Source: Actinocorallia herbida (GTDB lineage Bacteria > Actinomycetota > Actinomycetes > Streptosporangiales > Streptosporangiaceae). From it: DNA of 64,000 bases. The stretch is taken from contig NZ_RJKE01000001.1 in the NCBI RefSeq assembly GCF_003751225.1, positions 6,076,001-6,140,000 of the forward strand, read 5' to 3'. The translations under genes were made by a program, and so were the position numbers. This document shows positions 1 to 64,000 of this stretch, in pieces; the first letter of the stretch is position 1, and each line of letters opens with the position of its first letter. Below the pieces are notes generated by a model. It was not told the origin of the DNA. It ran no database searches and saw only the letters and a list, made by a program, of their open reading frames with translations.

Positions 1-58
1 CAAGAGGGCGACATAGCTCACTAGGTTGCCTATCATGACCTTAGAGAGGAGCATGCCC

Positions 59-892
59 ATGGAGCGTCTGGATGACAAGGTGGCCGTGGTGACCGGAGGT
101 GCGAACGGCATCGGTGCGGGCATCGGCCGGGCACTCGCCCAGGCCGGTGCGCACGTGGTGGTGGCCGACGTCGACCGCAGTGCCGCCGAGATCACGGCAG
201 GCGAGCTCGGCAGGATCGGTGTGCGCACACTGGCCGTCGAGTGCGACGTGCGCGAGCGCGCCGCGGTCGAGGCCCTGGCGGAACACTCCTGGCAGGCCTT
301 CGGCCGGGTGGACGTCATGGTGAACAACGCGGGTGTCCTGCCTCCCGTGGGGCGTCTCGTCGATCTCGCCGAGCAGGAGGTGCGCCGGGTCCTGGACGTG
401 AACGTCGTCGGGGTTTGGCAGGGGTGCTCGGTCTTCGGGCGGCGTTTCATCGAACAGGGGACCCCGGCGCACATCCTCAACACCGGCTCGGAGAACAGCC
501 TCGGCATCCCCCACACGGGCGCCGCGGCCTACACGGCCAGCAAGCATGCCGTGCTCGGCCTTTCGGACGTGCTGCGCAGGGAACTGCCCGAGTTCATCGG
601 TGTCAGCGTGCTGTGCCCGGGCATGGTGGCGACCCGGCTGGGCTCGGCCGAACCGAACCCTGTCCTGGCCGCGGGAATGGACGCAGACGCGGTCGGCCGA
701 CGGGCGGTGGAGGGAATCCTCCGCGGGGATTTCTACATCCTCACCCATCCTCCGGTGGTCGAGCTCGCGCGGGAGCGGTGGGAGGAGCTGTCCACCGCGT
801 TCGGCGTGCAGGCTCCGCGGTTCCCAGGAGACGAGGAACTCGACACCCGGGAGATCCTCCGGCGGAACCGGCAGGCGCGAAGGAACCGGTGA
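59..892 (+). CDS. SDR family NAD(P)-dependent oxidoreductase
   Basis: Classical short-chain dehydrogenase/reductase. The N-terminus has the cofactor-binding glycine motif TGGANGIGAGIG, followed by an acidic residue after beta-2 (VVADVD), which favours NAD over NADP. NNAG, the catalytic Ser region (NTGSENS) and the YTASK (YxxxK) motif are all present, so it should be active. The start at 59 is chosen because AGAGAGGA ends eight bases before it; in-frame ATGs at 35 and 53 and a TTG at 26 are worse placed. It converges with the thioesterase gene, whose stop is 24 bases away. The C-terminal third is more typical of SDRs acting on bulky hydrophobic alcohols, but the substrate cannot be told. Confidence 0.9.
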   Translation: MERLDDKVAVVTGGANGIGAGIGRALAQAGAHVVVADVDRSAAEITAGELGRIGVRTLAVECDVRERAAVEALAEHSWQAFGRVDVMVNNAGVLPPVGRLVDLAEQEVRRVLDVNVVGVWQGCSVFGRRFIEQGTPAHILNTGSENSLGIPHTGAAAYTASKHAVLGLSDVLRRELPEFIGVSVLCPGMVATRLGSAEPNPVLAAGMDADAVGRRAVEGILRGDFYILTHPPVVELARERWEELSTAFGVQAPRFPGDEELDTREILRRNRQARRNR

Positions 893-916
893 TGACCGGA
901 TCCGGGCCGCCCGGCC

Positions 917-1762
917 TTAGCGGAACAGTCCCTCCTGGGCGATACCGGCCACGACGGTTCCGTCGGCAGTGAACACCTTGCTGGAGGCCAGCCCGCGACC
1001 CTCTCCCGCCACCGGTGAGTGCTGGTCTATCAGCAGCCACTCATCGACGCGCACGGACCGGTGGAACCAGAGGGAGTGGTCGAGGCTCGTCACCGTGAAC
1101 CTGGTCGGCCCCCAGAGCGGCGTGTGCGGACGGCGGACGGCGTCCAGCGAGGCCAGGTCGCTGACATAGGCGAACAGGCATCGGTGCAGGACCTCGTCGT
1201 CGGGAAGCACTCCTCTCGCCCTGATCCACAGCCTGCTACGGCCGGGCAGCGGCTCGACGTCCTGAGGCGACCACCGCAGCGGCTCAGTGTACCTGAGATC
1301 GAAGGCCTCAGAACGCGACAGCGGCGGCACGGCGTCCCCGAGCCGATCGCGCAGCTCCTCCTCCAGCGGAACCAGGGCTTCCGGTCCCTGCACGTCCGGA
1401 AGAGGGTCTTCGTGCGCGAAGCCAACCTCCGGTACGTGGAACGAGACGCTCGTCGTGAACAGTTCACGATCCTCCTGGCAGGCGGTCACTCTCCGGTGCG
1501 AGAAGGACCGCCCGTCCCGGATCCGATCCACCCGGTAGGTCACCGAGACGAGCGGGCGACCCGGACTCAGGAAGTAGCCGTGGAGCGAATGGGGAAGGCG
1601 GTCGGAGGGCACCGTGCCCGATGCCGCGCGCAACGCCTGGGCCACGACCTGTCCGCCGTAGAGCCGCTGCACCGGGTCAGCCGGGCTCTCACCGCTGTAG
1701 ACGTCGCGGTCCACCGGCTTCAGGTCCAGCATCGCGACGAGTCGATCGATCGCCTCCGTCAT
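917..1762 (-). CDS. tesB: acyl-CoA thioesterase II (TesB-like)
   Basis: Hydrolyses acyl-CoA to free acid and CoA. At 281 residues it has the usual TesB length, a double hot-dog fold. The N-terminal repeat carries the family pattern around RLYGGQVVAQAL and HSLHGYFLSPGRP, and the C-terminal repeat carries TSLDHSLWFH followed by WLLIDQHSP, the region of the active-site Asp. The ATG at 1762 is preceded by GAGAAGGAAG. It lies 53 bases downstream of larC on the same strand, so it may be the last gene of the larBEC transcript, although no thioesterase role is known in that pathway. The alternative is an independent gene for fatty or aryl-CoA turnover. Confidence 0.9.
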   Translation of the reverse strand: MTEAIDRLVAMLDLKPVDRDVYSGESPADPVQRLYGGQVVAQALRAASGTVPSDRLPHSLHGYFLSPGRPLVSVTYRVDRIRDGRSFSHRRVTACQEDRELFTTSVSFHVPEVGFAHEDPLPDVQGPEALVPLEEELRDRLGDAVPPLSRSEAFDLRYTEPLRWSPQDVEPLPGRSRLWIRARGVLPDDEVLHRCLFAYVSDLASLDAVRRPHTPLWGPTRFTVTSLDHSLWFHRSVRVDEWLLIDQHSPVAGEGRGLASSKVFTADGTVVAGIAQEGLFR

Positions 1763-1815
1763 GGGCGCACTTCCTTCTCAAGGGCTGTTCGGGCTGTCCG
1801 GGCAGCGGAAGGGCG

Positions 1816-3030
1816 TCAGGCAGGACACCCGGGATAAAGATCCGCGCACTCGGCTCGCGCGAGGTCCAGGACCTGCTTGGGCGGCAGCCCGGTGGTCCGG
1901 GCGGTGGCCACGACGTCCTCGTACTCCACCGAAACGTTGACGACCTCGCCCTCCAGCGAGGCGATCTTCGCTCGTACCTGCCCGCCGAGGACCGAGAGAC
2001 GGACCTCCTCGCGCGCGAGGGCGGTCTTGGCGACCACGTGTCGGCGCACGCCGATCGTGGTGGTGTGCGTGAAGAGGACCCTCAGAACCGCAGGGGTACG
2101 ACTCTCTTCGCAGAGGATCGAGAGGGTGTGCGCGGGCCGCCCCTTCTTCATCAGGATCGGGGTCAGCCAGGCGTCCGCGGCACCGGCGTCCAGGAGCGCC
2201 GCGAGCGTCGGCGGCCACAGCCGCGGGTCCTGGTCGTCGACGTTGGCCTCCAGCAGCACGCCTCCGCCGTGCTGACCGGCGGGGCCCTGCGGACCGGGCT
2301 CCGCGCCGATGATGAGGCGGGTCACGTTCGGGTGGCCCGCGTGGTCGCGGCCACCGGCGCCCACCCCGGTGAACTGAGGGGCCATCACGGGCATGGGCCC
2401 GAAGGAGTGCGCGAGGGTGACTGCGAGGGCGACACCGGTCGGAGTCGCCAGCTCCGACTCGACCGGACCGCCGGAGCAGGGGGCGCCCGCCGAGCGGAGC
2501 AGCTCCAGCACCGCCGGCCCCGGTATGGGGATCACGCCGTGCTCGGTGGCGGCACGGCCGCCGCCGAGACCGATCGGGCTGCAGTACAGCCGGTCGACAC
2601 CGAGTTCCCGCAGCCCGGCGACCGTGCCCACGACATCGACGAGCGTGTCGAGGGCGCCCACCTCGTGGAAGTGCACCTGGTCTGCGGGCAGGCCGTGCAC
2701 GCGGCCTTCCGCGACCGCGAGGGCCGAGAACACCTCACCGGACCGAGCGCGCGTCTCCTCGTCAAGGTCCGCGCGAGCGAGGATCTCGAGAAGGTCGCTC
2801 AGCCTGCGTTCATGCCGCCCGTCCTCGGTGCCCACGCTGACCTGGGTGGCGCGCATTCCCGCCCGTCGCGTCTCCCGCGCTCGGATCGTGATCTTTTCGG
2901 GTAGCCGCAACGCCTCCACCACGTGTTCGAGGAAGGCGGGCTTCAGGCCAGCGTCGACGCAGGCGCCCAGGAGCATATCGCCGCTGATGCCGCCGGTGGC
3001 ATCGAGCCAGGCGGTCCTTCCCACGCTCAT
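1816..3030 (-). CDS. larC: LarC, nickel insertion into the pincer nucleotide cofactor
   Basis: LarC is the CTP-dependent nickel insertase that makes the final nickel-pincer nucleotide (NPN) from the dithiolated pyridinium mononucleotide. The N-terminus WLDATGGISGDMLLGACVD is the LarC signature. The acidic/His-rich centre (VHFHEVGALDTLVDVVG, with ELATPTGVALA after it) is the known conserved core, and EANVDDQDPR begins the C-terminal half. The gene is one continuous 404-codon frame, whereas larC of Lactiplantibacillus plantarum needs a programmed frameshift. The start at 3030 overlaps the larE stop (ATGA), so translation is probably coupled. The reading frame stays open further upstream, but that stretch is antisense-like sequence inside larE and not part of the protein. 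Confidence 0.93.
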   Translation of the reverse strand: MSVGRTAWLDATGGISGDMLLGACVDAGLKPAFLEHVVEALRLPEKITIRARETRRAGMRATQVSVGTEDGRHERRLSDLLEILARADLDEETRARSGEVFSALAVAEGRVHGLPADQVHFHEVGALDTLVDVVGTVAGLRELGVDRLYCSPIGLGGGRAATEHGVIPIPGPAVLELLRSAGAPCSGGPVESELATPTGVALAVTLAHSFGPMPVMAPQFTGVGAGGRDHAGHPNVTRLIIGAEPGPQGPAGQHGGGVLLEANVDDQDPRLWPPTLAALLDAGAADAWLTPILMKKGRPAHTLSILCEESRTPAVLRVLFTHTTTIGVRRHVVAKTALAREEVRLSVLGGQVRAKIASLEGEVVNVSVEYEDVVATARTTGLPPKQVLDLARAECADLYPGCPA

Positions 3031-3890
3031 CCCGCCTCCACCGCGGTCCGACCCTCGTTGAGGGAACCGCTGCGGAACCCCCGCCGGTCCAGCTCGACGT
3101 GCTCGAAGCCGGTGACGGCGCGCAGGACGCCGGCTGCCTCCACGGCCTGGATCCGTTCCGCGTCGACCTCGACCCGGGCGATGTCGCCGAGATCGCGGAC
3201 CCGCAGGTTGCGGACGGGAACGCCCGCCTCCGCCAAGGCCTGGCGCAACGATCGCTCGGCGGCGCCCACCCTCGACAGCCTCGCGGGCGTGATCGGGAGG
3301 CCGTAGGCGACACGGCTGGACAGGCAGGCGGCGGCCGGCTTGTCCGCGGTCCTGAGGCCCCACTCCCCGGAAGCCGCGCGGACCTGGGCCTTGGTCAGCC
3401 CGGCATCACGCAGGGGGGTCACCGCCCCGCGAGCGGCGGCGGCACGGATCCCCGGCCGGAACGGGTCCAGCGCGTCATCGGCGTTCGTTCCCGTCGCCAC
3501 GGCGGCGAGCCCGAGTTCCCCGGCGAGCGGCGTGAGGACGTCCAGCAGTTCGGCCTTGCAGTGAAAGCATCTGTCCGTGTCATTGCGCACGTATCCGGGA
3601 CGCCTGAGTTCCTGGGTGCGCGGGGCGAAATGCCGGACTCCCAGGTCCGCGGCGAACCGCCGGGCGTCTTCCAGCTCTTCGGCCGGAAGCGAGGGGCTCA
3701 CGGCGGTCGCCGCGGCCACCCGCCCCGCACCGAGCGTGCGCACGGCCGCCGCCAGCAGGAAGGCCGAATCGGCGCCCCCGGAGAACGCGACCAGCAGCGA
3801 GTCCGCGTCCAGCAGAAGCCCGGCGAGCCGGTCGATGCGACGCCGGAGATCCTCCTGCGGGAAGTCTTCGCCATGGGTGAGTGCGTTCAT
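3027..3890 (-). CDS. larE: LarE, ATP-dependent sulfur transferase (probable [4Fe-4S] type)
   Basis: LarE converts the two carboxylates of pyridinium-3,5-biscarboxylate mononucleotide to thiocarboxylates. The PP-loop ATP motif SGGADS is at residues 37-42. Cys189 lies in the motif AAACLSSR, equivalent to the sacrificial Cys176 of L. plantarum LarE. Cys108 and Cys111 form an added CxxC (RCFHCK). Three such cysteines are the mark of LarE proteins that hold a [4Fe-4S] cluster and need not sacrifice their own sulfur; that reading is from family knowledge. Length (287 residues) is normal. The gene overlaps larB upstream and larC downstream by four bases each (ATGA). The start at 3890 fits this coupling. 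Confidence 0.93.
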   Translation of the reverse strand: MNALTHGEDFPQEDLRRRIDRLAGLLLDADSLLVAFSGGADSAFLLAAAVRTLGAGRVAAATAVSPSLPAEELEDARRFAADLGVRHFAPRTQELRRPGYVRNDTDRCFHCKAELLDVLTPLAGELGLAAVATGTNADDALDPFRPGIRAAAARGAVTPLRDAGLTKAQVRAASGEWGLRTADKPAAACLSSRVAYGLPITPARLSRVGAAERSLRQALAEAGVPVRNLRVRDLGDIARVEVDAERIQAVEAAGVLRAVTGFEHVELDRRGFRSGSLNEGRTAVEAG

Positions 3891-4612
3891 GTTCCGCTCC
3901 CGGTGATGGTCTCGGTCGTGCCGCGGGTTCTGGCACCGAGATTGAGGATGCGCACCGCCGCGCACGCCGCTCCGAATCCGTTGTCGATGCCGACCACGGT
4001 GATCCCCGGGCTGCAGGAGGCGTGCATGGCGAGCAGCGCGGTCACGCCTTCCAGGGAGGCCCCGTAGCCGGGGCTGGTGGGGATCGCGATCACGGGGGCG
4101 TCGGTCATCCCGGCCACCACACTGGCGAGGGCTCCCTCCATTCCCGCAGCGACCAGGACGAGGTCGGCGTCGCGCAACCGGTCGGCCTCGGCGAGGATCC
4201 GGTGCAGGCCGGCCACTCCAACGTCGCAGACGAGATCGGGACGGACCCCGTAGGCCGACAGCACGGCCTCGCACTCTCGGGCCGTCGGCAGATCGGCTGT
4301 GCCCGCCGTGAGCACGGGGACCCGTTCTGCGCGGGCGGGAGACGTCCGCCAGGTGAGCACGGCGGTGTCGGGTCCGGTCTGCACCGACATCCCACCCGGA
4401 TTCCGGCTCAGTGTGGCCTCCGCCTGTTCCCGGTCGGCCCGGGTGAGGATCACCGGCCCCGTACCCGGTCCGTGCAGCAGGCCGTGCACGGCCTCGGCGC
4501 ACTGACCGGGGGTCTTTCCCGGCGCGTACACCGCTTCCGCCACCCCGGTCCGGACACCCCGATGATGATCCAGCCGGAGCTGGACGAACTCCTCCTCCGT
4601 GGCAGGGCTCAT
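3887..4612 (-). CDS. larB: LarB, pyridinium-3,5-biscarboxylate mononucleotide synthase
   Basis: LarB carboxylates nicotinic acid adenine dinucleotide at C5 and cleaves off AMP, the first step of NPN biosynthesis. The C-terminal half is PurE-like: GTADLPTARE near residue 104, DVGVAGLHRIL near 130, AAGMEGALASVVAG near 155 and IPTSPGYG near 177. Cys200 (HASCSPG) sits where family LarBs have the cysteine that forms the substrate adduct. At 241 residues it is of ordinary length. It is overlapped by the stop of the upstream TetR gene (ATGA) and itself overlaps larE, so the regulator and the three biosynthetic genes form one tight unit. Confidence 0.93.
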   Translation of the reverse strand: MSPATEEEFVQLRLDHHRGVRTGVAEAVYAPGKTPGQCAEAVHGLLHGPGTGPVILTRADREQAEATLSRNPGGMSVQTGPDTAVLTWRTSPARAERVPVLTAGTADLPTARECEAVLSAYGVRPDLVCDVGVAGLHRILAEADRLRDADLVLVAAGMEGALASVVAGMTDAPVIAIPTSPGYGASLEGVTALLAMHASCSPGITVVGIDNGFGAACAAVRILNLGARTRGTTETITGSGT

Positions 4613-5232
4613 CGGTACCGCCTCCCGAATCCGTCCAGGAGCAGCTCGATCGCGGCGATGGACAGCTCGGCCGCCTTCTCGACGGAGACCCGGGAGAACC
4701 CCGCCAGCGCCATCTTGGCGTGGCCGAAGACGACCGCGATGACGCCGAGCGCCGGAATGTGACACTCCTCGACGGGCGCTCCGCTGATCGCGGAGATGAT
4801 CTGCACGAACTGGTCGTATCCCTCGCGGCTCCATCGATCGATCAGCGCTGAGTGGCGCTGCAACCCGCTGTCGAAGATGAGCAGGAAAGCGCCGGGCTCG
4901 TCTCTGGCGAAGTCGAAGAAGTCCACGATCAGGTCGTTCAGCGCGTCTTGTGGCCGGTCCAGGTCGATCGAGCGCTGCCCTCGGCGTGCGTTCCAGTTCT
5001 CGTAGCTCGAATGCGCCGTCGAGAGCAGCAGGTCGTCGAGACCGTTGAAGTGCCGGTAAGGGGCCGCGCCGGTCACTCCGGCCCTCCGAGTGCACTCCGC
5101 CATCGTCACCGCGCCGAGCCCGTGCTCGGCGATCACGTCGAGCACGGCCTGGTGCATCGCTTGAACGAGGGCGCCGTGATGGTAGCGCCGGGCATCCGGG
5201 ATCTTCGCCCTTGCCACTGAGTCATTCCCCAT
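4609..5232 (-). CDS. TetR family regulator heading the larBEC operon
   Basis: The N-terminal helix-turn-helix (residues about 15-65, with MAECTRRAGVTGAAPYRHF) is clear TetR. The C-terminal ligand domain (DDLLLSTAHSSYENW onward) resembles the WHG-type group. I place the start at ATG 5232; an upstream in-frame TTG at 5262 would put coding sequence over the inverted repeat at 5260-5282. Its stop overlaps the larB start, so it is co-transcribed with larBEC. It sits between two divergent arms and is the obvious candidate to bind the repeat and control both. The ligand is unknown; it could be the substrate or product of the divergently encoded enzyme. Confidence 0.88.
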   Translation of the reverse strand: MGNDSVARAKIPDARRYHHGALVQAMHQAVLDVIAEHGLGAVTMAECTRRAGVTGAAPYRHFNGLDDLLLSTAHSSYENWNARRGQRSIDLDRPQDALNDLIVDFFDFARDEPGAFLLIFDSGLQRHSALIDRWSREGYDQFVQIISAISGAPVEECHIPALGVIAVVFGHAKMALAGFSRVSVEKAAELSIAAIELLLDGFGRRYR

Positions 5233-5259
5233 GAAGCCATCCTGCCCGCCGTTGACCCC

Positions 5260-5282
5260 CAATGTAAATGACCGTTACATTG
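5260..5282. promoter_or_regulatory. inverted repeat, putative TetR operator in the divergent lar promoter
   Basis: CAATGTAA at 5260-5267 and its exact complement TTACATTG at 5275-5282 are separated by seven bases. It lies between the TetR-larBEC start (5232) and the ferredoxin start (5312). An 8+7+8 layout is typical of TetR operators. It is AT-richer than the surroundings. Confidence 0.6.
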
Positions 5283-5311
5283 CTCGCACCTCCACAGGCT
5301 TGGGACGGCCC

Positions 5312-5971
5312 ATGAAAATCGTCAGGCAAGAGATCAAGATCGTCGATGCCAACTGCACCGGCTGCTACCGCTGCGAACGCGCCTGTCCGACCGCGGCCAT
5401 CACCATGGTTGGTCCGCGCAAGGAAGAGATCGCGGTCGTCGACAACGACAAGTGCATCGCCTGTTTCCGCTGCGTCGACGTGTGCGACGACGACGCCATG
5501 CTGATCGCCGAGCGCGAGGTGCCGCGCAAGGTGCGCACGAGCCCCAGATCCGTGGATCCGGCCGAGCTGAACGCCCTCTGCGAGGCAGCCGGCCTGGACC
5601 CTGACCAGATGGCGTGCCTCTGCAGCTCGACCAAGGTCAAGGAACTCGCCGCCGCGGCGCTGAACGGCGCCTCGACCTTTGAGGAACTGGCCCTGGCGAC
5701 CGGGGCGGCCTCCGGCTGCCTGCTCTACTGCGGTGTCCCCATGCGCAGGGTGCTGCGTGCCCGCACCGGCGACGAGGTGGACCCGAGCGGATCCAAGGTG
5801 CGGCGGTACGACTCCGCGCAGATCCTGCTCGACATCGACGAGGCGGCGGCCGACGCCTACCCCCTGTTCGCCCTGCGCCGCGAGCAGGCCGCGGCCCGCG
5901 CCAAACGGCAATCCTCCGGAGCGTCCCCTGAAGGGGCGGCCCGGAGCGGAGAAGCGAGGAGCACCCCGTGA
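5312..5971 (+). CDS. two-cluster ferredoxin fused to a BFD-type [2Fe-2S] domain
   Basis: An electron-transfer protein of 219 residues. The N-terminal domain holds two [4Fe-4S] motifs: Cys15/18/21 and Cys25-Pro (CTGCYRCERACP), then Cys48/51/54/58 (CIACFRCVDVC). After a linker comes a bacterioferritin-associated-ferredoxin-like domain with CLC at 102-104 and Cys136 and Cys140, ligands expected for a [2Fe-2S] cluster. The C-terminal 60 residues are charged and Ala-rich with no domain I recognise. The start at 5312 fits the first beta-strand of the ferredoxin fold; an open frame reaches further up but crosses the operator. The stop overlaps the next start (GTGA), so it probably serves the following enzyme as electron donor or acceptor, which is inference. 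Confidence 0.85.
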   Translation: MKIVRQEIKIVDANCTGCYRCERACPTAAITMVGPRKEEIAVVDNDKCIACFRCVDVCDDDAMLIAEREVPRKVRTSPRSVDPAELNALCEAAGLDPDQMACLCSSTKVKELAAAALNGASTFEELALATGAASGCLLYCGVPMRRVLRARTGDEVDPSGSKVRRYDSAQILLDIDEAAADAYPLFALRREQAAARAKRQSSGASPEGAARSGEARSTP

Positions 5972-7377
5972 GCGCAAACCCGTCGTTCGCCCCCGTCGCG
6001 GAACCCCCCGAGGTCATGCCGACGGTCTACGGGCCGCCTCCCCAGGCCGACCGCGGAAAGGACATCCCGGGTCTGGTCTCCCTCCAGGTCCGCGACCTCT
6101 TCCCCGACATCCCCGCCGCCGCCTACCACGGAGGTCCGGACGTCTCCGCCATCCGCCGCTCGACGGAGGCCGTGCTCGCCTCCGTCGACATGGCCATGAT
6201 CGGCGAGAACGACACGGTGAACCTGCTCTGCTCCGAGCACGGGTTCGGGATGCTCGGCGGCCACGCGTACGCCGAGATGCTCACCGCGATCAAGGACGAG
6301 ATCGAACGCAGGACCGGCTGCCGGAAGGTGCGGCTGGTCGTGATCGCGTGGCTGGGCGCGAAGGAACCGGAGGAGCTGATCGAGTACTACGAACTCGACC
6401 GGCGCTTCGAGGGCCGCGTCCGCGGTGCGACACCGCTGGACCAGGGGGTCGCGATCGAGACCGCGATGGGCACCCTCTACGGGCTGCGCAAGGTCTACGA
6501 CGCCAAGTGGATCATCCACGCGCACTACGACGACCCTCGCGAGGTCTACGTGCACCGCGCGATCGACCGCATCACCAAACCGTTCGGGATGTCCTACGCC
6601 CGGATGGAGACGCGCTCGATCTTCCACATCACGATGGGACCGCGCAGCGGCAACTTCATCGGCCGCGCCATCGCGGACTCGGAGTTCGTGCGGTCCAAGC
6701 TCGCCTTCAGCACGACGCTCGTGACCTCTCCCGACGGAGTGCTGGCCGTCGACGCCGACAACGACCTGCGGTCCCTCGGCGACCGGATGATCGCCAACAT
6801 CCTCCGCTCCTACGGGAAGATGCTGACGCTCCTGCGAGCCGTGGAGGAGTGCGTCGCGGTCGTCGACGGAGGAAAGTGGCCGTACTACATCCACGCCGGA
6901 GGCATGATCTTCGGTCATCTCTTCTACAACGCCGTGGACTGGTTCGACCTCGACCGGCCGGACGCCGATGTTGCCGTCGAGAAGGCGGTCGCCGCCGGCT
7001 TCAGCAGATCGATCAAGGCGATCGTGCTCAACCAGGCGCTCATCGGGCTGAACTTCACCAGCATGGCCATGCTGTATCCGCTGATCATCGCCAACCGCGA
7101 GATGGCCGACGCCATGCGGCACGATTTCAGCAACCCGATGTTCCTGGACCATGCGACTGAGGCGGACGACCTCTTCCAGGCGGTCGAGACCGCGGTCGAA
7201 CGCGGCGGAACCGACAAGATCATCGTCTTCGACGGGACGTACGGTGCGCTCAATGTCAGCCCGTCCATGGCCCGCCATCTGATCGACCTGGCGCCCGCGG
7301 TCGACAGGCAGGTGGAAGAGGAGCTTCTCCCCATGTGGCTCAAACAACGCGGTATCGACCCTCTGGATCTGCAGTGA
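5968..7377 (+). CDS. orphan 469-residue enzyme, possible remote LarA-type NPN enzyme
   Basis: I do not recognise a named family by sequence. The order of elements is compatible with LarA (DUF2088): a strand-turn with SEHGFGMLGGH at 89-99 where LarA has SDHTRP, then RLVVIAWLGAKEPEELIEYY at 122-141 in the place of LarA's GFH-containing strand, then IIHAHYDDPREVYVHRAI at 182-199 and ITKPFGM at 202-208 where LarA has its nickel His and cofactor-binding Lys. His184, His186, His196, His220 and Lys204 are the residues to test. Context supports this: it is the only enzyme-sized protein beside larBEC and no ordinary larA is present. GTG start 5968 and GTG of the next gene both overlap flanking stops. 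It may instead be an unrelated enzyme; the assignment is inference. Confidence 0.5.
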   Translation: MSANPSFAPVAEPPEVMPTVYGPPPQADRGKDIPGLVSLQVRDLFPDIPAAAYHGGPDVSAIRRSTEAVLASVDMAMIGENDTVNLLCSEHGFGMLGGHAYAEMLTAIKDEIERRTGCRKVRLVVIAWLGAKEPEELIEYYELDRRFEGRVRGATPLDQGVAIETAMGTLYGLRKVYDAKWIIHAHYDDPREVYVHRAIDRITKPFGMSYARMETRSIFHITMGPRSGNFIGRAIADSEFVRSKLAFSTTLVTSPDGVLAVDADNDLRSLGDRMIANILRSYGKMLTLLRAVEECVAVVDGGKWPYYIHAGGMIFGHLFYNAVDWFDLDRPDADVAVEKAVAAGFSRSIKAIVLNQALIGLNFTSMAMLYPLIIANREMADAMRHDFSNPMFLDHATEADDLFQAVETAVERGGTDKIIVFDGTYGALNVSPSMARHLIDLAPAVDRQVEEELLPMWLKQRGIDPLDLQ

Positions 7378-8282
7378 GCGCCTCCTACGACCTTCTGGAC
7401 AAGAAGGAGCTGCGGATCACCGACGTCCACCTCGACGGCGCCGACCTGTCAGAGCTGGCCGACGCCGCCGCCGAGGTCCTCGACATGGCGCGGGAGGAGG
7501 TCCTGGTCACCGACTACCTGGACCGGGTGCTGACATTCGATATCCTGCGGCCGACCCTCTACCCGCATCAGCTCCTCGACCGGCAGGACGCGCTGCTGAC
7601 CCGGCTCGGCTCGATCAGCGGGGTGCGCCTAGGCGAGAACGCGCGCGTCGCGTCCAACGGGATCCTCGGCTGGATAGCGGCCGACGGCCGGATGGAGGAG
7701 ACCCTCCGGTCCGCCGAACGGATCGCCGAGCAGATCGCGGCCAGGGTCAGCCGCCGAGCCGTCATCTTCTCCACCGGCGGCGAGGTCGTCGCCGGTGAGA
7801 TCCGCGACACCAACAGGGAGACGATCACCGGATTTCTGGAGGCCTCCGGCTTCCTGCCGGAGTTCGGCGGCGCGCTGCGCGACGACACCGTCCTCATCGC
7901 GGGCGCGATCAGGGCGGCCGTCCACCGGGGCCACGGGCTCGTGGTGACCACGGGAGGGGTCGGCGCGGAGGACAAGGACCGCACCGTCGACGCGGCCCTG
8001 CTCCTCGACCCGGAGGCGGCGACTCCCTACCTGTGCCACTTCGAGCCCGGCCACGGCCGTCACGTCCGCGACGGGGTCCGCATCGCGGTCGCGGAGTACG
8101 AGGGCAGCCGCATCGTCTGCCTTCCCGGCCCGAACGACGAGGTCCGGGCCGCCATGGAGGTCCTGATCCCGGGCCTGGACCGCGGCTGGCCCGCACCGCG
8201 GCTCGCCGAAGCCATCGCCGAGAGGCTCCGCGGCATCCTCCGCACCCGGATGTCCATGAAGAAGGAGCACGACCACAGATGA
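7374..8282 (+). CDS. CinA/MoaB-type MoCF-domain protein with an unknown N-terminal domain
   Basis: Residues about 125-300 form a MoCF_biosynth domain. The motif FSTGGEVVAGEIRDTN matches the CinA N-terminal (COG1058) nucleotide site, and VVTTGGVGAEDKDRT (about 199-213) matches the TTGG-G-x-D-x-T loop of MoaB/Mog/CinA. LPGPNDEVRAAMEVL ends the domain. The first 120 residues have no match I can name. COG1058 domains bind or hydrolyse nucleotides such as ADP-ribose, and MoaB/Mog adenylate pterins; beside larB and a NadC-like gene a role on a pyridine nucleotide seems more likely than molybdopterin. GTG 7374 overlaps the previous stop and the stop overlaps the next ATG, so it is translationally coupled on both sides. 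Confidence 0.75.
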   Translation: MSASYDLLDKKELRITDVHLDGADLSELADAAAEVLDMAREEVLVTDYLDRVLTFDILRPTLYPHQLLDRQDALLTRLGSISGVRLGENARVASNGILGWIAADGRMEETLRSAERIAEQIAARVSRRAVIFSTGGEVVAGEIRDTNRETITGFLEASGFLPEFGGALRDDTVLIAGAIRAAVHRGHGLVVTTGGVGAEDKDRTVDAALLLDPEAATPYLCHFEPGHGRHVRDGVRIAVAEYEGSRIVCLPGPNDEVRAAMEVLIPGLDRGWPAPRLAEAIAERLRGILRTRMSMKKEHDHR

Positions 8283-9100
8283 CCGCCCCTCCGCGTTTCC
8301 GCAACCTGACGCAGGAACTGCTCCAGGACATTCCGGGTACCCACCGCGCGCTGGTAACGGCCACCGAGCCCGGCATCGCCGCCGGACTCGGCCGGCTCGA
8401 CCAGGACCTCGGCGAAACGGCCGCAGGGCGATGGCGGGTGCTGGTGGAGGAAGGCGAGTCCATTCCCTCCGGCGGAGCCCTGGTGGAGATCGTCGGGACG
8501 GCCGCCGAACTCGCCGCCGCGGAGGACCGGGTGCTCGGTCCCCTGGGCTACGCGGGTGGTGTCGCACGGCGCTGCGCCGAGCTGAGGCGGGCGTGCCCGG
8601 ACGGCCTCCGCATAGCGTGCGGCGGCTGGAAGAAGCTTCCCGCGCCGCTCAAGCCCCTGCTGCGCGAGGGCCTCGCCGCGGGCGGCGTGACCCCCCGGCT
8701 CGTGGACGGCGACTTCGTCTACGTCGACAAGAACGTCGTCGGCCTGCTCGGCGGCCCGAAGGCCGCGGTGCACTCGGCGGTCCTCCTGGACCACGGTCCG
8801 GTCGCGGTCCAGGTCGCCTCGGTGGCCGAGGCCTTGGACGCCGCCTGTGCCGGGGCCGGGATCGTCATGGTCGACACCGGCGAGCTGCGAATGCTCGCGG
8901 ACGTCCACCATGCGCTCACGGAAGCCGGCCTGCGCGGCGACCTCGTTCTGGCCTTCGCCGGAGGAGTCACCTCCGGGATGCTCGGCGACGTCCGATCCGC
9001 CGGCGCCGAAGTCGTTGACCTCGGCCGTGCCATCCTCGACGCGCCGTTGTGGGACCTCCACCTGCAGATCTTGGATTTCAAGGAAGAACATCCTCAATAG
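8279..9100 (+). CDS. divergent NadC-like (quinolinate phosphoribosyltransferase superfamily) protein
   Basis: The 273-residue length and domain order fit the type II phosphoribosyltransferase family (NadC, ModD): an N-terminal alpha/beta segment ending in ESIPSGGALVEIVG at 60-73, the helix pair EDRVLGPLGYAGGVARR at 82-98, and a C-terminal barrel with IVMVDTGELRMLADV and LAFAGGVTSGML, the strands that bind PRPP phosphate. The usual DTRKT motif of NadC is replaced by RIACGGWKKLPAPLKPLL (111-128) and the GG-HR motif by AAGGVTPRLVDGDFVYVDKN (133-152), so the pyridine site is altered. It overlaps the previous gene by ATGA. A plausible task is to make or remodel the pyridine mononucleotide used by LarB; this is inference. 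Confidence 0.72.
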   Translation: MTAPPRFRNLTQELLQDIPGTHRALVTATEPGIAAGLGRLDQDLGETAAGRWRVLVEEGESIPSGGALVEIVGTAAELAAAEDRVLGPLGYAGGVARRCAELRRACPDGLRIACGGWKKLPAPLKPLLREGLAAGGVTPRLVDGDFVYVDKNVVGLLGGPKAAVHSAVLLDHGPVAVQVASVAEALDAACAGAGIVMVDTGELRMLADVHHALTEAGLRGDLVLAFAGGVTSGMLGDVRSAGAEVVDLGRAILDAPLWDLHLQILDFKEEHPQ

Positions 9101-9188
9101 CCGCCGCGACCCGGGAGGTTCGATGGAGCACGTCCCTTCCGCGCCGGCGACGCCACCCGTTGAATCGACATGGGTACGCTGAGCGACG

Positions 9189-10112
9189 ATGGACATCCAG
9201 CACGTGCGCTCCTTCGTGGCCGTGGCCGAGGAGCTGCACTTCGGCAGGGCGGCGGAGCGGCTCCACATCACGCCCTCGCCGCTCAGCCGCCACATCCGCG
9301 ACCTGGAGAAGGAACTCGGCACCGATCTCTTCGACCGCCGCTACCACCAGGTGGAACTCACCGCGTTCGGACGGCGGTTCCTCGAACCGGCCCGTCAGCT
9401 GCTGGAGCGCTTCGAGGCCCTGCGGCGCCTCGGCCCCGCCCTGGCACCTCCGCTCCCCGAGCCGCTCCGGATCGGTGCGACGCCGCTGGCGCCGCCCCAG
9501 GTCCTGGACCTGGTCCTGGAGACGGCACACGAGGTCGACTCAGAGTCGGAGCCCGAGATCACCCTGGAGCCCTCGGCCGTGCTGCTCCGCCTGCTGGCGG
9601 ACCGCAAGCTCGACCTGGCCGTGGTGCACCTCCCCCTTGGCGACGCCCGCCTGGCCTCGATCCGGCTGGCCGAGTACCGCTTCGGCATCGCCCTGCGCAA
9701 CGATGACGAGCTCGCCCGACGTCCGACCCTCAAGATCGAGGACGTCGCCGAGCGCCGGATCCTGGTGGGCTCCTCCAAGGTCCAGCCGCTCGCCATGGCG
9801 GAGTTCCGCCGCCACCTGGTCGAGGCCGGAGCCACGCGGCTCCGGGAGCTCCCGCACAGCGACGTGGTCCAGCTCGCCGCCCTCGTCGGTCGCTCCCGTG
9901 ATGTCACGGTGGTCTCGATGAGCTCGCTGAGCCGGCGGATCTTCGACAGCACGCGCGTCGCGCTGGTCCCCCTCGACGAGCCCGCGCTGCGGCTCGAGGT
10001 GGGCGTCGCATGGGCGCCGCCGGCGGACGGCGCCGAGGCGGCCGGCTCCGTCGTCGAGAGGATCGTCTCCGCTCTCGGCTCCCCGGAGAACCGGCCGCCG
10101 CTGGCACTCTGA
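9189..10112 (+). CDS. LysR family transcriptional regulator
   Basis: The N-terminal winged helix-turn-helix is typical LysR (MDIQHVRSFVAVAEELHFG, then AAERLHITPSPLSRHIRDLE, residues 1-60). The C-terminal substrate-binding domain follows with PLPEPLRIGATPLAPP. LysR proteins are usually encoded divergently from their target, but here the gene follows the NadC-like gene on the same strand after an 88-base gap and converges with the ALDH gene seven bases beyond its stop. Its target may thus be the fdx-to-nadC arm or something outside. No LysR-box (T-N11-A) could be assigned with confidence. Confidence 0.9.
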   Translation: MDIQHVRSFVAVAEELHFGRAAERLHITPSPLSRHIRDLEKELGTDLFDRRYHQVELTAFGRRFLEPARQLLERFEALRRLGPALAPPLPEPLRIGATPLAPPQVLDLVLETAHEVDSESEPEITLEPSAVLLRLLADRKLDLAVVHLPLGDARLASIRLAEYRFGIALRNDDELARRPTLKIEDVAERRILVGSSKVQPLAMAEFRRHLVEAGATRLRELPHSDVVQLAALVGRSRDVTVVSMSSLSRRIFDSTRVALVPLDEPALRLEVGVAWAPPADGAEAAGSVVERIVSALGSPENRPPLAL

Positions 10113-10118
10113 CCCGCC

Positions 10119-11576
10119 TCAGCCGTCCAGCGCCGCGGCGATCCTCTCCTTCATCGCCGCGACCGCCGCGCCGCTGAAGGGCGGCACGCTCCTCGGCGCC
10201 ACGCCGAACCCGAGGGCGTTGGCTGTGACGGCGCGCCGGTGGGTGAACGTCTCGAACCCCGCCCTGCCGTGGTAGGCGCCCATCCCGCTCTGGCCGACGC
10301 CTCCGAAGGGGACTCCTTCGACCCCAAAGTGCAGCGCCATGTCGTTGCGGGTCACTCCACCCGAGGTCGTCAGGCGCAGGAACTCGCGGAACTCCGGCGT
10401 GTCCTCGCCGTACCAGTAGGCCGCCAGCGGATGCGGACGGGCGTTGACGTAGGCGATCGCTTCGCGCGGGTCGTCGTAGGGCAGCACCGAGATGACGGGC
10501 CCGAAGACCTCCTCGTGCGCCACCTCCATGTCGTCGGTCACGCCGAGGAGCAGCGTGGGCGGAATCCGCCTGCCCGCACTGTCGCGGCCGGTGTCGGAGA
10601 CCGCCGTGACGGCCCGCGCCCCTCGGGCGACCGCGTCGTCGATGAGGTGCGCGACGCGCGCGTAGTTGGCGTCGTTGACGATCGTCGTGACCTCGGGATT
10701 GTCGCGGTAGGTCGGGAAATAGCGAGCCATATGCCTTTGGTACGCGGCGACGAAGTCGTCCACCGCGGACCGCGGGACGAACACGTAGTCCGGGCATAGG
10801 CACAGCTGCCCGCCGTTCATCATCCGGCTCGCCGCGATCCGCTCCGCGGCGGTGTCGACATCGGCATCCGACGCGACGACGACCGGGTTCTTCCCGCCCA
10901 GTTCGAGGGTGACCGGGACGAGGTTAGCCCCGGCGGCGGCCGCGACGCGCCTGCCGACCGCCGGCGAGCCGGTGAAGAACAGGTGGTCGAACGCGAGCGA
11001 GGAGAAGGCGACCGCGGTGCGCAGGCCGCCTTCGACGACGGTGACCTCCTCGGGAGCGAGATGTTCGGCGACGGCCCGCGCGAACACCGCGGCGGTGCGG
11101 GCGGGGACGTCAGAGAACTTGATCATCACCCGGTTGCCCGCGGCTAGCGCCTCGAGAGCGGGCTGCACCACGAGCGCGATCGGGAAGTTCCACGGCCCGA
11201 TCACCCCCACGACGCCCTTGGGACGCTTCTGGACGAAGGTGGGGGTCCCCCGCTCCGCGGAGCCCGGGACCGGCTCGTCCGCCGCCCACTCCTCCAGGTC
11301 CCGGCGGATCTCGGAGACCGACGGCAGGAAGCCGAGGATGTCGGCGCTGAGGCTGGCCGCCTCAGGCCGGTTGCCGAAGTCCGCGTTCAGCGCCGCGACG
11401 AGGTCGTCGGCGTGGGTCAGCACCGCCCGTACCAGCCGGTCGACGCGGTCGAGGCGGACCCGTACGCTCGGCGGCCCCTCCTCGAGGAAGGCCGACCGCT
11501 GCGCGTCCAGCAGCGCGACGAGCTCTACTTCGGAGACGTCCGCGGACGTCGGGGCGGCTGTGTGATCTACGGTCAT
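10119..11576 (-). CDS. aldehyde dehydrogenase (coniferyl-aldehyde dehydrogenase-like)
   Basis: Oxidises an aldehyde to the acid with NAD(P). The 485-residue chain shows GVVGVIGPWNFPIALVV, FTGSPAVGRRVAAAA, LELGGKNPVVV with the general-base Glu, and the nucleophile Cys in MMNGGQLCLCPDYVFV. The short class-3-like form with a C-terminal tail (FETFTHRRAV) matches the coniferyl/fatty-aldehyde branch. It is the last gene of a leftward run (CaiB, enoyl-CoA hydratase, thiolase-like, DUF35, ALDH) with a 17-base gap to DUF35, so it probably feeds an acid into CoA-dependent degradation. The substrate is unknown. Confidence 0.92.
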   Translation of the reverse strand: MTVDHTAAPTSADVSEVELVALLDAQRSAFLEEGPPSVRVRLDRVDRLVRAVLTHADDLVAALNADFGNRPEAASLSADILGFLPSVSEIRRDLEEWAADEPVPGSAERGTPTFVQKRPKGVVGVIGPWNFPIALVVQPALEALAAGNRVMIKFSDVPARTAAVFARAVAEHLAPEEVTVVEGGLRTAVAFSSLAFDHLFFTGSPAVGRRVAAAAGANLVPVTLELGGKNPVVVASDADVDTAAERIAASRMMNGGQLCLCPDYVFVPRSAVDDFVAAYQRHMARYFPTYRDNPEVTTIVNDANYARVAHLIDDAVARGARAVTAVSDTGRDSAGRRIPPTLLLGVTDDMEVAHEEVFGPVISVLPYDDPREAIAYVNARPHPLAAYWYGEDTPEFREFLRLTTSGGVTRNDMALHFGVEGVPFGGVGQSGMGAYHGRAGFETFTHRRAVTANALGFGVAPRSVPPFSGAAVAAMKERIAAALDG

Positions 11577-11593
11577 GGTCGTTCCTTCTCAGC

Positions 11594-11989
11594 TCAGCGG
11601 GGACGGAAGGTCGGGACGGGCTCGCCGCCCTCGGGCCGCTCGAACGCGACCGCCACCTTCAGGCCCGCGGTGATCGCCTCCGGCTCCAGTCCGGTGAGGC
11701 GGGCGTGCAGCCACGGCCCCTCGTCCAGCTCGACGATCGCCACGGATGTGCGGGAGGGCGGTGCGTCACCACGGGCCCGGCCGTGCACCACGGTCCACGA
11801 CACGACGGTCCCGGTGCCCGCCGCCACGGCCCAGGCCTGCCGGTCCGACTGGCAGTGCTCGCAGGCCAGGACCTGCGGGGCGTTGAAGGCACCGCAGGCA
11901 CCGCAGCGGCGGATGAGCAGTTCCCCGCGCGCCGCCGCGTCGAAGAACTCCGCGGTCTGGGCGTCCCGGTGCACGATTCCAACGGTCAT
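11594..11989 (-). CDS. Zn-ribbon/OB-fold protein (DUF35), partner of the thiolase-like protein
   Basis: A 131-residue acyl-CoA-associated OB-fold protein. The N-terminal rubredoxin-like zinc ribbon has both CxxC pairs (RRCGACGAFNAPQVLACEHC), followed by an OB fold containing SWTVVHGRA and VAIVELDEGPWLHARL. DUF35 proteins form complexes with SCP-x-type thiolases and hydratases, and this one sits ten bases downstream of the thiolase-like gene. It should be needed for that enzyme's stability or acyl-chain transfer. A second DUF35/thiolase pair lies at 34.2-35.8 kb. Confidence 0.9.
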   Translation of the reverse strand: MTVGIVHRDAQTAEFFDAAARGELLIRRCGACGAFNAPQVLACEHCQSDRQAWAVAAGTGTVVSWTVVHGRARGDAPPSRTSVAIVELDEGPWLHARLTGLEPEAITAGLKVAVAFERPEGGEPVPTFRPR

Positions 11990-11999
11990 CGCTGTGCTC

Positions 12000-13160
12000 C
12001 TAGTGTGCTCGTGGGCTGAGGACGAGGGTCGAGTGGTGGTCGAGGATGCCGCCGTTCCCGCTGACCAGGACCAGATCGTTGCGCCGCGCCTGGCGCTCCC
12101 CGCCCTGTCCCCTGGCCTGAATGACGGCCTCGGATAGCGGTGTCATCCCCCACATGTAATAGGAGGACAGCTGTCCTCCACCCGTGTTGACGGCGAGTGA
12201 CCCCTCCGGGCCGAGCACTCCGCTTTCGACGAACGCGCCGCCCTCCCCCTTGGCGCAGAAGCCGTAGTCCTCCAGGGAGACCAGGACCGTGTAGGTGTAG
12301 CAGTCGTACAGCTCGACCACGTCGATGTCGGCCAGCGTGACGCCGGCCATCTTCAGGGCCGCCGGGCCCGCCTGGGCGGCACCGCTGACCAGCCCGAACC
12401 GGCTGTCGCGGCCCATGACGTAGCCGGGGTGGGCCTGCGCCCAGCCGAGCACGTGCACGGGCGGCTGCCGCAGCTCCGCCGCGCGGTCGGCCGAAGTGAC
12501 GATGACCGCAACGCCCCCATTGCTCACGAGGCAGCAGTCCAGCAGATGGAACGGCTCGGTGATCCACCGGGACGCCTGGTGGTCGGCGAGGGTGATCGGC
12601 TCCCGCATCTGGGCGAGCGAATTCCTGGCCGCCCACGCCCGCTGCGCGACCGCGATCGCACCGAACTGCTCGCTCGTCGTCCCGTACGTCTCCATGTGCC
12701 TGCGGGCGGCCAGCGCGTACTGGGGGTTGGCGCCCAGCATGCCCGAAGCGGCCGTCAGGCCCCGCCAGCCCCTGGGCGTCCGCGACGTCGCCGCGTAGGC
12801 CGCGCCTCCGGCGACCTTCTCTTTCAGCGGTGCGTCGGCGAACACGCAGGCGATCACGTCGGCCATGCCGGACGCCACCGCCATGGACGCGTACTGGACC
12901 ATCGCGCCCGCGGACGCCCCGAACGACTGGACGGACGACAGCACCCGCAGGTCGTGCAGCCCGAGGTCGCGCTGGAGCCCGATGCCGATGTCGCCGCCGA
13001 TCCCCGCGTTCGTCAGCAGGCCGTCCACCTCGTGCAGGCCCACGCCCGCGTCCGCGGCGGCCAGACGGACCGCCTCCGCCGCGAAGTCCGAGGCGCTGCG
13101 CCCGTAGACCTTGCCCATCTCCGTGATGCCGAGACCGACGATCGCCGGTGACCTGTTCAT
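12000..13160 (-). CDS. SCP-x-type thiolase-like (lipid-transfer) protein
   Basis: A thiolase-superfamily protein of 386 residues. The N-terminus SPAIVGLGITEMGKVYGRSA and the C-terminal block LNTGGGQLSSYYMWG are typical of the acetyl-CoA acetyltransferase/SCP-x group that pairs with DUF35. The reactive-Cys position of classic thiolases is replaced (VQSFGASAGAMVQ), so it may act as a retro-aldol lyase or C-C cleaving subunit and not a true Claisen thiolase; such proteins are known in steroid side-chain degradation. ATG 13160 has AGGAG upstream; an in-frame ATG at 13181 would overlap the enoyl-CoA hydratase stop as ATGA, so either start is possible. Confidence 0.88.
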   Translation of the reverse strand: MNRSPAIVGLGITEMGKVYGRSASDFAAEAVRLAAADAGVGLHEVDGLLTNAGIGGDIGIGLQRDLGLHDLRVLSSVQSFGASAGAMVQYASMAVASGMADVIACVFADAPLKEKVAGGAAYAATSRTPRGWRGLTAASGMLGANPQYALAARRHMETYGTTSEQFGAIAVAQRAWAARNSLAQMREPITLADHQASRWITEPFHLLDCCLVSNGGVAVIVTSADRAAELRQPPVHVLGWAQAHPGYVMGRDSRFGLVSGAAQAGPAALKMAGVTLADIDVVELYDCYTYTVLVSLEDYGFCAKGEGGAFVESGVLGPEGSLAVNTGGGQLSSYYMWGMTPLSEAVIQARGQGGERQARRNDLVLVSGNGGILDHHSTLVLSPRAH

Positions 13161-13177
13161 CCTCGCTCCTCCGCTCG

Positions 13178-13966
13178 TCATCGGGCCTCCCACACCGGAG
13201 CGCGCTTCTCCGCGAAGGCCCGCGGACCCTCCTTGGCGTCGCGCGACCGCATGATCTGCGCGGTCTCCACCGCGGTCAGCTCCCAGGCCGCGGCCTCGGC
13301 CGCGACGTCGCCGCCGCTGATCCCGCGCGCGATCCGCTTGGACGCCTGGACGGCCAGAGGCGCGTTCACGCTGATCGCCTCGGCCAGCGCGAGCGCTTCG
13401 GTCAGAACCTTCTCCTGTGCGACGACCCGGTTGACCAGGCCGAGCCGCAGGGCGGTCGGCGCGTCGATCGGCTCGCCGGTCAGGACCAGTTCCATGGCGA
13501 CCTTGCGCGGCAGCTGGGCCGCGAGCCGGAACGCGCCTCCGGCACCGGCGATGATGCCGCGTTTGACCTCCGGCAGGCCGAAGGAGGCGGTCTCCGCCGC
13601 GACGACGAGATCGGCCCATAGCGCGATCTCGGTGCCGCCACCGAGCGCGAAGCCGTTGACGGCCGCGATCACGGGTTTGGCCAGCGGGTGCTTGACGCAC
13701 CCGGCGAAACCCCAGTGCGCCGGGAGCCCCTCGCTCCTGAACTCGCCCCGCGCCACCGCCTTGAGGTCGGCGCCCGCGCAGAAGGCCCGGTCACCGGCTC
13801 CGGTCAGCACGACGGCGCGGATCTCCGCGTCGGTGTCGGCCTCGTCCAGCGCCGTTCCCACGATGCGCGTGAGCGCCAGGTCGACGGCGTTACGCGCCTC
13901 CGGCCGGTTGAACGTGATCACCATGACATGGCCGCGCCGTTCCACCAGCGCCGCTTCCTCGCTCAT
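13178..13966 (-). CDS. enoyl-CoA hydratase/isomerase family protein
   Basis: Crotonase-fold protein of 262 residues. GDRAFCAGADLKAVARGE and NGFALGGGTEIALWADLV form the two oxyanion-hole loops, and FGLPEVKRGIIAG carries the Glu expected for hydratases at the second catalytic position. It should hydrate an enoyl-CoA or act on a related thioester. It lies between the CaiB gene (73 bases upstream) and the thiolase-like gene (overlapping or 17 bases), consistent with beta-oxidation-type degradation of the CoA ester formed by the transferase. Confidence 0.92.
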   Translation of the reverse strand: MSEEAALVERRGHVMVITFNRPEARNAVDLALTRIVGTALDEADTDAEIRAVVLTGAGDRAFCAGADLKAVARGEFRSEGLPAHWGFAGCVKHPLAKPVIAAVNGFALGGGTEIALWADLVVAAETASFGLPEVKRGIIAGAGGAFRLAAQLPRKVAMELVLTGEPIDAPTALRLGLVNRVVAQEKVLTEALALAEAISVNAPLAVQASKRIARGISGGDVAAEAAAWELTAVETAQIMRSRDAKEGPRAFAEKRAPVWEAR

Positions 13967-14039
13967 GGTCTCCCCTCCTTAAACTGTCGTTCGCAGGCGT
14001 ACTGTTCCTCGCGGGATTCCGTCCTCCGCGTGCGTCCGG

Positions 14040-16472
14040 TCATGCGGGCTCTTCCAGCACGCCGGAGGCGAGCAGGGACTCGATCTCGGCGTCGGAAAGG
14101 CCGAGGACCTTGGCGCAGACCTCCCGGGTGTGCTCCCCCATCCGGGGCGCGGGACGCAGCTCGGGATCGGCCAGCCCCTGGAAGGTGGCGGGCGCGTTCT
14201 CGGTGGGCAGCGGTGCGGCGAGCCCCGGCTGGTCGAGCTCGCGGAAGAAGTCCCGGGCCCGCAACTGCGGATCGTCGAGGTACTCCACGACGCGCTGCAT
14301 CATGCCCGCGGGCACGCCCGCCGCCTGCAGCCCGGTCATCACCGCACGGGGCGGGCGGGCAGCGGTCCAGGAGCCGAGGGCCTCATCGACCAGCGCGCGG
14401 TGCGCCACCCGTCCGGCGGATCCTGCGAGACGCACGTCCTCGAGCAGGTCGGGCCGTTCGATGGCGGAGCAGAGCGCACGCCAGTCTGCGTCGTCCCGCA
14501 CCGTCACGGCGCACCACTCGTCATCTCCCGCGCATGCGTAGACGCCCTGCGGCGCGTCCCACTCACCGGTGTTCCCCCGGGGCCGGAACGAGCCGGGCTC
14601 CAGCGACTCGCGCAGGAAGTCGTCGGACATCTGGGTGAGGATCGTCTCGGCCTGCGACACGCTCACCGTGCCGCCCCGGTCCGACCGGCGGCGGGCGATC
14701 AGCAGCGCGAGGACGGCGACCGCCCCCACTCTCCCGGCGATGTGGTCGGGGTAGATGGTGACCCCGTCACAGAACCCGTTATCCACGCCGAGGTCGCGCC
14801 AGAGACCTGTCAGGCCGGCGGACGCCCGGACGAGCGGGCCGTATCCCATCCGGCGGCTCCACGGACCGCTTGAACCCAGCGCGCTGCTGTCGGCCATGAC
14901 GAGACGCGGATTGACCTGCTTCAGCACCTCGTACCCGAGCCCGAGAGACTCCAGCGTCCCCGGCTTGAAGTTCGACAGGACGACGTCGGACTCCGCGACC
15001 AGCCGCTTGAAGAGCTCGACGCCCTCGGAAGAGCGCAGGTTGAGCCCCAGGCTCACCTTGTTGCGATGGCCCCAGGCGAAGGACGGACTGATCTCCGCAC
15101 CCGACGTCGACTGCCTGCTGCCATCGGGGAACGCCTTGTTCTCCACCTTGATGACCTCGGCGCCCTGGTCGGCGAACAGCCGGCCCAGTTCGGCGCCCAC
15201 CACGATCACCCCGAGGTCCAGAACCCGCAGTCCCTCCAGCGGCCGTCGCCGCTCGGTGCCGGCGGGAATCCAGGCAGAGGCGGAGGACGCTTCGTCCGCA
15301 GGTGCCTCTCCGGTGAGTACCTCGGCGGTGTGCTCTCCTACCGAGGGGGCACGGTGCCGGAACCCGGCGCGTACCCCGTTGATCTCCGCGTATCCCGTGG
15401 GGACGCGACCGCGCAGGCCCGGTGCGATCTCCGCGTCGGCGAGCCCGCCGCGCGCGAGGAAGTGCTCGCTCTGCAGGACGTCCGCCGGCGTCAGCAGCGC
15501 CGCGATGGGCACGCCGAGGCGCTGACCGTCCGCGAGGAGTTCCTCCTTGCCCCGCTCGGCGAAGAACCGTCCGATAAGCCCGTACAGACGTTCCGCGGCC
15601 TTGAACCGCACGTGGAGCTTGTCGAACTCCGGATCGGCGAACTCCGCGGGCTCACCAAGCCAGCCGAACATCCCTCGCCACTGCCTCTTGGAGAGCAGGC
15701 AGATCCGCACATGGCCGTCCGCGCAGGGGAAGATCGGGTAGAGCAGGCCGGGACGAGGGCGCCCGCGGGGTCCTTCGTAGGGCGGCCGCCCGCCCGTCGC
15801 CGAGCCGCCGATGCCGAAACCGGGATCGAGGGACTGCGCCGTCATCTCGTAGACCGAGCAGTCGACGTGGTCCCCCCTTCCGGTGTCCAGCCGGTTCGTG
15901 TAGGCGAGCAGGGCGGCCCACGCGGCCTGCACCGCGGCAGACTCGTAGGCCAGCCCGCCGGGCGGCATCAGCGGCGGCCTGCCCGGCATCCCGGAACGGG
16001 ACAGGACACCGCCCATCGCAAGGTGCGTCCAGTTGGTCGCCACCCAGTCCCGGTAGGGGCCCGTCTGCCCGAAGTCGCTGATCGAGACGACGACGAGGCT
16101 CGGCAGGCTCTCCCGCAGAGTCCGCGCACCCAGACCCAACTCGTCCAGCGCCCCCGGCCGCTCGGTCTCCAGGAAGATGTCGGCGGTCTCCAAAAGTCGC
16201 AGCAGCCGCGCGCGGTCATCGACCTTCTCCAAGTCGAGGACAATTCCACGCTTTCCTGCGTTTCGCGTGGCGAAGTAGAGGCTCACACCGTTCACCACGG
16301 GTTCGCGGAAGCGTGATGCTGCGCCTCCTGGGGGCTCTACCCGGATGACCTCAGCGCCGAGATCGGCGAGGTAGCGCCCGCACATCTCCGCTTTTCCCTC
16401 GGCCATGTCCACCACCCGGACGCCGGCAAGAGGCAGCGACGAGCCTTCCTGAGAAAAAGCACTTACCGCCAT
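14040..16472 (-). CDS. double-domain CaiB/BaiF CoA-transferase
   Basis: An 810-residue protein made of two class III CoA-transferase units in tandem. The first begins at LAGVRVVDMAEGKAEMCGRY (about residue 14) and runs to about 390; the second begins at LEGLRVLDLGVIVVGAELGR (about 405) and runs to the end. Each has the GAEVI-V-P/EN and the PG-LE/D-LGLG motifs. Most CaiB proteins are about 400 residues and dimerise as linked rings, so this is a fused dimer. It should move CoA between acids to start catabolism. ATG 16472 is the first in a sensible context; the frame runs on upstream through a palindrome-rich region. It heads the leftward acyl-CoA operon. Confidence 0.88.
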   Translation of the reverse strand: MAVSAFSQEGSSLPLAGVRVVDMAEGKAEMCGRYLADLGAEVIRVEPPGGAASRFREPVVNGVSLYFATRNAGKRGIVLDLEKVDDRARLLRLLETADIFLETERPGALDELGLGARTLRESLPSLVVVSISDFGQTGPYRDWVATNWTHLAMGGVLSRSGMPGRPPLMPPGGLAYESAAVQAAWAALLAYTNRLDTGRGDHVDCSVYEMTAQSLDPGFGIGGSATGGRPPYEGPRGRPRPGLLYPIFPCADGHVRICLLSKRQWRGMFGWLGEPAEFADPEFDKLHVRFKAAERLYGLIGRFFAERGKEELLADGQRLGVPIAALLTPADVLQSEHFLARGGLADAEIAPGLRGRVPTGYAEINGVRAGFRHRAPSVGEHTAEVLTGEAPADEASSASAWIPAGTERRRPLEGLRVLDLGVIVVGAELGRLFADQGAEVIKVENKAFPDGSRQSTSGAEISPSFAWGHRNKVSLGLNLRSSEGVELFKRLVAESDVVLSNFKPGTLESLGLGYEVLKQVNPRLVMADSSALGSSGPWSRRMGYGPLVRASAGLTGLWRDLGVDNGFCDGVTIYPDHIAGRVGAVAVLALLIARRRSDRGGTVSVSQAETILTQMSDDFLRESLEPGSFRPRGNTGEWDAPQGVYACAGDDEWCAVTVRDDADWRALCSAIERPDLLEDVRLAGSAGRVAHRALVDEALGSWTAARPPRAVMTGLQAAGVPAGMMQRVVEYLDDPQLRARDFFRELDQPGLAAPLPTENAPATFQGLADPELRPAPRMGEHTREVCAKVLGLSDAEIESLLASGVLEEPA

Positions 16473-16499
16473 ATGGAACCTCACTCTGCCAGGATACGA

Positions 16500-16518
16500 A
16501 CACGTGAAATATACGTGT
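16500..16518. promoter_or_regulatory. inverted repeat upstream of the CaiB operon
   Basis: ACACGT at 16500-16505 and ACGTGT at 16513-16518 are exact inverted copies with seven bases between them, 28 bases before the CaiB start. The spacing suits a TetR- or GntR-like dimer. Which protein binds is unknown. Confidence 0.4.
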
Positions 16519-16568
16519 CCGACCTCACTACTTCGCCCGGTAACCACCTGGGATAAGTGTCCGATTAT

Positions 16569-16609
16569 GCAATGAGGTACATGGCGCAGAGCGCAATGTA
16601 CCTCATTGC
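16569..16609. promoter_or_regulatory. 14-bp perfect inverted repeat upstream of the CaiB operon
   Basis: GCAATGAGGTACAT at 16569-16582 is repeated as its exact complement at 16596-16609 with a 13-base spacer. It is about 100 bases upstream of the CaiB start. A 14-bp perfect arm is unlikely by chance. It could be a strong operator, or an RNA hairpin if transcription starts upstream. It has no T-run and looks unlike a terminator. From 16610 to 16847 nothing else was recognised. Confidence 0.55.
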
Positions 16610-16847
16610 CGACGGCCGAATAGGCGATCACTAAAAGCACAATTCAATCCAGCCGCGGCGAGGCCTTCGGCCGAGCGCGAGGGCGGGCGTAACGGCCTCG
16701 CCGAAGGCGGCATCCTCAAGCAGCAGCTCGCCTCAGGACGGCCACGGGTCGAGGACCTCTCGCCCCGGCGTCGTCTCGCTTCTGCCAGCCCCCCGAACCC
16801 GCGCACGTCCAGGACGATTTCACCCGTCCCCTCCTCCCATGCGCACA

Positions 16848-17095
16848 TGCCCGTCCCGCCTCACCATCGGACAGGAGGTGTTGCCGCCGTGGATGGGCGT
16901 GGGAGGCGGCAACATCCAGGAGCGCAGCGATCTGTACCTCTATTACCGCGAGTACCTCCAGCCGAAGACGCCCGCCGGGCGCGCCTGACTCGGCAGGCCC
17001 CTGGACCAGATCTACCTCGTCGGTCTCCCCGCCGCATGAACCGCGGCTCCCTCGAACTGCTCGGCACCGAGGTCGCGCCTATCTCCGCGGGGGGA
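16848..17095 (+). pseudogene. decayed LLM-class (luciferase-like) oxidoreductase remnant
   Basis: This stretch matches the intact LLM gene at 61752-62801 with gaps and stops. Bases from 16850 (coding LPPWMGVGGG) correspond to LPLWIGVGGS there. After an internal deletion, DLYLYYREYLQPKTP corresponds to ELYPYYREYLRPKTP and runs into a TGA. Further on, GSLELLGTEVAPI corresponds to GSLELFATEVAPI in another frame. It has no usable start and is interrupted, so it is dead. It marks a third copy of the LLM gene in this window and implies past duplication or transfer. Confidence 0.8.
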
Positions 17096-17110
17096 GGACA
17101 CCGTGGGTCT

Positions 17111-18331
17111 TCAGGAGGACGGCGTCCCGGCCGACGGTGATCGCCGATGGACGGGGAGGCCGAGGACGTGTTCTGCGACGAAGTTGAGGGCGAGTTCCTG
17201 AGATATGGGGGTGGAGCGGAACAGGCGTGCGTCCAGGTAGTGGTCGACCAAACCCTGCTCCTTGTCCCAGCCTTCCGCACCGAAGGTTTGGAGGGTCTGG
17301 TCTGCGGCCGCGTAGGTGACGTCGGCGGCCATGATCTTCGCCATGTTCGCCGCGGCGCCGACCTCGGCGGAGGCGACTCCGGCGTCGAACAGCGCGGCGG
17401 CCTTGTACGCCAGGAGCCTTGCCGCGTTCAACTGCACCTCGATCCTGGCGAGCGGGTGCTGGAGAGCCTGGTAGGAGCCGATGGGCCGGTCGCCGAAGAC
17501 AGTGCGGGAGCGGGCCCGGCCGACGGCGAGTTCGAGCAGGTGTGCCGCGGATCCGAGGGAGATCGCGGTGAACAGGATGCGCTCGATGTTCAGGGCGTCG
17601 AACAGGCTGGTGATCGCCTGATGTTCGAGGCCGATGATGTCAGACGCGGGCACCCGGACGTCGTCGAGCCGCACGTGCCACTGCCGCAGTCCCTCGCGGC
17701 CGCCCAGTCGCTGCTCGGTGAGCGTCACCCCGGCGGCGCCCGGGTCGAGGAGCAGCGCGGTGAATCCCGCCATCGACGGGAGCCCGTGCTCGGCGCGCTG
17801 CTCGGCTGTCAGCGACCGGGTGACCAGGAGCAGGCGGTCGGCGATCTCGACGCCGGAGATAAAGGACTTGGCGCCGTTCACCCGCACGTGGGCGCCTTCC
17901 CGCTCGGCGAAAGTGGCCATCCGGGCGAAGTTGTGTCCCGCCTCGGCCTCAGTGAACGCCAGTCCGATCAGCAGGGAGCCGTCGGCGATCCCAGGAAGGT
18001 GGCGGGCCTTCAGGTCCGCGGAGCCCGCTACGGTGATCAGCCGTGCGGCGGCGTGGGTCAGGACCGGCAGCGTGGGTGCCAGGCCGCGAACGGCGAATGC
18101 TTCCATCGCGAAGGCGGTGGCCAGAAGCCCCTTCTCGGTACCCCCGTGCTCGGCAGGCACGAGCGCGGCCATGGTCCCCGCCGCGCAGTAGTCTCGCCAG
18201 AAATCCGGGCGGTACTCGCCGTGGTCCAGGCCGTGCTGCCGAATCTGGAGCGCCTGGTTCCGCCACGGTTCCGCGGCATTCTCTGCCTCCGCGATCAGTG
18301 CTCGCTGGGACTCTGTCGGCGTGAAGTCCAT
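17111..18331 (-). CDS. acyl-CoA dehydrogenase family protein
   Basis: A 406-residue FAD flavoprotein that would desaturate an acyl-CoA at C2-C3. FTEAEAGHNFARMATFAERE is the FAD/substrate loop, VNGAKSFISGVEIADRLLLV the beta-domain, and RTVFGDRPIGSYQALQHPLA the C-terminal helical domain, with QTFGAEGWDKEQGLVDHYLDARL near the end. The usual catalytic Glu near the C-terminus is not evident, so it may be a non-classical member like the paired steroid-type ACADs. It is divergent from a TetR gene with two palindromes between them, a common arrangement for ACAD control. Confidence 0.9.
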   Translation of the reverse strand: MDFTPTESQRALIAEAENAAEPWRNQALQIRQHGLDHGEYRPDFWRDYCAAGTMAALVPAEHGGTEKGLLATAFAMEAFAVRGLAPTLPVLTHAAARLITVAGSADLKARHLPGIADGSLLIGLAFTEAEAGHNFARMATFAEREGAHVRVNGAKSFISGVEIADRLLLVTRSLTAEQRAEHGLPSMAGFTALLLDPGAAGVTLTEQRLGGREGLRQWHVRLDDVRVPASDIIGLEHQAITSLFDALNIERILFTAISLGSAAHLLELAVGRARSRTVFGDRPIGSYQALQHPLARIEVQLNAARLLAYKAAALFDAGVASAEVGAAANMAKIMAADVTYAAADQTLQTFGAEGWDKEQGLVDHYLDARLFRSTPISQELALNFVAEHVLGLPVHRRSPSAGTPSS

Positions 18332-18381
18332 CGGTCCTCATTCCTGGTCGGGTTCGCTCGCGCGGTCGTCTGACATTAATC

Positions 18382-18407
18382 GTAACGTCGTTACGTAACG
18401 ATGTTAC
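18382..18407. promoter_or_regulatory. tandem 13-bp palindromes, putative TetR operator
   Basis: GTAACG-T-CGTTAC at 18382-18394 is perfect. GTAACG-A-TGTTAC at 18395-18407 follows directly with one mismatch. They lie in the 100-base gap between the acyl-CoA dehydrogenase and the divergent TetR gene, so the regulator probably represses both. Confidence 0.65.
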
Positions 18408-18431
18408 TAAATCAAGGCAACCGGTAGGATC

Positions 18432-19028
18432 GTGCTCGTGCCCAGACCCAAGCAGCGCACCGCCGAGCTGCGCGAACACGTCCTGGCGGCCGCAGTCGAC
18501 CTCCTTGTGCGCGAAGGCGTCAGCGGCTTCACCGCCCGCGGCGTGGCCCGTGCAGCCGAGACGTCCACGCCCGCCGTCTACGAGCTGTTCGGCGACAAGA
18601 GCGGACTGGTCAGAGAGGTGTTCTTCGCCGGGTTCCGCCTGCTCCGCCGACGGCTGGGCGCCCTCGTCGACACCGACGACCCCCGTACCGACCTCATCGA
18701 GGCAGTGGGCGTGTGCCGGTCCTTCGTCCAGGACAATCCGGTGCTCGCCGAGGTGATGTTCTCTCGGCCATTCAGCGACTTCGACCCCGGCCCCGTCGAG
18801 GTGGAGGCTGGCGCGTCGGTCCGCCGCTTCGTCGTCGACCGCGTCGCCCGCTGCGTCGACGCCGGCCGGATCCACGGCGACCCCACCGACGTCGCCCACG
18901 TCGTCCTCGCCCTGGCCCTGGGCCTGGCCGGCGCCGAGACCGCCCAGCGGCTGGGCACGAGCCCCACCGCCATCGACCGCCGCTGGTCCCTGGGCGTCAA
19001 CGCCCTCCTCGACGGCTTCAGCCGCTGA
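18432..19028 (+). CDS. TetR family regulator of the divergent acyl-CoA dehydrogenase
   Basis: A 198-residue TetR protein. The DNA-binding part (residues about 10-60) reads ELREHVLAAAVDLLVREG and then ARAAETSTPAVYELFGDKSG. The C-terminal domain is of the TetR_C_33-like type with SPTAIDRRWSLGVNALLDG. GTG 18432 is taken as the start; GTG 18438 is equally possible. It faces the acyl-CoA dehydrogenase across tandem palindromes, so local autoregulation and control of that gene are likely; the inducer may be the acyl-CoA. Confidence 0.88.
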   Translation: MLVPRPKQRTAELREHVLAAAVDLLVREGVSGFTARGVARAAETSTPAVYELFGDKSGLVREVFFAGFRLLRRRLGALVDTDDPRTDLIEAVGVCRSFVQDNPVLAEVMFSRPFSDFDPGPVEVEAGASVRRFVVDRVARCVDAGRIHGDPTDVAHVVLALALGLAGAETAQRLGTSPTAIDRRWSLGVNALLDGFSR

Positions 19029-19220
19029 CCTCGGGCATCCAAGAGAGTCGCCTTCGTCCGGCGACGCGCCGAACTATACCGCGGCCGACACAGCGAGTGC
19101 GGCGATCTAAGGTGGGCGGATGGCGGCTGAGCTGTGGGGAAGCACAGTGGGCGTCGATCTGCACCCAATGACGCCGGTCTGGGGTTCAGTCGGCACGATC
19201 CTCGCGTTCGGCCGCTAGCG

Positions 19221-19640
19221 CGGGTCCGCCTGCTCGTGCGGGACGTCGACCGCCACCGAATGCCGGAGAGTATCGAGACCGTGCCGGACACCGACTTCCT
19301 CGCCCGCGTGGACGTGGTCATCGCACTGGGAGGCGATGGCGCCATGCGCCTGGTGATCGACCGCCAGGTGCCAGCGCTCGGGGTCAATCGCGGCAACCTC
19401 GGATTCTTGGTCGAGGTCGCGCCGGACCTGCTGCCATCAGCCTTGGAACGCCTCGTCTCCGGCGACTTAACCCTGGAGCGGGTCGCCTGGCTGGAGACCG
19501 CAGCAGACGACGATCTCGCCACGCGCTTCGGGTTCGACGATGTCGCCCTCACCACCTCGCTGCGGCCCGAGGCGGCCCAGGTCGCCTGCCCTTCCGCGAA
19601 GGAGGACTCCAGCCTCAGCGCCGTCAAGCTGAGCCTCCTC
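19221..19640 (+). pseudogene. truncated NAD kinase (NadK/PpnK) fragment
   Basis: The translation contains VDVVIALGGDGAM and ALGVNRGNLGFLVEVAPDLL, which are the GGDG and NxGxxGFL motifs of NAD kinase. The first roughly 60 residues of the family are degraded. After DDVALTT the sequence loses all similarity, and the DG-x-TPTGSTAY active-site block is absent. It cannot be functional. It may have been truncated by mobile elements, since the IS region starts about 160 bases further on. Confidence 0.72.
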
Positions 19641-19820
19641 GACCCTCCTGTCCGCTCCCGGGCTCTCCAGATGAGTGAAACGCGCCACGTTCGCGGGCAG
19701 GGTCAGGGATTGCCCTCACGGGAGACCTGCAGGGGAGCTTCGCTCAGCGGTGCACGTTCCCAACACTCAAAATAGCAGGTCACTGGGCGAAGATCCGCGC
19801 TGCTCTTAGAGGGTTTTCCG

Positions 19821-20228
19821 TTAGGCCTTGGGTGTTTTGAGGGTGAAGAGTCCGGGTTTGGGTTCGTTGGCGAGGTCTCGGCTGACGAGGCGTTTGAGTT
19901 TGGCTCGGGTGCCTTCGACGGTGTTTTTGTGGGTGTGGGGCAGGCCGAGGGCGAGGCAGGCTTCGCGGGCGTGCAGGCCGTCGGGGTGTCGGGCCAGAAC
20001 GGCGAGGAGGTCCTGGTAGGCGGGCGGGAGTTGCGGCGGGTCGGGTTCGGTCGGGGTGGCGGGCAGCAGGTCGAGGAGGGTCTGGCGGGTGACGTCGAGG
20101 CGGGTGAGCTGCTGGTGGGCGGCTTCGAGTTCGGCGGTGAGCCGGTCGACCTCGGCTTGGGCGTCATCGAGCAGGCCGGTCAGGTGCTTCAGCAGCGGCT
20201 CGGGCAGCGGGGGCGGGTGGTCGCTCAC
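19821..20228 (-). CDS. IS-associated accessory protein (coiled coil plus C-terminal HTH-like part)
   Basis: GTG 20228 overlaps the TGA of the transposase (GTGA), so the two are coupled. The 135-residue product starts with a predicted coiled coil (DDAQAEVDRLTAELEAAHQQ, residues about 22-41), has a Pro-rich linker (PATPTEPDPPQLPP), then a small helical part with LARHPDGLHAREACLALG that resembles a winged helix. I do not recognise a named family. Its placement suggests a passenger or regulator of transposition; this is inference. It is intact although the transposase is split. Confidence 0.6.
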   Translation of the reverse strand: MSDHPPPLPEPLLKHLTGLLDDAQAEVDRLTAELEAAHQQLTRLDVTRQTLLDLLPATPTEPDPPQLPPAYQDLLAVLARHPDGLHAREACLALGLPHTHKNTVEGTRAKLKRLVSRDLANEPKPGLFTLKTPKA

Positions 20229-20913
20229 GCGGCCATGACGGAGGGAAGGGCCGGAGCGTCGTGGTCGCGCCAGCGGCTGGTGGTGCCGGTCAGGCGGCGG
20301 GTGAGCCGGTCGGTCTCGGCCCAGTAGACGTGGGCCCGGCTGCTGGCGGTGGTCTTCTCGTAGTCGCGGACCAGCCGGCGATGCAGCATCAGCGTGCCGA
20401 ACGTCTGCTCGACCACCCACCGTCTCGGGATCGGAGCGAACCCCGTGGTGCCGGGCTCACGCTGCACCGTCTCCACGGTGATGCCCAGCATCTCGCCGTG
20501 GTCGGCGACCTGCCTCTTGAACCCCGCATCCACCCACGCCGCCTCCACGGACGGGTTGTCGATCGCGACCTGGTCCAGCAGCTCGATCCCGACGGCGTTG
20601 TCGTGCACGCTCGCCGCCGTCACGACCACCGCGATGATGAGGCCGAGCGTGTCGGTCGCGATGGCGCGCTTGCGGCCCCGGGACTTCTTGCCCGGATCCA
20701 GCCCGGTCGTCTCCGAGGGGACCCCTGCCGCGGCGTGAACCGTCTGGGAGTCCATCGCCACCCCCGACGGGTCCTCGCCCCGGCCGGCCTTCTCCCGCAC
20801 CCGGCAGCGCAGCAGGTCATGGATCGTCTGCGTCAGCCCGTCATCCCGCCACGCCGCGAAGTAGTAGTACACCGCCGACATCGGCGGCAGATCATGCGGC
20901 AGGTACTCCCACT
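20225..20913 (-). pseudogene. IS5-family transposase, 3' part (split by nested IS)
   Basis: Carries the larger part of a DDE transposase: WEYLPHDLPPMSAVYYYF, DSQTVHAAAGV with the first Asp, VDAGFKRQ with the second, and RRWVVEQTFG with the Glu. It joins exactly to the 5' part at 21827-22010 when the nested IS and one ACT copy are removed: the junction reads V-Q-W-E-Y-L and gives a single 289-codon frame. As it stands it has no start and is inactive. Confidence 0.85.
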
Positions 20914-21826
20914 GAGCCTTTTTCATCGTGCTTCGCGGTTGGCGAGGACGGCGATGGCTTTGACGAGGTGGCCGGCTTTGGAGGGGCTGCACCGGAGTCG
21001 GTGGAGTAGTTTCCATGACTTGAGCTGGGCGTTCGCCCGTTCGCCGGGTGCGCGCAGGCGGGCGTGGGAGCGGTTGGCCTGCTTCTGGGAGGCGGGTTTG
21101 CCGCGGCCCTTGTAGGGCGTGATCACCACGCGGGTCTCGGCGCCCTGGTAGCCCTTGTCGGCAAGGACAGTGATTCCGGTCTTGTGGAGCTCGCGCAGGA
21201 TGCCCCAGATCCGTGCGGCCGTCAGGTCGTGCGTCCGGCCGGGCAGCGCGCCCGAGGTCCACAGGATCTCCCCGTCAGGGCCTGCGATGACCTGGATGTT
21301 CACGCCGTGGTGGCGGTGCTTGGCCGAGTAGTACGGGCGGTCTGCGGCGACGCGGTCGGTGCGGATGAGTGTCCCGTCCATGACCAGCAGGTGCAGCCCG
21401 TCCCGCACGGCCCGGCGCAGCACCTGTGTCAGCTTCGGCGACCGGGACGACAGCAGCGCGACGACCTCCTCGACATACCGCCAAGCCGTCGAGATCGACA
21501 CCTCGAAACCAGCCCCCAACTGCGCGAACGTTTCTCCCTTGCGCAGGTGGACCAGCACCAGCAGCGCCTGCCGGCCTGGATTCAGCAGCCGCCAGGCCGA
21601 ACCGATCGCCCTGCGATGCCGACGGATCAGCCCCGCGACGTAGTTCAGCGTTGAACGCGACAAATCGACGGCAGCACGATAGAACAGCACCGAAGCTCCT
21701 GGTCGAGACGGGTGTTGGTTGTGGTGATCAACCCATCTACCAGGGGCTTCTTATCGTTTGAGGCCGTTCCGGGAACCCGCGGCCATGCTGTGATCAGCCC
21801 ACCCGCACCCAGGATGAAAAAGGCTC
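20914..21826 (-). mobile_element. nested 913-bp insertion sequence with ACT target duplication
   Basis: Both ends begin GAGCCTTTTTCATC: directly at 20914 and inverted ending at 21826; a further TG pair follows one mismatch. ACT flanks it at 20911-20913 and 21827-21829. A 3-bp duplication and this size fit the IS427/IS1031-like part of the IS5 family. It encodes one transposase. Removing it restores the interrupted transposase frame, so the insertion was precise and recent enough to leave both halves readable. Confidence 0.88.
20923..21690 (-). CDS. IS5-family (DDE_Tnp_4-like) transposase of the nested IS
   Basis: A 255-residue full-length transposase. The N-terminal helix-turn-helix includes GETFAQLGAGFEVSISTAWR (about 52-71). 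The DDE residues are in LVMDGTLIRTDR, VLADKGYQGAE and PGERANAQLKSW. It is a single uninterrupted frame, unlike its frameshifted sibling at 22524. The stop lies close to the left end of the element. It probably remains able to mobilise this IS and the sibling copy. Confidence 0.92.
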   Translation of the reverse strand: MLFYRAAVDLSRSTLNYVAGLIRRHRRAIGSAWRLLNPGRQALLVLVHLRKGETFAQLGAGFEVSISTAWRYVEEVVALLSSRSPKLTQVLRRAVRDGLHLLVMDGTLIRTDRVAADRPYYSAKHRHHGVNIQVIAGPDGEILWTSGALPGRTHDLTAARIWGILRELHKTGITVLADKGYQGAETRVVITPYKGRGKPASQKQANRSHARLRAPGERANAQLKSWKLLHRLRCSPSKAGHLVKAIAVLANREAR

Positions 21827-22010
21827 ACTGCACCCCCGTCCGCTCCTGATACAGGATCGCATTCACGATCTCCCGCATCGGATACCGCCCCGAATGCCCC
21901 GAAACCGACCGATGCCGCGCCTTCCACGCCGAGATGAACGGCTCGACCAACGCCCACCGCTCATCGGACAGATCACTGCGATACGCCTTACGGCCACCCT
22001 CCACATCCAT
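21827..22010 (-). pseudogene. IS5-family transposase, 5' part (split by nested IS)
   Basis: Begins MDVEGGRKAYRSDLSDERW and continues with PMREIVNAILYQERTGVQ, the N-terminal DUF4096 type region of IS5 transposases. The frame then meets the nested IS end. ATG 22010 looks like the true start. The piece includes the right copy of the ACT duplication (21827-21829). Confidence 0.85.
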
Positions 22011-22118
22011 GCACCCACAGCAACCCAGACACCACCCAGGGTCAACAAGCCGCTACACAACCCTCACCGACACGGCCAACCGCATCACCGACAATCCCTC
22101 TCAAAAGACCCTCTCAGA

Positions 22119-22387
22119 TCCGTGCGGCAGCCGGTCCAGCGACCGTACGTCTCCACGCATGGATCATCGCGCGTCCTATCGCACGCTCTCCCACCATCGC
22201 CTGGCAAAGTCCCGCTACGCATGAAGGGAGCCGGGTGGCAAAGGCCTGAAACCCGTACCGATCCAGGGACAGGGCGGGTCAGCAATGGGTTCGGTGCACC
22301 CGTAGGTGCTTCGCCTTGCCTGATCACAAGCGCAGTACGCCGTCTCTCTCCAGCCGATAGCCCTGCATTCTGGGCAGCGCATCCAAT
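22119..22387. other. intergenic stretch between two IS elements, nothing recognised
   Basis: No start with a ribosome site and no protein motif could be supported on either strand. Together with 22011-22118 it makes about 375 bases without a gene, the first part being the end of the outer IS5-type element. Confidence 0.4.
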
Positions 22388-23308
22388 GAGCCTTTTCCAG
22401 CAGTCTTGTCCGGGCTGCTGATCACGACATGATCGCGGGTGGTGTGACTGGCTGCGGACGTGAAGAAACCCCTGGTAGGAGAGGTGGTCTCTGACCTCCG
22501 CCCCCCGCAACCAGAGGTTTCACGTGCTGTTCTATCGTGCTTCGCTGCCTTTGTCGCGCTCGACCCTGAACTACCTGGCCGGGCTCGTCCGGCGGGAGCG
22601 GGTGAAGCTGAGGAGCAAGGGCCGGGCGCTGAATCCCGGGCAGCAGGCGCTGATGGCGGTCGCGTATTTGAAGAAGGGTGAGACGTATCAGCAGCTCGGA
22701 GCGGGTTTCGGGGTCGGGACGACGACCGCGTGGAGGTACGTGAACGAGGTCGTGGCAGGCTGTCGGCCCGCTCGCCCAAGCTCGACAAGGCGCTCGCCCG
22801 GGCGAAGAAGGACGGGCTCGGGCATCTGATCCTGGACGGCACCCTGATCCCGATCGACCGGCTGCGCGCCGACCGGCTCTTCTACTCCGGCAAACACAAG
22901 AAACACGGCATGAATCTCCAGGTCATCGCCGGTCCGGATGGGCAGATCGTGTGGGTGTCAGGTGCTGTGCCCGGCTCGATCCACGACCTGACAGCCGCCC
23001 GCAACTGGGGCATCATCCGCGCCCTGACCACCTGCGGGCTGCTGGTCCTGGCCGACAAAGGCTACATAGGCGCCGACCCGGCGATTCTCGTCCCGTACAA
23101 GGGCAAGGACAAGCCCGCCCCGCAGAAGCAGGCCAACCGCTCCCACGCCAAGCTCCGCGGCCCAGGCGAACGCGCGAACGCACAGCTCAAGTCATGGAAG
23201 ATCCTCACCAAACTCCGCTGCTGCCCCCACCGCGCCGGCCACCTCGCCAAAGCCATCAGCGTCCTACAAAACCGCGAAGCCGCCCTCACCCTGTGATGAA
23301 AAAGGCTC
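22388..23308 (+). mobile_element. second copy of the 0.9-kb IS, AAT target duplication
   Basis: The left end is GAGCCTTTTCCAGC at 22388 and the right end, inverted, is GAGCCTTTTTCATC ending at 23308. AAT flanks it at 22385-22387 and 23309-23311. It encodes a transposase of the same family as the nested IS but clearly diverged, so it is a related element and not a fresh copy. Confidence 0.85.
22524..23296 (+). pseudogene. frameshifted IS5-family transposase
   Basis: The first frame (from ATG 22524) runs from LSRSTLNYLAGLVRRERVK to WRYVNEVVAG; the second, from about 22763, runs from LSARSPKLDKALARA to the end with LILDGTLIPIDR, VLADKGYIGAD and PGERANAQLKSW. Comparison with the intact sibling (EVVALLSSRSPKL) shows one base missing at about 22755-22763. 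Some IS5-group elements use programmed frameshifting, but the sibling needs none and no slippery run is seen, so I call this a disabling mutation. Confidence 0.82.
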
Positions 23309-23424
23309 AATGACATGCTCTGGTCCCCTCGCCCTCGCGGGTCCGGGTAAGTCATCGATCCCAGGAATATTCCTCCAATTCCTCCCGGCTGAACCGGGGA
23401 TATAACAGGGCGCCTCGTGGCGCA

Positions 23425-24057
23425 CGTGTGCAGAGCGTCAGCGGTGATGACTTTCCCGGCCAGATCGAGCGGGGCGAGCAACGGGGCGAACGCCGGGATC
23501 TGGTTGCTTTTGGCCTCGACCTGGCGTTGAGCGATGACGAGCTGGTCGTGGTGCAGGGCCGCGGCGAGCAGATGAACGGCCGTGCCGTCGGTGCGGCTGC
23601 CGCGCAGGGTCTTGCCATCGACCGCGATGGCGACCGGCGGAAGGTCGCCGGGGTGTTCGGCGGTCAGCCGGGCGAGGTAGCCGCCCGCCGCCTCGTCCAG
23701 GGCGTCGCCGTCCAGGCGGGCCAGTAGCCGGCCGAGTGTGCTGGCCGCCGGCAGATCCGCGCCCTGGCGCAGTCCGAGTGCTGTGAGCAGGGCGGGGTCG
23801 CAGCCCGCGATGAACCGGGTGATGCGCGCGAGTGAGGTCGCCCCGCCGAGCACCGCGAGCAGGCACAACGTCAGCAGCGGTCCCAGCCGGTAACGGCGTC
23901 CTCGACGGTCACGCGGGTCGGGCAGAGCGTCCAGCAGGTCAGCGAGTGCGGGCAGGTCGGGGAGCTCTTCGGGTGGGCAGGGCAGCACGACGTCCTCGCG
24001 GTGGCGAACGAGTACGTCGATCGGGGAAGATGGCACGCGGACGCGGCCCCTGTTCAT
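23425..24057 (-). pseudogene. ISAs1-family transposase, C-terminally truncated
   Basis: The first 211 codons are a good ISAs1/H-repeat type transposase: LLDALPDPRDRRGRRYRLGP, FIAGCDPALLTALGLRQGA, AIAVDGKTLRGSRTDG with the first Asp, and VITADALHT with the second. After ADALHT similarity stops and the frame runs into unrelated sequence before the neighbouring IS. The third catalytic residue is missing. Bases 23312-23424 hold nothing I can identify. Confidence 0.8.
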
Positions 24058-24302
24058 GATCGACTGGCTTAGGCACCAAAGATCATCGGAGGTCGCGTTC
24101 GTCGTTCACTCACCGGGGACCCTCCCCACACCAGCTCAGCCGCCCCGCCGTCCCAACTCACGAGAACGCATCAGCCCTGGTTGGCGAAGTCGCGTCGAGC
24201 ACGGCGATGATGCAGTCTGGGGTGTCGAGGCCGAGGCGGCCGTCGGCTTTGGCAACGAGGCCTCGCAGAGGCATTTCGCGAGGACGGCCGGGGCTGCAGC
24301 GC

Positions 24303-24440
24303 TCAGCCCTGGGCGGCGTGGGAGACGTGTTCCCAGTCGGACCAGGTCTTCAGGCGCTGGGCGTGAGGTGCGTGACGATGCCGACGGGCTGGGAGCCGAA
24401 CAGGATGCGCAGGGGCGGGTTGTCGGCGTCGACGGCCAGA
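24303..24440 (-). pseudogene. C-terminal relic of an SDR gene
   Basis: Reading leftward, VDADNPPLRILFGSQPV is followed after a frame change by QRLKTWSDWEHVSHAAQG and a stop at 24303. This is the usual C-terminal end of a group of actinobacterial short-chain dehydrogenases. Nothing of the NAD-binding part remains. Bases 24058-24302 hold no supported gene. Confidence 0.6.
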
Positions 24441-24760
24441 TGATCATCAGGGCCGGCGTCGGCATCGCCTACGGCGCCATGCCCGCCCTCATCATGAGCG
24501 CCGTCCCCCGCAGCGAGACCTCCGCCGCCAACAGCCTCAACTCCCTCATGCGCTCCCTCGGCACCTCCATCGGCGCCGCCGTCATCGGCGTCGTCATCGC
24601 CCAGATGACCATCACCCTCACCGCCGGCCACGCCGTCATGTCCGAAGACGGCGCCCGGGTCGGCCTCGCCGTCGGCCTGATCGCCACCGCCATCGCCCTC
24701 TTCCTCCCGACCCTCCGCCGCAAAACCGCAGCGGAAGACAACCCGACCCCATCAAGGCAC
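24440..24760 (+). pseudogene. C-terminal relic of an MFS (DHA2-type) drug transporter
   Basis: VGIAYGAMPALIMSAVPRSE, TSAANSLNSLMRSLGTSIG and GLIATAIALFLPTLRR match transmembrane segments 12-14 of EmrB/QacA-like exporters. The preceding 12 segments are absent, so it is a fragment. It abuts the SDR relic on the other strand, and both are probably leftovers of rearrangement by the adjacent mobile elements. From 24780 to 25023 nothing was recognised. Confidence 0.72.
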
Positions 24761-25023
24761 CCACCGCACCAACCCCTGCGGCCAACGCTTGACGAGAGCC
24801 CCTCGGCCGCAGCACTCGGCGCTCCGCTGTCCATGTCGTGGCGGGTCTGGCCCCTTCCGACCCGGGCACCGCTCCGATCGCACTTCATCTCCCTGCGCCT
24901 AGATCACTGTTGATGCCGCGCACGCTGCGGCCCGCGAGCGGGAGGCCGGGTCTTTCGGGGTGGAGCCGCGTCGTAGTTCACGGAGTCGATGCGGGCCCGG
25001 GCCGCTCCGGAGGCAGTGGTGGT

Positions 25024-25710
25024 TCAGGTGGTTCGGGTGCAGTTGAGGCCGAGCATGGCGTGGGCGAGGGCGTCCGGGTCGGGTGGAGGCGGGAGGGTGT
25101 CGGGCTGGGGAGCGGTAAAGGCTTGGATCATGTAGCCGACGAGGCGAGGGGAGCTCTCGGGAGCGGCTTGGGCGGTGGCGGCGATGACGCCGGCGTTGGC
25201 CATGAGCAGGATGACGAGGTCTTGTGAGGCGAAGTCGGGGCGCAGGCGGCCGGTGGCCTTGGCGCGGTCGATGAGCTTGCGGAAGTCGTCGTAGGCGCGG
25301 GCGCGTAGTTCTTCCAGGTGAGCGGCGGCGGGGAAGGTCATGGTGAGGACGTCGGCGAACCCCCGGTCGGCGGCCTGCATGGCGCACACCGCTTGTACGT
25401 AGCCGGCGAAGCCGTGCCACGGGTCGGGGTCGGCCAGGGCGGTCTCGACCGCGTCGACGTAGGCGCGCATGGTGTCGGCGAAGACCGCGTCCAGGAGGTC
25501 CGCGCGGGTGGGGAAGCGCCGGAAGAGGGTGGCGATGCCCACCCCGGCGGCGCGGGCGACCGCAGACATGGGCACGTCGATCCCGTCGGCGGCGAACGTC
25601 GTACGGGCTGCCGCGAGGATCCTCTCACGGTTGCGTTCCGCGTCCACGCGCAGCGAAGACCCGCCCGGGCAGAGGCTGTGACCTGGGGTGTTGTCATCGG
25701 CGCTGCTCAT
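25024..25710 (-). CDS. TetR family regulator of redox module A
   Basis: The DNA-binding region has DAERNRERILAAARTTFAAD and VARAAGVGIATLFRRFPTRA. The rest (DPDPWHGFAGYVQAVCAMQ, SQDLVILLMANAGVIAAT) is closely similar to the TetR at 63080-63817, so the two are paralogs and may share operators. ATG 25710 is used; in-frame ATGs at 25719 and 25722 are alternatives and none has a clear ribosome site. It diverges from the quinone oxidoreductase gene with two palindromes between them. Confidence 0.88.
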   Translation of the reverse strand: MSSADDNTPGHSLCPGGSSLRVDAERNRERILAAARTTFAADGIDVPMSAVARAAGVGIATLFRRFPTRADLLDAVFADTMRAYVDAVETALADPDPWHGFAGYVQAVCAMQAADRGFADVLTMTFPAAAHLEELRARAYDDFRKLIDRAKATGRLRPDFASQDLVILLMANAGVIAATAQAAPESSPRLVGYMIQAFTAPQPDTLPPPPDPDALAHAMLGLNCTRTT

Positions 25711-25732
25711 GCAGCCCATCATAGTCCGCAAA

Positions 25733-25792
25733 TGGAAGAAGCTTTCCAGTTGAGGTGTTACAGTCGGCGAAGGAAACGGAAAGCCCTTTCCG
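25733..25792. promoter_or_regulatory. pair of 16-bp palindromes, predicted operator of module A
   Basis: TGGAAGAAGCTTTCCA at 25733-25748 and CGGAAAGCCCTTTCCG at 25777-25792, 44 bases centre to centre. The first lies just before the TetR start, the second just before the oxidoreductase start. The same 16-bp pattern is found at 32768, 32804, 60583, 60627 and 63042. Confidence 0.75.
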
Positions 25793-25811
25793 ATTGATGT
25801 TGGGAGATCTC

Positions 25812-26747
25812 ATGCGTGCTCTGGCTGTGGAGTCGGTTCCGGCGTCCCCGCAGGTCCGCGAGGTGGACGCGCCGCGTCCGGCGGCGGGGGAGGTGCTGGT
25901 GGCGGTGGCGTCGGCGTCGGTGAACGGCTTCGACGCCGCGACCGCCGCCGGGTATCTGCAGGGGGCGATGGAGCACCGGTACCCGCTGGTGCTCGGCAAG
26001 GACTTCGCCGGGACGATCACCGGGCTCGGCGAGGGCGTCAAGGGCTTCAGCGTCGGCGACCGGGTGTTCGGTGTGGTGATGAAGCCGGTCCTGGAGGTCG
26101 GGTCGCTCGCCCAGTACGTGACCGTGCCCGCCGCCTACGGCATCGCCCGTATCCCGCAGGGCCTGTCGGTGCAGGAGGCGGGTGCGCTCGGCCTGGCCGG
26201 GGCAGCGGCCCTGGGCAGCGTCGATGCGGTCGGCCTGGGTGAGGGCCAGACGGTGCTCGTCTCGGGGGCGACCGGCGGGGTCGGCGCGCTCGCGGTCCAG
26301 CTGGCCGCGGCTCGCGGCGCGCGGGTGATCGCGACCGCCCGCCCTGGCGATGAGGCCGGCTTCGTCACCGGCCTGGCACCGAAGGCCGAGATCGTCGACT
26401 ACACCCGCGATCTGGAGTCAGAGGTGAGCAGGCTCGCCCCCGAGGGCGTTGACGCGGTGCTGCACCTGGCCGGTGACGGTGCCCAGCTCGCCGGTCTGCT
26501 GCGGGCGGGCGGCCAGATCGCCTCCACCCTCGGCTTCGGCCCCGACGCCGTCGCGGGCCAGAACATCACCGCGCATTCGGTGATGGCCGACCCCAATGCC
26601 CGGACCCTGACGATGCTGGCCGACCTGGCGGCCTCCGGCGCGCTGCGCGTGCCGGTCACCGCGGCTTGGCCGCTGGAGCAGGCGCACGAGGCGTTCGCCG
26701 CGTTCGGCGCCGGAGCCCTCGGCAAGCTCGCCGTCACCTGCTCCTGA
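25812..26747 (+). CDS. zinc-independent quinone oxidoreductase-like (MDR family) protein
   Basis: NADP-dependent medium-chain reductase without zinc ligands, 311 residues. GKDFAGTITGLGEGVKGFSV is the N-terminal GroES-like domain and VLVSGATGGVGALAVQLAAA the Rossmann NADP site. No structural-zinc cysteine cluster is present. ATG 25812 follows GGGAG at 25802; an ATG at 25797 is less likely. Such enzymes reduce quinones or reactive enals. It is the first gene of module A and is about as similar to the copy at 60662 as its TetR neighbour is to its own paralog. Confidence 0.9.
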   Translation: MRALAVESVPASPQVREVDAPRPAAGEVLVAVASASVNGFDAATAAGYLQGAMEHRYPLVLGKDFAGTITGLGEGVKGFSVGDRVFGVVMKPVLEVGSLAQYVTVPAAYGIARIPQGLSVQEAGALGLAGAAALGSVDAVGLGEGQTVLVSGATGGVGALAVQLAAARGARVIATARPGDEAGFVTGLAPKAEIVDYTRDLESEVSRLAPEGVDAVLHLAGDGAQLAGLLRAGGQIASTLGFGPDAVAGQNITAHSVMADPNARTLTMLADLAASGALRVPVTAAWPLEQAHEAFAAFGAGALGKLAVTCS

Positions 26748-26777
26748 CACTCTCCCCCTTCCTGTAAGGAGCCCCCG

Positions 26778-27149
26778 ATGAACGTGACCCTGTGGATAGT
26801 GCAGGGCATCCTGGCCGCCATGTTCGGTATGGCCGGCGTGATGAAGTCCACCCAGCCCCGCGAGAAGCTCGTCGGCTCACTCCCGTGGGTCGAGGACTTC
26901 TCCACCCCGATCGTGCGGCTCATCGGCGTGGTCGAGTTCGCCGCGGCGCTCGGCCTGGTCCTCCCGGCCGCGACCGGCATAGTCCCGATCCTCACCCCGC
27001 TCGCGGCCTCGGGTCTGGTGGTCGTGATGGTCGGAGCGATCATCACTCACGTCCGCCGCAAGGAGCCGCAGGCGATCGTCTTCAACGCCGTTCTGCTCGT
27101 CGCCGCGGCGTTCGTCGCCTGGGGACGCTTCGGTCCCCACTCTCTCTAG
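26778..27149 (+). CDS. DoxX family membrane protein
   Basis: A 123-residue integral membrane protein with four hydrophobic segments: about 5-22, 46-66, 70-88 and 98-116. GILAAMFGMAGVMKSTQPRE and VRLIGVVEFAAALGLVLPAA are DoxX hallmarks. DoxX-like proteins are linked to quinone or thiosulfate redox reactions and to oxidative-stress complexes, which suits its place between two NAD(P)-dependent enzymes. It starts 30 bases after the oxidoreductase and is followed by a strong hairpin. A broken copy lies at 62803-63036. Confidence 0.88.
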   Translation: MNVTLWIVQGILAAMFGMAGVMKSTQPREKLVGSLPWVEDFSTPIVRLIGVVEFAAALGLVLPAATGIVPILTPLAASGLVVVMVGAIITHVRRKEPQAIVFNAVLLVAAAFVAWGRFGPHSL

Positions 27150-27153
27150 GAAA

Positions 27154-27193
27154 CCCAGGGCAGGGGCACGCCACGGCGTGCCCCTGCCCTGGG
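27154..27193 (+). terminator. long intercistronic hairpin after the DoxX gene
   Basis: Arms 27154-27172 and 27175-27193 are perfect 19-bp complements (CCCAGGGCAGGGGCACGCC and its inverse). It starts four bases after the DoxX stop and ends 38 bases before the next gene. There is no T-run, so partial termination or mRNA protection is as likely as full termination. Confidence 0.6.
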
Positions 27194-27231
27194 TCGTCGC
27201 CCCCAAAGCACACCCCTTCTAGGAGTCCCTG

Positions 27232-27870
27232 ATGCGCGTCACCGTCTTCGGAGCCACCGGCAAGATCGGCCGCCTGGTCGTCGACCAGCTCCTGGCTCAC
27301 GGCCACCATGTCGTCGCCTTCGCCCGCGACCCCTCCAAAGTGCACCGCACCGACCCCCACTTGACCGTGATCACCGGTCAGCTGTCCGACACCGACGCCG
27401 TCGGCCGCGCCGTCACCGGCAGCGACGCCGTCGTCAGCGCGCTCGGCCCGTCGCTGAAGCGCTCCACCCCGGCCGGGCCGCTCGCCGCCGGTACCCGCAC
27501 CATCGTCGATGCGATGAAGGCCGCCGGAGTCCGGCGGATCATCGGCCTCGCCACCCCCTCCCTCGCGGACCCGCGCGATGCCAGGCACTGGAAGCACACC
27601 GTCCTGCCGGTCATGGCCCGCCTGGCCTTCCCCAACGCCCTCACCGACTTGGGCCGAATGACCGAGGCGATCACCGGCTCCGGCCTCGACTACACCATCG
27701 CCCGCATCACCAACCCCACCGACAAGCCCGGCACCGGCCGCATCCGCGCCGGATACCTCGGCCACGACAAGATCGGCTCCGCCATGAGCCGCGCCGACAT
27801 CGCCGCCTTCCTCATCGGCCAGCTCACCGACCCCCGCTACAGCCGCTCCATGCCCGCCATCAGCAACTAG
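27232..27870 (+). CDS. NAD(P)H-binding (NmrA/atypical SDR) protein
   Basis: Begins MRVTVFGATGKIGRLVVDQL, the GATGxxG motif of atypical SDR or NmrA-like proteins, followed by HHVVAFARDPSKV where a basic residue suggests NADP(H). It lacks a YxxxK in the usual place, as expected in this class. The 212-residue product may be a flavin/quinone reductase-like enzyme or a redox sensor. It shares the transcript with the QOR and DoxX genes unless the upstream hairpin stops it, and lies 16 bases before the LLM gene. Confidence 0.85.
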   Translation: MRVTVFGATGKIGRLVVDQLLAHGHHVVAFARDPSKVHRTDPHLTVITGQLSDTDAVGRAVTGSDAVVSALGPSLKRSTPAGPLAAGTRTIVDAMKAAGVRRIIGLATPSLADPRDARHWKHTVLPVMARLAFPNALTDLGRMTEAITGSGLDYTIARITNPTDKPGTGRIRAGYLGHDKIGSAMSRADIAAFLIGQLTDPRYSRSMPAISN

Positions 27871-27886
27871 GCCCAGGAACCCTGTC

Positions 27887-28936
27887 ATGACCTTCGAACT
27901 CGGCGTCTACTCCTTCGGCAACACCCCGCGCCAGGCCGACGGAAGCCGCGGCCCCACCGCCCAGGCCATCCGCGACGTGCTGGAGGCCATCAAACTCGCC
28001 GACGAGGTCGGGCTGGACTACTTCGGCGTGGGCGAGCACCACATGCGGACCATGCCGCTGTCCTCGCCCACCTCCCTCATCAACGCCGCAGCAGCCGCCA
28101 CCAGCCGGATCAAGCTCAGTACCGCGGTCACCGTCCTGCCGACCGACGACCCCATCCGCGTCTTCCAGCAACTCGCCACCGCCGCCGCCCTCGCCCCCGG
28201 ACGCATCGAACTCGTCGCCGGACGCGGATCGTCCACCATCACGTTCCCGCTGTTCGACCACGACGAGAACGACTACGACATGCTCTTCGCCTCCAAGCTG
28301 GAGCTGCTCATGGCAGTCAACGCGAGCGAGAACGTCACCTGGCACGGCCCCCACCGCACACGCCCCCTCCAGAACGCCACGATCTTCCCGCGGCCCGAGC
28401 AGCCGCTGAAGATCTGGCTCGGTACCGGCGGCAGCCCCGGCTCGGTCTACCGCGCCGTCGAACTCGGGCTCCCGATGTTCCTGGGCATCCTCGGCGGCAC
28501 ACCCGAGCACTGGGCCCAGTACGGGCACGCCTACCGCAAAGCCTGGACCCAGGCCGGCCACCCCGCCGAGCAAGCCGACATCGCGGTCGCCGTGCACGGC
28601 TTCGTCGCCGACACCGGCGCCCAGGCCCGCTCCACCTACCTGGAGTACGAGCACCGCATGATGGCCGACGGCATGGCCGAACTGGGCCGCCCGGCCCCGC
28701 GCCGGGCCGACCGCTCCGCGGCCCTCGGCCCCGGCGGCATGGTCTTCGCCGGCGGCCCCGACGAGATCGCCGACCGCATCCTCCACCTCCACGGCCTGCT
28801 CAGCCACACTCGCCAGATCCTCCAGATGGACGTCGGCGGCATGCCCCAGCGCGATGTCCTGCGCGGCATCGAACTGCTCGGCACGAAGGTGCTCCCGCAG
28901 ATCCGCGCCGAACTCGCCCGGCCCCGGACGGCCTAG
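27887..28936 (+). CDS. LLM class flavin-dependent oxidoreductase (module A)
   Basis: Luciferase-like TIM-barrel monooxygenase of 349 residues using reduced FMN or F420. LADEVGLDYFGVGEHH (about 44-59), KLSTAVTVLPTDDPIRVFQQ (about 77-96) and RIELVAGRGSS are the conserved barrel elements, and IWLGTGGSPGSVYRAVELGL is the phosphate-binding part. ELLGTKVLPQIRAEL ends it. The final QMDVGGMP block is shared with the copy at 61752. It closes the module A operon, and a terminator hairpin follows 46 bases downstream. Confidence 0.92.
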   Translation: MTFELGVYSFGNTPRQADGSRGPTAQAIRDVLEAIKLADEVGLDYFGVGEHHMRTMPLSSPTSLINAAAAATSRIKLSTAVTVLPTDDPIRVFQQLATAAALAPGRIELVAGRGSSTITFPLFDHDENDYDMLFASKLELLMAVNASENVTWHGPHRTRPLQNATIFPRPEQPLKIWLGTGGSPGSVYRAVELGLPMFLGILGGTPEHWAQYGHAYRKAWTQAGHPAEQADIAVAVHGFVADTGAQARSTYLEYEHRMMADGMAELGRPAPRRADRSAALGPGGMVFAGGPDEIADRILHLHGLLSHTRQILQMDVGGMPQRDVLRGIELLGTKVLPQIRAELARPRTA

Positions 28937-28982
28937 CCCGGCGTTCCCGCCACGGTCCGCAAGAGCTCCTGAGCGGAGGGTC

Positions 28983-29015
28983 CTGCCGCAGACAACGTCC
29001 TGTTGTCTGCGGCAG
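28983..29015. terminator. hairpin terminator between the LLM and MMPL genes
   Basis: CTGCCGCAGACAAC at 28983-28996 pairs perfectly with 29002-29015 over a five-base loop. It sits between convergent genes and can serve both directions. Confidence 0.75.
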
Positions 29016-29096
29016 CGTGGAACTCGACCTTTGGTGGTGGCCGCGGACCTCCTCCGGAGCTCCGCGGTCGACGTGGGTCTCGCCTCCGCCGGTCGA

Positions 29097-31268
29097 TCAC
29101 ACGGTTCCGGCCGGTTCCTTGTCCGGGAGCGGGGGCGCGAGGGCGGACTCCAGGTCGGTGCCTTCGATGTCGAGGTGCGGGAGGCGTCTGTCCAGGGCGC
29201 GGGGGATCCACCAGGCGGCTTTGCCGAGCAGGGCCATCGCGGCGGGGATGAGGGCCATCCTGACGATGAACGCGTCGACGAGGACGCCAACGGCGAGACC
29301 GAAGGCCATCGCCTTGATCATGGGGTTGTCGAGCATGACGAAACCGGCGAAGACGGCGAACATGATGAGGGCGGCGGCGGTGATGACCCTTGCGCTGTGC
29401 CCGATGCCCTCCTCGATGGCCTCACGCGGGGTACTGCCGTGGGTGTGGGCCTCGTGGATGCGGGAGACGAGGAAGACCTCGTAGTCCATGGCGAGGCCGA
29501 AGAGCACACCGATCAGGATGATCGGCAGGAGGCTGGGGACCGGGGCGGCCTCGTGCACACCGAAGACGTCCGCGAGCCAGCCCCATTGGAACACCGCGAC
29601 CACGGCTCCGAAGGAGGCCGCCACCGACAGCAGGAAGCCCAGCGCGGCCTTCAGCGGGACCAGCACGGAGCGGAAGACCACGGTGAGCAGAACGATGGCG
29701 AGGCCGACGACCACCAGCAGGTAGGTCGGCAGAGCGTCGGCGACGGCCTCGGAGAGGTCGATGTTGACGGCGACCTGTCCCGTCACCCGCAGTTCGGCGT
29801 CCTGGCTCTGGCGGAAGTCGTCGGCCGTGCCCCGGATGGCGGTGACGAGCTCCTTGGTCGTCTCGTCGGTCGGGCCGGTCTTGGGCATGACGACGATGAT
29901 GGCGGTGTCCCCGGCGGCGTTGACGGTCGGCGGCGCGACCGCGGCCACACCGTCGAACGCGCTGATGATCCGGGTCGCCTCCGTGGCGGCGACGCCTGCA
30001 CCGCCCTTGCCGGTGTCCACCTCGACGAGCAGCGGGCCGTTGGCCCCCGGACCGAAGCGCTCCTCGATCATGTCGTAGGCCGCGCGCTGGGTGGTGTCGG
30101 TGGCGGCGACGCCGTCATCCGGCATGTTCAGCTGGAGCGACAGGGCCGGGACCGCCATGGCGCCGACCGCCAGCAGCCCCGCCGAGAGGACGAGGGCCGG
30201 GCGTCCTGTGACGAACCGTCCCCAGCGCTGCCCTCGCGTCACCCGGTGCCGCGCCGCCGCGGGCCCGATTCGGGCGCCGGCGAATCCCAGCATCGCAGGG
30301 AGCAGGGTCAACGCGATCAGGACGGAGATCGTGACGGTCCCGGCCGCGGCGAGGCCCATCGCGGTGAGGAACGGGATTCCGATGACGACGAGGCCGACGA
30401 GTGCGATGACGACGGTCAGGCCCGCGAACACCACGGCTCCCCCGGCGGTGCCCACGGCCCGGCTCGCCGCCTCATCGTGCGGGTGTCCCGCAGCGAGTTC
30501 CTGCCGATAGCGGGAGACGATGAAGAGCGCGTAGTCGATGCCGACCGCGAGCCCCAGCATGAGCGCCAGGACGGGCGTGGCCGAGCTGAGTTCGGTGAAG
30601 CCGGTGGCGGCGAGGATGCCGCACAGGCCGACCATGACCCCGATGAGCGCGGTGAGGATCGGCAGTCCGGCCGCGACCATGGAGCCGAGCGTGATGAACA
30701 GGACGACGAAGGCGACCAGCACTCCGATGGCCTCCATCGGCCCGACACCGGGGTTCTCCTGGTAGACCGGCCCGCTGAACTCCACCTCGAGGCCGGCCTG
30801 GCGTGCTTGCGCGGCAGCCTCCTGGAGCGCTTCCCGGCCCGTTTCGCCGACGTCCTGGGCCGCGACCGAGTAGCCGATCTGCGCCATCGCGTGGGTCCGG
30901 CCCGCCGACAGCGTCTTGGCCCCATAGGGGTCGCTCACGGACACGACCCGGTCGTCGTGGGCGCGGACGGCCTGGAGCGTGCTCTCGACCGCCGCTCTGA
31001 CGTCCGGGTGGGTGATCTTCCGGCCTTCGGGCGCGGCGAAGACGGCGTTGGCCGTACCGCCGTCCAGGTGGGCGCCGGGGAAGCGTTCGCCCAGGTGGTC
31101 GAGCGCGGTCTGGGACTCGGAGGCGGGGATCGTGAACCGCTCCGAGGTCTGTCCGTGCAGGAGCCCGGCGGCGACACCGCCGAGCGCGAGCATCGCCAGC
31201 CACAGCGCGAGCACGCGCGTGCGGTGGCGGAAGGATGCCCTTCCGAGTCGGTACAGCAGTGTGGCCAC
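29097..31268 (-). CDS. MMPL family RND-type exporter
   Basis: A 723-residue membrane transporter with two repeats, each a hydrophobic helix, an extracytoplasmic loop and five further helices. LALMLGLAVGIDYALFIVSR and IILIGVLFGLAMDYEVFLVS are the paired MMPL signatures containing the Asp residues expected to carry protons. The first helix is at about 14-35. MMPL proteins export lipids, siderophores or drugs using the proton gradient. ATG 31268 is 39 bases after the TetR stop, so the regulator and exporter form an autoregulated operon typical of drug-efflux loci. Confidence 0.93.
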   Translation of the reverse strand: MATLLYRLGRASFRHRTRVLALWLAMLALGGVAAGLLHGQTSERFTIPASESQTALDHLGERFPGAHLDGGTANAVFAAPEGRKITHPDVRAAVESTLQAVRAHDDRVVSVSDPYGAKTLSAGRTHAMAQIGYSVAAQDVGETGREALQEAAAQARQAGLEVEFSGPVYQENPGVGPMEAIGVLVAFVVLFITLGSMVAAGLPILTALIGVMVGLCGILAATGFTELSSATPVLALMLGLAVGIDYALFIVSRYRQELAAGHPHDEAASRAVGTAGGAVVFAGLTVVIALVGLVVIGIPFLTAMGLAAAGTVTISVLIALTLLPAMLGFAGARIGPAAARHRVTRGQRWGRFVTGRPALVLSAGLLAVGAMAVPALSLQLNMPDDGVAATDTTQRAAYDMIEERFGPGANGPLLVEVDTGKGGAGVAATEATRIISAFDGVAAVAPPTVNAAGDTAIIVVMPKTGPTDETTKELVTAIRGTADDFRQSQDAELRVTGQVAVNIDLSEAVADALPTYLLVVVGLAIVLLTVVFRSVLVPLKAALGFLLSVAASFGAVVAVFQWGWLADVFGVHEAAPVPSLLPIILIGVLFGLAMDYEVFLVSRIHEAHTHGSTPREAIEEGIGHSARVITAAALIMFAVFAGFVMLDNPMIKAMAFGLAVGVLVDAFIVRMALIPAAMALLGKAAWWIPRALDRRLPHLDIEGTDLESALAPPLPDKEPAGTV

Positions 31269-31307
31269 GGAAAATCTCCTCGGTCTGCGACGGGTGGTTC
31301 GGGCGCC

Positions 31308-31877
31308 TCAGGCGCCGGATTCGGGTGCGCACGCCAGCCCCATGCAGCGCAGGGCGCCCCGCAGCAGGGGCTCGCGCAGCTCAGCGATGTCGACGTCGGT
31401 GAACTTCAGCACCGCCGCGAGCATCCCGCCCTCCATCTGCGCGGCCTGGACACGGCGCTCGAACGGTGCGCCGGGCGGGACGAGGAGCGCCTGAACGCGG
31501 TCGGCGCTCTCGGCGAACCGCTCGGCTTCGGGGGCCCCGCCGAGCGAGCCGGCCAGGCTCAGGAAGAGGATCAGCCGCTCCCGGTGCTCCAGCGCCAGGT
31601 CGAGGAGGCGGGTGATCACCGTGATGTCGCGCTCGGGTCCGGCCGACAGCCCCTCCAGGTCCTCCAGTAGTTCCTCCGCCGCCAGGGCCGGGGGTTCCAT
31701 GGCGGCGACGAGCAGGGATTCCTTGGACTTGAAGTGGTAGAGGAGCGCCGCCTTGGAGTAGCCCATCTCTTCGGCGATCTGCTGGAGCTTCGTCGCCTCG
31801 TATCCCTGCCGGGCGAAGAGCCGGGCGGCCGTGGAGACGATCCCCTCGTTCAGTTGCGCTCTGGTGGGACGCTGCAT
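31308..31877 (-). CDS. TetR family regulator of the MMPL exporter
   Basis: The helix-turn-helix is RQGYEATKLQQIAEEMGYSK with AALLYHFKSKESLL (about 23-56). The 189-residue protein is upstream of and on the same strand as the MMPL gene, so it should repress its own operon. An inverted repeat TGACC-GACA-GGTCA lies 32 bases upstream of its start, of a type common to TetR repressors of efflux pumps (TGACN-type arms). Confidence 0.9.
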   Translation of the reverse strand: MQRPTRAQLNEGIVSTAARLFARQGYEATKLQQIAEEMGYSKAALLYHFKSKESLLVAAMEPPALAAEELLEDLEGLSAGPERDITVITRLLDLALEHRERLILFLSLAGSLGGAPEAERFAESADRVQALLVPPGAPFERRVQAAQMEGGMLAAVLKFTDVDIAELREPLLRGALRCMGLACAPESGA

Positions 31878-31908
31878 TTCGGACCCCTCTTACCCAACGG
31901 ACAGAATT

Positions 31909-31922
31909 TGACCGACAGGTCA
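31909..31922. promoter_or_regulatory. putative operator for the TetR-MMPL operon
   Basis: TGACC and GGTCA as a perfect 5-bp inverted repeat with a four-base spacer, just before the TetR start. Flanking bases (a second TGACTGTCTGGT-like half nearby on the other strand) suggest more than one site. Confidence 0.5.
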
Positions 31923-31995
31923 GTATTCAACCAGACAGTCAGCACGACCGGAGCGCAGAGGGCATCGGGGTGAGGAAGACCACGCCCAAAAAGAA

Positions 31996-32028
31996 CCGGC
32001 GGCCGGAGCAAGGTGCTCCGACCGCCGG
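31996..32028 (-). terminator. intrinsic terminator of the SDR gene at 32043
   Basis: On the minus strand a 14-bp stem with one G-T pair (arms 32015-32028 and 31996-32009, five-base loop) is followed by TTCTTTTT. This is a textbook rho-independent terminator placed 15 bases after the SDR stop. Confidence 0.85.
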
Positions 32029-32042
32029 GTCAGGGACGGCGT

Positions 32043-32723
32043 TCAGCCGAGGAAGACCGTCTCGGCCTGGTCGCGCTTGGCGTAGAGGTCCCAGTACAGA
32101 GGGGCGATCTCCTCGGCGGAGGCCGAGGGGAAGCCCGCAGGGCCGCCTTCGCCGATCCAGACGCCGATCGCGACGTGGGCGGCGTAGATGCCCGAGCCGG
32201 TGAGTTCGTTGTGCAGGTTCAGGACCCAGTTGCGCAGGGCGGCCGCCGCCGCGTTGACGTTGCCCAGCATCGGGATCGGGTTCACCGAACCGCCGCCGGT
32301 GGTGAACAGCAGGGTCCCCGCACCCGCCTCCCGCATCGCGGGCAGCACCGCCTGGGCTGCGGCCACCCCGCCGTACAGGTAGTACTCGATCTGGGACTGG
32401 AGGTTCTCCGGCGACGCGGCCGTCGGAGGCACCGGGGCCAGGGCCGGGTCCGACACCTGCGGGGCCGGCGAGTACTCCAGCACGTCGATCCCGCCGAACC
32501 GGTCCGCGGCCGCGGCGAGCGCGGCGGTGAGCGACGCCCGGTCCAGCACGTCCGCGGTGAACGCCGCCGCCGTGACGCCCTCCGCGCCCAACCGGGCGAC
32601 CAGGCCGTCCAGCTTCTCCTTGTTGCGCGCGACGAGCGCGACATCGAAGCCCTGGGCTCCGAACGTCCGGGCGATGGCCAGGCCCATACCGGGACCCGCG
32701 CCGACGATGGCGATCGTGGGCAT
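32043..32723 (-). CDS. SDR-like protein lacking the catalytic Tyr and Lys
   Basis: A 226-residue Rossmann protein that starts MPTIAIVGAGPGMGLAIART, a good NAD(P) site, but where the YxxxK motif belongs it has NVNAAAA (Asn157 and Ala161) and NNAG is replaced by EYSPAP. It therefore cannot work as a normal SDR; a binding, regulatory or altered-catalysis role is more likely. It is related to the protein at 45911-46714, which has lost the Lys too. Two copies of the 16-bp palindrome lie upstream, so it seems to belong to the redox regulon of modules A and B. Start 32723 precedes the palindromes. Confidence 0.85.
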   Translation of the reverse strand: MPTIAIVGAGPGMGLAIARTFGAQGFDVALVARNKEKLDGLVARLGAEGVTAAAFTADVLDRASLTAALAAAADRFGGIDVLEYSPAPQVSDPALAPVPPTAASPENLQSQIEYYLYGGVAAAQAVLPAMREAGAGTLLFTTGGGSVNPIPMLGNVNAAAAALRNWVLNLHNELTGSGIYAAHVAIGVWIGEGGPAGFPSASAEEIAPLYWDLYAKRDQAETVFLG

Positions 32724-32767
32724 AGTGCACTCCTTCGGGAAGCGGGGCCGCCCCGCGGCCCCAGAAA

Positions 32768-32819
32768 CGGAAAGGGCTTTCCGATTCAGCATAGCGACAG
32801 AATTGGACAGCCCTATCCG
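32768..32819. promoter_or_regulatory. pair of 16-bp palindromes upstream of the atypical SDR gene
   Basis: CGGAAAGGGCTTTCCG at 32768-32783 and TGGACAGCCCTATCCG at 32804-32819, 36 bases centre to centre. The pattern matches that at modules A and B. Confidence 0.7.
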
Positions 32820-33003
32820 ATTACCGCCTTGGCGGCGAGGAGCTGTCGCGGGCCGACCGCGTGATCTCTGATCCTTCAGCGCGCCGCACCACCCGTCGGA
32901 CGTCAGCGGCGCAAGGCCGCTTGCCGGGGACCCTGTGTGGGCTCGAGATGGCGCACATGCCCGTCGGCCTGCACGGTCGGGTGGTACGGCAGCGCTGTGT
33001 TGG

Positions 33004-33768
33004 TCAGCCGCCGATGGTGTGGCCGCCGTCGACGGGCAGGGCGATCCCAGTGATGTAGGAGGCCTTGTCGCTGGCCAGCCACAAGGCGGCCTGGGCCTGC
33101 TCGTCGGGTTCGGCGGCGCGGCCTACGGGTATGTGGTCCAGCACGGCGGCGGCCTGGTCGGGCACCTCGCTGGCCCAAGCGTCGATGCCGGGGGTACGGG
33201 TAATACCTGGAGCGACGGCGTTGACACGGATGCCGGTGCGGGCGTTCTCCAACGCGGCGGTCTTGGTCAGCCCGATGACACCCCACTTGGCGGACACGTA
33301 CGGCGACATCCCGAATTGACCCGTCATCCCGGCGGTGGATGCGATGTTCACGATCGCCCCGCCGCGACCCTGGGCCTGCATCTGAGTGATCTGGTGCTTC
33401 AGACCGAACATCACGCCGACGAGGTCGACCGACAGGACCTTGGTCCACCATTCGCCCTGCTGCTCGGTGACCGGGGCTACCGGCGCCGTCAGTCCGGCGT
33501 TGTTGACCGCCCAATCCAGCGCCCCATAACGGTCCACGACGGCGGCGACGAGCGTCCGCGCGTCCTCTTCGACGGAGGCGTCGGCGCGCAGGAACGACGC
33601 TGTGCCGCCCGCCGCGGTGATCAGATCGACGGTCTCAGTGCCGCCGGCCTCATTGATGTCCGACACGACGACCTTGGCGCCTTCGGCGGCGAACAAGAGC
33701 GCGATCGCCCGTCCGATACCCGCGGCTGCTCCGGTGACGAGCCCGGCTCTACCTTCCATCAGCTTCAT
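33004..33768 (-). CDS. SDR family oxidoreductase (glucose 1-dehydrogenase-like)
   Basis: Complete classical SDR: LVTGAAAGIGRAIALLFAAE at the N-terminus, VVVSDIN with the NAD-type Asp, NNAGLTA, IVNIASTAGMTG with the catalytic Ser, YVSAKWG with Tyr and Lys, and the C-terminal ALWLASDKASYITGIALPVD. The 254-residue length is normal. It is isolated between the SDR operator region and a decayed reductase fragment, with no obvious operon partner. The name of the group does not imply glucose as substrate. Confidence 0.9.
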   Translation of the reverse strand: MKLMEGRAGLVTGAAAGIGRAIALLFAAEGAKVVVSDINEAGGTETVDLITAAGGTASFLRADASVEEDARTLVAAVVDRYGALDWAVNNAGLTAPVAPVTEQQGEWWTKVLSVDLVGVMFGLKHQITQMQAQGRGGAIVNIASTAGMTGQFGMSPYVSAKWGVIGLTKTAALENARTGIRVNAVAPGITRTPGIDAWASEVPDQAAAVLDHIPVGRAAEPDEQAQAALWLASDKASYITGIALPVDGGHTIGG

Positions 33769-33877
33769 TTCTGACCTCCGAACAGTGGGGGGTGGTGGGT
33801 CGTTGCGACCACGGCAGGGCGGCCGCTCGCCAAGCGGTCCGGTGCTCCTCTGCGCCGAACCAGGGCCGGCGTCCTTG

Positions 33878-34035
33878 TCAGCGCTCCTCGGCCACCTCGA
33901 CGAGAACCTTGGCGTTGCGGGCCCGCGACCTGTGCCCGCCAGGCGTCGTCGGCCCGATCGAGCGGGTAGCGCGTCGAGGGCACCGCGATGTCGAACTCGC
34001 GGGCCAGTCCGAGAAGCCCGCGGTACGCACGTCGA
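33878..34035 (-). pseudogene. C-terminal relic of a medium-chain alcohol/quinone reductase
   Basis: Leftward translation gives EFDIAVPSTRYPLDRADDAW and, after a frame change, ARNAKVLVEVAEER and a stop at 33878. This is the usual last 50 residues of the zinc or quinone MDR family. The rest of the gene is missing. The stretch 33769-34204 contains no intact gene apart from this relic and the promoter described next. Confidence 0.65.
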
Positions 34036-34147
34036 TCAGCACCGCTCCCTCCTTTCGTCCGGCTCGTCCCACGTGGTCGGGACCTGGGCGGCGCCATGCC
34101 CGGGGATGACGAGAGCTCGCAACAGACCCACCTACAATGTGCCAAAT

Positions 34148-34175
34148 ATGACAGAATTAGTCTTTACTGTATAGA
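34148..34175 (+). promoter_or_regulatory. sigma-70-type promoter for the DUF35/thiolase pair
   Basis: ATGACA at 34148-34153 and TATAGA at 34170-34175 are separated by 16 bases, in a short AT-rich stretch. Transcription would start near 34182, which rules out the ATG at 34178 and supports the start at 34205. Confidence 0.55.
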
Positions 34176-34204
34176 ACATGAGAGACCGACCGATAGGAGA
34201 CGGC

Positions 34205-34642
34205 ATGACCCGCGCGGCCGGGGAACTCCCCCTCCCCCGAATCACCCCGGAGACCGGCTTCTTCTGGACGTCCGGTGCGGACGGGCATTTGCGCGTCCAG
34301 CGGTGTCCCGGCACGGGCCGCTGGATCCATCCGCCGCGTCCGGACAGCGGGCCGAAGGGCGAGTACACCCCGGTGCCGACGCCGGTCAGCGGCCGGGGCA
34401 CCGTCTTCAGCTACACCGTCAACCACCAGCCGTTCCTCCCCGCGATCGAGCCGCCCTACGTCGTCGCGATCGTGGAGCTGGACGAGCAGGAAGGACTCCA
34501 GCTCATGACGCGCCTGATCAACTGCGATCCGGAGGACGTGCGCATCGGGCAGCGCGTCCGTGTTGTGTTCGAGCGGCACGGCGAGGTCTTCCTCCCCCTC
34601 TTCGAGCCGGACACCGACGTGAACACCGGAGCCGCAGCGTGA
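34205..34642 (+). CDS. DUF35 OB-fold protein with a degenerate zinc ribbon
   Basis: A 145-residue acyl-CoA-associated OB-fold protein: FFWTSGADGHLRVQRCPGTG for the ribbon region, then FSYTVNHQPFLPAIEPPYVV and QRVRVVFERHGEVFLPLFEP in the OB fold. Only one of the four zinc cysteines remains (RCPGTGRW), whereas the copy at 11594 keeps all four, so this one probably binds no zinc. ATG 34205 follows AGGAG and agrees with the promoter at 34148. Its stop overlaps the GTG of the thiolase-like gene, so the two are made together as a complex. Confidence 0.85.
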   Translation: MTRAAGELPLPRITPETGFFWTSGADGHLRVQRCPGTGRWIHPPRPDSGPKGEYTPVPTPVSGRGTVFSYTVNHQPFLPAIEPPYVVAIVELDEQEGLQLMTRLINCDPEDVRIGQRVRVVFERHGEVFLPLFEPDTDVNTGAAA

Positions 34643-35820
34643 CGAAGTTCGAGTACGACACCGCCATCACCGGGATCGGCCGCTCCGACATCGGCCGCCG
34701 CCTCGGCCGCTCCGGACTCGACCTGACCGTCCAGGCGGCGCGGGCCGCCGTCTCCGACGCCGGCCTGACCATGGCCGATATCGACGGCCTCGTCGCGTGG
34801 CCCGGCGAGTACCCCGCCGCCCCCGGCTTCAACGGTCCAAGTCCCTGGCGGGTGAAGTCCGCCCTCGATCTGGAGCTGTCCTGGCACCTCGCCTGCCAGG
34901 AGGGGCCGAGCCAGTTCACCCCGGTGATGGCCGCGGCGATGGCCGTCTCCACCGGCATGGCCCGGCATGTCCTCGTCTACCGCACCACCGAGGAGGCCAC
35001 CGCGCAGGGCACCGGCAAACGGGTCCTCACCAACGGCGCCGACCAGGGCGGCGTCACCGGCTTTCTCCAGTGGCACCGGCCCTTCGGCGCGGTCTCGGCC
35101 GCGAACTGGCTCGCCCTGAACTACCAGCGCTATCTGCACGAGACCGGTTCCCGCCGCGAACAGGTCGGCTGGCTCGCGGTGAACGCGCGGCGGTTCGCCG
35201 CCGGCAACCCCGCCGCGATCTACACCGCGCCGCTGACGATCGACGACTACCTGGGCGCGCGGATGATCACCGACCCGTTCTGCCTCTACGACTGCGACGT
35301 CCCCGCCGACGGATCGGTCGCCCTGGTCGTCTCCGCCGCCGAGACAGCCGGCGACGCGCCGCAGGCCGTCGCGATCGAGGCCGTCGGCTCGGCCGTCTCG
35401 GCCAGGACCGAGTGGGACCAGTGGCGCCGTCCCACCCAGATGGCGGCGCAGGACGCCGCCCGGCACCTGTGGAGCCGGACGGACCTGAAACCGTCCGACG
35501 TCGACACCGCCCAGCTCTACGACGGGTTCACCTTCCTCACCCTGGTGTGGCTGGAGGCCCTGGGCTTCTGCGCCGAGGGCGAGGCGCCGGCGTTCGTCGA
35601 AGGAGGCCGGAACATCACCCTGGGCGGCGCGCTGCCGCTGAACACCAGCGGCGGCCAGCTCTCAGCAGGCCGCCTGCACGGGTGGGGGCACCTCTACGAG
35701 GCGTGCCTCCAGATCCGGGGTGAGGCCGGGGCCCGGCAGGTCGATGGCGCAGAGGTCGCCCTGGCCGCGGCGGGCGGCGGCCCGCACGGCGGCTGCCTGC
35801 TGCTCACCAAGCCGCGCTGA
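34639..35820 (+). CDS. SCP-x-type thiolase-like protein
   Basis: A 393-residue thiolase-superfamily protein: GIGRSDIGRRLGRSGLDLTV near the start, TDPFCLYDCDVPADGSVALV in the middle, and LPLNTSGGQLSAGRLHGWGH near the end. Like the protein at 12000 it lacks the classic thiolase nucleophile in the N-terminal half and belongs to the DUF35-dependent group, thought to cleave C-C bonds in beta-hydroxyacyl-CoA. GTG 34639 overlaps the DUF35 stop (GTGA). A hairpin terminator follows. Confidence 0.88.
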   Translation: MTKFEYDTAITGIGRSDIGRRLGRSGLDLTVQAARAAVSDAGLTMADIDGLVAWPGEYPAAPGFNGPSPWRVKSALDLELSWHLACQEGPSQFTPVMAAAMAVSTGMARHVLVYRTTEEATAQGTGKRVLTNGADQGGVTGFLQWHRPFGAVSAANWLALNYQRYLHETGSRREQVGWLAVNARRFAAGNPAAIYTAPLTIDDYLGARMITDPFCLYDCDVPADGSVALVVSAAETAGDAPQAVAIEAVGSAVSARTEWDQWRRPTQMAAQDAARHLWSRTDLKPSDVDTAQLYDGFTFLTLVWLEALGFCAEGEAPAFVEGGRNITLGGALPLNTSGGQLSAGRLHGWGHLYEACLQIRGEAGARQVDGAEVALAAAGGGPHGGCLLLTKPR

Positions 35821-35850
35821 GAGGGCACGAGCCCGCCGGATGTCCCTCCC

Positions 35851-35878
35851 GAGGGTGCCCGGCGGGCCGGGCACCCTC
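35851..35878. terminator. hairpin terminator between the thiolase-like and FAH genes
   Basis: GAGGGTGCCCGG at 35851-35862 pairs perfectly with 35867-35878 over a four-base loop. It lies between convergent genes. Confidence 0.75.
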
Positions 35879-35882
35879 CGGT

Positions 35883-36728
35883 TCAGCCCAGCACGCCGTG
35901 CTCGCCGACGGTGTTGCGCAGCACACCGATGCCCTCGATCTCCGTCTCCACGAGGTCTCCCGCCCGCAAAAATCGGCCGTCCTCCAAGCCGACCCCGCAG
36001 GTCGTCCCGGTGAGGACCACATCGCCGGGGACGAGCGAGATCCGGGGACGGAAGAAGCCGAGGATCTCCGGCACCCCCCACAGCATCCGGCGCGTCGTGT
36101 CCTCTTGGCGGACCTCTCCGTTCACCCTGCAGACGATCCGCAGATCGAGCTTCTCGGCCGGCGGGAACTCGTCGGCCGTGACGATCCACGGGCCGAACGG
36201 CGTGGACCGGTCGTTGGCCTTCATGCTCAGCAGGTCCGGCCCCTTGTCGCCCTTGCGGAACTCGCGCGCGCTCACGTCGTTGCCGACCGTGTAGCCGAGC
36301 AGCGCGGGCACGGGGTCGTTGGTGAGCGGCGAGACCGGGCTTCCGATGACCGCGGTGAGCTCCACCTCGTAGTCGAGCTCGCGCGTGATCGCCGGGTTGC
36401 GGATGACGTCGTCCGGGCCGATCACCGCGGTGACCGGCTTGAGGTAGGACGCCAGGTGGGTGGGCCGCTCGGTGCGGCCGAGCCGCTCAAGGTGGGACCA
36501 GTAGTTCGCCCCGACGCCAAGGATCTTCGCGGTCGGCTCGATGGGCGCGAGCAGGCGGACCCCGCGCAGGGCGACCGTCCCGGCCCCGGTCGGAAGATTC
36601 CGGAAGCCCGACGCGACGAAGTCCGGCGCCCACTCACCGATCGCGCCCCGGATCGGCCGGATACGGTCGTCGTCCTCCAGGAGCCCCCAGCGTGGGACAC
36701 CGCCGACCGCATAACGAACGATCTTCAT
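35883..36728 (-). CDS. fumarylacetoacetate hydrolase family protein
   Basis: A 281-residue FAH-family enzyme, which hydrolyses C-C bonds in beta-diketone-like products or decarboxylates/hydrates meta-cleavage products. ILGVGANYWSHLERLG, RELDYEVELTAVIG with the metal-binding Glu residues, GYTVGNDVSAREFRKGDKGP, MLWGVPEILGFFRPRISLVP and GDVVLTGTTCGVGLEDGRFL are the family blocks. ATG 36728 follows GGAGGAG; longer starts lie in decayed SDR sequence. In this island it could process a ring-cleavage product; the substrate is unknown. Confidence 0.9.
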   Translation of the reverse strand: MKIVRYAVGGVPRWGLLEDDDRIRPIRGAIGEWAPDFVASGFRNLPTGAGTVALRGVRLLAPIEPTAKILGVGANYWSHLERLGRTERPTHLASYLKPVTAVIGPDDVIRNPAITRELDYEVELTAVIGSPVSPLTNDPVPALLGYTVGNDVSAREFRKGDKGPDLLSMKANDRSTPFGPWIVTADEFPPAEKLDLRIVCRVNGEVRQEDTTRRMLWGVPEILGFFRPRISLVPGDVVLTGTTCGVGLEDGRFLRAGDLVETEIEGIGVLRNTVGEHGVLG

Positions 36729-36783
36729 CTGCTCCTCCAGGACGATCTCCGGCCCGTGGGCGCCGAACGCCTCGACGAGTACG

Positions 36784-37005
36784 TCATGTCGCGGACTCTC
36801 CTCGTGTGGGCAGGGCGCCTCGATCCGGGCGTGGGTAGGCGCCGCGCAGGCTGACGTCGAGAACCGGATCCCACTGCGCGTCGGTGATCTGCTCGGCCGG
36901 TGCGCGGGTCTCCACGCCCGCGACGTGGACAAGGGCGTCTAGACCGCCCAGTTCGGCCGCGACCCGCGCGAAGGCCTCCTCGACCTCCGCGCGGGACGCC
37001 ACATC
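36784..37005 (-). pseudogene. internal fragment of an SDR gene
   Basis: The translation DVASRAEVEEAFARVAAELG, then LDALVHVAGVETRAPAEQIT and WDPVLDVSLRGAY, is the central part of an SDR (equivalent of the NNAG region is HVAG). It begins at the very stop of the substrate-binding protein gene and ends before the catalytic Tyr-Lys. Both ends are missing, so it is a deletion scar. Confidence 0.68.
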
Positions 37006-38275
37006 AGTCCTCGGCGGGAGCGGCCGGGGCCGCGTAAAGCGGTCCGGCGTCGATCGCCTGGAAGTTCTTGAGCGAGGCGTCCGCGTCCGCGTCGGCGAGC
37101 AGTCCCCCGGTGGAGCAGATGTTCGGCGAGATCGCGGCCAGCGGGCTGTCGCACCGGATCTTGATGCCATGGCCCAGCGGGTAGTCCACGGCCGGGGCCG
37201 ACTTCAGGGCCGCGGCCACCGAGGCCGGTGTCACCTCGGTCGGTTCCGCGGCATTTACGGCCCGGACGAGGCTCAGCATCGCCTGGAAGGCGGTGAGGGA
37301 GCTGCCGTCGGTCTCCACGCCGCCGTACTCGGCGAAGATCCCCTGCATCAGGGCGTAGTCGGCGTCCGCCGGGTCGGTGCTGTAGGTCGAGACGAACTTC
37401 AGTTTCTCGATGCCCGGCAGCGCGCTCGCGGCGTTCTGGCCGAGGCATCGCGAGTCGAACAGCAGCGCGTCGGGGACCGCGAGGGTCTGGAACGCCTTGG
37501 CGGCCGTGGAGCAGAAGGTCGGGTCGCCCAGGACGAACCACTGCTGCGGGTTCTTGGTCCGCGCGGTCTGGACCTGCGGGGTCATGTCGGCTGTGCCCGG
37601 CGGGACCAGCACCACGTCGAGCTGCACCCCGGCGTTGCCGAAGATCATGGGCGCGATCTGCTTGGCGGGCGCGGCGCTGCCGGGGACGTCGATGACCACG
37701 ATCGCGGCCCGCTTGTACCCCTGCTGCTTCGCGTGCTGGGCGGGAGTACCGAACACCGACAGCGGGTTACCGAAGATGAAGACGTTCTCGGCCCGCAGAG
37801 CCTGCTGTTCCGCCAGCAGGTTGGCCGCGAACGGGATCCCGGCCGTGCCCAGCTGCTGGATCACCGGGGAGGGTTGGCCGGGCGAGCTGCCGACGACCGC
37901 CACGACGCCGTCGCGCACGAACTTGCTGCCGCAGGCCTGGGCACCCGAGGGCGTGCCCTTGATCTGGCAGGGCACCAGCTCGATCCGGTGCCCCGCCAGG
38001 CCGCCCAGGTAGGCGTTGGCGTAGTCCGAGACGGCCTTGGCCGACCGTTCCTCGTTGGTGGTATCGAGGGCGGCGCTCTGGCCCTCGTTGACGTAGCCGA
38101 TCTTGATCGGGGCGCCCGTCGCCGCGTTGGGGGCGCCGAAGTCGAACGGTGCGGCGGGGGTGTCGGCCGTGCCGTCGGCGGTGCCGGCGTCCGCACCGCA
38201 CGCGGCGGTCAGGGCCAGGGCCAGCAGCGCGGCGGCGGCCACGGCCACGCGTCCTGCTCGGGGGGTGGTTCTCAT
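37004..38275 (-). CDS. branched-chain-type ABC transporter substrate-binding lipoprotein
   Basis: The signal peptide with lipobox ALALTAACGAD (Cys about 26) makes it a lipid-anchored extracellular receptor. The mature part is a type I periplasmic-binding fold (Peripla_BP_6): IKIGYVNEGQSAALD, VVAVVGSSPGQPSPVI, GYKRAAIVVIDVPGSAA and ADYALMQGIFAEYGGVETDG. Length (423 residues) is normal. Its ATG overlaps the stop of the ATPase gene by one base (TGATG). It is the receptor of the Liv-type transporter encoded upstream; in this catabolic setting it probably binds an aromatic or organic acid rather than an amino acid, which is inference. Confidence 0.92.
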   Translation of the reverse strand: MRTTPRAGRVAVAAAALLALALTAACGADAGTADGTADTPAAPFDFGAPNAATGAPIKIGYVNEGQSAALDTTNEERSAKAVSDYANAYLGGLAGHRIELVPCQIKGTPSGAQACGSKFVRDGVVAVVGSSPGQPSPVIQQLGTAGIPFAANLLAEQQALRAENVFIFGNPLSVFGTPAQHAKQQGYKRAAIVVIDVPGSAAPAKQIAPMIFGNAGVQLDVVLVPPGTADMTPQVQTARTKNPQQWFVLGDPTFCSTAAKAFQTLAVPDALLFDSRCLGQNAASALPGIEKLKFVSTYSTDPADADYALMQGIFAEYGGVETDGSSLTAFQAMLSLVRAVNAAEPTEVTPASVAAALKSAPAVDYPLGHGIKIRCDSPLAAISPNICSTGGLLADADADASLKNFQAIDAGPLYAAPAAPAED

Positions 38276-39099
38276 CAGACGGTCCCGTCTTCTTGTCGTT
38301 GCGCCGGGGCAGGGCTGCCCGGCGGTTCGTGCCCGCTGCCCGCGCCGCCATCCCCGAGATAGGCGGCTTCGAGAGCGGAGGGGGCGGCCGCGAGGTCGCG
38401 GGCCGTACCGCGGAGCGCGACGGCTCCGCGGACGAGGACGAGAGCCTCATCGGCTACCTCGAGGGCGAGCCGGACATGCTGCTCGACGAGGACCACGGCC
38501 ACGCCGGTCTCGTCGGCGATGCGCCGGACGATCGGGAGCAGCCCTTCGACGATCACGGGCGCCAGGCCCATGCTCATCTCGTCGATCAGCAGGGCTTTGG
38601 GATCCTGCACGAGCCCACGGGCCATGGCGAGCATCTGCTGCTCACCGCCGGACAGCGAGCCGACAGCCCGGTCCGCGCACCGGGCCAGGGCCGGGAAGAG
38701 GTCCAAGACGTCGTCGAACGTCAGGGCCGCGTCCCGGCGCCGGGCTATCTCGATGTTCTGCCGGACGGTGAGGCCGGTGAACAGCGCGCGGTCGTCCGGT
38801 ACCAGCACTAGTCCGGCGCGGTTGACCACCGCGGGCCGCCCGGTCGGCAGCTCGGTGCCCGCGAGCCGCACGGAGCCCCCTTGGCGGGGCAGCAGGCCCG
38901 CGAGCGTCATCAGCAGGGTCGTCTTGCCCGCGCCGTTCGGCCCGAGCACCCCGAGGACGGTCCCCCGATGCACCTCCAGATCCAGCGAGCGGATCACCCG
39001 AACGGGACCATGGCCCGCGCCGAGTCCCATCGCTGCGAGCACCGGCGTGCGGATCCCGGTGCCCGGCCGCGACTGCGCGGTGGCGGTGACGTCGTTCAT
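38275..39099 (-). CDS. LivF-type ABC transporter ATPase
   Basis: A 274-residue nucleotide-binding subunit with Walker A GVLGPNGAGKTT (about 50-61), signature LSGGEQQMLAMARGLVQDP, Walker B ALLIDEMSMGLAP and the switch His in VVLVEQHVRLALE. MSMGLAP is the LivF-type reading. ATG 39099 overlaps the stop of the fused LivHMG gene (ATGA). It would pair with the ATPase domain fused in that neighbour. Confidence 0.92.
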   Translation of the reverse strand: MNDVTATAQSRPGTGIRTPVLAAMGLGAGHGPVRVIRSLDLEVHRGTVLGVLGPNGAGKTTLLMTLAGLLPRQGGSVRLAGTELPTGRPAVVNRAGLVLVPDDRALFTGLTVRQNIEIARRRDAALTFDDVLDLFPALARCADRAVGSLSGGEQQMLAMARGLVQDPKALLIDEMSMGLAPVIVEGLLPIVRRIADETGVAVVLVEQHVRLALEVADEALVLVRGAVALRGTARDLAAAPSALEAAYLGDGGAGSGHEPPGSPAPAQRQEDGTV

Positions 39100-41822
39100 G
39101 CGACTGCTCCGGAGTGGAAGGAACCGAGGTAGGCCGAGGAGACCGCGGGGTCCGCCCGGATCTCCTCCGGGCTGCCAGAGGCGATGAGCCCGCCGAAGTT
39201 CAGGACGTGGACGCGGTCGCACAGGCCGAGGACCAGTCCCATGTCGTGCTCGACCAGCAGGATGGTGATGCCGCTGTCGCGGATCGCCCGGAGCCGTTCG
39301 CCCAGCCAGAGGCTCTCGGTGCTGTCGAGCCCGGCTGCGGGCTCGTCGAGCAGGAGCATCCGCGGCCGGCCGATCACGGCGCGGGCGATCGAGACGAGCT
39401 GTCGCTGCCCCTGGGACAGCGACCCCGCCGGGCGCTCCGCGAAGCCGGTCAGGCCTAGCAGGGCGAGGACCTCCCGGACCGGATCTCCGCCCGCGGTCGC
39501 GCGGCCCTGTGCGGTGAGCCCGACGGTGACGTTCTCGGCGACGCTCAGATCGTCGTAGAGTTCGATCGCCTGGAACGTCCGGCCGAGACCGGCACGGACT
39601 CGTTGGTGGGGCTTCAGTCCGCCGAGCTCGCGCCCGTCGAGCCGGACGGAGCCCTCGGCCGCGGCGAACCCGCTCACCGCGTCGATCGCGGTGGTCTTGC
39701 CCGCGCCGTTCGGGCCGATGAGGGCGGCGATCTCACCCGCGTGGACCTCAAGGCTCACCCCGTCCACCGCGGTCACGCCGCCGTACCGGACGGTGAGGCC
39801 GTCGATGACGAGCAGCGGCGCACCGATGACCGTCGGTACGGCACCACCCGGATCGACTGGTACGTCTGGGCTCGTGGGCTCATCAGGAGGAACGGCGCGC
39901 CGGGCCCGCCACCGCTCGATGGCGCCCTGCAGCTGGCTGATGATCCCCTCAGGATTCATGATCACGGTGAGGACGAGCAGGACCGCGCCGATGGCCTCGT
40001 ACCAGTGCCCGGAAGTGAAGACCTGGTTCAGCACGACGTACATCAGGCCCTCGGTGGCCAGCACCCCGGCGAACACGCCTCCGGACACCGAGGTGATCCC
40101 GGCGAGATAGGCGGTGCCGAAGAAGGCGAGGCCGGTGATCGCCGCAAAGGGGGTGTAGGTGACCGTGCCGAGCTTGTAGGCGAGCAGCGAGCCGCCGAGA
40201 CCGGCGATGAAGGCGCCGAGACCGAAGGCGATGATCTTGATCCGGACGACGTCCACCCCGGCCGCGGCGGCCGAGCGCTCGTTCGCCCGCACCGCGAGCA
40301 TCTGCGAGCCGAGGCCGCTGGTGCGCAGGCGGGCCACGCCGAGACCGACCAGGAGGAGCACGATGAGGCAGACCAGGCCGAAGGTGAACCGAGGGAAGTC
40401 CGCGCCGCCGCCCGCCGAAAGGTCGAGGCCGAGCAGGGACGGAGCCTTGACCGCGACGCCTTCCCCGACGATGTCCAGGTTGCGGAACCAGACGGCCTCC
40501 AGCGCCCCGGCGAGGGCGAAGGTGACCACCGCGGCTGTGAGGCCCCGCAGCCGCAGCGCCGGCAGGCCGATGATCACGCCCACGACGGTCGCGCAGAGGG
40601 CCGCCACCACCGGAGCGAGGGGAAAGGGCAGCCCCCAGCCGACCGTGATCGGGCCCAGAAGGAAGGCGGCCACGCCCGCGAGAGGGAGCTGCGCGAGCGA
40701 GACCTGCCCGGCGTATCCCGTCACGACCACGCTGGAAAGGGCGATGATCCCGTAGATGAACGTGGCGATCAGGCCGCCTCGCAGATCACCGCTCAGGACG
40801 ACGAGGCCGGCGACCCCGCAAGCCGCCGAAAGGACTGTCGGCAACAGGAGTCCTTGCGGGCGCGGCGCCCGGCCGAGGTTCGCCGTGATGACGGCGCCCC
40901 GTCCGGGCAGAGGTGCGGCCCGGACGACCAGCACCACGAGGATCAGGACGAGCGGCACGAGTTCGGGCAGGCCCGCGCTCGGCAGCCATGCGTGCAGGCT
41001 CGGCAGGAACTGGGCCTCCGACTGGAGCATGCCGATGCCCAGGCCGGTGGCGACGGCCACGAGAATGCTCGTGAATCCCCCGGCGATGGCCGCGGCGAGC
41101 GCCGGCGCGAGGAACATCGTGTAGGCCACGGGGGTCAGCGGAACGATCGGCGCGATCAGGATGCCGCCGAGACCGGCGACGGCGGAACTGATCATCCAGT
41201 TGTAGGCCGACACCCGGTCCGGGGATACGCCGCTGACGTACGCGCCCTTCTCGCTCTCCGCGACGGCTTTCGTGGCGCGGCCCAGACGGGTGTGGCGAAA
41301 GACCGCGGCGACCAGGACGGCGACGGCGACGATGGCCGCGGCGAGGTAGACGCGATCCCTCGGCACCGACACCGAGCCCGTTTGCCAGACACCGGTCGGG
41401 AAGACCGCCTCGACCGTGACGGCCTCGGTACCCATGCGGGCGGCCATCAGCGCCGTCAGGAACAGCGAGACGCCCAGTGCGGCGACCGCCTTGCCCACAG
41501 GGGGCGCATTGCGCAGCGGCCGGAAGATGAGCAGGTGGAGGACGAGGCCGAGCGCGGCGGCCACGAGAACGGAGGCGATCAGGGCGGGCCAGAAGTCCCA
41601 GGGGGCGCCGAGGTGGATCGTCTTCGGTGTTCCGGGAATCGGGCTGAGCAGCTCGCCCTGCCGCAGCATCGCGTAGGTGTAGGCCGTGACCAGGGCGATG
41701 CCGCCGGTCGCGAAGTTGACCACGCCTGAACTGCGGTAAGTGAGCACCAGGGCAACGGCAAGGGCCGCGAAAACGGCGCCGTTGCCGAGGCCGAGCAGCA
41801 GGAAGGTGAGGTGCTGGGTCAC
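39096..41822 (-). CDS. fused LivH-LivM-LivG ABC transporter protein
   Basis: A 908-residue protein combining three subunits usually encoded separately. Residues 1 to about 300 are a LivH permease (LLGLGNGAVFAALAVALVLT, then GVSPDRVSAYNWMISSAVAG). Residues about 325-640 are a LivM permease (YGIIALSSVVVTGYAGQVSL, VRANERSAAAAGVDVVRIKI). Residues about 665-908 are a LivG ATPase with Walker A ALIGPNGAGKTT, signature SLSQGQRQLVSIARA and Walker B MLLLDEPAAGLDS. LivM-LivG fusions are known; adding LivH is less usual. The gene lies 52 bases after the P450 gene on the same strand. Confidence 0.93.
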   Translation of the reverse strand: MTQHLTFLLLGLGNGAVFAALAVALVLTYRSSGVVNFATGGIALVTAYTYAMLRQGELLSPIPGTPKTIHLGAPWDFWPALIASVLVAAALGLVLHLLIFRPLRNAPPVGKAVAALGVSLFLTALMAARMGTEAVTVEAVFPTGVWQTGSVSVPRDRVYLAAAIVAVAVLVAAVFRHTRLGRATKAVAESEKGAYVSGVSPDRVSAYNWMISSAVAGLGGILIAPIVPLTPVAYTMFLAPALAAAIAGGFTSILVAVATGLGIGMLQSEAQFLPSLHAWLPSAGLPELVPLVLILVVLVVRAAPLPGRGAVITANLGRAPRPQGLLLPTVLSAACGVAGLVVLSGDLRGGLIATFIYGIIALSSVVVTGYAGQVSLAQLPLAGVAAFLLGPITVGWGLPFPLAPVVAALCATVVGVIIGLPALRLRGLTAAVVTFALAGALEAVWFRNLDIVGEGVAVKAPSLLGLDLSAGGGADFPRFTFGLVCLIVLLLVGLGVARLRTSGLGSQMLAVRANERSAAAAGVDVVRIKIIAFGLGAFIAGLGGSLLAYKLGTVTYTPFAAITGLAFFGTAYLAGITSVSGGVFAGVLATEGLMYVVLNQVFTSGHWYEAIGAVLLVLTVIMNPEGIISQLQGAIERWRARRAVPPDEPTSPDVPVDPGGAVPTVIGAPLLVIDGLTVRYGGVTAVDGVSLEVHAGEIAALIGPNGAGKTTAIDAVSGFAAAEGSVRLDGRELGGLKPHQRVRAGLGRTFQAIELYDDLSVAENVTVGLTAQGRATAGGDPVREVLALLGLTGFAERPAGSLSQGQRQLVSIARAVIGRPRMLLLDEPAAGLDSTESLWLGERLRAIRDSGITILLVEHDMGLVLGLCDRVHVLNFGGLIASGSPEEIRADPAVSSAYLGSFHSGAVA

Positions 41823-41874
41823 GTCGGCTCCACGCGGACGCGGGACCGGGGACGCGGACTCGTGCGGCGCACCG

Positions 41875-43062
41875 TCAGACCGAGGCCGGGGGGAACACGA
41901 GGGTGAGCTCTTCGAGGCTCAGCAGCGGCGTGGGCCAGACCATCCGCGGCTCGACGTCGTCATTGAGGGAGAAGGAGGGAACGAGCTTGAGCCACTCCTC
42001 CAGGACCAGCCGCATTTCCGCGCGGGCGAGGTGCGAGCCCAGGCAGCGGTGCGGGCCTCCGCCGAACGCCCAGTGCCGCTCTCCGCGGCCGAGGACGATC
42101 TCGTCCGGGTCCTTGTGCAGGCCCGGGTCCCGGTTCGCGGCGCCCAGGCAGACCGTCATCCGGCTCCCGGCGGGGACGGTGACGCCCTCGACCACGGTGT
42201 CGCGGGTGACGACGCGCGGCGGGAAGGGGGCGACCGGATTGAGGCGCAGGCTCTCCTCGATGAAGTCCGGGATCAGCTTCGGATCGGCGACGAGGCGGGC
42301 CTGCAGCTCCGGCTGCTGTGCGAGGGTCGCGAACATGAACATCAGGCTCTGCGTCACGGTGTCCAGGCCCGCCTGGATCATGAGGATGGACAGGCCGAGC
42401 AGTTCCTCGTCGGTGAGCGCCTCGGGCGAGGTGTCATTGACGACGGCGGTGAGCAGGTCGTCGTTGGAGGTGTCACCCTTGCGTTCCTGGATCTTGGTGA
42501 CGAGGTAGCTCATCAGGTCGATGCCGGCTTCGGCGTCCCCGCCTTCCAGGCCGCGGACGTCGGTCGACTTGATGATGCGGTCCTTCCACTCGATCAGCTG
42601 GTCGCGGTCGGACAGCGGCAGCCCGAACAGCTCGAGGAAGACCTGGGTCGGGAAGGGGACCGCCAGGCCCCCGAAGACATCGGCCTCCCCCGCGGCGGCG
42701 AGCGGCGCGATGAGCTCGCGCACCTGCTCGCGCAGCCCGCCGTACATCTTCGACACGACGCCCGGACTGAAGAAGGGGGCGAGGATCCGGCGGAACCTGA
42801 CGTGCTCCGGCGGGTCGAACATGAGGGGCGGCTGCGGCACCGGGCTCTGCAGGATGTCGTAGGCGTGCACCGACGAGAACAGCTCGTAGTTCTGCAGGAC
42901 GTACTGGACGGCGCTGTCACTCGTCGCCATGAACGCCTCGTTCACGTCGGCGACCGGACCCGCCTCCACGAGGGTCCGCCAGCCTGCGGCCCGTCCCTCC
43001 TCCGTCTGCATCGGCAGCTCTGCCAGGTTGACGGACTTCACAGGGCACTGCGGCTCGGTCAT
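41875..43062 (-). CDS. cytochrome P450 (island P450 1)
   Basis: A soluble bacterial P450 of 395 residues. The heme loop is FGGGPHRCLGSHLARAE with the thiolate Cys, the K-helix ExxR is EESLRL, and the I-helix shows IQAGLDTVTQS with the acid-alcohol pair. PPEHVRFRRILAPFFSP is the C-helix. It belongs to the CYP families that hydroxylate small terpenoid or aromatic molecules. ATG 43062 follows AAGGAG; a longer frame to 43119 crosses the operator. Ferredoxin and reductase genes diverge from it, and the Liv transporter genes follow. Confidence 0.93.
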   Translation of the reverse strand: MTEPQCPVKSVNLAELPMQTEEGRAAGWRTLVEAGPVADVNEAFMATSDSAVQYVLQNYELFSSVHAYDILQSPVPQPPLMFDPPEHVRFRRILAPFFSPGVVSKMYGGLREQVRELIAPLAAAGEADVFGGLAVPFPTQVFLELFGLPLSDRDQLIEWKDRIIKSTDVRGLEGGDAEAGIDLMSYLVTKIQERKGDTSNDDLLTAVVNDTSPEALTDEELLGLSILMIQAGLDTVTQSLMFMFATLAQQPELQARLVADPKLIPDFIEESLRLNPVAPFPPRVVTRDTVVEGVTVPAGSRMTVCLGAANRDPGLHKDPDEIVLGRGERHWAFGGGPHRCLGSHLARAEMRLVLEEWLKLVPSFSLNDDVEPRMVWPTPLLSLEELTLVFPPASV

Positions 43063-43102
43063 CGAGAACTCCTTGGCGGGCTTGTTCCTCACGAACAGCG
43101 TC

Positions 43103-43139
43103 TGATACACATTAAACACATATTAGTCGATGTGTATCA
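43103..43139. promoter_or_regulatory. 10-bp perfect inverted repeat between P450 and ferredoxin genes
   Basis: TGATACACAT at 43103-43112 and ATGTGTATCA at 43130-43139 with a 17-base AT-rich spacer. It lies in the divergent promoter and probably binds the regulator of the P450 system. Confidence 0.6.
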
Positions 43140-43157
43140 ATACCTTGGAGAGGCTCC

Positions 43158-43349
43158 GTGAGACTGGAGATCGACCCCGCCCTCTGCCAGGGCCACGCAC
43201 GCTGCGCGGCCGTCGCCCCCGAGCTCTTCGAGCTCGACGACGACGGCTACATCGCCGGCCGAGGGCGCGAGTTCGACCCGGCACTGGAGGAGGCCGCCCG
43301 CAAGGGCGCGCGAGCCTGTCCCGAGAAGGTCATCACCGTCTTCGAGTGA
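43158..43349 (+). CDS. single-cluster ferredoxin, P450 redox partner
   Basis: A 63-residue [3Fe-4S] or [4Fe-4S] ferredoxin of the actinobacterial P450 type. The cluster motif is CQGHARC (residues 10-16), with His in the middle ligand position, and a C-terminal CP (RACPEKVITVFE). GTG 43158 is preceded by GGAGAGG. It diverges from the P450 gene and is followed 80 bases later by a ferredoxin reductase, so the three form a complete electron chain. Confidence 0.9.
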   Translation: MRLEIDPALCQGHARCAAVAPELFELDDDGYIAGRGREFDPALEEAARKGARACPEKVITVFE

Positions 43350-43428
43350 CTTCTCAGGCCTCCCGAGCAGGATAATTAAACACAAGTCGGAGAATATGTT
43401 CAGCACAGGCGAAAGCGAGGGAGAGAAC

Positions 43429-44688
43429 GTGACCGAGACGTTCGTCGTCATCGGCGGTGGTGTCGGCGGCGGGACCGCGGCGCTGGCACTGCGCACGGAG
43501 GGCTTCAAGGGACGCGTCGTCGTGCTCTGCGACGAACCGCGCCTCCCCTACTCCAAACCGCCCCTCAGCAAGGGCGTCCTACGCGGCGAGGAGGACCCCG
43601 GACGCACCGCGCTGCGGCCACCGGCCTGGTACGACAAGAAGGACATCGAGGTGAGGACCGGCGTCGCAGCCACCGCGCTCGACGTCGCGGCCAAGACCAT
43701 CGCCCTGTCCACAGGGGAACGGCTCACCTACGACAAGGTGCTCATCGCGACGGGCGGCCGGCCGCGTGCCCTGCCCGGCACCGAGGGACTTCCCGGTGTC
43801 CACACGCTCCGCAACCTCGAGGACTCGCAGGCGATCTCCGCACGGCTCCGGCCCGGCGCCCGCGTGATCATCATCGGCGGCGGATTCATCGGCGGTGAGG
43901 TCGCCGCGAGCGCCATCACGCTGGGCTGCTCGGTCACCGTGCTGGAAGGTCAGCGCACCCCTCTCGAACGGCTGCTGCCGCCTGCCCTCGCCGGCCTCTA
44001 CATGCGCCTGCACACCGAGCGCGGCGTCGACTTCCGCACGGGCGTCACCGTCTCTTCGATCGAGCACGGGCCTGACGGGCTCCTGGCCCGCACCTCCGGG
44101 GGTGCGGAGCACCTGGCCGACGTCATCGTCGTGGGCATCGGGATGGTCCCCGCCGACGAACTCGCCCGCGCTGCGGGGATCGAGGTCACCGACGGAATCG
44201 TGGTGGACGGGCGATGCCGAACGTCGGTGCCCGATGTGTTCGCCATCGGCGACGTCGCCAACGCGCCGCAACCCCATCTCGGCGGGCGCATGCGCGTCGA
44301 GCACTGGCAGAACGCCCAGCATCAGGCCAAGGTCGCCGCGAAGAACATGGCCGGCGGCAGCGCGGAGTTCGCCGAGGTCCCCTGGGTGTGGTCCGACCAG
44401 TACGACCTGACCATCCAGATCACCGGCAAGCCGGAGCCGACCGACGAGGTCAACTTGCGCGGCGACGTCGAAGGCTGGGCCTTCTCCGCGTTGCTCACCC
44501 GCGAAGGGCGTCCGGTCGGATGCGTCGCCTTCAACCGCGCCGACGACGTCCGGGCCGTGCGCCGCATCATGACCGATCGCCTGCCCGTACCGATCGCCCG
44601 GCTCATCGACCCCGCCGAGGATCTCGCAGAACTGGCGAAGGCGTACTCCCCCGCCGCTCCAGAAGGAGCGGCGAAGGAGTACGCCTGA
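43429..44688 (+). CDS. FAD-dependent ferredoxin reductase
   Basis: A 419-residue NAD(P)H-ferredoxin reductase of the rubredoxin/putidaredoxin reductase type. FVVIGGGVGGGTAALALRTE is the FAD dinucleotide site, RVIIIGGGFIGGEVAASAI the NAD site, and DVFAIGDVANAPQPHLGGR the second FAD motif. GTG 43429 follows GAGGGAGAG; ATG 43396 would also be in frame but has no ribosome site. The end of the coding region folds into a terminator-like hairpin. It should pass electrons to the upstream ferredoxin, and perhaps to the Rieske oxygenase, which has no reductase of its own here. Confidence 0.92.
   Translation: MTETFVVIGGGVGGGTAALALRTEGFKGRVVVLCDEPRLPYSKPPLSKGVLRGEEDPGRTALRPPAWYDKKDIEVRTGVAATALDVAAKTIALSTGERLTYDKVLIATGGRPRALPGTEGLPGVHTLRNLEDSQAISARLRPGARVIIIGGGFIGGEVAASAITLGCSVTVLEGQRTPLERLLPPALAGLYMRLHTERGVDFRTGVTVSSIEHGPDGLLARTSGGAEHLADVIVVGIGMVPADELARAAGIEVTDGIVVDGRCRTSVPDVFAIGDVANAPQPHLGGRMRVEHWQNAQHQAKVAAKNMAGGSAEFAEVPWVWSDQYDLTIQITGKPEPTDEVNLRGDVEGWAFSALLTREGRPVGCVAFNRADDVRAVRRIMTDRLPVPIARLIDPAEDLAELAKAYSPAAPEGAAKEYA
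44641..44684 (+). terminator. hairpin at the 3' end of the reductase coding region
   Basis: GCGTACTCC at 44641-44649 pairs with 44676-44684, and CGCCGCTCC at 44652-44660 with 44665-44673, over an AGAA loop with a two-by-two internal mismatch. The hairpin lies within the last 16 codons, the stop being at 44686-44688. Confidence 0.6.
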
Positions 44689-44711
44689 GCAGAGGACGAC
44701 AGGCGGCAGGG

Positions 44712-45914
44712 TCAAAGGCGCTCGATGATGAGCGCGTTGGCCATGCCGCCGTTCTCGCACATGGTCTGCAGACCGTACCGGCCCCCGGAAGCCTCCAGGG
44801 CGCCGAGCATCGTGGTCGTGAGACGGGCCCCGGAGGCGCCCAGCGGATGGCCGAGCGCGATCGCGCCCCCGGACGGGTTGAGCCGATCCCCGTCGAAGCC
44901 GAAATGGCGCTGCCAGGCGAGCGGGACGCTGGCGAACGCCTCGTTCACCTCGACATGGTCGATGTCCTCAAGGCTCAGCTTCGCCCGCGCCAGCACCTTC
45001 TCGGTCGCGGGGATGGGACCGGTCAGCATCATCACCGGATCCGAGCCGCAGACCGCGGTCGCCACGATCCGCGCCCGCGGCCGCAGCCCGAGGCGTCCGG
45101 CCAGTTCTTCGCTCATGAGGAGCAGCGCGGCCGCACCGTCGGTGATCTGCGAGGAGTTCCCCGCCGTGACCGACCAGGTGATCTCCGGATGCCGGCCCAG
45201 CGCCGCGGCGTCGGTGAAGGACGGGCGCAGCGCCGCCAGCGCCTCGACGGTCGTGCCGGGACGGATGGTCTCGTCCGAGGCGACCGCGCGGGCCTCCCCG
45301 TCGGCGCCGGGCGCAGTCACCGGAACGATCTCACGGGCCATGACGGCCGCGGCCGCCGCGGCCCGCGCGTGTGAGCGCGCCGCGTACTCGTCCATCTCCT
45401 CCCGGGAGATCCCGTAACGCGCGGCGACGAGCTCGGCGGCGACGCCCTGGCCTATCAGGCCCGGGGCGTAGCGCTCGGCGACTCCTGCACCGAAGACGTC
45501 CGCGTCCAGACGGGCCGAGCCCATCGGCACCCGGCTCATCGACTCAACGCCGCCCGCCACGACGGCGCCGTAGGCGCCGGCGATGATCCCGTGCGCGCCG
45601 AACTCGATCGCCTGCTGGCCGGACCCGCACCGGCGGTCGATCGTGACGCCCGGGACGCAGTCCGGCAGGCCCGCGCCCAGCCAGGCGAGCCGCCCGGGCG
45701 TGAAGGCCTGCTCCGCCGCCTGCGAGACGCAGCCGATGATCACGTCCTCGACCAGATCCGGGTCGATGCCGCTGCGGTCGACGAGCCCCCGCAGCACCTG
45801 CGCGAGCAGATCGACCGGGTGCAGCTCCGACAGCGAGCCGCCTGGCCGCTCCCCCTTGGCCATGCGGCCGCGGCCGAGCGGGGACCGGACGGCCTCGACG
45901 ATGACGGCGCTCAT
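44712..45914 (-). CDS. acetyl-CoA acetyltransferase (thiolase)
   Basis: True thiolase of 400 residues: nucleophile Cys in IDRRCGSGQQAIEFG, VVAGGVESMSRVPMGS, the NEAFASVPLAW and GGAIALGHPLGASGAR blocks with the His, and the second Cys in TMCENGGMANALI. It would release acetyl- or propionyl-CoA from a beta-ketoacyl-CoA. It is the last gene of a seven-gene operon starting at 50780, and its ATG overlaps the SDR stop (ATGA). Confidence 0.94.
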   Translation of the reverse strand: MSAVIVEAVRSPLGRGRMAKGERPGGSLSELHPVDLLAQVLRGLVDRSGIDPDLVEDVIIGCVSQAAEQAFTPGRLAWLGAGLPDCVPGVTIDRRCGSGQQAIEFGAHGIIAGAYGAVVAGGVESMSRVPMGSARLDADVFGAGVAERYAPGLIGQGVAAELVAARYGISREEMDEYAARSHARAAAAAAVMAREIVPVTAPGADGEARAVASDETIRPGTTVEALAALRPSFTDAAALGRHPEITWSVTAGNSSQITDGAAALLLMSEELAGRLGLRPRARIVATAVCGSDPVMMLTGPIPATEKVLARAKLSLEDIDHVEVNEAFASVPLAWQRHFGFDGDRLNPSGGAIALGHPLGASGARLTTTMLGALEASGGRYGLQTMCENGGMANALIIERL

Positions 45915-46714
45915 GTGGCCGGAGTCCCGGCGAGCGCCTGCGCGCGCAGCCGCGCGCAGATCTCCGGATTGCCCAGGATCTCCTCGACCTCGGTGCTGTC
46001 CGCGGCCAGCCGCCAGAAGGCGTCGGCCACCTCGCCGGAGGTCACATGCGCGGCCAGATCCTCATGGAAGGCGCGGTACTCGTCCCAGGCGCGGTCGCCC
46101 GGCCTGCGGGCCGTGGCGGCGAGCGACTTGCTGCGCTCGGAGTCGCCCTCCACCACCAGGCCGGCGATCGTGACGACGCCGACGGAGACGCCCTCGGCGT
46201 GCACATCGACGAACAGGCTCTGCGCGTAGTTGCGGAGCGCGGCGCACGCCATCGCGTAGTTCGCGCTGAACAGCACGGGTTCCACGGCCGACATCGGGAC
46301 GCAGAAGAGGAGCGCGCCTTCACGGCGCTCCAGCAGCTCGGGAAGGACGAACTCGACCGCCGCGACCGCGGCGGTCACCAGGTCGAGCATGATCGAGGTG
46401 TTCTTGACGGTGAAGTCGCGGGGGGCGACCATCGTCCCGGACGTCGCCGGGGGGCCGAAGTAGAGCGCGTCGATCCGGCCGAAGCGCTTCTTGATCTCCG
46501 TCAGGGTCGCGGCCAGCGCCGCCCGGTCGGTCACGTCGGTCGGGAATGCCGCCGCTTCGACGCCCTCGGCGCCGAGCCGGTCCACGAACCCGCTGAGCCG
46601 CTCGGCCTGCCGGGCAACGAGGGCGATCCGGTATCCCTCGCCGCCCCACCGCCGGGCCACGGCCAGACCGATGCCCGGTCCCGCTCCGATGACGACCATC
46701 GTCTTGGTGCTCAT
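45911..46714 (-). CDS. SDR-like protein with the catalytic Lys replaced
   Basis: A 267-residue Rossmann protein beginning TMVVIGAGPGIGLAVARRWG. The usual YxxxK is YAMAC (Tyr153, Cys157), and NNAG is YFGPPA, so the catalytic triad is incomplete. It aligns with the protein at 32043 (shared GAGPG-GLA and ALRN blocks), which has lost both residues. The place in the operon between ferredoxin and thiolase suggests a real role, perhaps binding an acyl-CoA or NAD(P)H intermediate. It starts ten bases after the ferredoxin stop. Confidence 0.87.
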   Translation of the reverse strand: MSTKTMVVIGAGPGIGLAVARRWGGEGYRIALVARQAERLSGFVDRLGAEGVEAAAFPTDVTDRAALAATLTEIKKRFGRIDALYFGPPATSGTMVAPRDFTVKNTSIMLDLVTAAVAAVEFVLPELLERREGALLFCVPMSAVEPVLFSANYAMACAALRNYAQSLFVDVHAEGVSVGVVTIAGLVVEGDSERSKSLAATARRPGDRAWDEYRAFHEDLAAHVTSGEVADAFWRLAADSTEVEEILGNPEICARLRAQALAGTPAT

Positions 46715-46724
46715 GGCGTTCCTC

Positions 46725-46925
46725 TCAAGCCTGCTGGAAGGTGATGACGACTTCGGGGCAGGCGTCCGCGGCCTCGATCGCCGCCTGTGCCTCCTCCTCA
46801 GAAACGGTGTCGCCCTCGACGAAGACGAACCCCTGGGCGTCCAGTTTGAACACCGAGGGGCAGATCTCGGCGCAGATGCCGTATCCGCAGCACTTCTCGG
46901 AGTCGATCAGCACCTTCATGGTCAT
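46725..46925 (-). CDS. small ferredoxin in the ring-cleavage operon
   Basis: A 66-residue ferredoxin: KCCGYGICAEIC at residues 11-22 and DACPEVVITF near the end. Cys12, Cys18 and the last Cys match the three ligands of [3Fe-4S] P450-type ferredoxins; Tyr15 fills the variable position, and extra Cys13 and Cys22 are unusual and could complete a [4Fe-4S] cluster. ATG 46925 overlaps the ligase stop (ATGA). Likely partners are a P450 or the Rieske oxygenase of the island. Confidence 0.9.
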   Translation of the reverse strand: MTMKVLIDSEKCCGYGICAEICPSVFKLDAQGFVFVEGDTVSEEEAQAAIEAADACPEVVITFQQA

Positions 46926-48445
46926 GGGGTGGTCTCCCTGGGGATCGTGACGTCAACGGCGCCGAGCTCGTGGACGAGCGTGCGGCGGAGGATCTTGCCG
47001 GTGTCGGTGCGCGGCAGCGCGGCCACGAGCCGCACCACGTCCGGGGTCTTCGACCCCCGCAGCCGGGTGCGGACCCACGTGCGCAGTTCCTCGGGCTCGG
47101 GCCGCGCCCCTCGGTGCGGCACGACGACGGCGGCGATCCGCTGACCCCATTCCTCGTCGGGGATGCCGACCACCGCCGACTCGGCGACCGCCGGATGCTG
47201 TTCCAGCACGGCCTCGATCTCGGCGGGGGCGACGTTCTCCCCGCCGCGGATGATCGTGTCGTCGGCACGGCCGTGGAGGAACAGGTAGCCCTCGTCGTCG
47301 AGGTGCGCCAGATCTCGGGTGGCGAACCAGTCGTCGGAGCCGACCGCGGCCGTTCCCCGGTACTCCCCCGACACCTGCGGCCCGCGCACGTACAGCAGCC
47401 CGATCTCGCCCGCCGGGAGCGGCAGGCCGTCGGCGCCGAGGATCCGCGCTTCGAGGTCGGGCACCAGCCGTCCGGCGGACCCCAGGCGGGCGCGTGCCTC
47501 GGGGCTCGTACCCGCCTGTGCCGCGCGGTGGTCGTCCGGACCGAGCACGGCGATCGTCGAGCTGGTCTCGGTCAGGCCGTAGGCGTTGGTGAAGTCGACT
47601 CCGGGGAACAGCTCCAGGGCCTGCTCGATCACGCGGGCGGGCATCGGGGCTCCGCCGTAGGCGAGCGAGCGCAGCCCGGCGGGCGGGCGCTCCCCGGTCT
47701 CCCGCAGGTGCTCGACGATCCGCGCGAGCATCGTGGGGACGACCAGGGCCTGGGTGACCCCCTCGCGCTCCACGGTGCGGAGCCAGTCCTCGGGGCTGAA
47801 CCGGCCCAGGTGGACCACCCGGCGGCCCGCGTACAGGTTCGTGAGCGTGTTCGCGACCCCGGCGATGTGGTAGGGCGGGACGGCGACGAGCCCGCAGTCA
47901 TCCGGCGCCGCGCCCGCGAAGTCGATCGTGGTGAGCACGTAGGACGCCAGGTGCCGGTGGCGGAGCACCGCGGCCTTGGGGGCCGCGGTGGTGCCGCTGG
48001 TGTAGAGCAGCAGCGCGACCGACTCGGGGTCGTTCGGCATCGGCGTGGCCGGGCCGGGATGCTCGCGCGCCAGCTCCAGCCAGCCGTCCGGTGTCGTGGA
48101 GCGGCCCTCCGGAGCCCCGATCGCGTCCAGGACGTCCCGGTCGCCCACGACGAACGCGGGCTCGTTCTCGGCGACCAGTGCGGCGAGCTGCCCGGCGGAC
48201 AGCCTGTAGTTGAGCGGCACGAACGGGATGCCCGCCAGGCTCGCCGCGAACAACGAGACCGGGAAGGCCGCTCCGCTCGCCGCGATGTAGACGAGATGAC
48301 TCGCGCCGAGGTCGCGCAGTACCGCGGCTCCGCCCGCGGCCCGCCTCCGCAGGTCCGACGCCGTCAGCCCCGAGGCCCGGTCGCCGAGCACCACGCGCTC
48401 GGCGACGCCGTCGGCCGCCATGTCGAGCAGGAGGGTGAGGTCCAT
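46922..48445 (-). CDS. AMP-dependent acyl-CoA ligase
   Basis: Activates an acid as its CoA ester via the acyl-adenylate. The P-loop YTSGTTAAPKAAV (about 166-178), GLTETSSTIAVLG (A5), ATRDLAHLDDEGYLFLHGRADD (A7-A8, split here by family numbering) and PRTDTGKILRR with the catalytic Lys are all present in the 507-residue protein. ATG 48445 is chosen because it is the first Met that fits the N-terminal fold. It lies ten bases after the small upstream gene. The acid substrate is probably a ring-cleavage or side-chain product. Confidence 0.93.
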   Translation of the reverse strand: MDLTLLLDMAADGVAERVVLGDRASGLTASDLRRRAAGGAAVLRDLGASHLVYIAASGAAFPVSLFAASLAGIPFVPLNYRLSAGQLAALVAENEPAFVVGDRDVLDAIGAPEGRSTTPDGWLELAREHPGPATPMPNDPESVALLLYTSGTTAAPKAAVLRHRHLASYVLTTIDFAGAAPDDCGLVAVPPYHIAGVANTLTNLYAGRRVVHLGRFSPEDWLRTVEREGVTQALVVPTMLARIVEHLRETGERPPAGLRSLAYGGAPMPARVIEQALELFPGVDFTNAYGLTETSSTIAVLGPDDHRAAQAGTSPEARARLGSAGRLVPDLEARILGADGLPLPAGEIGLLYVRGPQVSGEYRGTAAVGSDDWFATRDLAHLDDEGYLFLHGRADDTIIRGGENVAPAEIEAVLEQHPAVAESAVVGIPDEEWGQRIAAVVVPHRGARPEPEELRTWVRTRLRGSKTPDVVRLVAALPRTDTGKILRRTLVHELGAVDVTIPRETTP

Positions 48446-48455
48446 CGGCCCTCCC

Positions 48456-48758
48456 TCAGTCGGAGGACGGCAGGGCTCGGGGCACACGCGCCTGGAGCAG
48501 CCGTCCTTCCACGCTCAGCGGGCCGGTGCCGGCCCTGGTGCAGAGCACCTCGAGCCCGGCCTCCTCGTCGAAGTAGCGCTTGCCGAGCTGCACCTGCTCG
48601 CCCGAGGGATCGGCCGGCGCACCGGTGTCGTCGAGTTCGACCATCGGCGACCCGCCGCATTGGAGGGTGACGCCTCCGGCCGGGCGCACCACGACGATCT
48701 CCACCGCGGAGACCGCGCTGCGCAGCCGCACGCCCGGCTTGCCGACCGCACTCACCAT
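48456..48758 (-). CDS. small conserved protein of unknown function
   Basis: A 100-residue beta-rich protein with no signal or membrane segment. Visible features are LQCGGSPMVEL near residue 33, LGKRYFDEEAGLEVLCTRAG near 58-77 and a C-terminal SVEGRLLQ. The two lone cysteines do not make a classic metal motif. ATG 48758 is preceded by GGAAGGA; a longer frame to 48809 overlaps the dioxygenase end. It sits inside the operon between the dioxygenase and the ligase with tight spacing, so it is expressed and probably functional. I do not recognise the family; small proteins of this look occur beside acyl-CoA ligases. Confidence 0.7.
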   Translation of the reverse strand: MVSAVGKPGVRLRSAVSAVEIVVVRPAGGVTLQCGGSPMVELDDTGAPADPSGEQVQLGKRYFDEEAGLEVLCTRAGTGPLSVEGRLLQARVPRALPSSD

Positions 48759-48798
48759 GAGGGCACGTCCTTCCTCTTCAGAGAACACAGGAAACGTC

Positions 48799-49722
48799 TC
48801 AACTGTCACTTGTGACGGACTCCGCGGCCGAGTACATGGTGCTCGGCTTCGGAGCGTCGGGGTTGAACTTGTGTCCCCAGATCGACAGGCTCTCGGGCTT
48901 GCCCTCCACGAACGGATGGACCTCGCTGTCCTCGACGCCCGCGTTGATGTACTCCAGGGGGAAACCGGACGGGGTGAAGGCGTAGAACGAGATCACCGGG
49001 TCCTGGGTGTGCCGCCCGAGCGTCGCCATCAGCGGGTCGCCGCGCTCCAGCACCCTGTCGTAGGCGATGCCGACATCGTCCAGGTCGTGGACCTCAATGC
49101 CGACGTGCTGGAGACCGAGCACGCCCGGGACGATGGAGTACCCGATGGCGTGGGTGCGGTGGTTGCGGCGCGGCCGGTAGAAGCGGCGTTTGCCGGTGTC
49201 GGCCCCGGATCCGAACCACTTGAACTTCAGGACGTCCTCGATGAAGTGGTTCAGCTCGTCCGTCCAGGCCGGGACGGTGAGAACGACGTGGCCGAACCCG
49301 CCTTCCCCGGTGACGAACCCGTTGTGGGGACGCCCGGGCAGGAACGTGTGCGAGTCGAATCCGTGGCCGTAGTAGAACTCGTGGCGCACGTCGTCGGGGC
49401 CGTGGATCCAGGCCATCGCGTGCACGGCGCGTTCCTCGCGGAGGCCCGGGTCGGCGATCTCCGGTGCGTAGCCCTCGGCGGCGAGGATCTGCAGCGCCTC
49501 CTCCCACGCGGGCCGGTTGAGGAGCTCCCAGCCGATGTAGCTCAGGCGGTCGCGGTCTCCGGGGCGGATCGCGATCCGGTGGTTGCGGTCGTCCATCCGC
49601 AGCAGCAGCGCCGGGCCGTCCGACGGGCGCACCGCCATGCCGAGGACCTCGGGCGCGTACGTCCGCCACCCCTCGGTGTTCTTCGACTCCAGCCCCATGT
49701 AGCCCAGGCCGACGATCTCCAT
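48799..49722 (-). CDS. BphC-type extradiol ring-cleavage dioxygenase
   Basis: A type I extradiol dioxygenase of two VOC domains, 307 residues. Metal ligands His145 (GFGHVVL), His206 (LQHVGIE) and Glu257 (FPLEYIN) match BphC His146, His210 and Glu260. GRHTQDPVISFYAFTPSGF (about 236-254) is almost the BphC active-site strand with the second-shell His and Tyr. It should cleave a catechol next to one hydroxyl, so the pathway passes through a dihydroxylated ring. It lies eight bases after the amidohydrolase. Confidence 0.93.
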   Translation of the reverse strand: MEIVGLGYMGLESKNTEGWRTYAPEVLGMAVRPSDGPALLLRMDDRNHRIAIRPGDRDRLSYIGWELLNRPAWEEALQILAAEGYAPEIADPGLREERAVHAMAWIHGPDDVRHEFYYGHGFDSHTFLPGRPHNGFVTGEGGFGHVVLTVPAWTDELNHFIEDVLKFKWFGSGADTGKRRFYRPRRNHRTHAIGYSIVPGVLGLQHVGIEVHDLDDVGIAYDRVLERGDPLMATLGRHTQDPVISFYAFTPSGFPLEYINAGVEDSEVHPFVEGKPESLSIWGHKFNPDAPKPSTMYSAAESVTSDS

Positions 49723-49730
49723 GGCCGGCC

Positions 49731-50780
49731 CTACTTCGCCGCGCCGGGCGTGCTCTGCTTGCGCAGGTCGTCCGGGTTCATGCCCGACTCCGGGAGCTTG
49801 AGCAGCGGCAGGGCGTTCTCGAACCGGATCTTGTCGCGGTCGGCCTCAGACAGGCCGAGCCCTTCGGTGAGGTCGCCGTCGTGCACGTCGGCGCCGGAGA
49901 AGTTGTCGCCGTACAGCACCTGCGACACCCCCACCTCCTCGATGATCGCGCGGCGCATGAAGGGGCTGTGGATGTCCAGGTCGTAGAAGAAGTTCGGGTT
50001 GTACTCGATGAGCTCCTTCTTGTTCTTGGAGTCCGGCGCCATCGTCTTGTTCGTCATGTTGAAGCGGTCCAGCTGGAACGGCACGAAGCCGCCGCCGTGG
50101 GTGATCAGCACCTTCAGGTCGGGAAAGTCGTCCAAGACGCCGCCGTTGGTGAGGTACCAGTAGAAGAGCGTCTCGTCGCTGTTCATGCCGACGATCGAGG
50201 TGGTGTCGAAGGGGTCGTCGCAGGCCTGCTCGCCCCAGGTGACCGACTGGTTGTAGCCGTGCACGAAGACGAGGCAGTCCAGCTCGCTGACCTTCTCCCA
50301 CAGCGGGCGGAAGGCCGGGTCGTACACCTCACGGCCGCCGAAGTTCCGGGCGCCCATCATGAGCCCCTGGGCACCGAGCTGGGTGACGGCCCTCTCCAGT
50401 TCCTTGGCCGCGGCGACCGGGTCCTGGAGAGGCGCGTGCGCCCAGAAGTAGAAGCGGTCCGGGTTGTGCTCGCAGAACTCGGCCATCGAGTCGTTCGCGT
50501 TCGCCGCGTACCGGACCGCGAAGTCCGTCTCGTAGTGGTAGCCGACCATGTGCAGCGGCATCGACAGCACCATCTTGTCGATGCCCGCTGCGTCGATGGC
50601 GGCCAGCCGCGGCTCGGGCTGCCAGCGCTCAAGCATCTCCTCCAGGTGCTTGGGCGCCTTGCGCTTGCTGCCGAGCTTCCAGTCGCCGATCCGCAGGCCG
50701 TTGTCCCAGAAGGGACCCCAGTGCTCGTGCTGGTTGAACAGGCCCGCGGTCAGCTGATGGGCGTGCAGGTCGATGAGCAT
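49731..50780 (-). CDS. metal-dependent amidohydrolase (ACMSD-like)
   Basis: TIM-barrel hydrolase or decarboxylase of 349 residues. DLHAH (residues 4-8) gives the HxH metal site, LVFVHGYNQS and VLITHGGGFVPFQLDR the next histidines, and QVLYGDNFSGAD the catalytic Asp. This group includes 2-amino-3-carboxymuconate semialdehyde decarboxylase and 5-carboxyvanillate or resorcylate decarboxylases, so it may decarboxylate an aromatic acid or a ring-fission product. First gene of the seven-gene operon; a 12-bp inverted repeat lies upstream. Confidence 0.9.
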   Translation of the reverse strand: MLIDLHAHQLTAGLFNQHEHWGPFWDNGLRIGDWKLGSKRKAPKHLEEMLERWQPEPRLAAIDAAGIDKMVLSMPLHMVGYHYETDFAVRYAANANDSMAEFCEHNPDRFYFWAHAPLQDPVAAAKELERAVTQLGAQGLMMGARNFGGREVYDPAFRPLWEKVSELDCLVFVHGYNQSVTWGEQACDDPFDTTSIVGMNSDETLFYWYLTNGGVLDDFPDLKVLITHGGGFVPFQLDRFNMTNKTMAPDSKNKKELIEYNPNFFYDLDIHSPFMRRAIIEEVGVSQVLYGDNFSGADVHDGDLTEGLGLSEADRDKIRFENALPLLKLPESGMNPDDLRKQSTPGAAK

Positions 50781-50818
50781 CGGCTCTCCTCGTCACGTCG
50801 AAGTCAGCAGTTATCTAG

Positions 50819-50856
50819 CCATATTGAACATGAATCGTCAAGAGTGTTCAATATGG
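50819..50856. promoter_or_regulatory. 12-bp inverted repeat, operator of the ring-cleavage operon
   Basis: CCATATTGAACA at 50819-50830 and TGTTCAATATGG at 50845-50856 are perfect inverted copies over 14 bases. The core is TTGAAC-N16-GTTCAA, also present exactly at 60502-60529. It lies 39 bases before the amidohydrolase start. Confidence 0.72.
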
Positions 50857-50906
50857 GAGTGCCTCGGCGGCGAGCGGAGCGGGCGCCGCGCGCCGCCGAG
50901 GTCCGG

Positions 50907-52358
50907 TCAGAGGACGGGAATGCCCAGGGCCTTCGTCTCCAGGAAGCCCTCCAGGCCCTCGACGCCGAACTCACGGCCGACACCGCTCTGCTTGTAGCCG
51001 CCGTAAGGCGTGTCCGGAGCGGTGAAGCCGCCTCCGTTGACCCCGATCGACCCGGTACGGATGCGCTTGGCGACCGCGAGGGCGCGGTCGAGGTCGGCGC
51101 TGAAGACCGAGCCGGACAGGCCGTAGGGCGAGTCGTTGGCGATGCGGATGGCGTCCTCCTCGTCCTCGTAGCCGATGAGGCAGAGCACCGGGCCGAAGAT
51201 CTCCTCCCGGGCGATCCGCGCGTCGTTGGGCACGTTCGCGAACGCCGTCGGCTCGACCCAGAAGCCCTTGTCGAACCCTTCGGGCCGGCCGCCGCCGACG
51301 ATGAGCTCCGCCTCGGCCTTCCCGGTCTCGATGTAGCCGAGGACGCGGTCGCGCTGCCGCGCGTTGACCAGTGGGCCCATCATGGTGCCCGGATCGCGCG
51401 GATCGCCGTAGGGGAACTGGGCGAAGACCGCCTTGACGATCTCGGCCGCGGCGCCCATCAGGGCGTCCGGCACCAGCACCCGGGTCATCAGGGCGCATCC
51501 CTGGCCCGCGTGCATGCAGACGATGCCCGCCGCGAAGGGCAGGATCTGAGCCAGGTCGGCGTCGTCGAGGACGATCGTGGCACTCTTGCCGCCGAGCTCC
51601 AGGGAGACCTTCTTGATGGTCTCGGCCGCGTTGCGCATGACCAGGCGGCCCGTCTGCGTCGAGCCGGTGAACGTCACATGGTCGATCGCCGCATGTTTCG
51701 TCAGGATCTCGGCGACGGCGTTGTCCTGGGTCGTGATGATGTTGACGACGCCGGGCGGGATGTCGGTCGCGGCGACCGCCTCGGCGAGGAGCGTGGCGGA
51801 GTACGGGGTGTCCGGGGCCCCCTTGAGCACGACCGTGCATCCCGCGGCCAGGGGCGCGCCGAGCTTGGTCAGGTTCAGCTGGAACGGGTAGTTCCACGGG
51901 GTGATCGCACCGACCACGCCGTCAGCCTCCCTGCGCACCACCCGCTTGGACCTCGCGCCCATGAACTCCACGGGCGGAAGCTCGTACTCCCACTGGTAGG
52001 TCCCGAGCAGCCCGGGCCAGTAGCCCAGCCCGTCGATCGGGACGTCGACCCCCAGCGAGTGGGCAAGGCTGACGGGCATTCCCGACTCCGCGGTGTGCGC
52101 GCCGCGGATCTCCTCGACGTTCTTGCGCAGCCGCTCCTGAAGCTGGAGCAGGCAGTGCCGCCGGAACTCGACGTCCTCGGCCCAGCGGCCGTCGTCGAAG
52201 GCGCGGCGCGCCGCCGCCACGGCGCGCTCGACGTCCCCGGCCGTGGCGTCGGGCGCGGTCCCGATGACCTGCTCGTCGGCCGGGTTGACGTTCTCGTATT
52301 CTCTGCCGCCTTCGGCCGCCACCAGCTCACCGTCGATGAGCATCCTCTGCCGGTCCAT
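50907..52358 (-). CDS. aldehyde dehydrogenase family protein
   Basis: A 483-residue NAD(P)-dependent aldehyde dehydrogenase: GAITPWNYPFQLNLTKLGAP, FTGSTQTGRLVMRNAAETIK, LELGGKSATIVLDDADL with the general base Glu, and the nucleophile Cys in HAGQGCALMTR. PYGGYKQSGVGREFGVEGL ends the domain. ATG 52358 follows GAGGAGA. It is divergent from the mycofactocin-type SDR at 52548, and the two could act in sequence (alcohol to aldehyde to acid) before the acyl-CoA ligase. Confidence 0.93.
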   Translation of the reverse strand: MDRQRMLIDGELVAAEGGREYENVNPADEQVIGTAPDATAGDVERAVAAARRAFDDGRWAEDVEFRRHCLLQLQERLRKNVEEIRGAHTAESGMPVSLAHSLGVDVPIDGLGYWPGLLGTYQWEYELPPVEFMGARSKRVVRREADGVVGAITPWNYPFQLNLTKLGAPLAAGCTVVLKGAPDTPYSATLLAEAVAATDIPPGVVNIITTQDNAVAEILTKHAAIDHVTFTGSTQTGRLVMRNAAETIKKVSLELGGKSATIVLDDADLAQILPFAAGIVCMHAGQGCALMTRVLVPDALMGAAAEIVKAVFAQFPYGDPRDPGTMMGPLVNARQRDRVLGYIETGKAEAELIVGGGRPEGFDKGFWVEPTAFANVPNDARIAREEIFGPVLCLIGYEDEEDAIRIANDSPYGLSGSVFSADLDRALAVAKRIRTGSIGVNGGGFTAPDTPYGGYKQSGVGREFGVEGLEGFLETKALGIPVL

Positions 52359-52442
52359 GTGTCTCCTCGGGTCATGCGGGGCCGCGCCCGTGCGGCGGGT
52401 TCCGCCCGCTCTCACCTGACAGCGTAGGGAGGTAGAGACTGA

Positions 52443-52470
52443 TTGTACAATATTCGTTTTTTATGTATAT
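52443..52470. promoter_or_regulatory. degenerate TTGAAC-N16-GTTCAA-type repeat between ALDH and SDR
   Basis: TTGTAC at 52443-52448 and GTATAT at 52465-52470 with exactly 16 bases between. The left half differs by one base from the sites at 50.8 and 60.5 kb; the right half is weak. The stretch is strongly AT-rich. Confidence 0.4.
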
Positions 52471-52547
52471 TCTGGCTCGCTCCGCGTCGCGGAGCCCAGA
52501 ACATCCGGTCCCGGCCGGTGCCGGGATCAGGCAAGAGAGGCTGACCC

Positions 52548-53372
52548 ATGGGCAGGATGGAAGGCAAGGTCGTCTTCATCACCGGTGCGGGTCGAGGGCA
52601 GGGGCGTTCGCACGCCGTCCGCCTGGCCGGGGAAGGCGCCGACATCGTCGGCATCGACATCTGCGAGAACATCGCCGCCGTCCCCTACGACCTCGCCACC
52701 GAGGCCGACCTCGCCGAGACCAAGCGCCTCGTCGAGGAGACGGGCCGCCGCATGCTGACCTTCAAGTGCGATGTGCGCGACCACGACGGCATGAAGAAGA
52801 CCTTCGACCAGGGCGTCGCGGAGTTCGGCCATATCGACACCGTCGTGGCCAACGCCGGCATCGTCATGTTCAACACCCACGAGCGCGACAACGTCGAGGC
52901 GTGGGAGGTCGGGATCGGAGTGATGCTGAGCGGCGTCCGCAACGCCCTCCAGGTCGCTTACCCGCACATGGTCGAGCGCGGCCAGGGCGGCTGCTTCATC
53001 CTCACCAGCAGCTCCGCCGCGCTGCTGGGCAAGACGACCGCGAACGGCGGTGACGACGCTTACGGCGTGGCCAAGCTCGGCGTCATCGGCCTCGCCCAGA
53101 TGTACGCCAACTACCTCGGCCGGTACAACATCCGCGTCAACGCGATCGCCCCGACCGGGGTGCAGACGCCGATGATGCTGAACAACCCCGAGGCCTTCCC
53201 GTTCATGGCCGCCAACGCCGAGGTCCTGGGCGACATGACCAACCTCCTCCCCGTCGAGATGATCACCGCCGCCGACGTCAGCGAGACCGTGCTCTTCCTC
53301 GCCGACGACGCGACGGGCAGGTACTTCACGGGCGGCGTGCTCAAGATCGACGCCGGTCTCACCGCCAAGTAA
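52548..53372 (+). CDS. mycofactocin-coupled SDR family oxidoreductase
   Basis: A 274-residue SDR with the signature FITGAGRGQGRSHAVRLAGE followed by DIVGIDICENIAAVPYDL, which marks the SDRs with tightly held NAD that hand electrons to mycofactocin. VVANAGIVMF replaces NNAG as usual, ILTSSSAALLG holds the Ser, and YGVAKLG the Tyr and Lys. It would oxidise an alcohol formed by a P450. The mycofactocin genes are not in this window. The start follows a GAGAGG ribosome site. Confidence 0.9.
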   Translation: MGRMEGKVVFITGAGRGQGRSHAVRLAGEGADIVGIDICENIAAVPYDLATEADLAETKRLVEETGRRMLTFKCDVRDHDGMKKTFDQGVAEFGHIDTVVANAGIVMFNTHERDNVEAWEVGIGVMLSGVRNALQVAYPHMVERGQGGCFILTSSSAALLGKTTANGGDDAYGVAKLGVIGLAQMYANYLGRYNIRVNAIAPTGVQTPMMLNNPEAFPFMAANAEVLGDMTNLLPVEMITAADVSETVLFLADDATGRYFTGGVLKIDAGLTAK

Positions 53373-53445
53373 GCCACTCCTGCGGCGTCCGGGCTCCGGC
53401 CGGACGCCGCAGCCGTTCCTGCACGGATTTCGGAAGGAGATGCCG

Positions 53446-54237
53446 ATGGCGCTTCTCGACGGCAAGGTCGCCCTGGTCACCGGGGGCGGCGCGGGCATCG
53501 GCCGGGGCGTGGTGACCAGCTTCGTGGCGGAGGGCGCCAAGGTCGTCGTGGCCGAGTATGACGCGGAGCGCTGCGCGGATCTGCGCGCGGAACACCACGA
53601 CGTCGTGGTCGTACCGGCCGACGTCCGCGAAAAGGCGCAGGTTCTCGCCGCGGTCGAGGCGGCGGCCTCGGCCTTCGGCGGGCTGGACATCCTGGTCAAC
53701 AACGCGATCACCCTGTCGCCGCGCCTCCCCTTGGAGCAGAAGACCGATGAGATGCTCGACGGGACGCTGCACTCGGGACTGTGGGCCGCTTGGTGGGCGA
53801 TGCGGGCCGTCCTGCCCCTGATGGCGGCCCGCGGCGGCGGCTCGATCGTGAACTTCACCTCGATCGACGTCCAGACCGGCAACTGGCTGAACGGCGACTA
53901 CATCGTCGCCAAGTCCGCGGTCCAGGGCCTGACCCGCAGCGCCGCCCACGAGTGGGGGCGCTACGGCATCCGGGTGAACGCCGTCGCGCCGGCCGCGATG
54001 GGCACGGCCTTCGCCCGATACGCGGCGGAGGACCCGGGCTTCGCCGCCCGCTCCGCGGCGCTCAAACCGCTCGGCCGCAACGGCGACCCCGAACACGACA
54101 TTGCCCCGGCCGTGGTCTTCCTGGCCTCGGAGATGTCCCGCTTCATCACCGGCGAACTGCTCCACGTGGACGGCGGGCTCCACATCCCCGGCTACCAGTC
54201 CCGCCCCGCGGACCTGGCCGCCTTCGACGGCGGCTGA
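53446..54237 (+). CDS. SDR family oxidoreductase
   Basis: A 263-residue SDR: LVTGGGAGIGRGVVTSFVAE, VVVAEYDAE, VNNAITLSPR, NFTSIDVQTGNW with the Ser, YIVAKSAVQG with Tyr and Lys, and FLASEMSRFITGELLHVDGG. ATG 53446 is six bases from GGAAGGAG; the ATG at 53440 is too close to it. It follows the mycofactocin-type SDR after about 70 bases, probably on one transcript, and ends before a bidirectional terminator. Confidence 0.9.
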   Translation: MALLDGKVALVTGGGAGIGRGVVTSFVAEGAKVVVAEYDAERCADLRAEHHDVVVVPADVREKAQVLAAVEAAASAFGGLDILVNNAITLSPRLPLEQKTDEMLDGTLHSGLWAAWWAMRAVLPLMAARGGGSIVNFTSIDVQTGNWLNGDYIVAKSAVQGLTRSAAHEWGRYGIRVNAVAPAAMGTAFARYAAEDPGFAARSAALKPLGRNGDPEHDIAPAVVFLASEMSRFITGELLHVDGGLHIPGYQSRPADLAAFDGG

Positions 54238-54260
54238 TCCCTCGGCGAGGCCGAACCCCT

Positions 54261-54291
54261 GAGAGCCCCGGGCAGCTCGCCCGGGGCTCTC
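54261..54291. terminator. hairpin terminator between the SDR and Rieske beta genes
   Basis: GAGAGCCCCGGGC at 54261-54273 pairs perfectly with 54279-54291 over a five-base loop. On the plus strand CTCTTTCTCC follows. Convergent genes flank it. Confidence 0.8.
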
Positions 54292-54303
54292 CTCTTTCTC
54301 CAC

Positions 54304-54873
54304 TCAGAAGATGACGGTCAGATTGGGGAAACCCACCGTGCTCTGGTCCATGTAGAGCGTGCGGGCGGCCAGGAGGAAGCCGTCGCCGTCACGGCGGAGC
54401 ACATCCTGGCGCGCCCCGGACATGAGCCGGGGGTGCGGCTCGGAATGCCTGCTGCGGGTGATCAGCAGTGAGCTGACCACGGTGAACTCCTCCGGGGCGC
54501 TCCCCTCGAAGAGCCGGATGTTGGTGATGAGGCGGCGGGACCGCGACACGGGGTTCTCACACCACGGGCTGGCCGTGGTGGCGAGCCTGAGGATCTTCAT
54601 GGTGAGCGTCGTGTGGTTCTCGTCGTAGTGGAACATGTTGTCCGCGAACTGCGGTGCGGTGTCGTCGCGCAACCTCGTCTGGCGGACCGGGACGCGGTAG
54701 ACGATGTCCTCGGACAGGAGCTTCGTCCACGCGATCGTGTGGCCCTCATCCAGCAGGGCGGCCTCGTCGTGCAGCCAGTCCACCACCTCGGCGTAGCGCG
54801 GGTCGCCGGAGCTGACGCGTTTGCCGAAGTCCTGCGGCGGGGCCTGCGTCGGTTTCTCGATGGTCTCGGTCAT
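54304..54873 (-). CDS. aromatic-ring-hydroxylating dioxygenase beta subunit
   Basis: A 189-residue SnoaL/NTF2-fold protein of the ring-hydroxylating oxygenase beta family: YAEVVDWLHDEAALLDEGHT, WTKLLSEDIVYRVPVRQTR, RSRRLITNIRLF and the C-terminal FLLAARTLYMDQST. The beta subunit is structural and shapes the alpha3-beta3 hexamer. It lies 29 bases after the alpha gene and ends the SDR-P450-alpha-beta operon. ATG 54873 is the only sensible start. Confidence 0.93.
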   Translation of the reverse strand: MTETIEKPTQAPPQDFGKRVSSGDPRYAEVVDWLHDEAALLDEGHTIAWTKLLSEDIVYRVPVRQTRLRDDTAPQFADNMFHYDENHTTLTMKILRLATTASPWCENPVSRSRRLITNIRLFEGSAPEEFTVVSSLLITRSRHSEPHPRLMSGARQDVLRRDGDGFLLAARTLYMDQSTVGFPNLTVIF

Positions 54874-54902
54874 GATCTTTCCTCCTCGCTCGCAGGCTCC
54901 GG

Positions 54903-56336
54903 TCAGTGGTGGGCGTCCGGGCCCCACGGCTCGCCGAGCATGAAGTCGCGCCAGCGCAGCCACCAGTTCCACTGCGAGTCGTCCTTGGTGAAGCCCGGGT
55001 ACAGGTGGCCGCCGCCGGGGAACTCGCCCTTGTCCCAGTAGCCGGTGAGGGGCTGGTCCTCCCCCGTCAGCGCCCCGTACTTGATCGTGCCGCGACGGCC
55101 CATGAAGCCCTTGGACGCCTCGGTCATCATCGGCCAGGTGTCGGCGTCGTCGGTCTCCACGAAGCCCGTGGTGCCCAGTCCCAGCGTCGCGGCACGGCGC
55201 ATCAGGTCCTTGAACTCCTGCGGCGCGTCCTTCTCCACGAGGAACCAGTTGACGAACTCGAACTCGTCGGGCCCCTTGGGGACGAAGGAGTGCCAGCTGA
55301 TGATCGCCGCCATGCCCATCGGGGTCGGGAACTCGAAGCAGAAGGTGCCCATGTTCGGGAACAGCCCGCCGACGCTCGGAGGGTAGTCCGCCAGCACCCT
55401 GATCTGGTCCTCGGTGAGCTTGTCCTTGAGCTCCTCGGCCATCTCCGGCGTCAAGCCGGGCGGCAGCATGATCGTGCGCAGCTTCTCGAACGGCGGCAGG
55501 GTCTGCGCCTTGAGCACGGCCTCCCGGTTGTTCTTCCACTTGCCCTTGCGGCGGTCGATCAGACGCAGGCCGTGGCCGTTGGCGCTGACGTCGATGCCGT
55601 ACATCGAGGAGTCGTCGGACTCCGATCCGCCGAGCTCGTTGATCGAGCGGTGCAGCGTCATCGCGTGGTAGCCGTCTCCGGCGTGCTGCTCGCCCGGGCA
55701 CTTCCAGTTCGCGGGGATGACGAAGCGCTGCGGCGGGCCCAGTACCTCCAGGCCAGACTCGGTCCGGTCGAACATCAGGTCCAGATAGAACTTGATCTCG
55801 CCCAGGTACTCCTCCAGCGGAGGCGCCTCCTGGTCCCAGGTGGCGAAGACGAAACCGGCGTAGGTCTGCACGCGGGCCTTCTTCAGAGCCAGCTCCTCCT
55901 TGGCGCGGAACTCACCGTGCATGTTCTCCCGCGCGACGGGCGAGCCCATGAACCGGCCCTGCTCATTGAAGCTCCAGCCGTGGTACGGGCACTTGAACTG
56001 CTTTTCGTTGCCCGCCTCGGCGCGGCAGACCTGCATGCCGCGGTGGCTGCAGACGTTGTGCACCACGTTGATCGAGCCGTCGCGCGACCGGGTCACGATC
56101 ACGGGGTCGAGACCGATGTCGCGTGCGACGTAGTCGAAGGCGTTCGGGATCTCCGTCTCATGGGCCAGGACGGTCCAGACCCGGCTGAACAGACGGTCCA
56201 GCTCCAGGCGGAACACCTCGGGGTCCGTCAGCAGCCGCAGCGAGACCTCGTGCCGCTCCAGGTCGATGAGATCGGCCAGCGGCGTCCCGTCCGACAGGAT
56301 CGGGCCGGTGGCCGTTCGTTCCATCTCCATCGTCAT
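54903..56336 (-). CDS. Rieske ring-hydroxylating dioxygenase alpha subunit
   Basis: A 477-residue catalytic subunit. The Rieske [2Fe-2S] ligands are Cys96 and His98 (NVCSHRG) and Cys116 and His119 (KCPYHGW). The mononuclear iron site is in GDGYHAMTLH: Asp221 as the bridging acid, His224 and His229. It would cis-dihydroxylate an aromatic ring with O2. No reductase is in this operon; the ferredoxin at 46725 and the reductase at 43429 are candidates. The SDRs nearby may act as dihydrodiol dehydrogenase. Confidence 0.94.
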   Translation of the reverse strand: MTMEMERTATGPILSDGTPLADLIDLERHEVSLRLLTDPEVFRLELDRLFSRVWTVLAHETEIPNAFDYVARDIGLDPVIVTRSRDGSINVVHNVCSHRGMQVCRAEAGNEKQFKCPYHGWSFNEQGRFMGSPVARENMHGEFRAKEELALKKARVQTYAGFVFATWDQEAPPLEEYLGEIKFYLDLMFDRTESGLEVLGPPQRFVIPANWKCPGEQHAGDGYHAMTLHRSINELGGSESDDSSMYGIDVSANGHGLRLIDRRKGKWKNNREAVLKAQTLPPFEKLRTIMLPPGLTPEMAEELKDKLTEDQIRVLADYPPSVGGLFPNMGTFCFEFPTPMGMAAIISWHSFVPKGPDEFEFVNWFLVEKDAPQEFKDLMRRAATLGLGTTGFVETDDADTWPMMTEASKGFMGRRGTIKYGALTGEDQPLTGYWDKGEFPGGGHLYPGFTKDDSQWNWWLRWRDFMLGEPWGPDAHH

Positions 56337-56370
56337 GTGTTGCTCCTCCTCGCAGGAATGGGTTCGCGTC

Positions 56371-57660
56371 TCAGTCCCAGCGGACAGTGATGGCCGAGGC
56401 CTGGCGCAGGTTGGCGCCGCGGATCCGCATCGGCTCGGCCTCGTCGTCGGCCCGCAGGTCCGGCAGCTCGTCGAGCAGGAGGTTCAGCGCCTTGCCCATC
56501 TGGAGCTTGGCGAGCATCATCCCCATGCAGGTGTGCGGCCCGAAGCCGAAGGCGATGTTGGGCTTGTTCATCCGCCGGTCCACGTCGAAGACGTCGGCGT
56601 CCGGCCAGACCTTCGGGTCGCGCAGACCCGACCCCTTCACGACGGAGACCCCCGCGCCCTCGGGAATGGTGACCCCCCCGAGCACGACCTCCCTCGCCGT
56701 CGTCCTGGCCGCCATGACCGAGACCGGCTCGTAGCGGGTCGCCTCGGTGATCGCCTTGTCGACGAGGCCCCGGTCGGCACGGACCCGTGCCAGGACGTCG
56801 GGGCGGTTCAGGAGCAGCACCAGTGCGTTGCCGAAGGACCGTGTCGTGGTCTCAGCGGCGGCCGGGAGCAGCGACCGTGTGAAGACGACCACCTCGTCAT
56901 CGGTCAACGACTCGCCCTCGACTTCGGTGCGCAGCAGATGCTCGATCAGGCTGTTGCCGGTCGCGCCTTCGGCGCGCCGGCGCTGAACGATGGGCAGCAG
57001 GTCGTCGTAGAGCGCCTTGACCGAGGCGATGGCCCGCTCACGGTTGGCGGCGGCCCTCTCCCGCTTGGCCGGGTCAGTGGTGCCGAAGCCGAGGAGAATG
57101 GTCAGCGCCTTGGTCTGGAAGTCGTGGAACCGAGCCTCGTCCTCCGTCGGGAAACCGAGGATCTCGTAGACGATCCGGACCGGGAAGTCGACGACGAATG
57201 CCGTGAGATCGGCACGGGTACCCCGGTCCTTGAGGTCGCCGACGAGGCGGCGCAGGACCGGATCGACGATCGTCGAACCCCATACGGAGAAGTTGTCGCG
57301 GCCGAGGCCCGGCATGAGGAGTTTGCGCAGGCGCGTGTGCTCCGCGCCGTCCACGCCGGTGATCACTTTGCCGAGCAGCGGGCGGAACGCGGCACTGACG
57401 GCCTCGCTGGGAAAGGTCTCGGAGTCCTTCAGAACGGCGAGGCAGTCCTCGAATCCGTAGACCGAGTAGACGTCGCGCTCACCGTTGAACCCCGCCGCCA
57501 TCGACGTGGTCCCGAACTCGGCGAGGATGTCGCCGTGGTGGACCGAGCCCTTCTCGCGGTACTCCGCGAACTTCTCGTAAGGGCTCTCGATCGTGCTCGC
57601 GTTGAACGACTCGCTGATCTCGGCCATCAGCTCGGCCGGCGTCGGCGTGCTCTGCGCCAT
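56371..57660 (-). CDS. cytochrome P450 (island P450 2)
   Basis: A 429-residue soluble P450. The heme loop is FGFGPHTCMGMMLAKLQ with the Cys, the ExxR is EATRYEPV, and the I-helix reads LPAAAETTTRSFG where Ala stands for the usual Gly before the acid-Thr pair. FGFGPHTCMGM is less common than the FGxGxHxCLG form of the first P450. ATG 57660 comes six bases after the SDR stop and AGGGTTGACAGCA; coupling is likely. Co-transcription with Rieske genes suggests that both oxygenases work in one pathway. Confidence 0.93.
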   Translation of the reverse strand: MAQSTPTPAELMAEISESFNASTIESPYEKFAEYREKGSVHHGDILAEFGTTSMAAGFNGERDVYSVYGFEDCLAVLKDSETFPSEAVSAAFRPLLGKVITGVDGAEHTRLRKLLMPGLGRDNFSVWGSTIVDPVLRRLVGDLKDRGTRADLTAFVVDFPVRIVYEILGFPTEDEARFHDFQTKALTILLGFGTTDPAKRERAAANRERAIASVKALYDDLLPIVQRRRAEGATGNSLIEHLLRTEVEGESLTDDEVVVFTRSLLPAAAETTTRSFGNALVLLLNRPDVLARVRADRGLVDKAITEATRYEPVSVMAARTTAREVVLGGVTIPEGAGVSVVKGSGLRDPKVWPDADVFDVDRRMNKPNIAFGFGPHTCMGMMLAKLQMGKALNLLLDELPDLRADDEAEPMRIRGANLRQASAITVRWD

Positions 57661-57665
57661 TGCTG

Positions 57666-58484
57666 TCAACCCTTCGTAGAGATCGCGGTCAGCGCCATGG
57701 CCCGGGTGGGCCCGACGGTCGCGAGCTGGTCGGTGATCCCTCCGTCGACCGTCAGCACCTGGCCGGTCACGTAGGAGGAGAGGTCGGAGGCCAGGTAGAG
57801 GACCGCGTGGGAGATGTCGCGCGGACGGCCGAGGCGCTGCACCGAGCAGTTCGACTCGAACATCTCCCGCACCGGTGCCGGGAAGGACGGCAGCCGTTCC
57901 TCGCCCACGATCAGCCCGGGGGCGATCGCATTGCAGCGGATCCCGTCCGGCCCGTACTGCACGGCGATGTGGCGGGTCAGCGCGTTGAGCGCGCCCTTGC
58001 CCGCGGCGTAGGCGGTGTTGCGGACGTCGCCGCGCAGCGACTGCGCGGAGGAGATGTTGACGATCGAGCCCCCGCCGCTCGCGATCATCGCCGGAACCGC
58101 GTGCTTGGCGAGCATCATCGGTGCGGTGACGTTGATCGAGGTCGAGGTGTCCCACAGCTCTCGGGTCGTACCGAGCAGGTCCCCGTCGGAGCCCGAGAGG
58201 TAGGTCGCGCCTGCGTTGTTGTCCAGGACGTCCAGGCGGCCGAACGCCTCGACGGCGCCGGCGACCAGGGTGATTGCGGTCTGCTCGTCGGTGATGTCCC
58301 CGGCGAGTGCGATCGCCTCGTGGCCTTGGCCGGTCAGCTCCGCGGCGATCTCCGCGACCCGGCTCGTGGGCAGGTCGGTGAGGACGAGCCGGGCGCCCTC
58401 TTCAGCCAGGAGCCTGGCCGTGTCCGCGCCGATCACACCGCCCGCGCCCGTGATCAACGCCACCTTGCCTTCGACCAGGCCCAT
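57666..58484 (-). CDS. SDR family oxidoreductase, first gene of the Rieske operon
   Basis: A 272-residue classical SDR: LITGAGGVIGADTARLLAEE, LVLTDLPTSR with the NAD-type Asp, LDNNAGATYLSG, NISSAQSLRGD with the Ser, and YAAGKGALN with Tyr and Lys. It could serve as dihydrodiol dehydrogenase for the Rieske product, or oxidise a hydroxylated product of the P450. It precedes P450, alpha and beta genes with gaps of 5, 34 and 29 bases. Confidence 0.9.
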   Translation of the reverse strand: MGLVEGKVALITGAGGVIGADTARLLAEEGARLVLTDLPTSRVAEIAAELTGQGHEAIALAGDITDEQTAITLVAGAVEAFGRLDVLDNNAGATYLSGSDGDLLGTTRELWDTSTSINVTAPMMLAKHAVPAMIASGGGSIVNISSAQSLRGDVRNTAYAAGKGALNALTRHIAVQYGPDGIRCNAIAPGLIVGEERLPSFPAPVREMFESNCSVQRLGRPRDISHAVLYLASDLSSYVTGQVLTVDGGITDQLATVGPTRAMALTAISTKG

Positions 58485-58814
58485 GAAGACTCCTCACCAC
58501 GCCACCGGACGCGTGGACCCACCACCCGCCATCGACATACAGATAAGACAGATACTGGTGATAGTGCCTAATTCTGTCAACGCCTGAACCGCAGGGATCG
58601 CCAAGGAAGCGGGTGGAACACTGCCGGAACCGGGCCGGGACGTCACAGCAGGCATTGACCCGCCCTCAGGTGGACCGTAGGCTCGCCCATGCGACATAAA
58701 TCACATTTCTCGTCCTACTTGTCCGGTCCGCACACCCCTGAGCGCACGGACAGGGCGAAGCGGGCGCCCAAGGCGCCCGGGCGAGTGAGGAGGGAGTCGG
58801 GATTGGGCGCGACG
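58485..58814. other. divergent intergenic region, weak repeats only
   Basis: Between the SDR operon and the TetR gene. On the minus strand a TTGACA hexamer is at 58575-58580, but no well-spaced -10 box was found. GACAGA near 58548 and TCTGTC near 58573 form a weak inverted repeat. The plus-strand sequence 58689-58814 is open in frame with the TetR but looks non-coding. Confidence 0.35.
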
Positions 58815-59465
58815 ATGCTGAGCCTGCCACCACGCGAGAGGCATCCGGATGAGGTGGTCCGGCGCATCCTTCTGGGAGCGCTCTCCGCGGCGAGCGTCAG
58901 CGGAGTGGAGCGGCTGTCGATGAGGGCGGTGGCCGCCGCCTCCGGTGTCTCCCGGGGAACGGTCTACCGGTACTTCAGCAGCCGGGCGGCGCTCCTGGAG
59001 TGCATGAACGAGAACGTGCGGCACCGCTGGGAGATCGTGCTGCGGGAGCTGCTGAGCAGCGAACCCGACCCCGGCCGCCACGTGCACTGGGTGATGCACA
59101 GCCTCTCCGGCACGCGCCTCGGGCTTCCCGAGTCCCAAGCGCTCTACGCCCGTGACCCCGGGTACGTTCTGACCTACCTCAACCGGCACATGCATGACTT
59201 CGTCAGCGCCATCGAACTCGCTCTCGCCCCGGTCCTGCAGACGGCCGGCGCGGTGCGGTCCGGCGACCTGACCGTCCGGGACACCGCCGATCTCCTCATC
59301 CGCATCGGCATTTCCGACTTCCTCGTCCCGAACGACGACGCCGGCCCCTTCGCCGATCGCCTCGACCGGCGGGTCGAGGCGTTCTGGTCGATGGTGGGCG
59401 GGTCCACGAGCCTCCCGGACGACAGGTCCGTGCCCAGGCTCCGCGTGCTTCCGCCGCTTCCCTGA
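58815..59465 (+). CDS. TetR family regulator of the catabolic island
   Basis: A 216-residue TetR. The helix-turn-helix is MRAVAAASGVSRGTVYRYFS with SRAALLECMNENV (about 36-68). The C-terminal domain with YVLTYLNRHMHDFVSAIELA is not tied to a known ligand. ATG 58815 is used; a TTG at 58803 with a better purine stretch upstream is an alternative. It is divergent from the SDR-P450-Rieske operon and is the only regulator inside the island, so it is the best candidate for the TTGAAC-N16-GTTCAA sites. Confidence 0.85.
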   Translation: MLSLPPRERHPDEVVRRILLGALSAASVSGVERLSMRAVAAASGVSRGTVYRYFSSRAALLECMNENVRHRWEIVLRELLSSEPDPGRHVHWVMHSLSGTRLGLPESQALYARDPGYVLTYLNRHMHDFVSAIELALAPVLQTAGAVRSGDLTVRDTADLLIRIGISDFLVPNDDAGPFADRLDRRVEAFWSMVGGSTSLPDDRSVPRLRVLPPLP

Positions 59466-59481
59466 TGTCCAGAGGCGGGCG

Positions 59482-59510
59482 GGGGCGGTGTCCTCGACGG
59501 ACGCCGCCCC
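59482..59510. terminator. hairpin terminator between TetR and VOC genes
   Basis: GGGGCGGTGTCC at 59482-59493 pairs with 59499-59510 with one G-T pair over a five-base loop, between convergent genes. Confidence 0.65.
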
Positions 59511-59529
59511 TGCCCCCGCGCATCGGGGG

Positions 59530-60486
59530 TCAGGCCCGATGCTCGTGGAACTCGAAGATCGCGCCGTCGAGCGCCTCCGGGGCGACCTTGATCAGCGGCC
59601 CGCCCACCGCCTCTGACTCCTCCACCCAGGTGAAGGGGGTGCCGCGCGACTCCAGGTCGGCGGCCTTCGCGCCGAGGTCGTTGACCGAGATCCGGGTGTA
59701 GTACGGCCCCGGCCCCCAGGTGTTGAGGTAGGACCCGGTCTCGCTGTCCCAGCGAGTGGGCTCCAGCAGGTCGACCGAGGCGCTGTGCGGCAGGGTGAAG
59801 CCCATTTCGGCCCGCCGGCAGCCGTCCTCGTGCAGCACCTCCACCGGCCCTGCGGGCTCCCAGTCCAGGTTCGCCGACAACCGGCGCAGCGTTTCGTCGA
59901 GGTCGCGGACGAGCACCCCGCGGGCCGTCACCCGGACCATGTCACCCGGGCCGAGATCGCGCGGTTCGGGTGCGGCGAAGGTCTCGGGAGGCATCTGGAG
60001 GGGTTCGACCGGAAGGACCTCGATGCACAGACCCCCGTCGACCGAGGGCTCGTAGCGCGGGTTCTCCGGCGTGACGCCGACCCACAGCCGCACCCACGGC
60101 ATGTCGGGTGTCATCGGCGCGATGCGGAACGGCAGCCGGCGCCGCGTCAGCCGCGAGACCAGGCCGTCGAGGTCGTCGGCCAGCAGAACCAGCGAGTGGG
60201 TCTTGATGGGCCGATGCGGCCCCTGGAAGTCCTCCAGGGACTTCAGGAACTCGGGGAAGAACGGGTCCCCCCGGTTGGGCCGCTCCAGATGGCCCTGCGG
60301 CTCGATCCTCGTCGGCGCCACCGCGAGCGAGCGGTGCACCCGGAGAAAGTGCGCGACGTAAGGGTGGTCCTCGAACGCCTGGCGCCAGCGCGGATGCTCT
60401 TTGACGCCCAGCGCCTTGACGAACAGGGCGGCGGTGGCGTCGGGGTCGGGCACCATGAAGTCGGCGCTCAGCAGAAACTGAAACAA
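59530..60486 (-). CDS. VOC-superfamily protein (two-domain, extradiol dioxygenase-like)
   Basis: A 318-residue protein of two VOC (glyoxalase-fold) domains: residues about 1-160 (FLLSADFMVPDPDATAALFV) and 185-318 (VRVTARGVLVRDLDETLRRL, then DLLEPTRWDSETGSYLNTWG). I cannot place the His-His-Glu metal triad as clearly as in the protein at 48799, so it may be a non-dioxygenase VOC enzyme such as an isomerase or lyase. Its promoter carries the same TTGAAC-N16-GTTCAA repeat as the ring-cleavage operon. Confidence 0.82.
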   Translation of the reverse strand: MFQFLLSADFMVPDPDATAALFVKALGVKEHPRWRQAFEDHPYVAHFLRVHRSLAVAPTRIEPQGHLERPNRGDPFFPEFLKSLEDFQGPHRPIKTHSLVLLADDLDGLVSRLTRRRLPFRIAPMTPDMPWVRLWVGVTPENPRYEPSVDGGLCIEVLPVEPLQMPPETFAAPEPRDLGPGDMVRVTARGVLVRDLDETLRRLSANLDWEPAGPVEVLHEDGCRRAEMGFTLPHSASVDLLEPTRWDSETGSYLNTWGPGPYYTRISVNDLGAKAADLESRGTPFTWVEESEAVGGPLIKVAPEALDGAIFEFHEHRA

Positions 60487-60501
60487 GGGACGACCTCCCG
60501 A

Positions 60502-60529
60502 TTGAACGAATAATACATATTCTGTTCAA
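60502..60529. promoter_or_regulatory. TTGAAC-N16-GTTCAA operator of the VOC gene
   Basis: TTGAAC at 60502-60507 and GTTCAA at 60524-60529 with 16 bases between, 16 bases before the VOC start. The same arms and spacing as at 50824-50851. Confidence 0.7.
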
Positions 60530-60582
60530 ATCGCGGGCATCCGTCAACGCCCCCACCTCCCACGGCCCCATCGCGTGCGAAT

Positions 60583-60642
60583 TGGAACAACCTCTCCAAT
60601 TGTCCTGTTACAGTCGGTGAGAGAAACGGATAGGCCGTTCCA
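60583..60642. promoter_or_regulatory. pair of 16-bp palindromes, predicted operator of module B
   Basis: TGGAACAACCTCTCCA at 60583-60598 and CGGATAGGCCGTTCCA at 60627-60642, 44 bases centre to centre, the same spacing as in module A. Between them TTACAGTCGG is shared with the module A promoter and may be part of the core promoter. Confidence 0.72.
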
Positions 60643-60661
60643 CTTGATGTGAGGAGATCCG

Positions 60662-61600
60662 ATGCGTGCTGTCGCGCTGGACGCCGTGCCCGCCGCTCCG
60701 CAGGTCACCGAGGTCGATGAGCCACGCCCGGGGACCGGGGAGGTGCTGGTGCTGGTGGCGACCTCCTCGCTGAACGGGTTCGACGCCGCGACCGCGGCGG
60801 GGCACCTGCAGGGGATGATGGAGCACACGTTCCCCCTGGTGATCGGCAAGGACTTCGCCGGGACGATCGCCGAGCTGGGCGAGGGCGTCACCGAATTCGC
60901 GGTCGGAGACGAGGTGTTCGGGGTGGTGATGAAGCCGTCCCTCGGCGCCGGATCGCTGGGCGAGTACGTGAGTGTCCCGACCGCGGTGGGCCTGGCCCGA
61001 ATCCCCGCCGGCCTCGAAGCGACCGAGGCCGGCGCGCTGGGCCTGGCCGGGACGGCGGCGCTGAACGCCGTCGACGCGGTCGCCCCCACCGACGGGGAGA
61101 CCGTCCTCATCTGCGGCGCGACCGGTGGCGTAGGCGCGATCGCCGTGCAGTACGCACTGGCCCGGGGCGCCCGCGTGATCGCCACCGCCCGTCCCGGTGC
61201 CGAAGCCGACTTCGTTAACGACCTGAGCGGTGGAAAGGCCGTGCTGGTCGACTACACCGGCGACCTCGCCGCCCAGGTCAAGGAACTCGCGCCCGAAGGC
61301 GTCGCGGCCGCCCTGCACCTGGCCGGCGATGGGTCGGCGATCGCCGACCTGGTGGCCGACGGCGGTCGGCTGGCCTCCACCCTCGGGCTGAGCGCCGAGG
61401 CGCTGCCGGGACGAAACCTGACGGTCGTCCCGGTCATGGCCTACCCCGACCACGCGACGCTGGACCGGCTGGCCGCCGACGCCGCCACCGGCGTGCTGCG
61501 GGTGCCGGTCACCGCGACCTACCCGCTGGAGCGGGCCCCTCAGGCCTTCGCCGACTTCGTCTCCGGAGCTGTCGGCAAGCTCGCGATCACCCTGCCCTGA
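60662..61600 (+). CDS. quinone oxidoreductase-like MDR protein (module B)
   Basis: A 312-residue zinc-independent medium-chain reductase, paralog of the protein at 25812: GKDFAGTIAELGEGVTEFAV, VLICGATGGVGAIAVQYALA (NADP site) and ATYPLERAPQAFADFVSGAV. ATG 60662 follows GAGGAGA. Expected role: NADPH-dependent reduction of quinones or enones. It is followed after 150 bases by the LLM gene; the DoxX and NAD(P)H-binding genes that separate the two in module A are absent here. Confidence 0.91.
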   Translation: MRAVALDAVPAAPQVTEVDEPRPGTGEVLVLVATSSLNGFDAATAAGHLQGMMEHTFPLVIGKDFAGTIAELGEGVTEFAVGDEVFGVVMKPSLGAGSLGEYVSVPTAVGLARIPAGLEATEAGALGLAGTAALNAVDAVAPTDGETVLICGATGGVGAIAVQYALARGARVIATARPGAEADFVNDLSGGKAVLVDYTGDLAAQVKELAPEGVAAALHLAGDGSAIADLVADGGRLASTLGLSAEALPGRNLTVVPVMAYPDHATLDRLAADAATGVLRVPVTATYPLERAPQAFADFVSGAVGKLAITLP

Positions 61601-61751
61601 CGTTCAGACGCCCCCATCCCTCCGCCTGTGCGGAACTCGTCCGTGGAGCGGAGGGGCTGGAGGCCGCCCCTCCCACCCGGTCCGGACCGGTCGCGCCGGA
61701 CCCTCCGGAGGGCTTATCAGCAAATGAGATCCCGCTTCGAAGGAGGGCCCG

Positions 61752-62801
61752 ATGGAATTGGGCGTCCTGTCCCTGTCCGACCTGCAGACCGACCCGGCCA
61801 CCGGGCGACTGCACGACGCGGGCTGCCGCACCCGTGAGATCGTCTCCTACGCGGTCGCGGCGGACCAGGCCGGGCTCGACGTGTTCGCACTCGGCGAGCA
61901 CCACAGCCCCGACTTCGCCGTCGCCAACCCCGCCATCCCCCTGGCCGCCGCCGCCCAGGCCACCACCCGCATCCGCCTCACCAGCGCCGTCTCGGTCCTG
62001 TCGACCCTCGACCCTGTGCGCCTCCACCAGGACTTCGCGTCACTGGACCTGGTCAGCGACGGACGCGCCGAGATCATCGCCGGACGCAGCGCCTTCCTCG
62101 AAGCCTTCGCGCTGGCCGGCGTCGATCCCGCCGACTACGACCGGGTCTTCGCCGACAAGCTCGACCTCCTCCTGGCCATCCGCGACCGGCCCGACGACGT
62201 TAGCTACGCCGGTCCGTCCCGTCCGCCCATGCGGCATCTGCCCGTCCCGCCTTACCCGCAGCAGGAAGCGCTGCCGCTGTGGATCGGCGTGGGCGGCAGC
62301 CCGGCCAGCATCGAACGCGCCGCGCAGCTGGGCCTGCCCATGGTGCTGGGACTCATCGGCGGGGACATCCGCCGCGCCCGCGCGCTGGCCGAGCACTACC
62401 GCCAGGTCGGCGCCGCGGCCGGACACGACCCCGCCGCCCTCCGCTTCGGCCTCACCAGCCACTTCTACGTCGGCAGAACCTCCCAGCAGGCGCGCAGCGA
62501 ACTGTACCCCTACTACCGCGAATACCTCCGGCCGAAGACGCCCGGCGGACGCGGCTGGCTCATCGGCCCCGCCGACTTCGAGAACGCCGCCGGGCCCTAC
62601 GGAGCCCTCATGACCGGCAGCCCCCAGGAGGTCATCGACAAGATCCTCACCGAGCACGCCCTCCTCCGCCACGACCGCTTCATGGGCCAGATCGACCTCG
62701 GCGGCCTGCCCGCCACCATGGTCCGTGGCTCCCTCGAACTGTTCGCCACCGAGGTCGCCCCCATCATCCGCAAGGAGATCGCGTCCCCACCCGCCCTCTG
62801 A
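61752..62801 (+). CDS. LLM class flavin-dependent oxidoreductase (module B)
   Basis: A 349-residue luciferase-like oxidoreductase: ELGVLSLSDLQTDPATGR, QAGLDVFALGEHHSPDFAVA, RIRLTSAVSVLSTLDPVRLH, RAEIIAGRSAFLEAFALAG and LPLWIGVGGSPASIERAAQL. ATG 61752 follows AAGGAGGG. It has the same length as the module A protein but differs in the N-terminal substrate region and so may take another substrate. The decayed copy at 16848 is nearer to this gene than to the module A one. Confidence 0.92.
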   Translation: MELGVLSLSDLQTDPATGRLHDAGCRTREIVSYAVAADQAGLDVFALGEHHSPDFAVANPAIPLAAAAQATTRIRLTSAVSVLSTLDPVRLHQDFASLDLVSDGRAEIIAGRSAFLEAFALAGVDPADYDRVFADKLDLLLAIRDRPDDVSYAGPSRPPMRHLPVPPYPQQEALPLWIGVGGSPASIERAAQLGLPMVLGLIGGDIRRARALAEHYRQVGAAAGHDPAALRFGLTSHFYVGRTSQQARSELYPYYREYLRPKTPGGRGWLIGPADFENAAGPYGALMTGSPQEVIDKILTEHALLRHDRFMGQIDLGGLPATMVRGSLELFATEVAPIIRKEIASPPAL

Positions 62802-62802
62802 C

Positions 62803-63036
62803 GGGACAGGGGCCGAAACGGCTCCAGGCGACGACTTCGGCCAGGATCGGCAGGACGCCGGGGGCGGCGGGCAGGATCAGGCCCAGCGCGGCGGCCGGTT
62901 CCACGACGCCGATGAGCCTGACGGCGCCGGTGGAGAAGTCCTCCACCCAGGGCAGCTTCTCGGCGAGCTTGTCCTTCGGCTGGGTCGACTTCATCACGCC
63001 CGCCATCACGAACATCGCGGCGAGCAAGGCCTGCAA
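62803..63036 (-). pseudogene. broken DoxX gene of module B
   Basis: Compared with the intact DoxX at 26778, it lacks the first eight or so residues, which are replaced by the operator/TetR promoter. It keeps ALLAAMFVMAGVMKSTQPKD and VRLIGVVEPAAALGLILPAA, then jumps from LPILAE directly to VVAWSRFGP through an internal deletion of about 35 residues and has no stop in the right place. It now lies on the opposite strand to the rest of module B. Confidence 0.82.
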
Positions 63037-63041
63037 GGATC

Positions 63042-63057
63042 CGGAAAGCCCTCTCCA
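63042..63057. promoter_or_regulatory. single 16-bp palindrome before the module B TetR gene
   Basis: CGGAAAGCCCTCTCCA, the seventh copy of the pattern, 22 bases before the TetR start; suggests autoregulation. Confidence 0.65.
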
Positions 63058-63079
63058 GCTGCTTGGTTACGATGAGGTC

Positions 63080-63817
63080 ATGACGACCTCGGACCGCCCC
63101 GACGCAGACCGGCCCGCCCAGGAGCACCGCGAAACGCCACTGCGCAGGGACGCCGAGCGGAACCGGGAAAGGATCATCGACGCGGCGCGCAGTGCCTTCG
63201 CCTCCGACGGCATCGAGATCTCGATGGCCTCGGTCGCCAGGGCCGCAGGGGTCGGGATCGCCACCCTGTTCCGGCGGTTCCCCACCCGCGAGGACCTCAT
63301 CGACGCCGTCTTCGCCGACACCATGCACGGCTACGTCGAAGCCGTCGAGACCGCCCTGGCCGACCCCGACCCCTGGCACGGCTTCACCGGCTACGTCGAA
63401 ACGGTGAGCGCCATGCAGGCCGCCGACCGCGGCTTCGCCGAACTCCTCACCATGACCTTCCCCACCGCCACCCTCATGGAGACCGAACGCCACCGCGCCT
63501 ACACCGGCTTCCTCACCCTGGTAGAACGCGCCAAGACGACCGGACGACTGCGCGAGGACTTCGTCTCACAAGACCTCGTCCTCCTCCTCATGGCCAACGC
63601 CGGAGTCATCGCCGCCACCCGCACCGCCGCCCCCGACTCCTGGCGCCGCCTCATCGGCTACCTCCTCCAAGCCTTCGCCGCACCCCCCACCGCCCCCCTG
63701 CCCCCCGCCCCCGACCCCGAAGACCTCGCCCGCGCCATGCTCGGCCTCAACTGCGCGTCGCGCGGCCAGGAACCCCCTGCCAACGGTGTACAGACGGTGG
63801 CGCACCCCGCTAAGTGA
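63080..63817 (+). CDS. TetR family regulator of redox module B
   Basis: A 245-residue TetR, clear paralog of the protein at 25024: DAERNRERIIDAARSAFASD, VARAAGVGIATLFRRFPTRE and DPDPWHGFTGYVETVSAMQA. The recognition helix (GIATLFRRFPTR) is identical to that of the paralog, which fits the shared palindromes. ATG 63080 follows GATGAGG. It probably represses the quinone oxidoreductase and LLM genes and perhaps cross-regulates module A. Confidence 0.9.
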   Translation: MTTSDRPDADRPAQEHRETPLRRDAERNRERIIDAARSAFASDGIEISMASVARAAGVGIATLFRRFPTREDLIDAVFADTMHGYVEAVETALADPDPWHGFTGYVETVSAMQAADRGFAELLTMTFPTATLMETERHRAYTGFLTLVERAKTTGRLREDFVSQDLVLLLMANAGVIAATRTAAPDSWRRLIGYLLQAFAAPPTAPLPPAPDPEDLARAMLGLNCASRGQEPPANGVQTVAHPAK

Positions 63818-63892
63818 CCCCGCGCCGCACGCCCACCGGAAAGACCGGATCCGTTGCGGAGCATGCCCCGGGCAAACGGGAGGCGTCCCAGG

Positions 63893-64000
63893 TCAGCGGT
63901 CCGGCGCGGCGCTCCTACGATCCAACTGCGCGACGAGCGGCAGCATGCGGTGGCGGACCCGCTCCCGCAGCACGATCTGGGTCTGTGTGCGCACGACCCC
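63893..64000 (-). CDS. Lrp/AsnC family regulator, C-terminal end only (cut by window edge)
   Basis: The last 35 codons read VVRTQTQIVLRERVRHRMLP and end in TGA at 63893. VxRT-T-IVL...VRHR-LPL is the usual C-terminus of actinobacterial AsnC/Lrp regulators. The gene continues beyond the window, so its targets and start are not visible. Confidence 0.72.
   Translation of the reverse strand, partial: GVVRTQTQIVLRERVRHRMLPLVAQLDRRSAAPDR

Follow-up and report, generated by a model that had tools for sequence, protein, structure and literature searches.

Where LarA is missing from an organism that encodes LarB, LarE and LarC, which enzyme uses the nickel pincer? About 15% of analysed genomes are described as having larB, larE and larC without larA, and such genomes were suggested to load the cofactor into non-LarA-like proteins (2024 mBio, PMC11796402). 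The question is raised here by a locus in the window, the 64,000-nt stretch of Actinocorallia herbida DNA that was analysed. Gene calls, profile scores and junction sequences bear out the divergent layout of the nickel-pincer locus that had first been described. The features are as follows, X469 being our label for the 469-aa protein.

1816–3030, minus strand: larC, nickel insertase, LarC1 and LarC2 in a single frame (PF01969, 2.3e-122; TIGR00299 and NF052512 over cut-off)
3027–3890, minus strand: larE, sulfur transferase with C108, C111 and C189 (TIGR00268, 267.5 bits)
3887–4612, minus strand: larB, NaAD carboxylase/hydrolase (NF033503, 230.5 bits)
4609–5232, minus strand: TetR-family regulator, overlapping larB by 4 nt (PF00440, 6.8e-8; junction ATGA)
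5260–5282, no strand: operator-like palindrome CAATGTAA-N7-TTACATTG, between both arms
5312–5971, plus strand: ferredoxin with two 4Fe-4S motifs and a BFD-like Cys motif (PF12838 over cut-off, PF04324 slightly below)
5968–7377, plus strand: X469, candidate NPN enzyme of predicted LarA-type fold and no named family (fold; K204/H220)
7374–8282, plus strand: MoCF-domain (CinA/MoaB-like) protein with an N-terminal region of ~130 aa (PF00994, 9.6e-19; GTGA junction)
8279–9100, plus strand: NadC-like protein with altered active-site motifs (PF01729, 3e-9; TIGR00078, 60.7 bits; 4i9a alignment)

The three lar genes are complete, as the original prediction held, all scoring above curated cut-offs (175 for LarB and 150 for LarE; LarC1 188.9 bits with a cut-off of 90, LarC2 135.3 with a cut-off of 50). 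It had also stated that an ordinary larA is missing beside them, and this extends to the whole 9.8 Mb genome, anywhere in which the Lar_N profile (PF09861) gave no match. The ATGA or GTGA overlaps reported for every within-arm junction were found at six of six when the sequences were checked. Because the junction with X469 is a GTGA overlap, the sequence suggests that the MoCF protein starts at GTG 7374.

X469 had been called a protein of no nameable family, and Pfam and NCBIfam indeed gave no match at E ≤ 1, the LarA-family NCBIfam models and PF09861 included. Searches of the PDB with phmmer and hmmsearch returned no LarA at E ≤ 10. The best E value was 0.019 for a 28-row X469 HMM against 44 LarA homologs and 0.66 for a LarA HMM against X469, both under inclusion, and the probability was 0.1 when hhalign was run against 22 LarAs, a narrower set. 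The AlphaFold model of the window X469 (pLDDT 83.3, pTM 0.87) matched only 6d6z, 8ezh and 7s91 in the PDB at E ≤ 0.001, all three of the LarA family (2.1e-7 to 6.3e-7; next match 5.5e-3). The model of an ortholog, L007 (pLDDT 84.2, pTM 0.85), gave five matches at this threshold, 9q3k among them and all five of the LarA family (9.8e-9 to 4.7e-6; next 9.0e-3); both models rest on one set of eight sequences and do not count as independent evidence. TM-scores of the X469 models to LarA were 0.36–0.51, with rmsd of 6.8–8.9. The comparison of predicted structures that had been proposed for this protein thus points to a fold related to LarA in two orthologs. X469 appears to share the LarA-type fold of nickel-pincer racemases, and the best reading of these models is a remote, separate branch of that fold.

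We then asked hhalign for the cofactor site, using a wider LarA set (44 homologs retained from 49 hits in 52 offered loci, five with E > 1e-5 being dropped). Since this was a second try after the failure with 22 LarAs, it was accompanied by controls with shuffled, reversed and unrelated profiles. X469 aligned to the 44 homologs with a probability of 60.6, a score of 43.4 and P of 8.3e-5 (probability 85.3 and P 6.7e-7 in global mode), and control scores were at most 27.6 for 40 column-shuffled LarA profiles, 17.8 for the reversed, 17.2 for the NadC-like and 16.4 for the MoCF profile. The segment from K204 to H220 aligns without gaps to that from Lys to His in the 44-homolog profile, so that K204 corresponds to LarA Lys184, the tether of the nickel-pincer nucleotide (NPN), and H220 to LarA His200, a nickel ligand. 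Both residues, at a spacing of 16, occur in 37 of 37 X469 proteins, and His stands at +16 in all 23 LarA homologs whose SGGxK motif is genuine, the spacing being compared in these 23 as 20 of the 44 had no SGGxK match and one had a false match (L082). The X469 counts and the 37-protein tree leave out L008, a truncated X469 of genome G066, and the duplicates L003 (= L047) and L002 (= L058). A counterpart of the LarA catalytic His108 is absent, with His in columns 126–130 of only one of 37 X469 proteins. The LarA H174 column, 10 before K204, holds H in 22, Y in 13 and D in 2 of the 37 (Y194 in the window), and H196 of X469 is His in 36 of 37. In the LarA D72/R75 region, X469 has S-E/H-H-G-F versus S-D-H-T-R of LarA, in an alignment that is gapped there. 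Like the single-histidine LarA homologs (9q3k; PMC12611868), X469 has one catalytic histidine fewer; in those, His is replaced by Asn and a tie to carbohydrate metabolism is described, and, unlike the X469 loci, the abstract makes no mention of ferredoxin (PMC12611868).

We compared 23 X469 genomes with 57 negatives, which were picked non-randomly, in listing order, among genomes listed without an X469 match. G066 is counted among the 23 though its L008 is outside the tree, and six further X469 genomes lie outside the LarA, LarB, LarC and LarE counts. Fourteen named control genomes, examined for Lar proteins alone, contained LarC in 6 and LarA in 2. The co-occurrence with larBEC and ferredoxin that had been put forward as a check was seen: larB, larC and larE were all present in 17 of 23 X469 genomes versus 14 of 57 others, and an upstream ferredoxin in 36 of 36 copies other than the window's. 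At least one of LarB, LarC and LarE was under cut-off or missing in the other six (G064, G066, G088, G796, G1066, G1075), two of which are titled as draft MAGs. In four loci (the window, L058, L059 and L060), larB, larC and larE are part of the X469 cluster. X469 genomes also have LarA more often (18/23 vs 20/57; Fisher 4.8e-4), so that co-occurrence over all genomes is confounded as proof of a link between X469 and lar, and only the LarA-less comparison is clean. All five LarA-less X469 genomes (the window genome, G060, G065, G1188 and G1342; three from one genus) have LarB, LarC and LarE, versus LarC in 6 of 37 LarA-less, X469-free genomes (one-sided Fisher 5.4e-4).

The ferredoxin gene lies directly upstream of X469 on the same strand in all these 36 other copies, has 11 invariant Cys in 27 relatives, and is paired with X469 also in loci showing no lar gene. 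In the same stretch as X469, an altered NadC-like gene was found for 33 and a MoCF-domain gene for 31 of the 36, neighbour-locus genes being called by ORF heuristics with no gene finder. Like the LarA superfamily (lactate/malate racemases, PF09861), X469 has the predicted fold and the NPN-site Lys and His 16 apart, and mostly occurs with larBCE in the cluster or genome. Unlike it, X469 is without a Pfam or NCBIfam match, lacks H108, has R75 unaligned, and keeps company with an upstream ferredoxin (all copies seen) and with MoCF and NadC-like proteins. The MoCF protein resembles CinA/MoaB MoCF-domain proteins (PF00994 over cut-off; weak similarity to 3kbq and 3tcr) and differs in scoring below the cut-offs of named NCBIfam members and in its extra ~130 aa at the N terminus. 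The altered NadC-like protein noted in the ferredoxin arm proved to be just that: similar to NadC (quinolinate phosphoribosyltransferase) across most of the chain (4i9a, 4.2e-9), it falls far under the NadC cut-off of TIGR00078 (198.4), and TRKT, SHR and VKDNH of 4i9a, which we take to be NadC active-site motifs, are changed to GWKK, PRL and VDKNV.

The locus had been read as a self-contained system with its own branch for pyridine-nucleotide supply. The LarA fold, the two cofactor-contact residues, the ferredoxin partner and the larBCE co-occurrence favour such a system, but the supply branch is doubtful, because the active-site residues of the NadC-like protein are changed and all four X469 copies of genome G1453 have a NadC-like gene nearby, once at a distance of 8.5 kb. 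An enzyme-specific maturation or subunit role therefore fits at least equally. The idea from mycobacterial loci that one NadC-like gene per genome serves general cofactor synthesis is ruled out by these four copies.

We consider it probable, somewhat better than an even chance for the explanation as a whole, that X469 is an NPN-dependent enzyme of net redox chemistry coupled to ferredoxin, acting on 2-furoate in one clade. In the scheme that we infer, LarB, LarE and LarC would make the nickel-pincer nucleotide carried by X469, tethered at K204 with its nickel on H220. Electrons would move between the partner ferredoxin and the pincer, which would exchange hydride with the substrate, and the MoCF and NadC-like proteins would probably serve X469 in maturing or adapting its cofactor, or be accessory subunits.

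The ferredoxin might instead serve cofactor maturation, for instance through a LarE with a [4Fe-4S] cluster or through the MoCF and NadC-like proteins, with X469 an NPN enzyme of redox-neutral isomerisation. The window LarE has three cysteines (counted) arranged as in [4Fe-4S]-type LarE, and for three-cysteine LarEs such a cluster is predicted or shown according to PMC9283937; most X469 clusters also carry the MoCF and NadC-like genes. However, the ferredoxin adjoins X469 in every copy, even where no lar gene is seen, and H108, one of two catalytic histidines of LarA, is without an X469 counterpart; we regard an isomerase as unlikely. No LarA cluster is known to depend on a ferredoxin, which also counts against it.

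The net redox reading gains a candidate substrate from the anaerobes. A gene of the 2-oxopent-4-enoate hydratase type lies within 11 kb of 16 of the 36 X469 copies, all in anaerobes, aldolase and acetaldehyde dehydrogenase genes within this distance of 10 of those with the hydratase, and BenE of 10 of the 36. The 16 hydratase-linked copies form one side of a tree branch (support 74/95), the hydratase label needing one change on the X469 tree and none of 500 shuffles being equally low. In L045, aldolase (462.3, cut-off 286) and acetaldehyde dehydrogenase (379.4, cut-off 282.25) score over the NCBIfam cut-offs and the hydratase (267.3, cut-off 408.8) below, as does BenE (173.7, cut-off 203.4). 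In L046 and L048, UbiD matches 6h6v, which is PtHmfF (PMC8988006), at 1e-156 and 1e-134 (next protein 203 and 188 bits), giving an HmfF-type furandicarboxylate decarboxylase in two of 16 hydratase-type clusters; furoate, with UbiD acting as the HmfF-type decarboxylase, had been proposed before this match was seen. L007 has a VdcC-like decarboxylase, and the UbiD of L047 is closer to this one (30%). Two X469 clusters thus resemble the aerobic 'Trudgill' furfural/HMF pathway (hmfABCDE, hmfFGH; PMC6604932) in an HmfF-type decarboxylase that would supply 2-furoate. That pathway is described as running through furoyl-CoA and C5 hydroxylation to 2-oxoglutarate (PMC6604932), whereas in the anaerobe clusters hydratase, aldolase and acetaldehyde dehydrogenase adjoin X469.

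The anaerobe clusters look like an oxygen-free furan-degrading pathway, in which X469 probably opens the ring of 2-furoate reductively and independently of O2. Hydride would likely be delivered to C5 of 2-furoate, with cleavage of C5–O to 2-hydroxypenta-2,4-dienoate, on which the hydratase of the gene next to X469 in this clade acts; the aldolase and an acylating acetaldehyde dehydrogenase would then lead to pyruvate and acetyl-CoA. In the window clade, no hydratase-type, aldolase or acetaldehyde dehydrogenase neighbours were seen, and no HmfF-type decarboxylase was recognised in the window cluster; its X469 neighbours are acyl-CoA-type genes, and the substrate would probably be an unusual acid entering acyl-CoA oxidation. 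A bolder reading, which we hold tentatively and at less than even chance, makes X469 with its ferredoxin the first net-redox nickel-pincer enzyme, for O2-free reductive opening of heteroaromatic rings; the anaerobes would convert 2-furoate and two electrons to 2-hydroxypenta-2,4-dienoate, and paralogs, the window's included, would take other acids, cyclic or unsaturated, as substrates.

The lower meta-cleavage pathway also employs hydratase, aldolase and acetaldehyde dehydrogenase, and X469 and ferredoxin might feed into it by opening a benzenoid ring (catechol, pyrogallol or protocatechuate type) without O2, and benzenoid acids would suit BenE and the VdcC-like decarboxylase of L007. A C6 ring must lose one carbon, though, and the clusters showed no recognisable gene for such steps; 2-furoate has five carbons and, by formula, is 2 H apart from 2-oxopent-4-enoate, and two clusters have HmfF-type decarboxylases. 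A benzenoid substrate therefore seems quite improbable. We think it more improbable still that X469 is LarA-folded and NPN-free, the proximity of larBCE in Actinobacteria serving another, unseen user. The TM-scores are low, and some LarA-like groups are described as lacking NPN-binding residues and perhaps not using NPN (PMC7583248), but K204 and H220 are invariant at the LarA spacing, and the five LarA-less genomes keep larBCE with no LarA over cut-off. Least probable by our estimate is a complex of X469, ferredoxin, MoCF and NadC-like proteins remodelling the pincer for another enzyme: the latter two resemble nucleotide-handling enzymes, but a genome can carry as many as four X469 copies (G061, G1453), whose catabolic settings differ in G1453, and these look like substrate-specific enzymes; the gene lists, in which unknown-family ORFs were searched in part, showed no second recurrent orphan enzyme.

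Given the apparent LarA-type fold, the constant ferredoxin partner and the apparent furan-degrading pathway of the anaerobes, X469, read as an NPN-dependent redox enzyme, may count among the nickel-pincer users that have been missing. It is a concrete candidate, with testable residues, for part of the orphan-larBCE gap; X469 does not account for all of it, as six LarA-less, X469-free genomes (G069, G076, G412, G415, G758, G759) still have LarC. If X469 couples to ferredoxin, the pincer would perform net redox chemistry, beyond the hidden redox of racemases. Lignocellulose-derived furans inhibit fermentations, so an oxygen-free degradation route would have practical use, and the anaerobic X469 clade would supply a gene-level hypothesis for it. 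According to a 2018 review, two anaerobes were reported to degrade furanic aldehydes, and oxygen-free pathways were hoped for (PMC6604932).

The lar arm contains a fourth gene that was absent from the first description, the TetR regulator coupled to larB. Its ORF extends to 5262 if an upstream TTG is taken, and the ATG at 5232 keeps the palindrome upstream. The inverted repeat said to be shared between the arms is a perfect 8-7-8 palindrome at 5260–5282, the sole inverted repeat of at least 8 nt within 5200–5330. As it lies upstream of the start codons of TetR (ATG at 5232) and ferredoxin (ATG at 5312) alike, this operator-like element is placed as a TetR operator would be.

The X469 system (X469 being the window's 469-residue candidate enzyme for the nickel-pincer nucleotide, NPN, and its orthologs) is real and conserved, and X469 probably represents a new branch of the fold of the nickel-pincer racemase LarA, one that uses NPN and is linked to a ferredoxin; confidence in this branch is moderate because we infer cofactor, redox role and substrate. 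A search limited to open-access literature found, among the papers listed, no description of such a system. The source genome is a single contig of 9.8 Mb, in which the window spans 6,076,001-6,140,000, and the locus is arranged as follows.

minus strand: lar arm, in gene order TetR, larB, larE, larC
5260-5282: perfect 8-7-8 palindrome between the arms, upstream of TetR if its start is the ATG at 5232
plus strand: divergent arm, in gene order ferredoxin, X469 (5968..7377), MoCF, NadC-like

LarB, LarE, LarC1 and LarC2 passed curated cut-offs, and a profile search found no match to Lar_N (PF09861, the LarA domain) anywhere in the genome, in agreement with the original prediction of complete larB, larE and larC without larA beside them. 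The overlapping junctions and inverted repeat that it described were also confirmed, with 4-nt ATGA/GTGA overlaps at 6/6 junctions of the two arms and the palindrome between them. Its gene list stood as observed, except that the TetR gene of the lar arm had been left out. Two transposase-domain genes lie at 20225-24057, about 11-15 kb downstream.

As expected of a protein said to belong to no nameable family, X469 matched nothing in Pfam or NCBIfam at E <= 1. A single scan of the genome collection found X469 at seven loci; the sources were Mycobacterium, Clostridium and MAGs with the labels Chloroflexi, Deltaproteobacteria, Syntrophaceae, Peptococcaceae and 'bacterium'. We compared predicted structures with LarA, as had been proposed. 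An AlphaFold model of the window protein, built on an eight-row alignment (pLDDT 83.3, pTM 0.87), had three PDB matches at E <= 0.001 (Foldseek), all of the LarA family. A second model, of the 38% identical L007 ortholog drawn from the same eight sequences, had five, again all LarA family and including the single-histidine enzyme 9q3k. TM-scores were 0.36-0.51 and rmsd 6.8-8.9, which points to a distant match or to differing domain angles.

Sequence comparison depended on the LarA set. hhalign found nothing with a narrower set of 22 LarAs (prob 0.1), and HMM searches between X469 and the LarA family stayed under inclusion both ways (best E 0.019 and 0.66). With a wider profile of 44 homologs, divergent ones included, local hhalign aligned X469 profile columns 56-219 with LarA 38-201 (prob 60.6, P 8.3e-5, score 43.4), and global mode gave prob 85.3 and P 6.7e-7. 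Control scores were at most 27.6 for 40 column-shuffled LarA profiles, 17.8 for the reversed profile, and 17.2 and 16.4 for the unrelated NadC-like and MoCF profiles. In this alignment K204 and H220 of X469 fall gap-free on the LarA Lys and His; a section of PMC9283937 describes Lys184 of L. plantarum LarA as joined to NPN by thioamide and His200 as holding nickel. The pair, spaced by 16, occurs in 37/37 X469 proteins, and His stands at +16 in all 23 LarA homologs with a true SGGxK motif (of the 44, the motif is absent from 20 and spurious in one). Ten columns ahead of the X469 Lys, at the position of LarA His174, X469 proteins have H (22), Y (13, the window protein among them) or D (2). LarA H108 has no counterpart in X469. 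A group of divergent Lar_N proteins that recurs in anaerobes (L132-L148) scores weakly and lacks the SGGxK motif; it may be another family, non-NPN or altered-NPN.

The proposed co-occurrence of X469 with larBEC was examined at curated cut-offs in 80 genomes, 23 with X469 and 57 without. LarB was present in 19/23 versus 19/57, LarC in 19/23 versus 19/57, LarE in 21/23 versus 17/57, and all three together in 17/23 versus 14/57. LarA was likewise commoner with X469 (18/23 versus 20/57), and the all-genome comparison alone is therefore confounded. Among LarA-less genomes the contrast is clean: LarB, LarC and LarE occur in 5/5 with X469 (window, G060, G065, G1188, G1342), which are not independent, three being from one genus, whereas LarC occurs in 6/37 without X469 (Fisher one-sided 5.4e-4). 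The X469 cluster itself contains lar genes in the window and in L058, L059 and L060, all three of that genus; other clusters hold larB and larC (L045), larC (L042), a C-terminal part of larC (L005) or a larC-like gene of 25% identity (L163). A passage of PMC11796402 puts the share of genomes that have larBCE but lack larA at about 15%. Six genomes (G069, G076, G412, G415, G758, G759) have LarC with neither X469 nor LarA over cut-off. A LarA homolog lies within two X469 clusters (L045:6200-7492, nearest the LarAH6 type but below its cut-off, Lar_N 97 bits; L004:6051-7343), so a single pathway there may involve both a racemase and X469.

X469 is rare across the genomes searched. Counting each centre genome, it occurred in 1/60 genomes around the window (its own), 6/341 and 7/46 in the classes of G063 and G065, 1/350 and 10/345 in the phyla of G062 and G064, and 3/346 in the genus of G060. 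G060, G796 and G1188 carry two copies, and G061 and G1453 four.

Each of the 36/36 other X469 copies directly follows a ferredoxin gene on its own strand; by the ORF bounds used, the two genes overlap or are at most 55 bp apart. Eleven cysteines are shared by all 27 ferredoxins compared; conservation falls below 90% at C18 and C51 (window numbering), each the second Cys of its 4Fe-4S motif. In L054 (11074-13191) the ferredoxin lies within a 705-aa open frame, perhaps fused to another domain. On the strand of X469, the stretch fetched around each copy held a NadC-like gene in 33/36 cases and a MoCF gene in 31/36; some of these genes are >8 kb distant and count for more than one copy. The NadC-like protein is altered, as predicted: against 4i9a, TRKT, SHR and VKDNH of NadC are replaced by GWKK, PRL and VDKNV, and we therefore do not call it NadC.

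Within 11 kb of 36 X469 copies, a 2-oxopent-4-enoate-hydratase-type gene was near 16, all in anaerobes, 4-hydroxy-2-oxovalerate aldolase with acylating acetaldehyde dehydrogenase near 10, and BenE near 10; an IclR regulator was often near. Two loci show the arrangement on one strand:

L163, L164: ferredoxin, X469, BenE, NadC-like, MoCF, hydratase, acetaldehyde dehydrogenase, aldolase

The L045 aldolase and dehydrogenase scored above their cut-offs and the hydratase below its own (267.3 versus 408.8); the solved structure nearest to this hydratase is a 2-keto-4-pentenoate hydratase. The hydratase neighbourhood maps to one change on the 37-protein X469 tree (branch support 74/95), and 0/500 shuffles were as low, a test inflated by near-copies in the tree. 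The formula is C5H6O3 for 2-oxopent-4-enoic acid and C5H4O3 for 2-furoic acid. By chemical reasoning, adding two electrons and two protons to 2-furoate and cleaving its C5-O bond would give 2-oxopent-4-enoate in one step. After this idea was formed, UbiD proteins within L046 and L048 were found to match PtHmfF (6h6v, so identified in an excerpt of PMC8988006) with 525 and 453 bits, against 203 and 188 for the next protein; part of PMC6644310 gives HmfF as a furandicarboxylate decarboxylase yielding 2-furoate. Against a uniform furoate role, HmfF is in just 2/16 hydratase-type clusters and L007 has a VdcC-like decarboxylase; by the same reasoning the substrate could also be pyrrole- or thiophene-2-carboxylate. 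Hydratase-type clusters repeatedly have an M24 (prolidase-like) gene nearby (L044, L045, L048, L050, L051, L165, L167, L171), conceivably for an N-acyl amino acid hydrolase.

The window X469 branches apart from the hydratase clade, with L058_4126 (77% identical) and L059_7744 (support 100/100). Genes for aldehyde dehydrogenase, thiolase, enoyl-CoA hydratase, class III CoA-transferase and acyl-CoA dehydrogenase lie beside its cassette, and short-chain dehydrogenase, enoyl-CoA hydratase and acyl-CoA dehydrogenase genes beside mycobacterial L058; the probable role of the window X469 is therefore to make an unusual acid ready for CoA-dependent oxidation. Adjoining the mycobacterial cluster is a 482-aa protein (L058:472-1917) without Pfam match at E <= 1e-4. 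Two G1453 paralogs have differing neighbours, an FAD_binding_2 oxidoreductase, HpcH/HpaI aldolase and TRAP transporter in L168, and enoyl-CoA hydratase, HMGL-like and 2-oxoacid:ferredoxin oxidoreductase in L170, which suggests that X469 paralogs act on several substrates.
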